The notes under the pieces: generated by a model
What the model was told of the DNA's origin: nothing
What the model saw: only the letters and a program-made list of their open reading frames with translations
Databases searched by the model: none
Program-made: the position numbers and the translations under genes
Shown here: positions 1-29,092 of the stretch, one piece after another
Position numbering within the stretch: position 1 is the first letter of the stretch
Layout: each line of letters begins with the position of its first letter
Source: a virus
Virus record (IMG/VR): IMGVR_UViG_3300036822_000063
Coordinates: 1-29,092 of that record
DNA: 29,092 nucleotides
Direction: 5' to 3' (one strand)

Positions 1-1122
1 GAAGCCGGCGTGATGTGATTCGACGAGTGCATCGGCGGCTCTCCGGAATGCTTTCTTGCGGGTTTCCGGCTCGGCGGCCGGCATGGCCCGCTGATAGAAC
101 TGCTCGCGCCACCAGGTTTCCGGCACCGACAGCACGTCCGGCGGTGCGCCAGCGAAGCCAGCCGCACCGGATGCTGCGATGATGTCGGTGAGGATCTCGA
201 GCGCGCGCCTGGTGTGGCCGCCGGAGCCACGCTTTGGCCCTGGCCGCGCCACGGCTGGCGTCTCCTGGCCATAGTCCACGATGCAGGACGTGACTGGCTT
301 GCCGCGGTGATTGGTGCCGAGTTCTACCACCTTGAGGGTGAAGTTAAATTCGCCGTCGCATTCCAGGTCGCGCTGCTTGGTGACGCGAGCGGTGCGGTTG
401 CCGCCTTCGTCGGCGAGCACCTCGATCTCGGTGTCGGTGGCGGCCCGAAGCAGCGAGTGGCCGCGTGCGCCCTTGGCCTGGTCTTTGCCGGTGTGGTGGA
501 CCCAGGCGACGTGGGTGTTGCCTTCCTGCTGGATGCGGGTGCTGTTCTTGACGATGGCGCCCATGTCGTCGGGCGAGTTCTCGTTGCCGCCGACGAGGGC
601 GCGCGACAGCGTATCCATCACCGTAAGCACCACGTCCAAGCCGGTGACTTCCTTGATTTTCTTGATGGCGTCCAGCACGCCGTCGACATCGCCGGATGCA
701 TTCAGCATATCGACGGCGACCGGCAGGACGGCGAACGGCAGCGAGGCGATGCCGTGGTGATATTTGAAGGCGGCGAGACGGTTGCTGATGCCGTGGCTGC
801 CTTCGAGGGCGCAGTAGAGCACGGCGCCGCGGGTGGTTTCGCGGCCGTTCCACGGCCAGCCGCAGGCGACATGCAGTGCCAGGTCGGTGGCGAAGAAGGT
901 CTTGCCGGAGGTGGTTTCGCCGTAGATCACGGACATGCCGCCGGAGGTGAGTAGGTTCTCGACGAAGTCGTTGGCGGTGATGACCGGCTCGATACGGTCG
1001 AAGAATACCAGGCTGTCTTGGAGTGGCCCTGTGGTCCTGGGGACGACGCTTTCACCTCGCGCGCCACGTAATGAAACGACGTTGGCAACGCGATCGGCCT
1101 CAGCGGATTGTTCATCTGCCAC
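1..1122 (-). CDS. RepA-like AAA ATPase / replicative helicase (C-terminus cut by window edge)
   Basis: A RecA-fold P-loop ATPase of the RepA/AAA_25 type, expected to act as the phage replication helicase. The reverse-strand frame is open from 1122 through base 1. Walker A is GETTSGKT at about residues 68-75, and a Walker B-like strand (VVLTVMDTLS) falls near residue 170, followed by a WVHHTGK segment typical of this family. The start is taken as GTG at 1122 because GGAGGG lies 9 bases upstream and no in-frame ATG follows the preceding stop. It lies five bases after the stop of the upstream 152-aa gene and is the last gene of the early minus operon in the window. The family call rests on the motifs; the role in replication is inferred from family and position. 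Confidence 0.85.
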   Translation of the reverse strand, partial: MADEQSAEADRVANVVSLRGARGESVVPRTTGPLQDSLVFFDRIEPVITANDFVENLLTSGGMSVIYGETTSGKTFFATDLALHVACGWPWNGRETTRGAVLYCALEGSHGISNRLAAFKYHHGIASLPFAVLPVAVDMLNASGDVDGVLDAIKKIKEVTGLDVVLTVMDTLSRALVGGNENSPDDMGAIVKNSTRIQQEGNTHVAWVHHTGKDQAKGARGHSLLRAATDTEIEVLADEGGNRTARVTKQRDLECDGEFNFTLKVVELGTNHRGKPVTSCIVDYGQETPAVARPGPKRGSGGHTRRALEILTDIIAASGAAGFAGAPPDVLSVPETWWREQFYQRAMPAAEPETRKKAFRRAADALVESHHAGF

Positions 1123-1126
1123 GACA

Positions 1127-1585
1127 TCAGGCCCTCCGCTTGGTGCGCCACAGCGCGAACCGGAAGGCTGTCTCGATCAGCGCGATTGGCACGTCCTCAG
1201 CGCGACAGATATCGGCTGCGGCATGGGCTGCGCCGTGCCGATCCAGCGGGTTGGCACGCAGGACGCGCTCGGCGGCATCGGCCATGCGGCGCAGGACGTC
1301 GTCGAGGCGCTCCTCGATGATCGCCACCTCGTCGGCCAGCATGTCAGCGGCGAGCGCTTGGCAACTGAAGCTGTGGATCTTGGCGCGCTGGGCGTGCCAG
1401 GCGAGGTGTGTGGCGAGTTCGCGCTTGGCCTCGTCCTCGGGGTAGATGCCGCGGGTGACGCAGACGGCCAGCCGCTGCGCCTCGTGGCGTCCCCAGTGGC
1501 GGACGGCGGCTGCCTCGGCGCGTTCGGGGGTGAACAGGGGCGCCGTCATGGCGGCCCACGGCGCATGGTGGATGAGCATAGGCAC
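1127..1585 (-). CDS. Conserved-looking hypothetical protein, 152 aa
   Basis: I do not recognise a family. The product is Ala/Arg-rich and predicted mostly helical, with no membrane segment and no clear metal-binding cluster. The ATG at 1585 has GGAG 8 bases upstream; a second in-frame ATG at 1549 (MTAPLF) would give 140 aa but lacks a clear Shine-Dalgarno. It ends five bases before the RepA-like ATPase, so the two are probably co-transcribed, and a role as a replication accessory is possible from position alone. Confidence 0.6.
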   Translation of the reverse strand: MPMLIHHAPWAAMTAPLFTPERAEAAAVRHWGRHEAQRLAVCVTRGIYPEDEAKRELATHLAWHAQRAKIHSFSCQALAADMLADEVAIIEERLDDVLRRMADAAERVLRANPLDRHGAAHAAADICRAEDVPIALIETAFRFALWRTKRRA

Positions 1586-1678
1586 AGCTCCGCTTGACGC
1601 GGGCAGCCGGCTCTGTAAAAACGGTGCTGCACAGCATCCGTCTCACATGCCAGCCACCAGCTGGTTAACCCATTACAG

Positions 1679-1706
1679 ATGCCGCTCGGTTCCCGCCGGG
1701 CGGCAT
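1679..1706. other. Intergenic hairpin between methyltransferase and 152-aa gene
   Basis: An 11-bp stem (ATGCCGCTCGG / CCGGGCGGCAT, one G-T pair) closes a 6-base loop in the 160-base gap 1586-1745. On the minus strand, the direction of transcription here, no T-tract follows, so it is not a standard intrinsic terminator; on + it is followed by TTTCTGT. It may be an mRNA processing or attenuation structure. Nothing else recognisable is in the gap apart from one GANTC site near 1731. Confidence 0.4.
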
Positions 1707-1745
1707 TTCTGTGTCTATACGAGAGTCGGGCGCGCCGGAAGGGCA

Positions 1746-2837
1746 TCATTCCGCGGCCTCCAGCTGTGCCGCGCCCCAGGCCAGCAGCGGCGCGTCGTCC
1801 ACCACGCGGGCATCAGCCATGGCGCCATACGCATCCGACAGCTCGATGCCGATCGCGTCGCGCTGCAGCCGGTCAGCCACGAGCAGCGTCGTGCCGGCAC
1901 CAGCGAACGGGTCCAGCACGGTACCGCCCGGCGGGCAGCCGGCTCGGATCAGCGGCTCGACCAGCTTCGGTGGGAATGTGGCGAAGTGCGCGGCCGAGAA
2001 CGCAGCCGGGTTCACGTCCAGCGCCAGCGGTGAGCCGTCCGCGTCACATATCAGGCCCAGGGGTTCGGGCGATGGCCCACGATCGGCGACGGGCGCCAGT
2101 TGCTCCTGGTACTCCGCCGACGTGCGCCCGTTGCGATGCACCGTGCCGTGCGCGCCGTCTCCCGTGTCCCAGCCGCCCGGTATCTTGACGCGGCGCATCC
2201 GTGGTGTCGGCTCTGGCGCGTCCTCCAGACTGTCGTAAAACAGGTCGCTGTTGCGCATGTTGCGGGAGCCGCCGTCGCCCGGTGTAACCGTTGAAGAGGC
2301 GCGCATTGGCGCAACCCCGACAGCGCGTCCCCATATCTTCGCGCCCTCAGTCGAGCTAAAGCCGTATTGCGCGCTCCGCTTCACCGCCTCGGCATCCCAG
2401 AAATACCGCGCGCTCTTGGTCAGCAGGAACACGTACTCCACGGCACTAGCCGGCCGATCGGTGACGCTCTCCGGCATCGCGCTGCGCTTCAGCCACGGCA
2501 GCATACTACGCAGCCACCATCCGTCGGCCTGCAACGCCAGCGCAAGCCGCGCCGGCATCATCTGCAACTGCTTGTTGGAGTAGGCATCACCCATGTTGCA
2601 GAACATTACGCCGTCGTTTCTAAGGACGCGCTTCACCTCGCGGAACACTGCAACCATCGTGGCGAGGTAGGCATCGGGACTGCTCTCGCTCCCTATCTCA
2701 CGCGCCTTGTCGGGATGATCGGCGTGTAGATACGAGCGTAAATTCCAGTACGGTGGCGAGGTTATGCACGCGTGAACCGACGCATCCGGCAGCGTCCTGA
2801 GTAAATCCCTACAGTCACCATGAAGAAGCTTAATCAT
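1746..2837 (-). CDS. Site-specific DNA methyltransferase (beta class, SPPY motif)
   Basis: An amino-methyltransferase that transfers a methyl group from S-adenosylmethionine to adenine N6 or cytosine N4 in DNA. The catalytic motif TSPPYW is at residues 26-31, and the SAM-binding motif LDPFAGAGTT is near residue 310 of 363. This catalytic-before-SAM order is the beta-class order. SPPY(W/F) enzymes include both N4-cytosine and N6-adenine types, so the target base cannot be called. I start at ATG 2837 (MIKLLHGDCRD), which overlaps the HNH stop codon by 8 bases; the longer frame to 2867 would add ten residues read from HNH coding sequence. The N-terminal IKLLxGDCR is repeated at 3546-3517, upstream of the HNH gene, showing that the HNH gene sits at the methyltransferase 5' end. 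Confidence 0.9.
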   Translation of the reverse strand: MIKLLHGDCRDLLRTLPDASVHACITSPPYWNLRSYLHADHPDKAREIGSESSPDAYLATMVAVFREVKRVLRNDGVMFCNMGDAYSNKQLQMMPARLALALQADGWWLRSMLPWLKRSAMPESVTDRPASAVEYVFLLTKSARYFWDAEAVKRSAQYGFSSTEGAKIWGRAVGVAPMRASSTVTPGDGGSRNMRNSDLFYDSLEDAPEPTPRMRRVKIPGGWDTGDGAHGTVHRNGRTSAEYQEQLAPVADRGPSPEPLGLICDADGSPLALDVNPAAFSAAHFATFPPKLVEPLIRAGCPPGGTVLDPFAGAGTTLLVADRLQRDAIGIELSDAYGAMADARVVDDAPLLAWGAAQLEAAE

Positions 2838-3471
2838 TCCACACCACGCGGAATGGCAGGGGGCCATGCTTCAATTCAAGTGCATGAACCGCGTTGCACG
2901 GCTTACACAGCAACTCAAGGTCATCGACGCCACGCTTGAGTTGGGAAATGCTGGAGTAGAATGCCGAGCCTCTGCCGTTCTTGAGGTCTTTCGCGCCTCC
3001 TCCCTCTTTATGATTGATTTCCAAGAGCGCAGGGTTATCACAACCACATCGTACGCAACTCACCACGCCGTTGCCTACCAGGAGCAGAACAGACTTACGC
3101 TTGTTTCTTGTGCTCAGGGTCGATCTATCTTTGGCGGGGACGAAGCCGACCGGGCTACTCCATCCATCTGCCGGCTTACGAAGCCTAACGTCCTTTGGCT
3201 TGCCGCAATGTGGGCACTTTTCCGTATACAACCCGGTCGCCGGCCTCCAAACCCACCAGCACGATCGACAGGTAGCAACTTGCCTGATCCTTTGCGGCAT
3301 CATCGCCATACGGACGGTCTTGCGCGCCTCCATGACCGCCGCAGCAACCGGGCGGCCTTTGGCAACCGCCGCGCGGCACTCGATGGAACAGTATTTTACC
3401 TTCAGTCCGCGCCGCATGACTGGAGAGCCACAAGATTGGCACGGATAGCGTTCACGTTTTATTTTAGGCAT
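2830..3471 (-). CDS. HNH homing endonuclease with N-terminal zinc fingers
   Basis: A free-standing HNH endonuclease, expected to cut a cognate site and drive its own copying. From ATG 3471 (MPKIKR) the protein has 213 aa: two Cys4 zinc-finger-like pairs (C11/C14/C28/C32 and C68/C71/C86/C89), then an HNH core with CVRCG at 138-142, EINHKEGGG at 151-159 and LLCKPCN at 187-193. The frame is open upstream to 3681 and in frame with a methyltransferase-like N-terminus starting at 3546. A start at 3546 would therefore make a 238-aa fusion. The start codon lies in a 7-bp hairpin (3470-3489). Codons here are more AT-rich than in its neighbours, consistent with recent transfer. Confidence 0.85.
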   Translation of the reverse strand: MPKIKRERYPCQSCGSPVMRRGLKVKYCSIECRAAVAKGRPVAAAVMEARKTVRMAMMPQRIRQVATCRSCWWVWRPATGLYTEKCPHCGKPKDVRLRKPADGWSSPVGFVPAKDRSTLSTRNKRKSVLLLVGNGVVSCVRCGCDNPALLEINHKEGGGAKDLKNGRGSAFYSSISQLKRGVDDLELLCKPCNAVHALELKHGPLPFRVVWND

Positions 3472-3489
3472 TCCGTATAATAACGGAAT
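3470..3489 (-). promoter_or_regulatory. Hairpin enclosing the HNH start codon
   Basis: Perfect 7-bp inverted repeat (ATTCCGT / ACGGAAT, 6-base loop). The last two stem bases are the A and T of the HNH start codon, so the hairpin would hide the start. Translation-blocking hairpins ahead of phage homing endonuclease genes are known in T4-type phages; the function here is inference. Confidence 0.4.
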
Positions 3490-3546
3490 TACTGCCGCCG
3501 CTAAAGTATATTCGCGGCAATCACCCGCTAACAGCTTGATGCTCAT
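3472..3546 (-). pseudogene. Remnant or duplicate of a methyltransferase 5' end
   Basis: ATG 3546 overlaps the stop of the 110-aa gene as ATGA, the same coupling seen through this operon. It encodes MSIKLLAGDCRE, which matches MIKLLHGDCRD at the start of the intact methyltransferase, and then runs in frame into the HNH protein. The two copies agree at protein level but differ at many third codon positions, so this is not a fresh duplication. It is either the old start of the interrupted gene, with the HNH element bringing a recoded replacement, or a fragment of another methyltransferase. Confidence 0.6.
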
Positions 3547-3875
3547 GGCGCCCGCTCCGCGCCGGTGGGCCGATCGCGATCCGGCGGGCGCGCGTCGCGT
3601 TCCGAGAACGTCAGAGTACCGGATCCGCAAGCCCCCGACACATGCCACGTGCCAGCGAACTCGGAACACGTACCGCGCCACACGCCACGCTCTGCGTGCA
3701 GCACGCCGCTGCCGACCTGGACGCGGCCGTCGAACAGGTCGACGCGCAGCCGCGGCGCCTCACCGGCCGGTCCACGCACCCGCTGCGTGATCACCTGCGG
3801 CTTCGCCGGGTGCTCGGCCAGCACGCCCACGCCGAGGCCATCGCGGTTCTGCAGCGTCACCGACAGCGCGGTCAT
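3543..3875 (-). CDS. Hypothetical protein, 110 aa
   Basis: No family recognised. ATG 3875 overlaps the stop of the upstream nuclease-like gene as ATGA, and its own stop overlaps ATG 3546. The first half (MTALSVTLQNRDG, then VITQRVRGP and LRVDLFDGRVQVG) looks like beta-strand-forming sequence; the C-terminus is Arg/Asp-rich and probably disordered. Coupling on both sides supports a real gene. Confidence 0.6.
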   Translation of the reverse strand: MTALSVTLQNRDGLGVGVLAEHPAKPQVITQRVRGPAGEAPRLRVDLFDGRVQVGSGVLHAERGVWRGTCSEFAGTWHVSGACGSGTLTFSERDARPPDRDRPTGAERAP

Positions 3876-4528
3876 GACGGCGAGCCTCCGGTCCAGGCGA
3901 ACAGGTCGTACTGCTCCGGCCGGTGCCGCGGTCGACGCAGCGACGGCGGCTTTTCCCAGATGCGGAACTTGGCACCCATTGCTTGCGCTATCGCGATGAT
4001 GTCCTCGGGAGGATTAGGCAGATCGCCGAGCACATCGAAAGCTTCGACAGCCCACACCACCGCGCCGCGCGGAAACGCCTCAGCCTCAAACCGCATCGGC
4101 TCACGCTCGCGCAGGATCTCAACCGTCTGCCATAATAGTTTCGGCGCTATGTCGGGCGACGAACGCAGCGGCCAGTGTAGATGCACAAGCGCCAGATCCA
4201 CCGGCACGCCGCTACCGTTGATCTGGCAGCAGGCCTGCCAGTCAGGCCAGTCCATCCCGGTGCAGTCGATCTGGTCTTTCATGTAGCGATAGGCGCCGCG
4301 CTTGGCCTTGACCTGCAGCAGCCGGGACTTACGGCCGCGGATCAGGTCAAAGAGTTGCAGGTCCGGCATGACGACCCTATGGCCATCCGGGCCGCTCACC
4401 ATGGTGGCGCCGTCGCCAATCTCCGAGGTGTGCAGCACATGCCAGCCGTGGTGCATGGCGCGGGCTGCCACATGCTGCTCGGCCCACAGGCCGACGATAG
4501 CTTGGGACGATTGCCTGACGTATGCCAT
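3872..4528 (-). CDS. Putative PD-(D/E)XK-superfamily nuclease, 218 aa
   Basis: The segment MPDLQLFDLIRGRKSRLLQV followed by KAK has the layout of a PD-(D/E)XK active site: PD at residues 55-56 and QVK at 72-74, with Q in place of the usual D or E. It would act on DNA, for example as a restriction-like or Holliday-junction-type nuclease, but the substrate is unknown. ATG 4528 overlaps the upstream methyltransferase stop as TGATG; a GTG at 4531 is the alternative. Its position next to an N6-adenine methyltransferase could mean a restriction-modification-like pair. I rate that only as a possibility, because phage operons often place such genes side by side. Confidence 0.55.
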   Translation of the reverse strand: MAYVRQSSQAIVGLWAEQHVAARAMHHGWHVLHTSEIGDGATMVSGPDGHRVVMPDLQLFDLIRGRKSRLLQVKAKRGAYRYMKDQIDCTGMDWPDWQACCQINGSGVPVDLALVHLHWPLRSSPDIAPKLLWQTVEILREREPMRFEAEAFPRGAVVWAVEAFDVLGDLPNPPEDIIAIAQAMGAKFRIWEKPPSLRRPRHRPEQYDLFAWTGGSPS

Positions 4529-5415
4529 CACACCGGCCCAACAACGAACCCGAAGGCACCGAAGATGATAGCGAAGCGGTCGGCATCCGCGCCGAAATAG
4601 AAAAACGTCTGGCCCTGCAGAGGCGACTCTCCAGAGGGACGCTGCGGATTAGCAAACCGAATGCGGCCGAGCGTAAAGCACATCCGGGTCACGCCGCGGA
4701 CGGCGCTATGAAACCAACCCGTGTCGGTGCAGTTATTGGTGACCATGATGGCCTGCGAAACATGGCCGGCGACGTGCTCCTCAGTCAGCTTGGTGATGAA
4801 TTGGCCAATGAGTGGTTGCGAGTAAGGCGGGTTGAGCCACACGCGCCCGTGCCATGACAGCGCGAGGCCATCATCCTGCGCGGTGTAATACTGCGCCGCC
4901 TGCACCGTCTGCTGCGCTTGCTCGGAAGTCGCCGGGTCCAGGTCAATTCCACCCATGACTTCGCGCGCCGCGGCGATATATTCAGCCGGTGTATACCATT
5001 CATATTCGCCAGTGTTGGGACTGACGCGGTTAGGTTCTGGCTCAAGTTCGGCCTTGCGGCGGGCAGCAATGGCTACTCGCTCGCGATAGGTGTCCAAGTT
5101 TCGATGAGCGCCACGCCATCTTGATAACCGGCTGTCGCTGAAGCCAATCCTCTGCTGAGCTTCTCGGTTGGAAACCTTCCCAGGATCGCGGGAAGGTTGG
5201 TCGCCAGGCCGGCCGCCTTCCCGCACATTGTCACGCCACCATTGCAGGATGACTTTCTGACATTCGATCAAGAAGTCGATGGCTTTGTCTAAGTCCTCCC
5301 ACCGCTCCAGCGCGGCAGCAGCGGCAATGACGGCCTCGATGCGATGGACCGTTTCGCCCATCAAATGTGGCGCATTATAGAGGTCGCGCGGGTCAAGTGT
5401 GCTCAGGTCACTCAT
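4528..5415 (-). CDS. Phage DNA N-6-adenine-methyltransferase (Dam family of phages)
   Basis: Methylates adenine in DNA, probably to protect phage DNA or alter host regulation. The hallmark series is present: EWYTP at 139-143, GIDLDPAT at 156-163, DDGL near 181 and the catalytic NPPY at 195-198. This order matches the phage-specific N6-adenine methyltransferase family (PF05869). The N-terminal roughly 130 residues hold helical, Arg-rich sequence of unknown role. ATG 5415 overlaps the VRR-NUC stop as ATGA. The recognition site cannot be read from sequence; it is not of the CcrM type. Confidence 0.92.
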   Translation of the reverse strand: MSDLSTLDPRDLYNAPHLMGETVHRIEAVIAAAAALERWEDLDKAIDFLIECQKVILQWWRDNVREGGRPGDQPSRDPGKVSNREAQQRIGFSDSRLSRWRGAHRNLDTYRERVAIAARRKAELEPEPNRVSPNTGEYEWYTPAEYIAAAREVMGGIDLDPATSEQAQQTVQAAQYYTAQDDGLALSWHGRVWLNPPYSQPLIGQFITKLTEEHVAGHVSQAIMVTNNCTDTGWFHSAVRGVTRMCFTLGRIRFANPQRPSGESPLQGQTFFYFGADADRFAIIFGAFGFVVGPV

Positions 5416-5813
5416 GCTGCCACCCGACCGCGCAAAGGAATGCCCGCCGCAGCCACTGCATCGAGCGCCTGCTCGACGGTGCGAGCGATCGCCACCGGAA
5501 AGCCAGCGTCAGCCAAGCGTGGGTGTAACTCGCGCTGCGCATCCGACAGCCGTCCGTCACGCGAGCGCTTCAACTCGATCAGCACGAGATGGTGGCGCCA
5601 GAACACGCCACAGTCGGGCCAACCAGGCAGCGCGCCTAGACGCTTGCGACGCGCACCCTCGGCGGCTGAGCTGGCGTTGCGCAACTCCCAGGTGTTGAAC
5701 ACCGCATCGGGCGGCAACAGCACGCGCATCGCATGCCATACGGCCTGGTGCAGCTCGTCCTCTGGCGGCACATAGGCTCGCAGCCGGAAGGGTGCCGAGA
5801 CCTCGCTCACCAC
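5412..5813 (-). CDS. VRR-NUC domain nuclease
   Basis: A compact PD-(D/E)XK nuclease of the VRR-NUC family, often found beside phage replication genes and thought to act on branched or structured DNA. Motifs: PGWPD at 63-67, the catalytic IELK at 79-82 and Q93 in the following helix. Its length, 133 aa, is usual for stand-alone phage VRR-NUC proteins. The start is GTG 5813 or 5810, overlapping the GcrA stop; its own stop overlaps the next gene's ATG. Confidence 0.85.
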   Translation of the reverse strand: MVSEVSAPFRLRAYVPPEDELHQAVWHAMRVLLPPDAVFNTWELRNASSAAEGARRKRLGALPGWPDCGVFWRHHLVLIELKRSRDGRLSDAQRELHPRLADAGFPVAIARTVEQALDAVAAAGIPLRGRVAA

Positions 5814-6307
5814 CGGATCCCATGCTCAGCGGCGCCAGCATGCGGCCGGCGCACGAACGCCACCGCCCGGTGCGCCTCGCAGTACGGCCCCGTGCCGGGC
5901 ACAGGAGCGTCGCAGAACCGCCAGTCGCCACGGTGCCCCTCCGGCCATTGGCAGCGGCTGAAAGTCGCTGTGGGCACGCCCAGCGCCAGCGGCTGGCACG
6001 GTACTGCCGCCGGCTTCTCGCCATACGGGTCCGCCGGCTTGCGGCGCGGCTTGCCCGCTCCGCTGGGCCGGTGATGCGGCTTGTCCGGCACGCGCTCCGC
6101 AGCCTCGCGCACCTCCGTGACGTACTGCCCGATCGGCGATGGCCTGGGCGGCCAGCCCTGCCGGTGCGCCTTGCCCACGATGCTGCTCTTGGTGCAGCCG
6201 TGGCCGATCCGCGCGGCGATCTGGCCCGCGCTTACGCCCTCGTCCCACAGCGCGCGGGCCCGCTCCAGGCGGCCGTCCAGCATCCAGCGGGGCGTCTCGA
6301 CGCTCAT
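5807..6307 (-). CDS. gcrA-like: GcrA-family cell-cycle regulator homologue
   Basis: GcrA is an alphaproteobacterial transcription factor that binds sigma70-RNA polymerase and acts at promoters carrying GANTC sites methylated by CcrM. This 166-aa protein has the N-terminal helix-turn-helix block (ERARALWDEGVSAGQIAARI, then GKAHRQGW) and the C-terminal Cys/His block (CQWPEGHRGDWRFC, then YCEAH), the two conserved ends of the family. The middle is Pro/Lys/Arg-rich. It sits second in the early operon after the Cro-like gene, the place lambda gives to cII. A cluster of five GANTC sites directly precedes its start, suggesting self-control by methylation. The start ATG 6307 has only a weak ribosome-binding site. 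Confidence 0.88.
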   Translation of the reverse strand: MSVETPRWMLDGRLERARALWDEGVSAGQIAARIGHGCTKSSIVGKAHRQGWPPRPSPIGQYVTEVREAAERVPDKPHHRPSGAGKPRRKPADPYGEKPAAVPCQPLALGVPTATFSRCQWPEGHRGDWRFCDAPVPGTGPYCEAHRAVAFVRRPHAGAAEHGIRW

Positions 6308-6309
6308 TT

Positions 6310-6360
6310 GAGTCCGACTCGCATCGAGTCTTGCGCCGTGGGATTCGCTCGCATAGAATC
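6310..6360. promoter_or_regulatory. Cluster of five GANTC sites upstream of gcrA-like gene
   Basis: GANTC occurs at 6310-6314, 6316-6320, 6326-6330, 6342-6346 and 6356-6360. The sites also pair as inverted repeats: GACTCG-cat-CGAGTC, and GATTC-N9-GAATC. GANTC is the CcrM methylation site and the GcrA recognition element in alphaproteobacteria. The position 3-53 bases before the GcrA-like start codon points to an epigenetic, probably autoregulated, promoter or operator. Confidence 0.7.
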
Positions 6361-6387
6361 TCGGACCATGGCGACGTATCTCCCCGG

Positions 6388-6405
6388 CCGCGTCCCCCGA
6401 CGCGG
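6388..6405 (-). terminator. Terminator-like GC hairpin between cro-like and gcrA-like genes
   Basis: CCGCGTC-N4-GACGCGG is a perfect 7-bp all-strong stem with a 4-base loop, in the 173-base gap after the Cro-like stop. No U-tract follows on the minus strand, so it would need Rho or act as a pause site. The layout cro, hairpin, activator resembles lambda cro, tR1, cII. Confidence 0.4.
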
Positions 6406-6480
6406 ATCTGACGCGTTACTGACGCTGCGGTGTCATGGCGGAATGCGTGGCTCGGACGATGGCGCGCGCGGACATCGGCG

Positions 6481-6690
6481 CTACGCCGCTTCTGCGTGGT
6501 CGCGGGCGGGATACAGATCGGGCCGCAGGTCGCGCGGCGATACACCCAGGATAGCGGCGGCCTGGACGACGCGCTCACGGGGCACGCGCTCCCACTGCGA
6601 CACCGCAGCCGTCGAGATGCCGAGGCCCTCAGCTAGCCGCTTCGTCGCCCCCCGGATCTGCATGAGGCGGTCTAGGCATTGATCACGCAT
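6481..6690 (-). CDS. Cro/YdaS-like HTH regulator, 69 aa
   Basis: A small DNA-binding repressor at the head of the early minus operon. The helix-turn-helix covers about residues 13-37 (RGATKRLAEGLGISTAAVSQ then WE), followed by RVVQAAAILGVSPRDLRPDL, which matches YdaS/Cro-type proteins. It diverges from the XRE repressor across an 87-base gap holding the operators. ATG 6690 has no good ribosome-binding site, and the best promoter would start transcription almost at the ATG, so the message may be leaderless. By position it should repress the repressor gene in lytic growth. Confidence 0.82.
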   Translation of the reverse strand: MRDQCLDRLMQIRGATKRLAEGLGISTAAVSQWERVPRERVVQAAAILGVSPRDLRPDLYPARDHAEAA

Positions 6691-6696
6691 CCCGCA

Positions 6697-6725
6697 TGCT
6701 TAGTAGCATTAAGCGCCAAGCGCAA
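6697..6725 (-). promoter_or_regulatory. pR-like promoter for the early minus operon
   Basis: On the minus strand TTGCGC (6725-6720) and TAAGCA (6702-6697) are separated by 17 bases. The -10 overlaps the outer half-site of the operator at 6698-6714, so a bound repressor would block it. Predicted from sequence only. Confidence 0.4.
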
Positions 6726-6748
6726 GCCTGTCGCTAAGCATTTGCTTA
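6698..6748. promoter_or_regulatory. Right operator set (GCTTA/TAAGC repeats)
   Basis: Two inverted repeats: GCTTA-N7-TAAGC at 6698-6714 and TAAGC-N4-GCTTA at 6735-6748, the latter extending to a 14-base palindrome TAAGCATTTGCTTA. They lie between the divergent Cro-like and XRE genes. The same two designs recur on the far side of the repressor gene, in mirrored order. Confidence 0.7.
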
Positions 6749-6777
6749 CTGCCGATAACCCGCAGAAGGCCCACTGT

Positions 6778-7164
6778 GTGGACGTGAACATAGCCGACAA
6801 AATTCGGGCAGCCCGCACAAAGGCCGGCCTGACGCAACGCGCCCTCGCCGCCCTTCTTGGCGTCGATAAAAGTGCTGTCGCTCAGTGGGAAGGTGGTGGT
6901 GGTGGTGTAGGCATCAAAACGGCAAATCTTGTGGAATTAGCTAGAGTTCTCGGCATAAAGCCGTCTGAATTACTTGGCGAGGCGACGCCGGCGGATCGGC
7001 TAATTCTTGAGGACATCGACGAGATTACGCTCGTCACCCTCTACCGCAGATTACCGAAACGACTCCGGGACATTCATCGACAGATGCTGTTCGTCCAGAC
7101 CGACCCCGGACAACACTCGGAGCTCGCTGGCCACCCTACGGATCGTCACGAGGTCGCCGCCTGA
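6778..7164 (+). CDS. XRE-family repressor (CI-like), 128 aa
   Basis: Probable immunity repressor. The helix-turn-helix occupies about residues 5-60: ADKIRAARTKAGLTQ, then ALAALLGVDKSAVAQWE, then a helix containing LVELARVLGIKPSELLGE. There is no S24/LexA-like peptidase domain, so SOS cleavage as in lambda CI is not expected. The start is taken as GTG 6778 with AAGG 8 bases upstream; GTG 6784 is an alternative. The frame is open back to 6679, but that part crosses the operators. Between the HTH and the next helix lies a run of five Gly from GGT repeats, which is unusual for this fold. Operators flank the gene on both sides. Confidence 0.85.
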   Translation: MDVNIADKIRAARTKAGLTQRALAALLGVDKSAVAQWEGGGGGVGIKTANLVELARVLGIKPSELLGEATPADRLILEDIDEITLVTLYRRLPKRLRDIHRQMLFVQTDPGQHSELAGHPTDRHEVAA

Positions 7165-7172
7165 CGGTCCGC

Positions 7173-7234
7173 TAAGCACGTCGCTTAACTCCGCTAATCT
7201 TTTCGCTGGACTCGCTCGCTTAGTTGGGCTAAGC
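7173..7234. promoter_or_regulatory. Left operator set (GCTTA/TAAGC repeats)
   Basis: TAAGC-N5-GCTTA at 7173-7187 and GCTTA-N7-TAAGC at 7218-7234, with one more half-site-like GCTAA near 7192. The order mirrors the set at 6698-6748, with the N7 element outermost in both. This is what one expects of a second repressor-binding region controlling the + early operon. Confidence 0.7.
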
Positions 7235-7235
7235 A
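7207..7235 (+). promoter_or_regulatory. pL-like promoter for the early plus operon
   Basis: TGGACT (7207-7212), 17 bases, then TAAGCA (7230-7235). The -10 overlaps the outer operator half-site exactly as in the pR-like promoter. Both promoters read TAAGCATGC at this point. The -35 is only 4/6 to consensus, so confidence is modest. Confidence 0.4.
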
Positions 7236-7405
7236 TGCCCTCGTCATTCGACGAAGGGCTTGACTGACCATGTTCGAGATAATCCAGAACGGCAGCCGAG
7301 AAGGCTTCGAGCGCACCAGGCACGTGCCAATCGGGTCGTTCGGCTCTGATGGTTGCGGCACCAACGGTAATAACGGGACGGCTCACAACGACCTCCCTGC
7401 AGTAG

Positions 7406-7414
7406 TTATCCACA
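7406..7414. promoter_or_regulatory. Consensus DnaA box
   Basis: TTATCCACA matches the DnaA box consensus exactly. I found no second perfect copy nearby, so a full oriC-like array is not supported. Confidence 0.4.
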
Positions 7415-7488
7415 GGCAAACTGCGGTTGCACCACTCTGCCACAATTCGAGCCTAGCCAATCGCGGTTCGCTGTCTACCGCAGATTCT

Positions 7489-7547
7489 CTGTCGGGAAAT
7501 AATCGCAACTTTCCTGCGATTTGCGTGACTCCAGCGTCAACCGACAG
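7489..7547. repeat. Nested inverted repeats in the early leader
   Basis: CTGTCGG (7489-7495) pairs with CCGACAG (7541-7547); inside it AATCGCA (7501-7507) pairs with TGCGATT (7515-7521). Both are perfect 7-bp arms. They end 13 bases before the first + gene and could form a leader RNA structure or a protein-binding site. Confidence 0.45.
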
Positions 7548-7560
7548 TGTTTCCATCAAC

Positions 7561-7749
7561 ATGTCGCTTGCCCGCGAGGGCGCAGCCATAGCCGCCGCGA
7601 TCGCGCGCCGCGAGCAGCTGCAGTACTGGCAAGACCTCGTCGGGGATGCGCTCTACGACCACGAGAACGGCAACCTGGGCCATCGCGGGCTAGCTGAGGC
7701 TGTGGTCGCCGCATTCATCGCCAACGGCGTCCTGGTTCTCGACCGATGA
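7561..7749 (+). CDS. Small hypothetical protein, 62 aa
   Basis: First gene of the + early operon. A helical protein (REGAAIAAAIARREQLQYWQ) with no recognised family. The stop overlaps the next ATG as ATGA. ATG 7561 has a weak ribosome-binding site. The frame is open back to ATG 7270, which would give 159 aa, but the added part is low in coding character and covers the DnaA box and inverted repeats. Confidence 0.55.
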   Translation: MSLAREGAAIAAAIARREQLQYWQDLVGDALYDHENGNLGHRGLAEAVVAAFIANGVLVLDR

Positions 7750-7952
7750 ACGGCTTCTCTCAATGCGACTGCTGCGGACGGATGACCAACCGCCTGCACC
7801 ATTGCGTGGCGTATGGCACCGACACCAGCGCCTGCGACGAGTGCTACGGCTATGAGGCCGAGGCGTACGACGAGCCCGCGGCCGAGTATCTCGACCCGGA
7901 TCGCGCCCGCGAGGATCGCGACGAGCGGCTGGCGTTGGAGCGCACGCCATGA
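7746..7952 (+). CDS. Small zinc-finger-like protein, 68 aa
   Basis: CDCCG at residues 7-11 and CDEC at about 30-33 form two CxxC pairs fit to hold a metal ion. The C-terminal half is highly acidic (repeated Glu/Asp with Tyr). Unknown function, possibly DNA or protein binding. It overlaps both neighbours by ATGA junctions. Confidence 0.6.
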   Translation: MNGFSQCDCCGRMTNRLHHCVAYGTDTSACDECYGYEAEAYDEPAAEYLDPDRAREDRDERLALERTP

Positions 7953-8164
7953 GCGGCTATCCCGTCAGCCTTACTCGCGAGATGCAGCGTGACCAGGAAC
8001 TGCTGGAAGCTATTGCAGACTGGCGCGCATCGTGCGGTCACGAAAGTCACGCCCGCGACCGCCGCTGGGCCATGCGCCTGCTCGCCGCAGAACGCGCACG
8101 CAGAGACGCACGCCGCGCCGAACTACCTACGCCAACCCGCACCCAGTTCAGGAGGGCCGCATAA
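7949..8164 (+). CDS. Small basic hypothetical protein, 71 aa
   Basis: Arg/Ala-rich and helical (RRWAMRLLAAERARRDARRA). No family recognised. ATG overlaps the upstream stop as ATGA; its TAA overlaps the next ATG as TAATG. The coupling is the main support. Confidence 0.55.
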   Translation: MSGYPVSLTREMQRDQELLEAIADWRASCGHESHARDRRWAMRLLAAERARRDARRAELPTPTRTQFRRAA

Positions 8165-8382
8165 TGCCAGAGTGCATCGACCACGCCGCCGGCCGCACGC
8201 ACGTGCCAGGCGCATCCGACCAGCTGTATGTCGTCATGGCAGAGCAGTACGCCGTGGAGCTGCTGGAGGCCCTGAAGGCCGCAGTGGCCGGCGTGGCGCA
8301 CTGGCGCGTGGATGCGCAGGATCTGCTGCGCAAGATCGCCAACGGTGAGTTGCCGGAACTGCCGCCGGAGTTTTTGCCGTGA
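8164..8382 (+). CDS. Small hypothetical protein, 72 aa
   Basis: ATG 8164 is preceded by AGGAGG about 8 bases upstream, the best ribosome-binding site in this operon. The protein has a helical middle (YAVELLEALKAAVAGVAHWR) and a Pro/Glu-rich end. No family recognised. Confidence 0.6.
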   Translation: MPECIDHAAGRTHVPGASDQLYVVMAEQYAVELLEALKAAVAGVAHWRVDAQDLLRKIANGELPELPPEFLP

Positions 8383-8606
8383 TCGCCACCCACGAGATCA
8401 TGATAAAGATCGCCGACCGGCTGGCGGCCTCGCATCCGGCCGAGGCGATGAAGCTGCGCTTCTGTGCCAGTCAGGTCCAGTTCCTCGAGACCACGATCAA
8501 CGCGCAGATCGCTGAGGCTATTGAATTGATGGAGGTGCCCGCACCGAAGCGTCCGTACCGCCGCAGGCCGCGGCTGGTGGCGACCGAAGGCGGAGAGGCA
8601 GCGTGA
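8379..8606 (+). CDS. Small hypothetical protein, 75 aa
   Basis: GTG 8379 overlaps the upstream stop as GTGA. Helical first two thirds, then a basic tail (PKRPYRRRPR) that may touch nucleic acid. No family recognised. Confidence 0.55.
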   Translation: MIATHEIMIKIADRLAASHPAEAMKLRFCASQVQFLETTINAQIAEAIELMEVPAPKRPYRRRPRLVATEGGEAA

Positions 8607-8908
8607 GCGATCAGTTGCCGCCTGCCGATCGACTGGCCGAAGTCCGCCAGCAGTTGCGCACGCTCGGCGAGCAAGAAGCGGCGCTGAAGGCGCTGATGCT
8701 CAACGATCCGTCCGCACGTAGCGGCAACGCCTACGTGGTCGAGATTTGCGAGGTCGAAACACGGCGTTGCGACCTCAAGGAGTTACGCGCGGCTTATCCC
8801 GCAGAGGTCGAGGAGCACACCTACCCCATCAAGACCACGCGCGTTGAACTGCGCGGGATCTCAGATGACGGCGAGATCGTGCGTATCAAGAGAGGACAGA
8901 CAGCATGA
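8603..8908 (+). CDS. Hypothetical protein, 101 aa, upstream of recombinase
   Basis: GTG 8603 overlaps the upstream stop as GTGA, and the stop overlaps the recombinase ATG. The first 35 residues look like a coiled coil (LAEVRQQLRTLGEQEAALKA). The rest alternates charged and hydrophobic residues and ends in a basic VRIKRG. Similar helix-plus-strand proteins sit beside recombination genes in other phages, but I cannot name the family. Confidence 0.6.
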   Translation: MSDQLPPADRLAEVRQQLRTLGEQEAALKALMLNDPSARSGNAYVVEICEVETRRCDLKELRAAYPAEVEEHTYPIKTTRVELRGISDDGEIVRIKRGQTA

Positions 8909-9783
8909 ACGCGGTTGTTGAACATACAAATGGATGGGTGAGCTTTGTCGAGCGCGCCATGAGCAATCCTGACTACTCGGTCGACAAACTTCAGACTCTA
9001 CTGGAGATGCGTCGCACCGAAGCCCGTGAGGCAGCGCGGCACGACTTCAATCGCGCGATGGCTCAGGTGCAGTCGGAGCTGCAGCAAGTGTCCAAGGACA
9101 AGCCCAATCCGGCACACCGCAGCAAATACGCGACGCTGGCGGCACTCCTGGCCGAGGCGCAGCCGGTCTATACGCAGCACGGGTTCTCACTCCGGTTCGG
9201 CACCGGGCAAGCCGTGCGCCCCGACTGGGTCCGGGTAACGTGCGAGATTGCCCACCTCGGCGGCTGGTCGGAGCAACACTATCTGGACGGCCCGATCGAC
9301 ACCTCGGGCAACAAGACGCCGATCCAGACGATTGGATCGACGGTTACCTATCTGCGCCGCTACCTGCTGATGATGCTGCTTAATCTGGTCACAGCGGACG
9401 AGGTCGCCGATGACGATGGCGAGGCGTCGCGTCGCCCAGCGTATCGCGAAGCCGCCGCCTCGATGCCGCGTGGCGAGCGGGTCGCAGATCCCACGGTCTA
9501 CGATGCGCATGGGGCTCAGACCCAGGCCCACGGCACGAAGCCGCAGCGCACCGATGAGCAGTGGCGCATCTGGTTGGCCAAGCTGCGGGACGCCTGCGCG
9601 GTCCTCTACCATCGCCAGGAGGTGGTGGAGGTTGGCGAGCGCGCCAGCGTTGGCGAAGCTATGGCCACTGGACCGGAGTGGGTGCGGCGTGAGATCAGCG
9701 GCATTCTTGCTGAAAACTACAAGCGCTTTGGCGAGGATCCGGAGGGCGAGGAGCCGGCGGAGATGGAGAACGCCAGTGCCTGA
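8905..9783 (+). CDS. erf-like: ERF-family single-strand annealing recombinase
   Basis: Binds single-stranded DNA and anneals complementary strands, serving phage recombination and genome circularisation. Family signatures: DFNRAMAQVQSEL near residues 47-59, KYATLAALL near 74, then TPIQTIGSTVTYLRRY at about 137-152 and the acidic DDDGE near 170. The C-terminal 120 residues are variable and Glu-rich, usual for this family. ATG 8905 overlaps the upstream stop as ATGA, with GAGG upstream. It lies in the operon driven by the pL-like promoter, the same place lambda keeps its recombination genes. Confidence 0.92.
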   Translation: MNAVVEHTNGWVSFVERAMSNPDYSVDKLQTLLEMRRTEAREAARHDFNRAMAQVQSELQQVSKDKPNPAHRSKYATLAALLAEAQPVYTQHGFSLRFGTGQAVRPDWVRVTCEIAHLGGWSEQHYLDGPIDTSGNKTPIQTIGSTVTYLRRYLLMMLLNLVTADEVADDDGEASRRPAYREAAASMPRGERVADPTVYDAHGAQTQAHGTKPQRTDEQWRIWLAKLRDACAVLYHRQEVVEVGERASVGEAMATGPEWVRREISGILAENYKRFGEDPEGEEPAEMENASA

Positions 9784-10060
9784 CGAGAAGCGCACGGCCT
9801 TTGGCCCGATCGTCTGCGAGCGGTGCCACATCTATCCCCAACTCACCGACAGCAACTGGTGCGCCCAGTGCGCCGGAAAAGACGACGACCACCACTACCC
9901 CGACCGCTATCCGCCGGGCACGCACTGGGCCACCGACGCCGCCTGGGAGATCCTCGATAGCATCAAGCCGGGCGTCATCAGCGACGATGTGCGCGCGTTC
10001 CTCGCCGGGCAGATCGCCGGGCGGCTCATGAGGGAGCGCGAGGCGACCTTCGCGCGATAA
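9776..10060 (+). CDS. Zinc-ribbon-like protein, 94 aa
   Basis: GTG 9776 overlaps the last codons of the recombinase gene. CERC at about residues 14-17 and CAQC at 30-33 form a zinc-ribbon-like pair; a C-terminal helix follows (DDVRAFLAGQIAGRLMRERE). Function unknown; tight coupling to the recombinase hints at a partner role. The last gene of the plus early operon. Confidence 0.65.
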   Translation: MPDEKRTAFGPIVCERCHIYPQLTDSNWCAQCAGKDDDHHYPDRYPPGTHWATDAAWEILDSIKPGVISDDVRAFLAGQIAGRLMREREATFAR

Positions 10061-10075
10061 GCGCGGTTATCGCGC
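10052..10075. terminator. Hairpin between convergent operons
   Basis: A perfect 9-bp stem (GCGCGATAA / TTATCGCGC) with a 6-base loop. The left arm contains the stop codon of the zinc-ribbon gene. It separates the + early operon from the minus lysis genes. No T-tract, so a factor-dependent or stability role is possible. Confidence 0.45.
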
Positions 10076-10094
10076 GTGGGGGAATTATCCCGGC

Positions 10095-10343
10095 CTAGTT
10101 CGCTGGAGGCGGCGGTGGAGGCCGACCTGCGGTGCCCGCCATCAGCGCCAGGAGGATCGCAATGATGTTCTCGGTCAGCCCTTTGACCGTCTCCAGGGCA
10201 GCCGCCGAGTCCGCGATGCAGGAGGTGCCGAACACCCGGCAGGCGATGGCGACGGTGGCGATGCCGCCGAACACCACGAACACCACGAAGGCGAACAGGA
10301 TGGCGGCGAGGCTGCGCACGTCCACATCCCGCGGCAGCCTCAT
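10095..10343 (-). CDS. Two-TM holin candidate, 82 aa
   Basis: Two hydrophobic segments, about residues 11-34 and 57-71, are joined by a short loop and end in a Pro-rich tail (GRPPPPPP). Size, topology and coupling to an amidase candidate (ATGA overlap) fit a small class II-type holin. No family-level match is claimed, and the Pro-rich tail is unusual. Confidence 0.55.
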   Translation of the reverse strand: MRLPRDVDVRSLAAILFAFVVFVVFGGIATVAIACRVFGTSCIADSAAALETVKGLTENIIAILLALMAGTAGRPPPPPPAN

Positions 10344-10729
10344 GCCTCGGCAGCGGGTGCCGTCTCCACGGCGTAGAAGGCGTCGCCGTCGTTCATCGGA
10401 TCGCCCTGGCCAGAACGGAACCGGATCAGCCGCTGGGTAGCCCGCTGGCCGACCCACTGGTCGATCACCCAGAGTCCGTCCACGACCTCGTACAGAAAGA
10501 TTGCGGCGTGCGACGCTCCGTCGGTACGGTTCTCATACCGCGGCGGGTCGCCCCCGAAGGTGGCGATGATCGTGCCCTTGGGAACACCGGAACCCCGCAC
10601 GCGCTCGCCACGCCGCCAGGTTGGGGTCGCCCCCAGCCCAGCGGCGTGTTTGACCAGCGCAACACAGTGTTGCGACTCGCCGACGTGTTTCCCGAGATGC
10701 TGCTCGGGATTGTCAACTACGTGCGGCAC
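10340..10729 (-). CDS. BPSL0067-type peptidoglycan amidase/endolysin candidate
   Basis: Resembles the BPSL0067 family of NlpC/P60-like Cys proteases, which cut peptide bonds in the cell wall. Expected catalytic residues are visible: C22 in HCVALVK, H74 in SHAAIFLY and an acidic or polar residue in WVIDQW (D90 or Q91). WRRGERVRG and IATFGG also fit the family. Its 129 aa is near the usual size. The start is GTG 10729 directly after the upstream stop; the ribosome-binding site is weak, so coupling is likely. With the two-TM protein downstream it forms a plausible lysis pair. Confidence 0.7.
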   Translation of the reverse strand: MPHVVDNPEQHLGKHVGESQHCVALVKHAAGLGATPTWRRGERVRGSGVPKGTIIATFGGDPPRYENRTDGASHAAIFLYEVVDGLWVIDQWVGQRATQRLIRFRSGQGDPMNDGDAFYAVETAPAAEA

Positions 10730-11281
10730 TCAGGTCTTCGGCTGGGCGAATGGCGGCAGTCCCTGGTCCGGGTGGACGGGCGGCCGCGGTAGTCCCTGGT
10801 CAGGTCTCAGATCGGCATCGATCACTACGTAGCGATACCGCACCCCTGGCATGCCGGCGATCAGCACCAGCGCCAGATACTTGCCATGCACGCCCGGTGG
10901 CAACGGCGGCCAGATCGAGCCGGGCGGCAGCGACGGCAGGTGTCCAGCGGTCGGCGGCTCACCGGGGAGGCCCTGGTCAGGGCGCCCAGGGAACGGCGGC
11001 AGTCCCTGGTCGGGGTGTCCAGGTCCCCCTGGCAATCCCTGGTCAGGATGCACCGGAGGTCGCGGCAGTCCCTGGTCAGGGTGGAGCGGCAGCCACGGAC
11101 GCTCTGGCGTCAACGGCGGCCAGATGCCCGGCGGAGGGGCAGGCGGATCAATCGAGGGATATTCGGGGCTGCCCTCGTCGATGCCATAGTCCGGATCGAC
11201 CGGGCCTTCGCCCTCCGGCAACTCCTGGTCAGGATGACCTCGCCGACTACGAACGCGCAGGAAACCAGAAACGAACGGCAT
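10730..11281 (-). CDS. Proline-rich PDQGLP-repeat protein, 183 aa
   Basis: Seven copies of PDQ(G/E)LP, mostly as HPDQGLP with Pro/Gly linkers, occupy the N-terminal two thirds and the last 25 residues. Between them a short ordered part (GKYLALVLIAGMPGVRYRYV) looks like a small beta domain. ATG 11281 has AGGAG 9 bases upstream. It is the first gene of the minus lysis set and diverges from the ribbon-helix-helix gene. I recall similar repeat proteins in phages and prophages of alphaproteobacteria, without a known function. A structural or cell-wall-associated role is possible, and the repeats could change in number by recombination. Confidence 0.75.
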   Translation of the reverse strand: MPFVSGFLRVRSRRGHPDQELPEGEGPVDPDYGIDEGSPEYPSIDPPAPPPGIWPPLTPERPWLPLHPDQGLPRPPVHPDQGLPGGPGHPDQGLPPFPGRPDQGLPGEPPTAGHLPSLPPGSIWPPLPPGVHGKYLALVLIAGMPGVRYRYVVIDADLRPDQGLPRPPVHPDQGLPPFAQPKT

Positions 11282-11401
11282 GGGCTGTTACTCCTGTTGG
11301 GTTGAGTGCCATCGCTTGGTGTGGCCTGTGGATATTACGCCGCCGCGATGGCGATGGCAGCGGTCGTTTGTGTGAATTGTCCTGGACATTGCCGGGGAGT
11401 G

Positions 11402-11420
11402 ATGCGATATTGCATCGCAT
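11402..11420. promoter_or_regulatory. Palindromic operator candidate at the RHH gene start
   Basis: ATGCGAT-ATTGC-ATCGCAT is a perfect 7-bp inverted repeat, its right arm ending in the A and T of the RHH start codon. A second smaller palindrome, GTCCTGGAC, lies just upstream. Ribbon-helix-helix proteins commonly bind such repeats at their own promoters, so autoregulation is likely. Confidence 0.5.
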
Positions 11421-11553
11421 GGACGGACCCCGCATCACGGTTACCCTGACCGGCCCGCAGCAGACTTGGCTGGTGCGCGAGGCCAAGCGCCTTGGCGTGT
11501 CGATCGGCGAACTACTGCGCAGGATTATCGACGAGTTCAGGATCGCAAAATGA
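11419..11553 (+). CDS. Ribbon-helix-helix DNA-binding protein, 44 aa
   Basis: A minimal RHH repressor. RITVTLT (residues 5-11) is the DNA-contacting strand, followed by helix QQTWLVREAKRLG and, after GVS, helix IGELLRRIIDEFR. This is the full fold with almost nothing added. The stop overlaps the next ATG as ATGA. GGGGAG lies about 20 bases upstream, too far for a good ribosome-binding site, so translation may be weak. It likely controls the divergent promoter region 11282-11418. Confidence 0.75.
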   Translation: MDGPRITVTLTGPQQTWLVREAKRLGVSIGELLRRIIDEFRIAK

Positions 11554-11804
11554 GCGGCGACGTGATGGACGCCTTTCTGATGCGGCTCAAGCTGCTGGAG
11601 CATCACGTCACGACGACGGGCGCCACATTGGAGCGGATGGAAAAGCGGCTCGACCGGATCGACACCCGCATGGATACGATCGAAGCAAACCAGCGGAGCG
11701 ACTTTCGCTGGTTGGTCGGCATTATGCTGGGCGGCTTCGGTATGACCATCGGTGGTTTCGCGGCCATGCTGGGCGTGATGGCTCACGGGTTCCATTGGAT
11801 CTGA
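11550..11804 (+). CDS. XhlA-like membrane protein with coiled coil, 84 aa
   Basis: An N-terminal coiled coil (LERMEKRLDRIDTRMDTIEA) runs to about residue 46 and is followed by a hydrophobic segment at 53-78 (WLVGIMLGGFGMTIGGFAAM). This layout matches haemolysin XhlA-type phage proteins, which help holin/amidase lysis, though many small phage proteins share it. It is coupled by ATGA to the RHH gene. Confidence 0.65.
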   Translation: MSGDVMDAFLMRLKLLEHHVTTTGATLERMEKRLDRIDTRMDTIEANQRSDFRWLVGIMLGGFGMTIGGFAAMLGVMAHGFHWI

Positions 11805-11811
11805 GCGCCGC

Positions 11812-11838
11812 CCGGCGCGATCGATAAGGAGGGGTGAG
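11812..11838 (+). repeat. 27-bp direct repeat, copy 1 (contains ribosome-binding site)
   Basis: Identical over 27 bases to 12116-12142. It contains AAGGAGGGG and ends at the start codon of the 30-aa gene (GTG here, ATG at copy 2). It also holds the palindrome CGATCG. Confidence 0.9.
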
Positions 11839-11931
11839 GTGGAAACCATCGCATTTGGACTAGGGATCATAGCGCTGCCGTTTGTCATAGGATGCGTGCT
11901 GGCTGGCATCTGGCACGCTACTGTTGACTAG
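11839..11931 (+). CDS. Single-TM mini-protein, 30 aa
   Basis: GTG 11839 follows an AAGGAGGGG ribosome-binding site. The product is almost entirely one hydrophobic helix (FGLGIIALPFVIGCVLAGIW) with acidic ends. Its stop overlaps the next gene's start by 8 bases. Function unknown; possibly a lysis or membrane-effector peptide. Confidence 0.6.
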   Translation: METIAFGLGIIALPFVIGCVLAGIWHATVD

Positions 11932-12115
11932 CGACGATGAAGAACGCGAGCTCAGGATGGAGTGGCTGAGAATGCAACTACGCAAAGCGCCTTTCGATAT
12001 GGATCTGGAGCTTCGCAAGCTGAAGCGCCAGTCGATCGCGCTCGGCCTATCTGCTGCCAGCGTTGTGATCGCCGCGTTCGCCGCCGGCGCTGCCGCTTGG
12101 CACTTCTTCCACTGA
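11924..12115 (+). CDS. Small C-terminal-TM protein, 63 aa
   Basis: A charged N-terminal helix (DDEERELRMEWLRMQLRK) leads to a C-terminal hydrophobic segment at about 40-60 (IALGLSAASVVIAAFAAGAA). TTG 11924 gives the full protein, coupled to the upstream gene; the first in-frame ATG is 11957 (MEWLRM). I prefer TTG because the acidic start seems conserved in look-alike phage proteins, but this is uncertain. Confidence 0.55.
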   Translation: MTSDDEERELRMEWLRMQLRKAPFDMDLELRKLKRQSIALGLSAASVVIAAFAAGAAAWHFFH

Positions 12116-12142
12116 CCGGCGCGATCGATAAGGAGGGGTGAG
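12116..12142 (+). repeat. 27-bp direct repeat, copy 2 (contains ribosome-binding site)
   Basis: Perfect copy of 11812-11838, beginning immediately after the upstream stop codon and ending directly at ATG 12143. Confidence 0.9.
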
Positions 12143-12382
12143 ATGTTGTTTCTCATCGGCTGTATTCTGGTCGCGTTGCTTTCGGTGTGTGTCAGCAATC
12201 GACTGGAGACACGCGCTCTCATACGGAGCCTTCCCCCGCGGCGCACAGATGCCGAGCGGGCACAGGACAAAGAGCGCGGGCGTCAGGACCGCATCGAGCA
12301 AGCCCGCGTCGCTGCGGCCAATGCCGCCGGCGCCAAGGCATATTGCGAACGCTGGGGCTCGCTACCATCACGGTTGCCCTGA
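12143..12382 (+). CDS. Signal-anchor plus coiled-coil protein, 79 aa (spanin-like?)
   Basis: An N-terminal membrane anchor (MLFLIGCILVALLSVCV) is followed by a charged helix (DAERAQDKERGRQDRIEQAR). An inner-membrane spanin has this layout, and the gene lies with other lysis-type genes, but no partner lipoprotein was found. Its 3' end overlaps the convergent virion gene by 15 bases. Confidence 0.6.
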   Translation: MLFLIGCILVALLSVCVSNRLETRALIRSLPPRRTDAERAQDKERGRQDRIEQARVAAANAAGAKAYCERWGSLPSRLP

Positions 12383-13900
12383 TGGGAGCGAGAACGGCGG
12401 CGGCGGATCAGGAACGCTCTGTCCCAGCACGCCTAGCGCCTTCTGAACACGCGCGCGCGCCATTGTTCCTGCGAGGCTTCTGGCGCCTTCGCCGAGGCCG
12501 GCAGCTGCCGCATATCCACCTCCGCCGCCTAGCCACGCTCCCAGCAGGGGCGTCACGATCCGATTGCTTACCGCGCCAAGCACCGGAGCAACTGGGCTTC
12601 GATCTGCCGCCGTCGTCAGGGCAGCACGTTCCATATCGGTAAGGTTGCGTGAGCGATCGCTGGCGAGATAGCCTCTGATCTGAGTCGGCATCGAGCCCGG
12701 CGGCGCACCGGGCAACCCAGCCTTATAAGCCATGTCTTCAATGTCGCTCATCTTGTAGGCTTGTGACCGCGCCCTGCGTGCAGGATCGAGCGCATCGAAG
12801 CCAGCCTGCCCACCAACGACATCGTTAGGTCCGGCATTCTCAAAGTGGTCCCTGAGATCGGCTTGGATGCCCTGGATGGTGCTGCCCTCATAATTTCTGT
12901 CTGCCCGATATGCATCCGACGCCATGTCACCGAGCATTTTATCGTGGGCGTCGAAGTCTCCGAGGGTGATGGGCTGATTGCGGGCCGCGTTCAGATTGAC
13001 TGCGATTTTGTTGATTGGATTGTTGGGGTCCAACCCACCTGACATCGGGCCTTTGGGCTGTAGCTTCTGGATCGCTGCTTCGATGCCCTGAGTGGCGTAT
13101 TGCGGATTTACCGCAGCGCCTGAGTTCTGATCGACCATGTCATACCACTTCTGGGCGACGGCTTTCGCTGCGGCTGCGGTGGTAACCGGCTGCGGCTGGG
13201 GTGCAATCGGTGGCTCGATGTCGGTCTGAGAGAGAGGCACAAACGGCCGTTGGAGAGGGTCAGACGGCGCCCGAGCCGCCTGGGCCTGTTGAACGCGCTG
13301 CACATCCGCGACTGTCGCGCCACCACCAGGCACTATCTGCGGCGGCGCATAGCGTGGCCCCGCATCGGGTGATCGCCACATCGGTGACGGCGGAATGGCC
13401 GGCGGTGGTGCGGTCCTCGCGTAGCCGGACGCCTCTGGCCATTGCGGCAGCACTGACGTGACTGCGCCGGATAGAAACGGAATGTCCCGGATGGCCCGTT
13501 CTGGCACGCCAAGACCTCGGGCGGCGTCGGCGACGCCCTGTCCCGCACCGGCGCTGAGTGCCGCGGGAGCGCCGAAACCGGCACCCAGCAGCTTGCCGAT
13601 CGGATTGTGCAGCCAGCTGTTGTTGTCTCCTGGCGGCTGCGATGCCTGCCAGGCATCATACGCCGCCCCGGTGATACGCCCCCACTCGTCGCCACCATCC
13701 GGATTGGCCGTGGACGGCAGGCTGGTAAACGAGGTGTCCATCACGCCCTTGGGCTTCGGCGGCGGCGTGTTGTCCCCAGCATAACCGGGCACGATGCTCT
13801 GTGCCGGATCATAGGCTGGCGGCAGTGACATTCTCGGAGGCGCCAGGCTGCTGCCAGACGATCCCCCGTCCGGCGTAAGATAGACATCATTCCATGCCAT
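12368..13900 (-). CDS. Large virion/ejection protein candidate, 510 aa
   Basis: The last gene of the late operon. Pro/Ala/Gly-rich, with a Gly-rich hydrophobic stretch near residue 460 (LLGAWLGGGGGYAAAAGLGE) that could enter a membrane. Residues 240-330 contain a helical part (AAKAVAQKWYDMVDQNSG). Internal virion proteins of short-tailed phages that are injected with DNA look like this, and the gene follows a transglycosylase-bearing protein. No specific family recognised. ATG 13900 overlaps the upstream stop as TGATG. Confidence 0.6.
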   Translation of the reverse strand: MAWNDVYLTPDGGSSGSSLAPPRMSLPPAYDPAQSIVPGYAGDNTPPPKPKGVMDTSFTSLPSTANPDGGDEWGRITGAAYDAWQASQPPGDNNSWLHNPIGKLLGAGFGAPAALSAGAGQGVADAARGLGVPERAIRDIPFLSGAVTSVLPQWPEASGYARTAPPPAIPPSPMWRSPDAGPRYAPPQIVPGGGATVADVQRVQQAQAARAPSDPLQRPFVPLSQTDIEPPIAPQPQPVTTAAAAKAVAQKWYDMVDQNSGAAVNPQYATQGIEAAIQKLQPKGPMSGGLDPNNPINKIAVNLNAARNQPITLGDFDAHDKMLGDMASDAYRADRNYEGSTIQGIQADLRDHFENAGPNDVVGGQAGFDALDPARRARSQAYKMSDIEDMAYKAGLPGAPPGSMPTQIRGYLASDRSRNLTDMERAALTTAADRSPVAPVLGAVSNRIVTPLLGAWLGGGGGYAAAAGLGEGARSLAGTMARARVQKALGVLGQSVPDPPPPFSLPSGQP

Positions 13901-16317
13901 CAGTCGTATCCCTGCACTTTAGTCACTCGCTGTGGGATCGGCTTACCGTTGGCGTCGAGTTGGAAGCTGCCGTCTGCATTCTTCTTAGATTCGTAGGTCT
14001 GATACGGCATCCCCGGAGCCACGTTTTTCCTGACATAGTTCTGATACGCCTGATGCTCGGCATCCGGTGCATTGAGCGGAGGTGGTTCGGGCACCACAGG
14101 ACCGAGGCCGCCCCCGGTGACGTTACCATTCTGGTCATATTTGACCGGCGCGTTCATCGCCGGCAGCATGCCCCGGTTGTCATAGATGCGCGGACTGTTC
14201 GGGTTGTTCGGATCAGAGCTGCGACCAAAGTAGTTCCCAGCGAAATCGGCTTCCTGCTGCACACGTCGTTGATACGCAATCAGCCGCGCGATCATCTCCT
14301 GCTGCGCCTGCGGCGTGTTGAGCTGACCTGGTGTGTAGGACTTGAGGTTCTCCATCTCAGGCACGCGCAGTGAACCGGTTGCCGCCGGCTTCAATTCAAT
14401 CGACAGGTAGTTGCGCGCGGCCTGCAGCATCTGCGCAGCTGTGGCCTGCTGCTCATTGCCGCCCAACTCCCTGGGCAAATAACCCCGCAGGATACCATTC
14501 GGGTCGAGCGTCGCCGCCAGCCCGCCCATCGCGCCCTTGGGCAAGTTCTGCAGCTGCGTGGACATCTGCTGTAGAATAGGAATAACGGTGCCGGCCTTGG
14601 TGGCCTCGGTGTTGCGGCCCTCGATGTCCTTCTGGGCGATGGACATGTCAGCATCGGCCTGCTTCTGCTGCATCGTGACGCCGGCCGCGCGCTCAGCTGC
14701 CGTCTGTGCGATCTGCGCCTTGTTGGCCTCGGCCTGCCAGGCAATGGCGGCATCAAGGGCCTGTTTCTTGTTCTGCTGTAGAAATTCAGCCTTGTGGTTG
14801 AACGCCGCCGCAAGTGCCTTGCCGCCATCCTGCGCCAGCGATGCCGACGCGATCTCGTGTTGGATTGTGTCGGCCTGCCCGGGGTCAAGCTGACCGGCAT
14901 TGGCATTGTCCAGCAGCGTCTGTATGTGCGGCGGCAGTGGCACCGATCCTCCCGGCGTGGTCGCCATGGTGGGGGATTGCGGTGCGGGAACCGCCGGCGG
15001 CGTGGTCGTGGCTGCTGGCGCCGGAGCACCTGGCCATCCAGGCTGCGGCTGGATCTTGTCGATGATGGCCTGCTGCGCGGGCGAGATGCCGCCGGTTGGT
15101 GCGCCAGGCCCCGCTGTGAGCGCCGTAGAAGCGCCTGGGGCGCCTTGAGCCAGTTGCTGGCCCTGCTGCATGGCGGCGACATCAGCGGCCACCTGTGCGC
15201 CCCCTGAGCCCGCATCGCTCTTGAGCAGCTTGCCCGCGGGGATCGGCGATCCCTTGCCGATCGGCGTGCCGTCCGGTGCCGTCGCCGTTGCCGCGGGCGG
15301 CCCGCCCTCTGGCGGTATCGGGGGCACTGGTAATGCCGAGACATCGGATGGCGCTGCAGGCGCTGGGCCGGTCGTGACGGCTGGTGGCGTGGGCGGCGGC
15401 GTTGCTGCTGTGGTGGTGGGAGAGCCACCGCCGGCCAGTATCCCAAGCTGTCGCATGCGCTGCAGCTCGATCTGCATCTGCTGCGCTTTGATCTTGGCTT
15501 CCTGCTGGGCCACACTGAGCATGCCCTGCTTGATGCCCATGCCCTGCTGCTCTTGCAGATATCCCAGCGCCTTCTGCACGGTGTCGCGCTGCAGCTGCTG
15601 GCTGCCGAGCTCCGACGCCTGCGCGCCCTGCAGCCCCGCCGCCAGCGCCTCGCCCATCGTCGTGCGCACGGGATGGTAGCCGGATTGCGCCAACAACCCG
15701 ATGCCGAAGTTAATCAGGCTGCGATTGCCGGCGGCTTCGGCATCAGCGCCGGAGAGGTTGCCCTGGCCGCCACCAAGTGCCGCGCCAATCTTGCTGATGG
15801 CCGATTGGCTCTTGTCGCCCCCGCCGATGCTGGTGCCGAGCAGGCCGAGCGCCTGGCGCAGCTGGTCCGGCGTGGCCGCGAGCGCTGGCGTGGCGAGCAC
15901 GCTCGGGTCTGGCGTCGTGGTGTCGTCGGCGGTGCTGGTGTCGGTGCTCGCCATCTGTGTCCCCCGTGCCCCCGGCGCGCTCATGGCCCACGGCTGGGCA
16001 CCACGGCGGTCGTACAGCGCCACGGCCGCCGCGTGCTGGTCGTCCTTCGAGTAGTCCATCGCCCGGCCGTAGGTTCCGTCTGGCAGCTTCGGCAGGCCCG
16101 CCCAGGCGGCCGCCGTCTCCCACGTGCCGGAGCCGCCGCGGCTGGCGTCCTCCATCTGGTAGTAGCCGGACGCCGGGCCGCCGCTGGCCTGCGTGATGTT
16201 GCGGTTGCCGCTCTCGCGCTGAGCGAACCGCGCCAGATCGGCCTCGCGCTGCTGGAAATACGGATCATCCGGCGGCGTGGTGGCGTCCTGCCCGACGATG
16301 GTTGTGCTGGTGCCCAT
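13900..16317 (-). CDS. Virion protein with N-terminal lytic-transglycosylase-like domain, 805 aa
   Basis: Residues 22-110 resemble a transglycosylase: FAQRESGN with a probable catalytic E35, then SGYYQM at 50-55 and DDQHAAAVALY near 92-102. The enzyme would open peptidoglycan during DNA entry. The rest is long, with Gln/Ala-rich helical regions (about 220-290 and 520-600), a Pro/Ala-rich linker (about 290-470) and a C-terminal ordered part. This mix is typical of internal or ejection proteins. ATG 16317 directly follows the upstream TAG. Confidence 0.7.
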   Translation of the reverse strand: MGTSTTIVGQDATTPPDDPYFQQREADLARFAQRESGNRNITQASGGPASGYYQMEDASRGGSGTWETAAAWAGLPKLPDGTYGRAMDYSKDDQHAAAVALYDRRGAQPWAMSAPGARGTQMASTDTSTADDTTTPDPSVLATPALAATPDQLRQALGLLGTSIGGGDKSQSAISKIGAALGGGQGNLSGADAEAAGNRSLINFGIGLLAQSGYHPVRTTMGEALAAGLQGAQASELGSQQLQRDTVQKALGYLQEQQGMGIKQGMLSVAQQEAKIKAQQMQIELQRMRQLGILAGGGSPTTTAATPPPTPPAVTTGPAPAAPSDVSALPVPPIPPEGGPPAATATAPDGTPIGKGSPIPAGKLLKSDAGSGGAQVAADVAAMQQGQQLAQGAPGASTALTAGPGAPTGGISPAQQAIIDKIQPQPGWPGAPAPAATTTPPAVPAPQSPTMATTPGGSVPLPPHIQTLLDNANAGQLDPGQADTIQHEIASASLAQDGGKALAAAFNHKAEFLQQNKKQALDAAIAWQAEANKAQIAQTAAERAAGVTMQQKQADADMSIAQKDIEGRNTEATKAGTVIPILQQMSTQLQNLPKGAMGGLAATLDPNGILRGYLPRELGGNEQQATAAQMLQAARNYLSIELKPAATGSLRVPEMENLKSYTPGQLNTPQAQQEMIARLIAYQRRVQQEADFAGNYFGRSSDPNNPNSPRIYDNRGMLPAMNAPVKYDQNGNVTGGGLGPVVPEPPPLNAPDAEHQAYQNYVRKNVAPGMPYQTYESKKNADGSFQLDANGKPIPQRVTKVQGYD

Positions 16318-16752
16318 CTAGAAGCCCAGCAACCCCAGGGTGCGCGGGATCTGCACCGGCCGCGCGCCCACCTGACCGCCGGTGGGGTAGTAGCTCTGGT
16401 CGCGCTGCTGAAGCATCTGCACCAGCTGCGACAGGCTGGCGCGGTCGATCGGCGAGCCTCGCTGCGCCTGCGCCATGTTGATCTGCTGCTTCGTGGGCTG
16501 CGATTGATTGCCCAGGGTCTTTGCCGCATCCCCCAGCGCGCCCTTCAGCCCGCCGAGCGCGCCCCAGTTCATGCCGCTGGCTGGGCCGCCGGTGGTGCTC
16601 GTGTTCCACGGCGCGTCATCGACGTAGTTGCTCTGCGGATTGCCACTGATGGACAGGGGTTCGCTCCCCCATTGATCCATCGCGCCAAGGTTGCCGGTGT
16701 AGTCGACCGCCGCGTTGATCGCCGACATGGGGTCGTTGGGATCGTATGCCAT
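16318..16752 (-). CDS. Small late protein, 144 aa
   Basis: Gln/Ser/Gly-rich, probably partly disordered, with a helical region near residues 85-120 (QPTKQQINMAQAQRG, then RASLSQLVQMLQQR). No family recognised. Tightly packed between two virion genes, so probably a structural or assembly protein. Confidence 0.6.
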   Translation of the reverse strand: MAYDPNDPMSAINAAVDYTGNLGAMDQWGSEPLSISGNPQSNYVDDAPWNTSTTGGPASGMNWGALGGLKGALGDAAKTLGNQSQPTKQQINMAQAQRGSPIDRASLSQLVQMLQQRDQSYYPTGGQVGARPVQIPRTLGLLGF

Positions 16753-16755
16753 TGC

Positions 16756-17925
16756 TTACAGCCCTATGGCGCCGAGTGCGCCGGGGAACAGGCCGCTGGT
16801 CGGGTTGAGCAGTGTGTTGCCGATGCCGAGCAGCGAGGTCGCGCCGCCCAGCAAGCCTGCGGTCGGGTTGGAATATTGCGTCGTCTGGCCGTAGCCGTAA
16901 TTGCTTCCCGTGGTGTTGTATGGCACGCCCGAGAGTGACGACAGCAGCAGATCGAGGTTCTGCACCGGCCAGTCCTGGCCTTGGTAGAACTGGCCCATCT
17001 GCGCGTTAATGTCTTGCTGCTGCTGCGCCTGCTGCGCGGTGCCGACCCCGCCAAGCGCCTGGGTGGCTTGCAACCCCTGGGTCTGCTGCGCGTTGGCGAT
17101 CGACGGGATCTGCTGCGCCGCGTTGATGCCGAGGTTCAGGTTGGTGCCGGCCATCTGCTGCGCTTGCGTCGCCGCGGGGGCGTAGCCGGCCTGTCCCATG
17201 CCGGCGAGCGTGCCGGCTGCGCCATAGCCCTGCTGCCCGGCCTGCAGCGCCGCCTGCGTGGCCGGGGTGAGTGCGGTGTTCCACTGATTGTTGAGCAGGT
17301 TGCCGAGATACTGCTCGCTGCCGAGCGCCGCCTGCGACTGCGCCACGCCCTCTTGCACGCCCTGCCGCGAGCCACCGAACGCACCCGCCTGATTGGCGCC
17401 CGCGCCGATGTTCTGCAGGTTCTGGTGCAGCTGCTGCTGCATCAGCTGGTTGGTCGGGTCGATGACCGACTGCGTGTATGGCGACATCAGCGCTTGGGTG
17501 TTCTGACCGATCTGCTGCGCCGTTGCCGGGCCACCTTGCAGGTAGCCGCCGAGCAGCCCCTGCGCCGGCTGCATGACGGCGTTTTGATAATTTTGGTATA
17601 ACGAATTCGTTAGATCGTTAGTGGCTCCCGGAGTTTCCGACTGTAGATTAGGCAGTACACCTTGCCATTGATTCGCCGCAGCTTGATTGGCTGCGGTAGT
17701 GCCCCCTTGCAAATTAGCGATTTGTTGGTAGGCAGCCGTCGTTGCATCTGGCGTTCCAGCTACTATTTGTCCCGAATACGGATCGTACGGCCTCTGCGCC
17801 AACTGCTGCCCGGTCTGAACAGCACCCTGCGCCGCGCTCGACAGCCAGTCTGGTATAGACTGCGACGTACTTGAGGCTTGTTGTGTCGGCACTGTCGTTG
17901 TGCTGCCGCCTTTGCCGCCCGACAC
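16756..17925 (-). CDS. Gln/Ala-rich virion protein, 389 aa
   Basis: An internal or tail-type virion protein of short-tailed phages. The start resembles a common phage pattern (IPDWLSSAAQ, then PYDPYSGQIVAG). The body is a long Gln/Ala/Asn-rich helical region with many AQQ and QAQ runs, and a Gly-rich hydrophobic C-terminus (LLGGATSLLGIGNTLL). The start is GTG 17925 with AGGGGG upstream. Codon use changes sharply near 17580: the first ~115 codons are much AT-richer than the rest. The AT-rich end faces the inserted endonuclease gene at 18029, consistent with a converted or transferred tract. Confidence 0.65.
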   Translation of the reverse strand: MSGGKGGSTTTVPTQQASSTSQSIPDWLSSAAQGAVQTGQQLAQRPYDPYSGQIVAGTPDATTAAYQQIANLQGGTTAANQAAANQWQGVLPNLQSETPGATNDLTNSLYQNYQNAVMQPAQGLLGGYLQGGPATAQQIGQNTQALMSPYTQSVIDPTNQLMQQQLHQNLQNIGAGANQAGAFGGSRQGVQEGVAQSQAALGSEQYLGNLLNNQWNTALTPATQAALQAGQQGYGAAGTLAGMGQAGYAPAATQAQQMAGTNLNLGINAAQQIPSIANAQQTQGLQATQALGGVGTAQQAQQQQDINAQMGQFYQGQDWPVQNLDLLLSSLSGVPYNTTGSNYGYGQTTQYSNPTAGLLGGATSLLGIGNTLLNPTSGLFPGALGAIGL

Positions 17926-17950
17926 GCTAGCCCCCTATCACCGCATGATG

Positions 17951-18028
17951 TATAAAGCGGGACGGCACCAGCGTTGACGCGCCGATGCCGTCCCTGACCA
18001 TCGTTCCCATGCGGAGGAACAGACGGCT
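17951..18028 (+). promoter_or_regulatory. Leader module of endonuclease gene A (TATAA element, hairpin, RBS)
   Basis: TATAAAGCGGG is followed by a stem GGGACGGCA / TGCCGTCCC with an inner GCGT/ACGC pairing, then CTGACC, a GCGGAGGA ribosome-binding site and CGGCTATGCCAT across the start. The module has nearly the same order and length as 27070-27145, and its stem bases differ in a compensatory way. TATAAA could be a -10 element; no good -35 is seen. Confidence 0.6.
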
Positions 18029-18523
18029 ATGCCATACAAAGACCCTGAGAAGGCTCGCGTCTATCATCGTGAGCACGCGCGCGCTTGGCGTTCCAAAAAT
18101 CCTGAAGGGCCACGCAAAGCAAGCCGCAAGTGGCGCGCGAACAACCCTGACAAGACAAGCGCGAGTCATCGAGAATGGTGCGCCAAGAACTCTGAGAGGG
18201 TTGCTTACCTCAGACATAAGGGAACGGCGAAAAGGCGAAGAATACCGTTTTTGCTCACCTTTGAGGAGTGGGCAGCAATCTGGCAGGCCAGCTGCAAATG
18301 GGAGCAACGGGGCTTTAACGATCCTGAGAAATACTGCATGGCTCGCACCGGAGACCAAGGTCCCTATGCTGTCGGCAACGTGCGCATCTGCACGAACGCA
18401 GAGAACTTTGCGGAAAACGATGCAAAACGTCGTGGCGGCACGAGGAGCGAACAATCCCGCGCTCGGATGTCCGAAGCTGCGCAAAGGCGCTGGGCGCGTC
18501 ATCGCGCCACCAAAGGCTTATGA
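18029..18523 (+). CDS. Homing-endonuclease-like protein A, 164 aa, antisense to late operon
   Basis: Probably a mobile DNA-binding or endonuclease-type protein. The N-terminus repeats a short basic helix (YKDPEKARVYHREHARAW, KNPEGPRKASRKWRANNP, REWCAKNSERV), common in phage HNH and EndoVII-like proteins. The core has FEEWAAIWQAS (about 78-88) and MARTGDQGPYAVGNVRI (104-120), a pattern I recall from phage endonuclease-annotated proteins. No HNH, GIY-YIG or LAGLIDADG catalytic set is visible, so activity is unproven. It sits on the opposite strand to all adjacent late genes, with its own leader. ATG 18029 has GGAGGA upstream. The 3' end overlaps the convergent GNAT-like gene by 25 bases. Confidence 0.65.
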   Translation: MPYKDPEKARVYHREHARAWRSKNPEGPRKASRKWRANNPDKTSASHREWCAKNSERVAYLRHKGTAKRRRIPFLLTFEEWAAIWQASCKWEQRGFNDPEKYCMARTGDQGPYAVGNVRICTNAENFAENDAKRRGGTRSEQSRARMSEAAQRRWARHRATKGL

Positions 18524-18861
18524 AACGACGGAAGCCAGGGTACCCAACCTGTGGGAGCGGCGGCGCGTCCCCAGCCTTTCCGACCCATCGCAACGGCCTT
18601 CGTGCAGCCGCGTTCGATCGCATCCGCAAGAATGTCGTCCTCGAGTGCGAGACAGTGCTTCAGTTCCCCGGCTATCAGCCAGAAGCGCACCGCCTTCATC
18701 TGGGGGTATTCCTCGATCTCGCTGACGATTACGCCGGCCTCGTTTTCCCACAACTGGGCTCTGCCCTCCTTGATGAGGTCGACCACATCGCCGATTGAAT
18801 GCGTGCCGCCACCCCACTCCAGCGCCCGCTGTAGCCGGGCCAGTTTCTCGCTGCCGGTCAT
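18499..18861 (-). CDS. GNAT-like phage protein, 120 aa
   Basis: Resembles a small acetyltransferase-fold protein found among virion genes of short-tailed phages. Features: QLWENEAGVIVSEIEEYPQM, then AVRFWLIAGEL as a strand pair, and GCTKAVAMGRKGWGRA as the strand and cofactor-like loop, then GWVPWLPSFHKPL. ATG 18861 overlaps the upstream stop as ATGA; the frame opens earlier at 18915 but that start is not needed. The C-terminus overlaps the endonuclease-like gene but looks complete. Confidence 0.7.
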   Translation of the reverse strand: MTGSEKLARLQRALEWGGGTHSIGDVVDLIKEGRAQLWENEAGVIVSEIEEYPQMKAVRFWLIAGELKHCLALEDDILADAIERGCTKAVAMGRKGWGRAAAPTGWVPWLPSFHKPLVAR

Positions 18862-19067
18862 CGCGGCACCGCCGCCGTCGAGAGCGCGCCGGTGGCATCC
18901 ACGCTCAGCCTCCACGTGCTGCCGTCCGGCGCGATCAGCATCACCGCGCTGTAGGTTGGCACTGACGTGCTGTCGGCCTTGCGGCTCAACGCATCGGCCA
19001 CCATCGCGAACTTCTGGTCGTCGGTGCCCGAGAACGGCGCGACAAACGGGGCGGGTGCGTAGGCCAT
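18858..19067 (-). CDS. Small late protein, 69 aa
   Basis: No family recognised. Contains a short helix (FAMVADALSRKAD) and a beta-like end (YSAVMLIAPDGSTWRLSV). ATG 19067 overlaps the upstream stop as TGATG and its own stop overlaps ATG 18861. Conserved-looking coupling supports a real gene. Confidence 0.65.
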   Translation of the reverse strand: MAYAPAPFVAPFSGTDDQKFAMVADALSRKADSTSVPTYSAVMLIAPDGSTWRLSVDATGALSTAAVPR

Positions 19068-20641
19068 CAGCGCTTACCGCCGGGTTTCATGATTAGCCGC
19101 GGTCGGCCGATAGTGAAGTCGCCATCATACAGCGCATCCATCCGCATCTGCGCGGTGCGGCCCGACCATCGCATGTCCATCAATCCGTTATGGACGACGG
19201 TATAAGTTCCGGTGTCGAACTCGCTGGCCTCGTCGTAGGGGTTCTCGCGCACGGTGAACGAATAGCCGAGCATGTCGTCCACCGTGCAGGCGGCATCGAA
19301 CACCAGCTGCGTGACGTTGTAGCGTTGGTCGCCCTCGCCCAGGGTGATCGCACCGCTCTGGGCGTAGACGGTGCCGTTCGGTCCGCGCGGCGTGCCGTTC
19401 TCCAGCCAGCCATATTCATGCAGATAAAGCGCGCCACCGCTGCCGAGCGGGCCGCCCATGATCGGATAATCCATGGTGCCGGTTGGATCGCCCGCAGTGC
19501 GCGTCCGCTGCCCGATGGTCCAGATCCGCGACGCGACCACCGCGCCGAGCTGGTTCGCGGTGACCCCGATATTGACCGCGACATAGCGGTTGCACTCGGT
19601 GCTGCCCTCGTCCGGCCAGTCCCACCACAGTTCGGAAAAGCTCGGGTTGGGGCTGCTGAACACGCGGCCGACATAGGCGCGGTTGAGCAGCGAATAGAAC
19701 CAGTCGCCGACATCGCAGGCGATCGGCTGCACGCTGCCGGCCCACGCCCAGAAGGTCTGCAGCCCCGGCCAGATCACCGTGGAACCGATCGCCACCGGCG
19801 CGCGCCGGGACAGGGGTCCACAGCCGGACGCGATCTGCACGATGCCGTAGGCGTAGGGTGGCCCGACATACTGCATCAGATGCAAATCGTTGGCGGTGTA
19901 GATCAGGACGCCCTGACTGACCTTCACCCCGGTCATGACATATGATTGCGTCTGCAACCACTTGCTGCCGGCGAGGTTGGTCACCGCCGGTGCCCAGACG
20001 GTGTAGTCCTCCTGATCGGACCAGGCGATGTTGCGCGGATCACCACCGGCGCCGAGCAGCACCGCCTGGCGCTGATCGGTCACGATCACACCGCGATTGA
20101 GGATCGGCGCGTTGGGCACGATGGTGGGCAGTGTGGCGGGCGCGGTGGGCGACCAGTGATACAGATGGCCGTCCTGCGTCGGCACGAACAGCAGATCCTG
20201 GCCGAACGTGTCCATTGACCACTTGTCGCCCTGATTGGCGGACACGTCCTCGACGCCGATGTCGGCGGGGTCACGCGCGGTGCCGTAGGTGCTGGTGCCG
20301 TAATCGCCAAGCCCGAAGCCGACCAGCGGGCCGGGTGGATCGAGCGCACCGACCCCGGTAGGGGTGATGTCGGTGAGCACCTGGGTATCAAAGCGGAACA
20401 CGTAGAGTTTGTCGTCGGTGCCGACTGCGGCCCAGCGGATATTGCTGTTGTCGTGCCAGGTCAGCAGATCGCGCGGGTTGGTGTCGGTGATCGCGTTGGG
20501 TAGTGCGGCATTGCCGCCGACCGGCAACATCTGCCCCTGCCGCCAGCGAATGTTGTTGGCGTCGAACCACGCGTTGGGCGTGGCCTCGGCGGTGCCGTTG
20601 CGGCGTACGCCAGGCGGCGGAGCTTGGGCGACGCGCGGCAT
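19067..20641 (-). CDS. P22 gp10-like packaged-DNA stabilisation protein, 524 aa
   Basis: Likely plugs or extends the portal-tail channel so packaged DNA stays inside, as P22 gp10 does. Supporting pattern: an N-terminal GTAEATPNAWFDANNIRW block, repeated beta-propeller-like strands, IAWSDQEDYTVWAP near residue 205, and GCGPLSRRAPVAIGSTVIWP followed by QTFWAWAGSVQPIACDVGDW in the middle. Its 524 aa is close to the 470-aa size of P22 gp10. ATG 20641 lies 1 base after the upstream TGA. Confidence 0.75.
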   Translation of the reverse strand: MPRVAQAPPPGVRRNGTAEATPNAWFDANNIRWRQGQMLPVGGNAALPNAITDTNPRDLLTWHDNSNIRWAAVGTDDKLYVFRFDTQVLTDITPTGVGALDPPGPLVGFGLGDYGTSTYGTARDPADIGVEDVSANQGDKWSMDTFGQDLLFVPTQDGHLYHWSPTAPATLPTIVPNAPILNRGVIVTDQRQAVLLGAGGDPRNIAWSDQEDYTVWAPAVTNLAGSKWLQTQSYVMTGVKVSQGVLIYTANDLHLMQYVGPPYAYGIVQIASGCGPLSRRAPVAIGSTVIWPGLQTFWAWAGSVQPIACDVGDWFYSLLNRAYVGRVFSSPNPSFSELWWDWPDEGSTECNRYVAVNIGVTANQLGAVVASRIWTIGQRTRTAGDPTGTMDYPIMGGPLGSGGALYLHEYGWLENGTPRGPNGTVYAQSGAITLGEGDQRYNVTQLVFDAACTVDDMLGYSFTVRENPYDEASEFDTGTYTVVHNGLMDMRWSGRTAQMRMDALYDGDFTIGRPRLIMKPGGKR

Positions 20642-20642
20642 G

Positions 20643-21644
20643 TCAGGCGGCGATTGCGCGCATGCCGCCGCGCAGTGGTGAGGTTAATCTGCGTGCGGCG
20701 GGAGCGACGACTGCTGTGGTCGTGGCCGCGGCCTGTGACCCGGCGTAGATGATCTTGGTCATCACCAGCAGCGGGTTCTGCACCGGGAACCACGCACCGG
20801 AGCCGCCGAGCGGGATGGAGTGGGTATGCAGGCCATCGGCGTTGATGCCGAACTGGAGGTTGCCGCTGTAGGCGTTGTTGTGCGCGTGCGCGCCGGCGGT
20901 GCTGATGTTGTGGCCGTGCAGCCCCTGGGTGTCGGTGCCGATATTGTGCGCGTGCAGACCCTGCACGTCGGTTGGGTAGGTGGTGCTGCCGAACACCGTG
21001 CTCATCACCGCATTGCCGCCGAACGCGGCGCCAGTGCCGGTCGGCGGGAGGGTCACGTTGTGCTGGTGGTTGCCCTGGGCGTCAGTGCCGCCACCGTGGG
21101 CGTGGGAGCCCTGTGCGTCGGTGCTGTGGCTGTGGCTGCCCTGCACGTCCATCGCGTGGGTATGGTTGCCACCGACCGCGGTAGCCCCGCCATGGGCATG
21201 GCTGCCGATGGTGTCGGAGGTGAGGTTGATTGCCGGCAGGTTGGCCAGCACGATCTGCTGCGACAGCACGCCGGCCTTCTGTGCGAACGCGTAGGCGAGC
21301 GTGTTGCCGTTCTGGTCGATCACGGTCCCAGGCCCGACACTGAATCTGCCAGGAGTGCTGGGGAGCGCGAACGTAGTGCTGCCGTCTCCTGAGCCCCAGT
21401 AGGTGCCGATCACCGCGAACAGCGCCGCGTAGGTGGTGCGGCTGATGTTGCGGCCGTCTGCGATTAACCAACCTGATGGTGGATTCGGCCCGGCAAAGTC
21501 CACCACCATGCCGATCGGTGCGGAGAAGCCGAGGTACTGATCCAGCGTGTCCATGTTGGCGTTGAGCTTGGTGCCCCAGGTGTCGCGCGAGGCGCCAATC
21601 TCGGGCTTGACCAGAGCGAAATTGGTGGTGGTGGTGTCCGCCAT
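20643..21644 (-). CDS. Tail-collar-domain fibre protein with HxH repeats, 333 aa
   Basis: A receptor-side fibre protein. It starts with a fibre anchor-like NFALVKPEIGASRDTWGTKL, then a phage tail collar domain at about 41-103 (APIGMVVDFAGPNPPSGW, ADGRNISRTTYAALF, STTFALPSTPGRF). After it come nine HxH motifs set in G(S/N/L)HxH repeats, ending near residue 290. HxH pairs in T4 gp37 bind iron in a needle-like trimer tip, and the same may apply here. Coupling: TAATG with the upstream gene. Confidence 0.85.
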   Translation of the reverse strand: MADTTTTNFALVKPEIGASRDTWGTKLNANMDTLDQYLGFSAPIGMVVDFAGPNPPSGWLIADGRNISRTTYAALFAVIGTYWGSGDGSTTFALPSTPGRFSVGPGTVIDQNGNTLAYAFAQKAGVLSQQIVLANLPAINLTSDTIGSHAHGGATAVGGNHTHAMDVQGSHSHSTDAQGSHAHGGGTDAQGNHQHNVTLPPTGTGAAFGGNAVMSTVFGSTTYPTDVQGLHAHNIGTDTQGLHGHNISTAGAHAHNNAYSGNLQFGINADGLHTHSIPLGGSGAWFPVQNPLLVMTKIIYAGSQAAATTTAVVAPAARRLTSPLRGGMRAIAA

Positions 21645-21964
21645 TACTTCACCCCGGCCGGCGGGTTCTGCACCGTTGGCGGGCTAGCCAGATTGCCCTC
21701 CACGTTGTCGTCCGCAGTGGTGACCACGAAGTTGGCGGCGGGATCGAATGGCATGCAGACCACCCACCCCAGGGGGCCTAAGCCACGCCTGCGGCCACGC
21801 CATCCGACGCGTCGGATGTAGTCACGTCGATCGCCATAGGAGATGCCGGCGTGCGGGCGGCTGGTCTGCTTACTATAGAGCACGAACAGCGGCTGGCCGT
21901 TGGCCGGCACCCATTGCGGGTTGGCCTGCACGCCGCTGAACATCTGGCCGGCAAATGTTGGCAT
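21644..21964 (-). CDS. Small tail-region protein, 106 aa
   Basis: No family recognised. MPTFAGQMFSGVQANPQWVP start, a basic middle (RRDYIRRVGWRGRRRG) and a hydrophobic GPLGWVVCMPFDPAANFVV part. ATG 21964 has AGGAG 8 bases upstream; the frame opens farther to 22198 but that part is shadow of the next gene. It lies between fibre genes, so a fibre accessory is likely. Confidence 0.65.
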   Translation of the reverse strand: MPTFAGQMFSGVQANPQWVPANGQPLFVLYSKQTSRPHAGISYGDRRDYIRRVGWRGRRRGLGPLGWVVCMPFDPAANFVVTTADDNVEGNLASPPTVQNPPAGVK

Positions 21965-21968
21965 AGCG

Positions 21969-22271
21969 TTATCTCCTATAGGGTGCGGCCCAGCGTTCCA
22001 GCGCATCGACGCGTGCGCCCATCGTGGCCACCTCGGTATCCACGTAGCCCTTGGTCGCGGCGTGCATGTCCTCGGTCGGTTCGGCCGGCAGCTCCAGCGG
22101 TTCCGGCGGTGGCGGCTCGGGCGGCGCTGGCGCGGGATCGGGCACGTTGCCCGCGTCGCACCATTGTATATACGCCTGCCAGTCCCGGTTGCCGCCATCG
22201 TTGGGTATGAACGCTTCGTCGGCGGTGCGCTTTACGCCGTCGAAGTCGGTCACCAGTTGGTATTCGGCCAT
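21969..22271 (-). CDS. Tail-fibre accessory/assembly-like protein, 100 aa
   Basis: Resembles short proteins encoded next to tail fibres: a central RDWQAYIQWCDAGNVPDPAP block is typical of fibre assembly-type or XkdW-like proteins, followed by a Pro/Glu linker. The C-terminus has HAATKGYVDTEVATM, the same ATKxYVD motif used in both fibre proteins upstream, then a short coiled coil. ATG 22271 has AAGGAG 6 bases upstream. Confidence 0.7.
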   Translation of the reverse strand: MAEYQLVTDFDGVKRTADEAFIPNDGGNRDWQAYIQWCDAGNVPDPAPAPPEPPPPEPLELPAEPTEDMHAATKGYVDTEVATMGARVDALERWAAPYRR

Positions 22272-22281
22272 GGGGTGCTCC

Positions 22282-23442
22282 TTAGAGGTCCGCGCTGGCG
22301 GTGAAGTTCGTAAGCATTTGCCAGTCACCCGACGCAACCGTGTTGGCAGTTACCCACACTGAGAAAGTCTGAGAACCTGCGCCGATGTTGGACAGATTGG
22401 CAGATGTCGTGCCGTTGAACGCTATCGTCGGTGCTGCGCGCATTTGAACTGGCAACATGTTGGACGCGCTGACGGCATGCCCGGCCGATTGATAGCCGTT
22501 GAACAGCAAATTGCCGACCTGATAGAACCGCTGGCAGTTGGCCAGATCGAGCCGTGGGTCCAGCTTCTCCAGCGGCGTCGCGGTGCCGCCGAGTTCGAGC
22601 TGCACGCCCCAGAGGTTCACGGTGCCCGACTGCACGCCAATGTTGCCAGCGTTCGCGTTATTCGTTGCGCCAGACGAAAGCCACAGCCAAAGCACGTTGC
22701 TGTCATCCCCATTGGTGCCTAGCGTCTTACCGGCCGCACTCGGCATCGGGATGGTAACGCTGTAACGCGTCCATGACGGCCCAATTGCGACGGCCAGGCC
22801 TGACGCCAGCGCCCACGCTTGCGCGGATGGTGAGCCACCTGTGCCGAAGTTCTGTAGAATGTTAACGCCGATCTGATGCGCGGTGGGACAATAGGCGTAG
22901 AACGAAATGGTCACCGTCTTGCCGGAAAGTCGTTGCACGCCTTCAATGGGTTGTGTCAGTGCGCTATACGCCCCAGCGGTGGCGTTGCCGGTGATGCCCA
23001 GCGAGATTGCGTATCGACTGGCTTCGTCGCCGATCTGTGCCCGGCCTGCGTCGTTCTGTGCTGCTATGCCGGTATTGATCGTGTCGCCTGAGATATTCAT
23101 CCGCCAGCGATCAGCGGTATATCCGGCCACCGTCCACGGACCAAAACCCCGCTGCAGCACATTAAACAGCCCGTTGTGTATATACGACCGCCCGACGTTA
23201 TGTTCCGCCGCCGCGCTGCCAGCATCGGCGTATTGCTTGGTGGCGGCACCGAGCGGCGCGGTCGGCAGCGGATCGGCGGCCAGGATCAGCGGGCCTTGAA
23301 GGGTGCCGCCGGTAATCGGCAGCATCGCGCCGCCGCCGCTGCCGGGCAGCACGATCCATTTCGACCCATCCCACTGCCAGGTCACGCCGCCGCTGGTGAA
23401 GGTCTGGCCGTTGGTGGGCGATGCGGGAAAGTCGAGCGCCAT
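22282..23442 (-). CDS. Tail fibre protein 2 (paralogue), 386 aa
   Basis: Paralogue of the next gene upstream. A short N-terminal part (FPASPTNGQTFTSGGVTWQW) leads to GAMLPITGGTLQGPLIL and PLGAATKQYADAG, common fibre repeats. Then comes a carbohydrate-binding-like beta domain: HNGLFNVLQRG, YTADRWRM, RLSGKTVTISF, WGVQLELGGTATPLEKLDPR, and it ends NFTASADL. The same landmark set ends fibre protein 1, with one identical 56-bp DNA stretch. This shows duplication with later divergence, a way to carry two receptor specificities. Confidence 0.85.
   Translation of the reverse strand: MALDFPASPTNGQTFTSGGVTWQWDGSKWIVLPGSGGGAMLPITGGTLQGPLILAADPLPTAPLGAATKQYADAGSAAAEHNVGRSYIHNGLFNVLQRGFGPWTVAGYTADRWRMNISGDTINTGIAAQNDAGRAQIGDEASRYAISLGITGNATAGAYSALTQPIEGVQRLSGKTVTISFYAYCPTAHQIGVNILQNFGTGGSPSAQAWALASGLAVAIGPSWTRYSVTIPMPSAAGKTLGTNGDDSNVLWLWLSSGATNNANAGNIGVQSGTVNLWGVQLELGGTATPLEKLDPRLDLANCQRFYQVGNLLFNGYQSAGHAVSASNMLPVQMRAAPTIAFNGTTSANLSNIGAGSQTFSVWVTANTVASGDWQMLTNFTASADL
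22556..22611 (-). repeat. 56-bp exact repeat within fibre gene 2
   Basis: Identical to 23722-23777. Encodes the WGVQLELGGTATPLEKLDP region shared by the two paralogous fibres. The surrounding DNA has diverged, so the exact match suggests recent gene conversion or strong constraint. Confidence 0.9.
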
Positions 23443-23444
23443 GG

Positions 23445-24995
23445 TCAGAGATCCGCGCTGGCGGTGAAGTTAACCAACATGGTCCACGCGCCAGTTGCTG
23501 CGGCGTTGCCATTAACCCAGCAAGCAAATTGGCTCGATCCGAGAAGAAAGCTGCTGATGTTGTTGATTGTGTTGCCACTAGATTGCGCCATGGTGGGTGT
23601 GGAGCGCATCACCACGGGAAACAGACTACTGCCAAATAACTGAACGCCAGTCGTCGCATATCCGCCAAACAACAAAGCGCCATACTGATAGAACCGCTGG
23701 CAGTTCGCCATATCGACACGCGGGTCCAGCTTCTCCAGCGGCGTCGCGGTGCCGCCGAGTTCGAGCTGCACGCCCCAAAACGACACACTACCGGACTGCA
23801 CGCCTGGATTGCCGCCCGCCTGGGAAAAGTAGAACCCTATCTGGGTAAAATCGGTGCCGGCATTGGTGCCAAAAGTCTTGCCGCTGGTGGAGGGCAGCAC
23901 GAACGTCATCGTATAGCGGGTGCCCCATGCCGTTGTGATGGCGACAGTCTGATAGGCTGTTGAGACCGCAGCCGATGGCGAACCACCTGTTCCGAATACC
24001 TGTGCCAGCGCAACAGAGAGATTGAGCGCGGCACTTGCCGAGGCCCAAAAGCTCAAAGTCACAGTTTTGCCACTCAAGCGACGCACGGTTTCGATGTGCT
24101 GCGAAATTACTGTGTAGGCCCCTCCTCCCGCCGTTCCGGTGAAGGTAATGCTCAGCGCATAGATCGCTGCTTCGTCGCCAATCGAGGCGCGGTTAGCATC
24201 GCTGAACGAGGCAATTCCGACGTTCGCGGTATCGCCAGCCAACGCCAATTGCCAGCGATCCGCAGTAAACGCAGCGCTTGCCGTCCACGGCCCCGCCCCG
24301 CGCTGCGATACGTTCATCAGCCCGTTGTGCAGCAAGTTGCGCCCGACGTTGTTGCCAGCGGTGGCCGCGCTGACGGCCGGCACCCACGCCGCCGCGTGTC
24401 TGGCATAGGTGTTGGCGTCGTTGGGCGCGTCGGGAATGCCCGTCGGCTGGCTGTTGGCCACCACCCATTGGGTGCTGTTCACGTCGGTATACGACAGGAA
24501 CATCTGCCCTGAGACGGTATCCCACCACAGTTGCCCAGGGATCGGCAGCGTGGGCGGCGTGGCGCTGACCACCGCGTTGCCGGGTGTGGCGTGGGTGTCG
24601 ACGTAGTTCTTGGTCGCCGCCTGCGAGGCAGCAGAGGGGTCGCCTGACAGCACCAGCGCGCCGGTCATCGTGCCGCCCGCGATCGGCACCGCAGCCTGCC
24701 AGGCGCCACTCAGGCGGCCGTAGAGGTTGCCGTCGCTGGGTGCATCAGCGACCGCGTGGGCATCCACGTATTGCTTGGTGGCCGCACCCAGCGGGGTGGA
24801 CGGATCGTTCGGCAGCGTGAGCCCGCCGGTCATGGTGCCGCCGGCCAGCGGCAGGAACTTGGCCGACGCGCCGGTGGTCGCCAGCACCGCGTCGAGGATG
24901 TCGGCATTATCGTTCAGCGAGTAGCCCCAGGTCTCCTCGGAGCCGTCATAGACGGGTTTTTTCAAACCTAAGTTTGGCGTAAGCGTGTCGCTCAT
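23445..24995 (-). CDS. Tail fibre protein 1, 516 aa
   Basis: Receptor-binding fibre. N-terminal virion-binding type start (TPNLGLKKPVYDGSEETWG, then SLNDNADILDAVL). Repeats follow: LPLAGGTMTGGLTLPNDPST, GAATKQYVDAH, PIAGGTMTGALVLSGDPSAA, QAATKNYVDTH. The distal half is the beta domain shared with fibre 2, ending NFTASADL. ATG 24995 overlaps the upstream stop as ATGA; the frame opens farther, to 25463, but that part overlaps the upstream gene out of frame and is not used. The longer N-terminal part suggests this copy attaches to the virion. Confidence 0.88.
   Translation of the reverse strand: MSDTLTPNLGLKKPVYDGSEETWGYSLNDNADILDAVLATTGASAKFLPLAGGTMTGGLTLPNDPSTPLGAATKQYVDAHAVADAPSDGNLYGRLSGAWQAAVPIAGGTMTGALVLSGDPSAASQAATKNYVDTHATPGNAVVSATPPTLPIPGQLWWDTVSGQMFLSYTDVNSTQWVVANSQPTGIPDAPNDANTYARHAAAWVPAVSAATAGNNVGRNLLHNGLMNVSQRGAGPWTASAAFTADRWQLALAGDTANVGIASFSDANRASIGDEAAIYALSITFTGTAGGGAYTVISQHIETVRRLSGKTVTLSFWASASAALNLSVALAQVFGTGGSPSAAVSTAYQTVAITTAWGTRYTMTFVLPSTSGKTFGTNAGTDFTQIGFYFSQAGGNPGVQSGSVSFWGVQLELGGTATPLEKLDPRVDMANCQRFYQYGALLFGGYATTGVQLFGSSLFPVVMRSTPTMAQSSGNTINNISSFLLGSSQFACWVNGNAAATGAWTMLVNFTASADL
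23722..23777 (-). repeat. 56-bp exact repeat within fibre gene 1
   Basis: Exact copy of 22556-22611; see that entry. Confidence 0.9.
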
Positions 24996-25489
24996 GCTGC
25001 TACCTGAAATGGTCCCGGTGTCCAGACGCCCGGCGCGCACACATGTCCGGAGGTGTCGAACGTGAGTTCGAGCACCGCGGTGCCGTCCAGCGTGTTGTTG
25101 GTGCCGTAGCGGCCGGTGCCGTAGGTGCCGATGCCGTACGGTCGTGGCACGGTGACGATCAGGCCCGAAATCCCCGCCGGCGGAATCCGGATGCGGGCAT
25201 ACATCGGTGTATCCACCAGCATCGTCGCCGGCACCGTGGCCAGCAGATCGCCTGGCTCGGCCAGCGTCGGGCCGGTCCACAGCAGCGCGGCATCGATGCC
25301 GCCCCAGTCGCTGGCGGCGATCGGCCACACGATGGCGGCGCTGTTGGCGATGGTGATGCCGTCGGCGGTGAACGCGAAATGCCCCGGCACGCGGGTGTAG
25401 GCACCGAACGTAATCCGCGTCAGTTCCTCGCCGGTGTCGGCATCGCGCAGGCCGACGAAGCAATCGAACGGTGCGGACAGGACTGCCAC
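24992..25489 (-). CDS. Virion-associated hypothetical protein, 165 aa
   Basis: No named family. Beta-rich (FDCFVGLRDADTGEELTRIT; GHFAFTADGITIANSAAIVW) with a Gly/Tyr-rich turn (GIGTYGTGRYGTNN) of a type seen in tail-region proteins. GTG 25489 overlaps the upstream TAG; its stop overlaps the fibre start. The place between adaptor and fibre points to a tail or fibre-anchoring role. Confidence 0.65.
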   Translation of the reverse strand: MAVLSAPFDCFVGLRDADTGEELTRITFGAYTRVPGHFAFTADGITIANSAAIVWPIAASDWGGIDAALLWTGPTLAEPGDLLATVPATMLVDTPMYARIRIPPAGISGLIVTVPRPYGIGTYGTGRYGTNNTLDGTAVLELTFDTSGHVCAPGVWTPGPFQVAA

Positions 25490-26175
25490 TAGAACACCAC
25501 CGCAGGCTCAGCGCGCAGCGGAGCGCCAGACATTTGAGATTGTTGCTGCCACAAATTGGCTCTGGTCACCACCTGCTGGAACTGCGCGTCGGCCTGAGCC
25601 GCGCGATCATCGTCCAAGCCCCAGATGGCACCCATCTTGATGAGGCCATACAGGTAGACGGTATAGAGGTTCTCCAGGATGGGGTTGGTATCTGCCGGCA
25701 ACAGAAGTGGTTTCGGCTTCTGATAGTAGCTCATGAGTATCTGCTGCGGTACCCAGGTCGGATCTGGCGGGTCTGGTATGATTGGATGAGGGAGGAATTC
25801 TATACAATCCGCAACAAGCCTGTATGCAAAGCATGGCGCGGCTGGGTTCTGCTGGTAGTAGGCACTCGGGTACATTCCGCTAAAGTAGGTATAGGGCGAA
25901 CTCCAGCCCCCGCCTTTCGGCGACCATTCGTCCTTTAACTCCAGATTGGAGCCGCTCGCGTTATCACGGATGGCCGCCATTGTGGCAAAATCCGAAGGCA
26001 GCGAGATGTACGCAGCATCGATGTTCTGCACCGCAGACACCATCTGACACCGCGCGCGGAGCGTCTCCGCGATCTCCGTTTCAACAGCGAGCGTCCAGCC
26101 TGGCAGCAGCCCAAGGCAGTCCCTTCTGTTTAACCAGCTAAGGACGTCATCCTGGAGCTGCTGCAGCGACGCCAC
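25489..26175 (-). CDS. Head-tail adaptor candidate, 228 aa
   Basis: Resembles phage adaptor proteins that join the portal to the tail in short-tailed phages. N-terminal helix LQQLQDDVLSWLNRRDCLGL, then VETEIAETLRARCQM, then AAYISLPSDFATMAAIRDN, a pattern common in adaptor proteins. The C-terminal helix (NLYTVYLYGLIKMGAIWGLD, then AAQADAQFQQVVTRAN) also fits. GTG 26175 start. Codons are more AT-rich than in neighbouring late genes. Confidence 0.7.
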   Translation of the reverse strand: MASLQQLQDDVLSWLNRRDCLGLLPGWTLAVETEIAETLRARCQMVSAVQNIDAAYISLPSDFATMAAIRDNASGSNLELKDEWSPKGGGWSSPYTYFSGMYPSAYYQQNPAAPCFAYRLVADCIEFLPHPIIPDPPDPTWVPQQILMSYYQKPKPLLLPADTNPILENLYTVYLYGLIKMGAIWGLDDDRAAQADAQFQQVVTRANLWQQQSQMSGAPLRAEPAVVF

Positions 26176-26181
26176 GACTGG

Positions 26182-26733
26182 CTACCCGCCCGGCGGCCGT
26201 GCTGCCTGCGCTGACTGCTGTGCCTGCCACGCGGCTATTTGCTGGGGCGTCCAGCTGGTTCCCGGCGGCGCTGGCGGCGGCTGTGGCGGCGGATGGTGGA
26301 TCTGCGGCGCCGCGCGCGGCGAGGCCGATGGCGGCGGCTCCTGGCCCTCCTGGCCGCTCACCGGCACCTGCTGGCTGGCGACCACATCGGGTGCGGCCTT
26401 GCGTGCCGCCTCACCGGCGGCCATTGCAGCGGCGCGCAGCGCCTCCATCGCGCGCGGCTCCTGCATCTGGCCGTACAGCCGGACCAGCCGCACCGGATCG
26501 ATGTCGTCGAACAACACGGGCGGGGCGAAGTTCGGCACCTCGGTCTCGGGCGTGACGCCTGGTGTGGGCTTCATCTGCGCGAGCGGGCGAGCGGTCGTGT
26601 CGGTGGCTGATGGCATGTTATTCGCTCCGTTGTTGGAGAGTTTGAGATCGAAAATCGGCAGACCGCTCATGACGAGCGGGTTGCGGCGGTAGTCGTCGAT
26701 CCATGCTCGGTCTGCAGCGATGGCCTCCGACAT
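26182..26733 (-). CDS. Proline-rich late protein, 183 aa
   Basis: No family recognised. Helical N-terminus (MSEAIAADRAWIDDYRRNP), a middle helix (MEALRAAAMAAGEAARKAAP) and a disordered Pro/Gln-rich C-terminus (PPPQPPPAPPG). ATG 26733 is chosen over GTG 26736, since it gives better spacing to GGAG and forms TGATG with the upstream stop. Likely a structural accessory or scaffold-type protein. Confidence 0.6.
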   Translation of the reverse strand: MSEAIAADRAWIDDYRRNPLVMSGLPIFDLKLSNNGANNMPSATDTTARPLAQMKPTPGVTPETEVPNFAPPVLFDDIDPVRLVRLYGQMQEPRAMEALRAAAMAAGEAARKAAPDVVASQQVPVSGQEGQEPPPSASPRAAPQIHHPPPQPPPAPPGTSWTPQQIAAWQAQQSAQAARPPGG

Positions 26734-27053
26734 CACAGTCTCCTGGCGTTGTCGGTACGGAACAGGCGGGCTTCGCGGCTATCGAGCCACGCGTTCATCG
26801 CTTTGGGGTCTTTCGCGATGCCGAGCCGCATCAGCCGCTGCCAAATTACGAGCGGGATGCGCGCAACGTGCGTCACGTCACGCCGCACCAACGGGTCGTA
26901 GGACGACGCGATGGCTTTGGCGGACTCAACGATGGGCTTGGTGTTCTGGCTCTGCACGATCACAGGCAGGCCGGTTTCGCCGTCGGTGAACACCTCGGTG
27001 GAGCGCTGGGTTGCTTCGTCGTAATTCTCATACAGGGGGATATCGCTACTCAT
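26733..27053 (-). CDS. Late-operon hypothetical protein, 106 aa
   Basis: No named family. Contains a beta-like stretch (GLPVIVQSQNTKPIVESAKA) and a helical C-terminus (IPLVIWQRLMRLGIAKDP, then LDSREARLFRT). It is the first late gene downstream of the EndoVII-like insertion, and its start lies only 17 bases from the TATAA element of that insertion's leader, so the two transcripts would start back to back. Confidence 0.65.
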   Translation of the reverse strand: MSSDIPLYENYDEATQRSTEVFTDGETGLPVIVQSQNTKPIVESAKAIASSYDPLVRRDVTHVARIPLVIWQRLMRLGIAKDPKAMNAWLDSREARLFRTDNARRL

Positions 27054-27069
27054 TGAGCGTTATCCCTGA

Positions 27070-27145
27070 TATAAGCGGGGCGTTGCTGGCTCATCACAGC
27101 CAACAGCGCCCCTGACCCTGATCCTGTATGAGAGGACCGAAGGCT
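27070..27145 (+). promoter_or_regulatory. Leader module of endonuclease gene B (TATAA element, hairpin, RBS)
   Basis: TATAAGCGGGG, preceded by TGA that gives an extended -10 pattern, is followed by a 15-bp stem (GGGGCGTTGCTGGCT / AGCCAACAGCGCCCC, one mismatch and one G-T pair). Then CTGACC, AGAGGA and AGGCTATGCCAT across the start. It aligns end to end with the leader at 17951-18028. Confidence 0.6.
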
Positions 27146-27784
27146 ATGCCATCCAACGATGAAGACGCCCTGCGTGCAATCACAAACGCCGGTAGCAACA
27201 CCTGGCGGCGAGCGAACATCGAGCATAGGCGCGCATATGCAAATACGTATAACGCCGCGCACCGCGAGGAACGCGCCGTCTACATGAAAGAGTGGGAAGC
27301 TAAGAACAAGGAAGCCCGGCGCACCTATCGGCTCAACCGCTACCAAGAGAACAAAGAGAAGCTCAGTAAACAAAGCGAGGCGCGTGTTACGGCCTGGGTT
27401 GCGGCAAATCCAGAAGCACGTAAGGAACACCAGCGCCGCTACCGCGAGAAGAACCGCGAGAAAATCCAGCAGTACAGCCACGATTACATTCGGGACGAAA
27501 ACGGCGAGATCAACGCTCAAGAGAAACAGCATCAGGCACGCCAGCGCGTCCAGCGTGCCGTCGACTTGGATACGTTGGCAGGACGCCCGCGGCCTGAGGT
27601 CTGCGAGATCTGCGGCGGAGCACCCGACAAGGGGAAGGTGCTGCACTTCGATCATTGCCACACCAAGGGACATTTCCGTGGATGGCTCTGCCGCAAGTGC
27701 AACCTGGCGTTGGGTAACGTAGAAGACAATATCCAACGCCTGGAGCAACTCATCGCTTACCTCAAGCGCGACGCCGGCGCCTGA
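27146..27784 (+). CDS. Endonuclease VII-like (HNH) protein B, 212 aa, antisense to late operon
   Basis: A recombination endonuclease VII-type HNH nuclease, probably acting as a mobile homing element. The C-terminal core holds CEICGG (C153, C156), LHFDHCHTKG (H167, D169, H170, H172), RGWLCRKCN (C182, C185) and LGNVEDN, the full zinc and active-site set of the family. The N-terminal ~125 residues are basic helical repeats (YMKEWEAKNKEARRTYRLNR, YREKNREKIQQY) like those of protein A. ATG 27146 is chosen by matching leader A; ATG 27128 is in frame but lies inside the ribosome-binding region. It sits between the capsid gene and the next late gene, on the opposite strand. Confidence 0.85.
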   Translation: MPSNDEDALRAITNAGSNTWRRANIEHRRAYANTYNAAHREERAVYMKEWEAKNKEARRTYRLNRYQENKEKLSKQSEARVTAWVAANPEARKEHQRRYREKNREKIQQYSHDYIRDENGEINAQEKQHQARQRVQRAVDLDTLAGRPRPEVCEICGGAPDKGKVLHFDHCHTKGHFRGWLCRKCNLALGNVEDNIQRLEQLIAYLKRDAGA

Positions 27785-27819
27785 GTTTCTCACTTCTGGG
27801 TTGTAGACTGTTGAAATCA

Positions 27820-28803
27820 TTACTGATTTAGATCTGCAATCCAGGCGTGCGACTTCGGTGCTGTAGGGCGCAAGCAGCCCTCGAATACAACCCCGCCTTG
27901 CGAATTGTCGCCCGTTTGGGCGTAATCTTGCTGAATCATATCGCGCTCAGGTAGTGGTGCCAGTTCGATGTAGTCCGTCGACACCAGCAGCATCTGATGC
28001 GGTGGGCAGAACCGGTCGGGTGCGAGTTGCAGCGTGCCGAAGTCGGTGCGGAAGACATCGACCGCCCCCTGGATGGTCATGGAGTCGCGCGGTGATGCGG
28101 TGACGATGTTCTGCGCGACGATGGCGTTGTTGGTGCCGCCCTGCGACAGCGTGGCAAAATAGAGTTTCACCGAGCCTGACATGATGCCGAGGTCGGGCTT
28201 GCCGCCGGCCTGCCAAGCTTGCTGCATGGCGGTCTGCACGTGGGCGAGATCGAGATCGTAGAGGGTGCCTGCGGTGCCGGCATTGGAGCCGTCGCCGATC
28301 GGCATGACGCCTGCGCCTGCGCCGCGTGCGCCGTTGACGCAATAGGTTGGCAGTCCGGACATATGGCGCGGATCGGTGACGGTCTTTACCAGCGGGCTGG
28401 TGATGGCTAGCTCAAGGTCGCGCTTGCACTCCATGCCGCGCAGAATCATTTGCCTATTGTATTCATCCTCGCCGCCGGCCACGTCGACCACGCGCAGAGT
28501 GTTGGACACGCCGACGGTGTGGGCGATGATCTGGCAGACGTTGTTGAGCCGCACCGGCTTGAGCACCACCTGCATGACGGCGGTGAAGCCTTCGGGCTGG
28601 AAGTTGTCGTATGCGGGGTTGAGTTCCTGGACCAGCCACTCGGTGAGGGTCTGCGATGCACCTACGCGGGCGCATGCGCTAACTAATGGTGTCTCATCCG
28701 GATCGATACGGTAAATGATATTTGCGAGGTCCTCACGTACACCAACAGCGCCGGTCTCGATGTAAGTGCCTGCGGGCGCTGAGCCCATACTTGCAAGAGC
28801 CAT
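27820..28803 (-). CDS. Major capsid protein, SU10 / DUF5309 family, 327 aa
   Basis: Forms the head shell. VREDLANIIYRIDPDETPLV at about residues 22-41, then TEWLVQEL, LNNVCQIIAHTVGVSNTLRV and GMECKRDLELAI fit the SU10-type (DUF5309) capsid family. Length 327 aa is usual. ATG 28803 (MALASMG) has GGAG 8 bases upstream; GTG 28812 would add three residues. First late gene in the window. The last ~45 codons, next to the EndoVII-like insertion, look more AT-rich than the middle of the gene. Confidence 0.82.
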   Translation of the reverse strand: MALASMGSAPAGTYIETGAVGVREDLANIIYRIDPDETPLVSACARVGASQTLTEWLVQELNPAYDNFQPEGFTAVMQVVLKPVRLNNVCQIIAHTVGVSNTLRVVDVAGGEDEYNRQMILRGMECKRDLELAITSPLVKTVTDPRHMSGLPTYCVNGARGAGAGVMPIGDGSNAGTAGTLYDLDLAHVQTAMQQAWQAGGKPDLGIMSGSVKLYFATLSQGGTNNAIVAQNIVTASPRDSMTIQGAVDVFRTDFGTLQLAPDRFCPPHQMLLVSTDYIELAPLPERDMIQQDYAQTGDNSQGGVVFEGCLRPTAPKSHAWIADLNQ

Positions 28804-28839
28804 TGAAGCCACTCCATTGCATGCGCGCGTGCTTCAATG
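28801..28839 (-). promoter_or_regulatory. Hairpin at the capsid gene start
   Basis: CATTGAAGC (28801-28809) and GCTTCAATG (28831-28839) form a perfect 9-bp inverted repeat. On the mRNA the right stem arm ends in the start ATG, and the ribosome-binding GGAG lies in the loop. This could tune capsid translation. Confidence 0.45.
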
Positions 28840-29020
28840 CACTAGCGCGCGTTGAACCGATGGGATTGGTTCGCAATGGTCAGTGACTGTCGGTCTGTTC
28901 AGCCCGTCACTCGGGACATGGCGTTGCCACTCCGAGGCGTCTGACGACCGGCGACATCAGGCCAGCGACGGCACGGGGCGCGCGGCGGGACATGAACCGG
29001 GCCATCAGGGAGGAAACCGG
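28840..29020. other. Intergenic stretch upstream of the capsid gene
   Basis: About 180 bases with no convincing gene on either strand. One weak inverted repeat, AGTGAC near 28885 with GTCACT near 28915. No clear promoter seen. Confidence 0.3.
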
Positions 29021-29092
29021 GTGGCCGGGCGCACTCCGCCGTGCGTCGGTTGTGGTCCTACAACTCCGTCCGAAGCCGCGTCAACGGCTGTT
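29021..29092 (+). CDS. Possible start of a plus-strand gene (cut by window edge)
   Basis: GTG 29021 follows AGGGAGG by 7 bases and reads MAGRTPPCVGCGPTTP to the edge. The CxxC near the start could begin a zinc-binding or HNH-type protein. Only 24 codons are visible, and another frame from ATG 28992 is also open, so this is weak. Confidence 0.25.
   Translation, partial: MAGRTPPCVGCGPTTPSEAASTAV

What the first reader, a model, noticed from the sequence alone, without database searches (positions are those of the whole stretch)
6310..6360. Five GANTC sites in 51 bp in front of a phage GcrA homologue
GANTC should occur by chance far less than once in 51 bases. Here five lie 3-53 bases before the gcrA-like start, also arranged as inverted repeats. 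GcrA of alphaproteobacteria reads methylated GANTC. The phage may sense the host's CcrM methylation state, that is cell-cycle stage or newly replicated hemimethylated phage DNA, to control its own early operon in the place lambda uses cII. This would be a methylation-timed lysis/lysogeny or replication switch.
Basis: partly seen in the sequence, partly recalled or inferred. Interest (0 to 1): 0.8.

Follow-up and report, generated by a model that had tools for sequence, protein, structure and literature searches.

The report
Methylation-site cluster before phage gcrA gene
A bacterial virus that otherwise avoids the DNA sequence its likely host marks with methyl groups packs five such sites right in front of its copy of a host cell-cycle gene; a sibling virus keeps all five, which suggests the virus reads the host's methylation to time this gene, although no experiment has shown that yet.

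Summary
Five GANTC sites lie at 6310-6360 directly before a real GcrA homologue (5807-6307, minus strand). The rest of the phage is depleted in GANTC (27 in 29 kb; 63-96 expected), and no other region in 1.8 Mb of fetched DNA matches the cluster's density.

The strongest evidence is comparative. A sibling phage (L276) has the same five sites at identical spacing. None of the 20 fixed G-A-T-C bases changed, although gcrA itself is only 65% identical in DNA. Differences fall on the N position or between sites, so the overlapping peptide and the repeat core are not what is kept. Two more relatives with gcrA directly after cro have 2-3 sites in that leader; four with another gene in between have 0-1. 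Phage gcrA genes in general show no enrichment.

Cellular gcrA promoters are enriched too (69 genomes, 5.2 versus 2.7 sites per kb). In Agrobacterium six GANTC precede gcrA and its promoter is methylation-repressed (PMC11514494).

Best reading: a CcrM-methylation-sensitive cis element controlling the phage's gcrA and the genes behind it, a phage version of a known host arrangement. Binding, methylation state, direction of control and any lysis/lysogeny role are untested.

The parts
6310..6360 (.). Array of five GANTC (CcrM-type) sites at 6310, 6316, 6326, 6342, 6356
   Evidence: same five sites at identical spacing in sibling phage L276 11889-11939
6342..6371 (-). Tandem unit 1: CCATGGTCCGAGATTCTATGCGAGCGAATC, two GANTC
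   Evidence: direct repeat, start-to-start spacing 30, 75% identity; unit comparison
6310..6341 (-). Tandem unit 2: CCACGGCGCAAGACTCGATGCGAGTCGGACTC, three GANTC (two extra bases create the extra site)
   Evidence: identical in L276
5807..6307 (-). GcrA homologue, 166 aa, methyl-DNA-binding-type HTH plus sigma-interacting-type C-terminal domain
   Evidence: PF07750 58.2 bits vs cutoff 26.9; best PDB hit GcrA 7ye1 E=5e-10; model matches 5yiv rmsd 1.1 A and 5yix rmsd 1.4 A
6304..6369 (-). Possible 21-aa leader ORF (MVRDSMRANPTAQDSMRVGLK*) with a GGGGAG Shine-Dalgarno; its TGA overlaps the gcrA ATG (ATGA); it spans the array
   Evidence: start, length and stop kept in L276 but the peptide is not
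6308..6480 (-). cro-gcrA leader region; contains the block GTAACGCGTCAG (6408-6419) and a CCGCGTC-GGGG-GACGCGG inverted repeat before the Shine-Dalgarno
6481..6690 (-). Cro-like HTH protein, first gene of the left-facing operon
   Evidence: P22_Cro 32.6 bits, YdaS 33.4 bits; phrog transcriptional repressors
6784..7164 (+). Short CI-like XRE repressor, divergent from cro, no peptidase domain found
   Evidence: HTH_3 E=1e-11; phrog_4 repressor; GTG start
5412..5813 (-). VRR-NUC-like nuclease, next gene of the gcrA operon
   Evidence: phrog_824 E=8e-21, phrog_5702
4528..5415 (-). Dam-type phage adenine methyltransferase in the same operon
   Evidence: PF05869 66.8 bits; TIGR01712 below its cutoff
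1746..2867 (-). PF01555 DNA methyltransferase with TSPPYW motif; not a CcrM equivalog
   Evidence: CcrM equivalog 73 bits, cutoff 830

Best explanation
The 6310-6360 array is a cis-regulatory element made of CcrM methylation sites, kept by selection, that makes expression of the phage gcrA gene (and the early genes behind it) depend on GANTC methylation. Shown: the cluster, its rarity, its site-by-site conservation in a sibling phage, the GcrA nature of the gene, and a parallel enrichment before cellular gcrA genes. Inferred: the host is a CcrM-bearing alphaproteobacterium; the sites are methylated by host CcrM; full methylation, as expected in a resident prophage, holds gcrA expression down (as for the Agrobacterium gcrA promoter) or makes it dependent on GcrA; and replication, leaving hemi- or unmethylated copies, changes that state. 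I put about 60% on 'methylation-sensitive control element for gcrA' and about 35% on the specific direction 'methylated = low'.
For: Cluster and depletion. Sibling L276 has 5/5 sites at identical spacing, 0/20 fixed bases changed, 1/5 N changed and 6/38 other bases changed; DNA identity is 65% in gcrA, 75% in the upstream leader and 89% in the array. Between the two tandem units: 0/8 fixed, 2/2 N, 6/20 other changed; pooled P=0.003, comparisons not fully independent. All four phages with gcrA directly after the cro leader have an excess of leader sites: 5, 5, 3 and 2 (P 3e-7, 8e-8, 0.003, 0.02), against 0-1 in four with a gene in between. 69 cellular gcrA upstream regions: 5.16 GANTC/kb vs 2.69 in other noncoding DNA, P=5e-6. 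A. tumefaciens: six GANTC in the 250 bp before gcrA, promoter less active when CcrM-methylated, also in E. coli (PMC11514494). GcrA fold and domains.
Against: Host, methylation state and transcription start are unknown. No sigma70-like promoter was found in the leader. The sites are only 3-53 bp from the start codon, closer than in most cellular gcrA genes (mostly 60-150 bp upstream), and sit inside a possible leader ORF. Only 2 of 5 sites fit the YGAKTCK context associated with GcrA activation, about chance. Phage gcrA genes as a class lack significant enrichment. The full five-site form is seen in only two phages, and the statistical support for purifying selection is modest.
Confidence: 0.6

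Rival explanations
1. Phage GcrA autoregulation: the phage protein itself binds the methylated array and recruits sigma70-RNA polymerase (or blocks it), giving a feedback loop on its own operon. This is a sub-version of the best explanation with a phage reader.
For: The array sits next to the gene for a GcrA with both a DBD-like and a sigma-interacting-like domain; C. crescentus GcrA covers about 40 nt of fully methylated ctrAP1 (PMC3667746), about the length of this array.
Against: The phage GcrA recognition helix differs between the siblings (TKSSIVGKAHRQGW vs TPDAIIGKARRQHW) and more in other relatives while the sites do not change; only 2/5 sites fit YGAKTCK; no promoter-like element.
Confidence: 0.3
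2. The array is a set of direct/inverted repeats for some other phage DNA-binding protein (Cro, CI or a replication initiator), and GANTC is incidental.
For: 30-bp tandem repeat with inverted repeats; lies in the early regulatory region.
Against: In L276 the shared core ATGCGAG of unit 1 is lost while GANTC is kept. The putative CI/Cro operators carry a different sequence (CTAAGC/GCTTAG) at 6700-6760 and 7168-7240. Changes fall on N, not on fixed bases.
Confidence: 0.12
3. The sequence is kept because it encodes a leader peptide coupled to gcrA translation, not for its DNA sites.
For: ORF 6369-6304 with good Shine-Dalgarno and ATGA overlap with gcrA; same start, length and stop in L276.
Against: Peptide changes are mostly non-synonymous (RDSMRA to RESTGP) while the GANTC sites are kept. 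Translation coupling and DNA sites could co-exist.
Confidence: 0.08
4. Chance plus tandem duplication: a two-site element happened to duplicate and has no function.
For: The five sites sit in two tandem copies, so independent events are fewer than five.
Against: Depleted background, all five sites conserved in a divergent sibling, 2-3 sites in the same leader of two further relatives.
Confidence: 0.12
5. A methylation-controlled replication origin (as with GATC clusters at E. coli oriC or the P1 origin, from general knowledge) rather than a transcriptional element.
For: Several methylation sites in a short repeat-bearing stretch near the cumulative GC-skew minimum.
Against: No AT-rich stretch or series of iterons; only two repeat copies; the array sits in the leader of gcrA, where cellular genomes also have excess sites.
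Confidence: 0.04

Closest known systems
Agrobacterium tumefaciens gcrA promoter PG (PMC11514494)
   Same: Six GANTC in the 250 bp before gcrA: a dense CcrM-site cluster in front of the same gene family
   Different: Host chromosomal gene; sites spread over 250 bp rather than 51; promoter repression by methylation was measured there and is only inferred here
Caulobacter GcrA/CcrM methylated promoters (ctrAP1, mipZ; PMC3667746)
   Same: GANTC sites at promoters bound by GcrA in a methylation-dependent way
   Different: One or two sites at those promoters; methylation-dependent GcrA binding demonstrated; not phage
phiCbK-like phage GcrA (PMC3556154)
   Same: Phage-borne GcrA homologue of family PF07750
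   Different: Large siphophages of Caulobacter; no GANTC array reported in the passages read; PMC9437464 found no asymmetry of GcrA sites in alphaproteobacterial phage genomes
lambda cro-cII early operon
   Same: Regulatory gene placed right after cro and before other early genes
   Different: GcrA is unrelated to CII; no lysogeny role shown; the CI-like protein here is short
GANTC-depleted pelagiphages (PMC9516812)
   Same: Phages of GANTC-methylating alphaproteobacteria with GANTC depletion
   Different: No retained GANTC cluster described in the passages read

Membership tests
GcrA family (PF07750) | Match to the Pfam profile above its curated cut-off | tested here: met
   58.2 bits vs 26.9
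GcrA family (PF07750) | N-terminal methyl-DNA-binding-type HTH fold | tested here: met
   Model aligns with 5yiv, rmsd 1.1 A over 41 columns, 44% identity
GcrA family (PF07750) | C-terminal sigma-interacting domain | tested here: met
   Model aligns with 5yix_B, rmsd 1.4 A over 37 columns; fold only, binding to sigma70 not tested
GcrA cell-cycle equivalog (NF050816) | Score over the equivalog cut-off | tested here: not met
   52 bits vs 280; so not claimed as the cell-cycle GcrA itself
CcrM/GcrA-controlled methylation-sensitive promoter | GANTC sites in the upstream region, denser than background | tested here: met
   5 in a 173-bp leader, 0.13 expected
CcrM/GcrA-controlled methylation-sensitive promoter | Sites conserved in relatives beyond the surrounding sequence | tested here: met
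   L276: 0/20 fixed bases changed; borderline alone (P=0.058), pooled P=0.003
CcrM/GcrA-controlled methylation-sensitive promoter | Extended context YGAKTCK | tested here: inconclusive
   2 of 5 sites, about chance; no extended preference was seen in Brevundimonas (PMC7987155)
CcrM/GcrA-controlled methylation-sensitive promoter | Recognisable sigma70 -10/-35 with GANTC near them | tested here: inconclusive
   No consensus promoter in 6200-7300; the scan does not model GC-rich alphaproteobacterial promoters
CcrM/GcrA-controlled methylation-sensitive promoter | Methylation changes activity or binding | not testable with these tools
   Needs methylation data, binding assays or reporters
CcrM DNA methyltransferase (phage-encoded) | A CcrM equivalog in the window, so the phage could set its own GANTC marks | tested here: not met
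   1746-2867 scores 73 bits vs 830 and has TSPPYW

The most novel reading that the evidence does not exclude
A temperate phage carries a methylation-reading switch: host CcrM marks on a five-site array tell the phage whether its DNA is a quiet, fully methylated prophage or freshly replicated, and through its own GcrA this sets the early operon and the lysis/lysogeny or replication decision.
Probability: 0.25. Interest if true: 0.85.

Novelty: new variant of a known kind. Interest (0 to 1): 0.6.

Why it matters
Phage GcrA homologues have been known since the phiCbK genomes, with only speculation about their use. Here is a concrete, short DNA element that links a phage gcrA to host CcrM methylation, with a host precedent and defined mutations to test. 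If it works as proposed, it would be a phage regulatory decision timed by host epigenetic marks. It also suggests that GANTC clusters before gcrA are a recurring trait across Alphaproteobacteria, not only in Agrobacterium.

Tried and rejected
Searching phage records with P0001 and nearby DNA found nothing. IMG/VR with P0001 alone gave one false hit, L002, an MCM-type locus. The idea that all phage gcrA genes carry GANTC arrays was rejected. The fold of the leader RNA is no better than shuffles. Other dense GANTC spots: L279 is a GACTCT microsatellite, and L011 lies inside an open reading frame beside repeats. Searches for further array-bearing phages with the sibling alignment and with CI gave only L276 plus relatives without the full array. 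Papers on GcrA structure and on its sigma70 cofactor activity were not held, so DNA-contact residues could not be checked.

Full report
What is there. The window is a 29,092-base IMG/VR virus record. It looks like a temperate podovirus: an ejection-type protein, a stabilisation-type structural protein, SU10-type capsid and adaptor proteins, and Erf recombinase. Its control region has a short CI-like XRE repressor (6784-7164, +) facing away from a Cro-like protein (6481-6690, -). Downstream of cro, after a 173-bp leader, comes a GcrA homologue (5807-6307, -), then a VRR-NUC nuclease and a Dam-type methyltransferase. The GcrA assignment is firm: Pfam PF07750 at 58 bits (cut-off 26.9), best solved relative C. 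crescentus GcrA, and a predicted model whose two confident ends match the methyl-DNA-bound GcrA DNA-binding domain (rmsd 1.1 A) and the sigma-interacting domain (rmsd 1.4 A). It falls far below the cut-off of the NCBI equivalog for the cell-cycle protein.

The cluster. Five GANTC sites start at 6310, 6316, 6326, 6342 and 6356. GANTC is otherwise depleted: 27 in the window against 63 to 96 expected, depending on the model, and no simulation produced five in 51 bp. In the phage family that shares the stabilisation protein, observed/expected is typically 0.4-0.6, so depletion is a family trait, as reported for some pelagiphages (PMC9516812). The five sites are not independent: they lie in two copies of a 30-bp tandem unit.

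Conservation. A pattern scan found one sibling phage, L276 (from a 41-kb record), with the identical five-site spacing. Its GcrA is 59% identical in protein and 65% in DNA, its cro-gcrA leader 75% and its array 89% identical. In the array none of 20 fixed bases changed, one N did (GATTC to GAGTC on the gcrA strand), and 6 of 38 other bases did (P=0.058). Between the two tandem units the same pattern appears (0/8 fixed, 2/2 N, 6/20 other); pooled P is 0.003, with the caveat that the comparisons are not fully independent. The peptide of the overlapping leader ORF and the repeat core ATGCGAG of unit 1 are not conserved, so the sites are the better candidate for what is kept.

Wider comparison. 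Among nearby relatives, the four phages with gcrA directly after the cro leader have 5, 5, 3 and 2 leader sites, while four with a gene between cro and gcrA have 0-1. L180 and L182 share part of their leader, so they are not independent. Seventy-one more distant phage gcrA genes show no significant enrichment. Thus the array is a feature of this leader, not of phage gcrA in general.

Host parallel. The 160 bp before 69 cellular alphaproteobacterial gcrA genes hold 5.16 GANTC/kb, against 2.69 in other noncoding DNA of the same loci and 1.84 in coding DNA (P=5e-6 against noncoding). Seventeen have two or more sites and eight have three or more. In Agrobacterium six GANTC precede gcrA, and its promoter is less active when methylated, even in E. 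coli (PMC11514494). This is the closest known arrangement and gives the model its direction: methylated means low.

Mechanism. Most likely the array makes gcrA expression sensitive to CcrM methylation. A resident prophage would be fully methylated for much of the cell cycle; replicating phage DNA would be hemi- or unmethylated (inference). No CcrM is encoded in the window, so the marks would have to come from the host. Whether phage GcrA, host GcrA or only the polymerase senses the marks is open. The phage GcrA recognition helix differs between the two siblings while the sites do not, which favours a host reader, but which residues contact DNA could not be checked here. No promoter was recognised in the leader, and the sites lie closer to the start codon than in most cellular gcrA genes.

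Limits. The host is inferred from the family, the depletion and gcrA itself. The window is probably a fragment. No expression, binding or methylation data exist. The claim of a lysis/lysogeny switch goes beyond the evidence.

Noticed in passing
L154 and L176 (record G043, IMG/VR 3300043765_000024): No GANTC site at all in the two fetched pieces of this 39-kb relative (33 expected in L154 alone); it carries a weak GcrA-like protein whose match includes a TGA.
   Followed up: partly
L206-L275 (cellular gcrA loci): GANTC is enriched before gcrA across 69 alphaproteobacterial genomes, beyond other noncoding DNA; L219 and L257 have four sites in 160 bp. Only the Agrobacterium case was found in the literature read.
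   Followed up: partly
window 6700-6760 and 7168-7240: Repeated CTAAGC/GCTTAG half-sites on both sides of the CI-like gene, probable CI/Cro operators.
   Followed up: no
window 6784-7164: The CI-like repressor is only about 126 aa with no peptidase domain found, so SOS induction by self-cleavage is unlikely.
   Followed up: no
window 1746-2867 and 4528-5415: Two DNA methyltransferases of different types lie in the same left-facing gene series as gcrA; GATC occurs 193 times in the window, unlike the depleted GANTC.
   Followed up: no
A5 alignment, P0001 positions C119, C132, C143, H146: Three cysteines are invariant and the histidine nearly invariant across 23 phage GcrA proteins, suggesting a zinc-type site in the sigma-interacting domain.
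   Followed up: no
window 6408-6419 and the L180 and L182 leaders: Block GTAACGCGTCAG shared by the cro-gcrA leaders of several relatives, followed by an inverted repeat before a Shine-Dalgarno; function unknown.
   Followed up: partly
L279 551-573: Four GANTC in a (GACTCT)n microsatellite, a different origin from the window's array.
   Followed up: yes

Follow-up and report, generated by a model that had tools for sequence, protein, structure and literature searches.

A structured two-hairpin leader, probably a portable control region, upstream of nuclease and other accessory genes in phages

The closest described counterparts of the leader reported here are the PeSL (“promoter early stem-loop”) elements of T4-like myoviruses, which are composite promoter-terminator motifs (Arbiol et al. 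2010; Comeau et al. 2014; as related in parts of PMC4503421 and PMC3950731). In these parts, a PeSL is a promoter with a stem-loop in an intergenic gap and is tied to gene shuffling between related phages. Hairpins at ribosome-binding sites (RBS) are known from T4-type homing genes (I-TevI, I-TevII, I-TevIII, segB, and mobE), along with seg43(25), where a stable hairpin lies just upstream of the RBS and not over it; each of them is a case by itself, in which the promoter is positioned so that the hairpin is avoided (PMC2988022). In cluster K mycobacteriophages, the SAS/ESAS gene-start motif precedes varied gene families and has, in about half of its copies, an upstream inverted repeat that keeps a consensus sequence within each subcluster; the sections of that report used here describe no link to a promoter or to nucleases (PMC3203893). 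The haloarchaeal virus HGTV-1 has a TATA-like box with an inverted repeat before many ORFs, an arrangement that its authors likened to PeSLs (in the relevant part of PMC3950731). For T4 itself, no promoter has been found for segD and seven free-standing endonucleases have been called promoterless (PMC2988022). Even T4 thus poses the question of how a mobile nuclease gene comes to be expressed once it has landed, above all when it points against an essential operon.

Here, we propose that two leaders in one viral sequence are probably copies of a single 5' control region that is portable and serves mobile accessory genes, homing-type nucleases above all. The sequence, called the window below, is the whole stretch of 29,092 nucleotides that was analysed (IMG/VR record IMGVR_UViG_3300036822_000063, positions 1 to 29,092). 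On the best reading, which is by analogy, the leader would work like the T4 PeSL cassettes but with an RNA anatomy of its own. As in the PeSLs, so far as the parts cited describe them, a promoter-like box (so called from sequence statistics only) adjoins a stem-loop in an intergenic gap, and genes are exchanged with joints at the leader. Unlike in those accounts, the hairpin stands downstream of the promoter and ahead of the start codon, lacks a T-run, and is followed by a TRACC element and a Shine-Dalgarno hairpin, and the leader occurs mainly before nuclease genes and outside the T4-like myoviruses, the window's capsid being of SU10/LUZ24-type. With the T4 homing genes it shares RNA hairpins in the leaders of phage homing endonuclease genes, the difference being that a single leader with two hairpins is found repeatedly before endonuclease genes of unrelated families. 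In contrast to SAS/ESAS as described in the sections cited, the stem sequence is free and only the pairing is kept, and the SAS 13-mer GGGATAGGAGCCC with its 17-bp consensus inverted repeats is absent from the inspected leaders, which have GGAGG-type sites. HGTV-1, compared by the cited description only, is alike in placing a box and an inverted repeat before ORFs but is an archaeal virus. Set against a classical moron with its own promoter and own terminator, the leader has a promoter-like box, and a terminator-like site was found in 2 of 108 cassettes, with none called at either window leader. P1, the first hairpin, was itself rejected as a terminator, being followed by TRACC and no T-run.

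The two leaders lie on the plus strand at 17951-18028 and 27070-27145, and their positions, the order of their parts and their lengths (78 and 76 bases) are as given in an earlier note on this DNA. Leader 1 starts with a -10-like box, TATAAA (17951-17956; assigned from sequence and from the family's -10, -35, and extended -10 statistics), and continues with hairpin P1 (17959-17994, by RNA folding), the conserved TRACC element in the form TGACC (17995-17999, by family alignments) and a second hairpin, P2 (18003-18020; GTTCC/GGAAC; by folding and family statistics), which contains the Shine-Dalgarno sequence GGAGGAA. Behind it lies a gene for an HNH-type endonuclease of 164 aa (18029-18523, plus strand), an identity which rests on PHROG (16521/3118/1035), as Pfam gave no match for this ORF; a late gene for a DNA-ejection-like protein occupies 16756-17925. 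Leader 2 has the box TATAAG (27070-27075; sequence and family -10 and -35 statistics), P1 (27077-27112, by RNA folding), TGACC (27113-27117, by family alignments) and P2 (about 27119-27139; TCCT/AGGA core; by folding and family statistics), which pairs with the Shine-Dalgarno sequence AGAGGA. It precedes an endonuclease VII gene of 212 aa (27146-27784, plus strand; Pfam PF02945, E=7e-18), flanked by the SU10-type major capsid gene (27820-28812, minus strand; PF17236, E=2.4e-63) and by another late gene (26733-27053, minus strand). Both leader-borne genes run antisense to the late genes, in agreement with the earlier note, which had overlooked P2, the hairpin over the Shine-Dalgarno site that is present across the family.

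Both P1 elements fold as imperfect 15-bp hairpins, with stem arms GGGACGGCA/TGCCGTCCC in leader 1 (folding z-score -2.25) and GGGGCGTTG/(C)AGCGCCCC in leader 2 (-2.70). Covariance models R1 and R2 score leader 1 at 58.9 and 51.6 bits and leader 2 at 59.8 and 42.7 bits, values which are not independent, as both models were built partly from these two leaders. By themselves, the window's two copies are weak evidence, because short motifs there are near chance: TATAARCGGG with at most one mismatch occurs twice in the window against 1.1 expected.

The leader family is real, since a scan of viral contigs with the pattern TATAA-N0-1-GCGGG-gap-CCTGACC returned 99 stretches that include about 50 clear relatives, each having a fixed element of 47-50 nt, behind which come a ribosome-binding site and an ORF; the remaining stretches look like chance. 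The observation of the earlier note is thus real, and the family is larger than it reported. Its common layout is a TATAAT box, an imperfect P1 of about 34-36 nt, TRACC, P2 across the Shine-Dalgarno site, and a start codon, usually as ATGGCT or ATGCCA; the wider family varies at the stem foot and in the spacing to the -10 box. The covariance-model search that the earlier note had suggested was run with R1, a model of 28 leader copies. Further copies with compensatory changes lie upstream of HNH, endonuclease VII and GIY-YIG genes, and R1 also found copies beyond the reach of the pattern (TATAGTGCGG...CCCTAACC and CTAGAAACGGAACGG...CCATTCCTAACC) that again have nuclease-type ORFs downstream. 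On genome contigs, the strict pattern gave chance matches only, as judged by R1. Rfam gave no match above the gathering score in the window or in 11 loci, with only sub-threshold matches at the window's two leaders, and named phages gave no megablast match to the window's first 25 kb.

The copies behind R2 all come from metagenomes or other IMG/VR records, so that named phages are not in the model. R2 matches directly before HNH genes in RHph_N3_2 (L446; two leaders, genes at 39188 and 18830), RHph_Y1_10 (L448; one leader, gene at 31826), and the Sulfitobacter phage phiGT1 (one), where the annotators record the HNH gene as absent from some relative. It also matches before DUF1515 genes in RHph_Y1_10 (35.5 bits) and, weakly, RHph_N3_2 (22.2 bits); phage phiM5 gave no R2 match. 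The carriers appear to be phages mostly of Alphaproteobacteria, the named ones infecting Rhizobium and Sulfitobacter. On bacterial genomes, R2 matched, mostly with weak scores, in at least 8 of 190 (class of a Rhizobium genome) and at least 4 of 185 (class of a Pseudomonas genome), matches which allow no host conclusion.

As the earlier note had suspected from two copies, the stems vary widely in sequence across the family while pairing is kept. In P1, two-sided changes occur at 12 of 15 pairs, with covariation of 0.484 against 0.153 when shuffled and at most 0.18 when slid, and of 0.427 against 0.123 in 94 leaders, scores that are inflated to the extent that the covariance alignments (A1, A4) were partly selected by pairing. 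For this reason, the fair controls are copies found later by model and 108 unfiltered sites from a hairpin-free scan (CCCTRACC, GGAGG, and ATGGCT required, with no pairing condition). At these 108 sites, at least 7 of 10 P1 foot positions are paired in 79% against 29% when shuffled, and at least 6 consecutive foot pairs form in 26% against 1%. Compensation is clearest between the two leaders of RHph_N3_2 (L446), in which the P1 feet read GGGTCG/CGACCC and GAACCC/GGGTTC, and the P2 stems CGATC/GATCG and CGAAC/GTTCG. P2 is a weak hairpin (4-6 or 4-7 bp) of variable loop length with the Shine-Dalgarno site in or beside the loop; it spans that site yet often leaves GGAG in the loop. Its mean stem is 4.28 against 3.73 +/- 0.09 after the 5' parts are exchanged between leaders, and 43 of 95 stems reach at least 5 bp against 21 after such partner exchange. 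Comparative evidence thus establishes a predicted RNA-type structure of P1, TRACC, P2 over the Shine-Dalgarno site, and start codon, kept by compensatory changes. A reading of TAACCA as a CtrA half-site was not adopted, many copies having TGACC and the motif lying downstream of the box.

The box is promoter-like, and promoter activity is suggested by its surroundings in relatives. When 73 relatives are aligned on their best -10, a weak TTG appears across a spacer of 17 bp (T in 32, T in 28, and G in 28 of 73), the -35 match lies about 4.4 SD above shuffles, and G stands at -8, the extended -10 position, in 41; the -35 and -8 signals are the only independent ones, as the alignment was made by a TATAAT search. 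Upstream of the window's own two boxes there is no recognisable -35. The -10 often ends 1-4 nt before the P1 stem, and because of this spacing a normal start would fall at or inside the P1 foot, in the 5' arm of the stem. An RNA started by this promoter would then lack the foot pairs, although these covary as well, which is a tension for the promoter reading.

Behind the leaders of the hairpin-free scan, 29 of 87 proteins match HNH_3 in Pfam, others match HNH, HNH_5, endonuclease VII, NUMOD4, AP2, or GIY-YIG, and 33 of 87 fall in PHROG HNH families; by eye, roughly 50 of the 87 are nucleases. For 82 control ORFs of these loci, 46 families were obtained, and no HNH-type family is among the 25 listed; the others may include weak matches with a single member. 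The 37 genes behind R1-type leaders include endonuclease VII (10), HNH_3 (8), HNH (4), HNH_5 (4), and GIY-YIG (1). The remaining genes, a substantial minority, encode small accessory proteins, some in recurring families. The link to endonucleases proposed in the earlier note therefore stands without its exclusivity: the leader belongs to mobile accessory genes that are mostly nucleases.

Some of the small proteins can be described further. Two families of tiny proteins recur behind the leader in different phages, one of about 37-50 aa (L356, L374, L415, and L442) and one of ~80 aa (L373, L392, L399, and L437). Four small proteins (L359, L380, L381, and L538) have an RR motif with a hydrophobic stretch, like a Tat signal. 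Two others (L385 and L395) resemble S24-peptidase-type domains (PF00717 in 2 of 87) and, by eye, are without the usual N-terminal repressor half. Short leader-borne ORFs at L028:544-735, L010:7242-7469, and L169:951-1094 look like degenerate or truncated pieces of endonuclease VII or zinc-ribbon proteins.

What might such a leader do for the gene behind it? If it is a portable control region, host sigma-70-type RNA polymerase would start at or just inside the P1 foot, giving an mRNA that begins with the hairpin. P1 could shield the 5' end from decay and insulate the ribosome site from its upstream surroundings, whatever these are, and P2 would govern how readily the Shine-Dalgarno site can be reached. 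Such an arrangement might give an inserted gene a set level of expression in any gap, also when it opposes the late operon. 5'-terminal stem-loops are known to stabilise bacterial mRNA, and the RppH of Bacillus subtilis needs at least 2 unpaired 5' nucleotides (PMC3997798); by analogy, P1 may act in the same way. We would go further, with a little less than even confidence, and suggest that P1-TRACC-P2 is an undescribed class of structured leader RNA, specialised for the expression of recently inserted selfish or accessory genes, whichever way they point, across alphaproteobacterial phages, with P1 itself as an exchangeable module.

Alternatively, the leader may be regulated, with a host or phage factor (a protein, a small RNA or the antisense late transcript) binding the P1 apex and TRACC and switching translation through P2, for example to delay the nuclease until late infection. 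T4 homing genes do time their expression by RBS hairpins (PMC2988022). P2 covers the Shine-Dalgarno site, and TRACC and the recurring apex motif G-Y-N2-3-A-R-C (34 of 81 against 10.7 +/- 3.1) show more conservation than stabilisation alone would call for, but the factor is hypothetical and the leader serves functionally unrelated genes. CsrA sites have an A two bases before GGA, and CsrA is an improbable candidate because P2 loops seem to lack it. We consider regulation of this kind unlikely.

At the capsid junction, the window has 770 bp with leader 2 and the antisense endonuclease VII gene, whereas the junction is empty (gap -4 to -1) in L475 and in L452, L454, and L456-L459, whose capsid is 88-96% identical, the late gene overlapping the capsid stop, by 4 bases in near relatives, or abutting it. 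In 13 occupied relatives (including L044), the leader is present with various antisense genes. Cassette 2 resembles homing endonuclease genes in that near relatives either have the gene or lack it at one fixed position. In the window and in L073 and L090, homologues of cassette 1 separate the ejection gene from the gene after it; they lie one junction further on in L019, L005, L064, L022, L054, L094, and L030, the first junction being nearly closed in several. In 251 non-independent pairs whose flank is shared but whose genes are unrelated, homology mostly stops at +12-14, +48-52 or +74-79 from the element start. The main breakpoints are the P1 foot, the TRACC end and the start codon; between L463 and L469 the break falls just after TGACC. 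In L053 and L055, the flank is 97% and the tail with the first 60 aa 100% identical while P1 is 49% identical, so that P1 was swapped alone. The linkage of leader and gene is loose, some relatives keeping P1 with the gene replaced and others replacing P1 alone. In these alignments, leader and gene come and go together at given junctions, with modular swapping mainly at three breakpoints. The transferable cassette with its own promoter and RNA control proposed in the earlier note is supported in part by its absence at the same junction in near relatives, its presence at other junctions elsewhere and a promoter-like -10 that abuts the hairpin, but the leader does not always move with the gene.

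Two capsid-junction inserts (L466 and L476) are without the leader. Capsid-junction relatives among L001-L099 have two P1 types (GTTGCTGGCT.. and GACGCGTAGT..) with different flanks and genes, as if P1 had been exchanged alone. Integron attC sites were considered and dropped by eye, as there are no paired core sites at both ends.

In the portable control region, the short conserved blocks could double as recombination joints between co-infecting phages, as in T4 PeSL cassettes. It has to be asked whether the leader is instead primarily such a joint at the DNA level, its blocks or single-strand hairpin allowing annealing proteins of the phage, or else a structure-specific enzyme, to swap genes and its RNA fold being secondary. 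The three narrow breaks, the replacement of P1 as a unit, and the Erf-type annealing proteins annotated in RHph_N3_2 and phiGT1 are consistent with this. Homologous recombination, however, needs shared sequence, and P1 and P2 lose sequence and keep pairing; the promoter signal, the hairpin at the Shine-Dalgarno site, and the leader's strict placement at start codons are features of expression. A mainly recombinational role is in our view quite improbable. Chance resemblance with common descent of two neighbouring mobile genes and no selection on structure, which only the near-chance motif counts in the window favour, is of negligible probability and is refuted by the compensatory changes, along with the partner-exchange control and the independent copies in named phages.

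A leader common to HNH, endonuclease VII, and GIY-YIG genes would be one portable answer to the problem of expression after landing, and it offers a sequence handle for mobile accessory genes in unannotated phages. The natural P1 swap between L053 and L055, with all else constant, makes its function directly testable.

Elsewhere in the window, tandem 33-base repeats (GGCAGTCCCTGGTC...) occupy 10748-11113, a stretch open in several frames, and a 30-base repeat, 97% identical between 11812-11841 and 12116-12145, ends in a strong ribosome site (AAGGAGGGGTGAG) right at a start codon (GTG/ATG).
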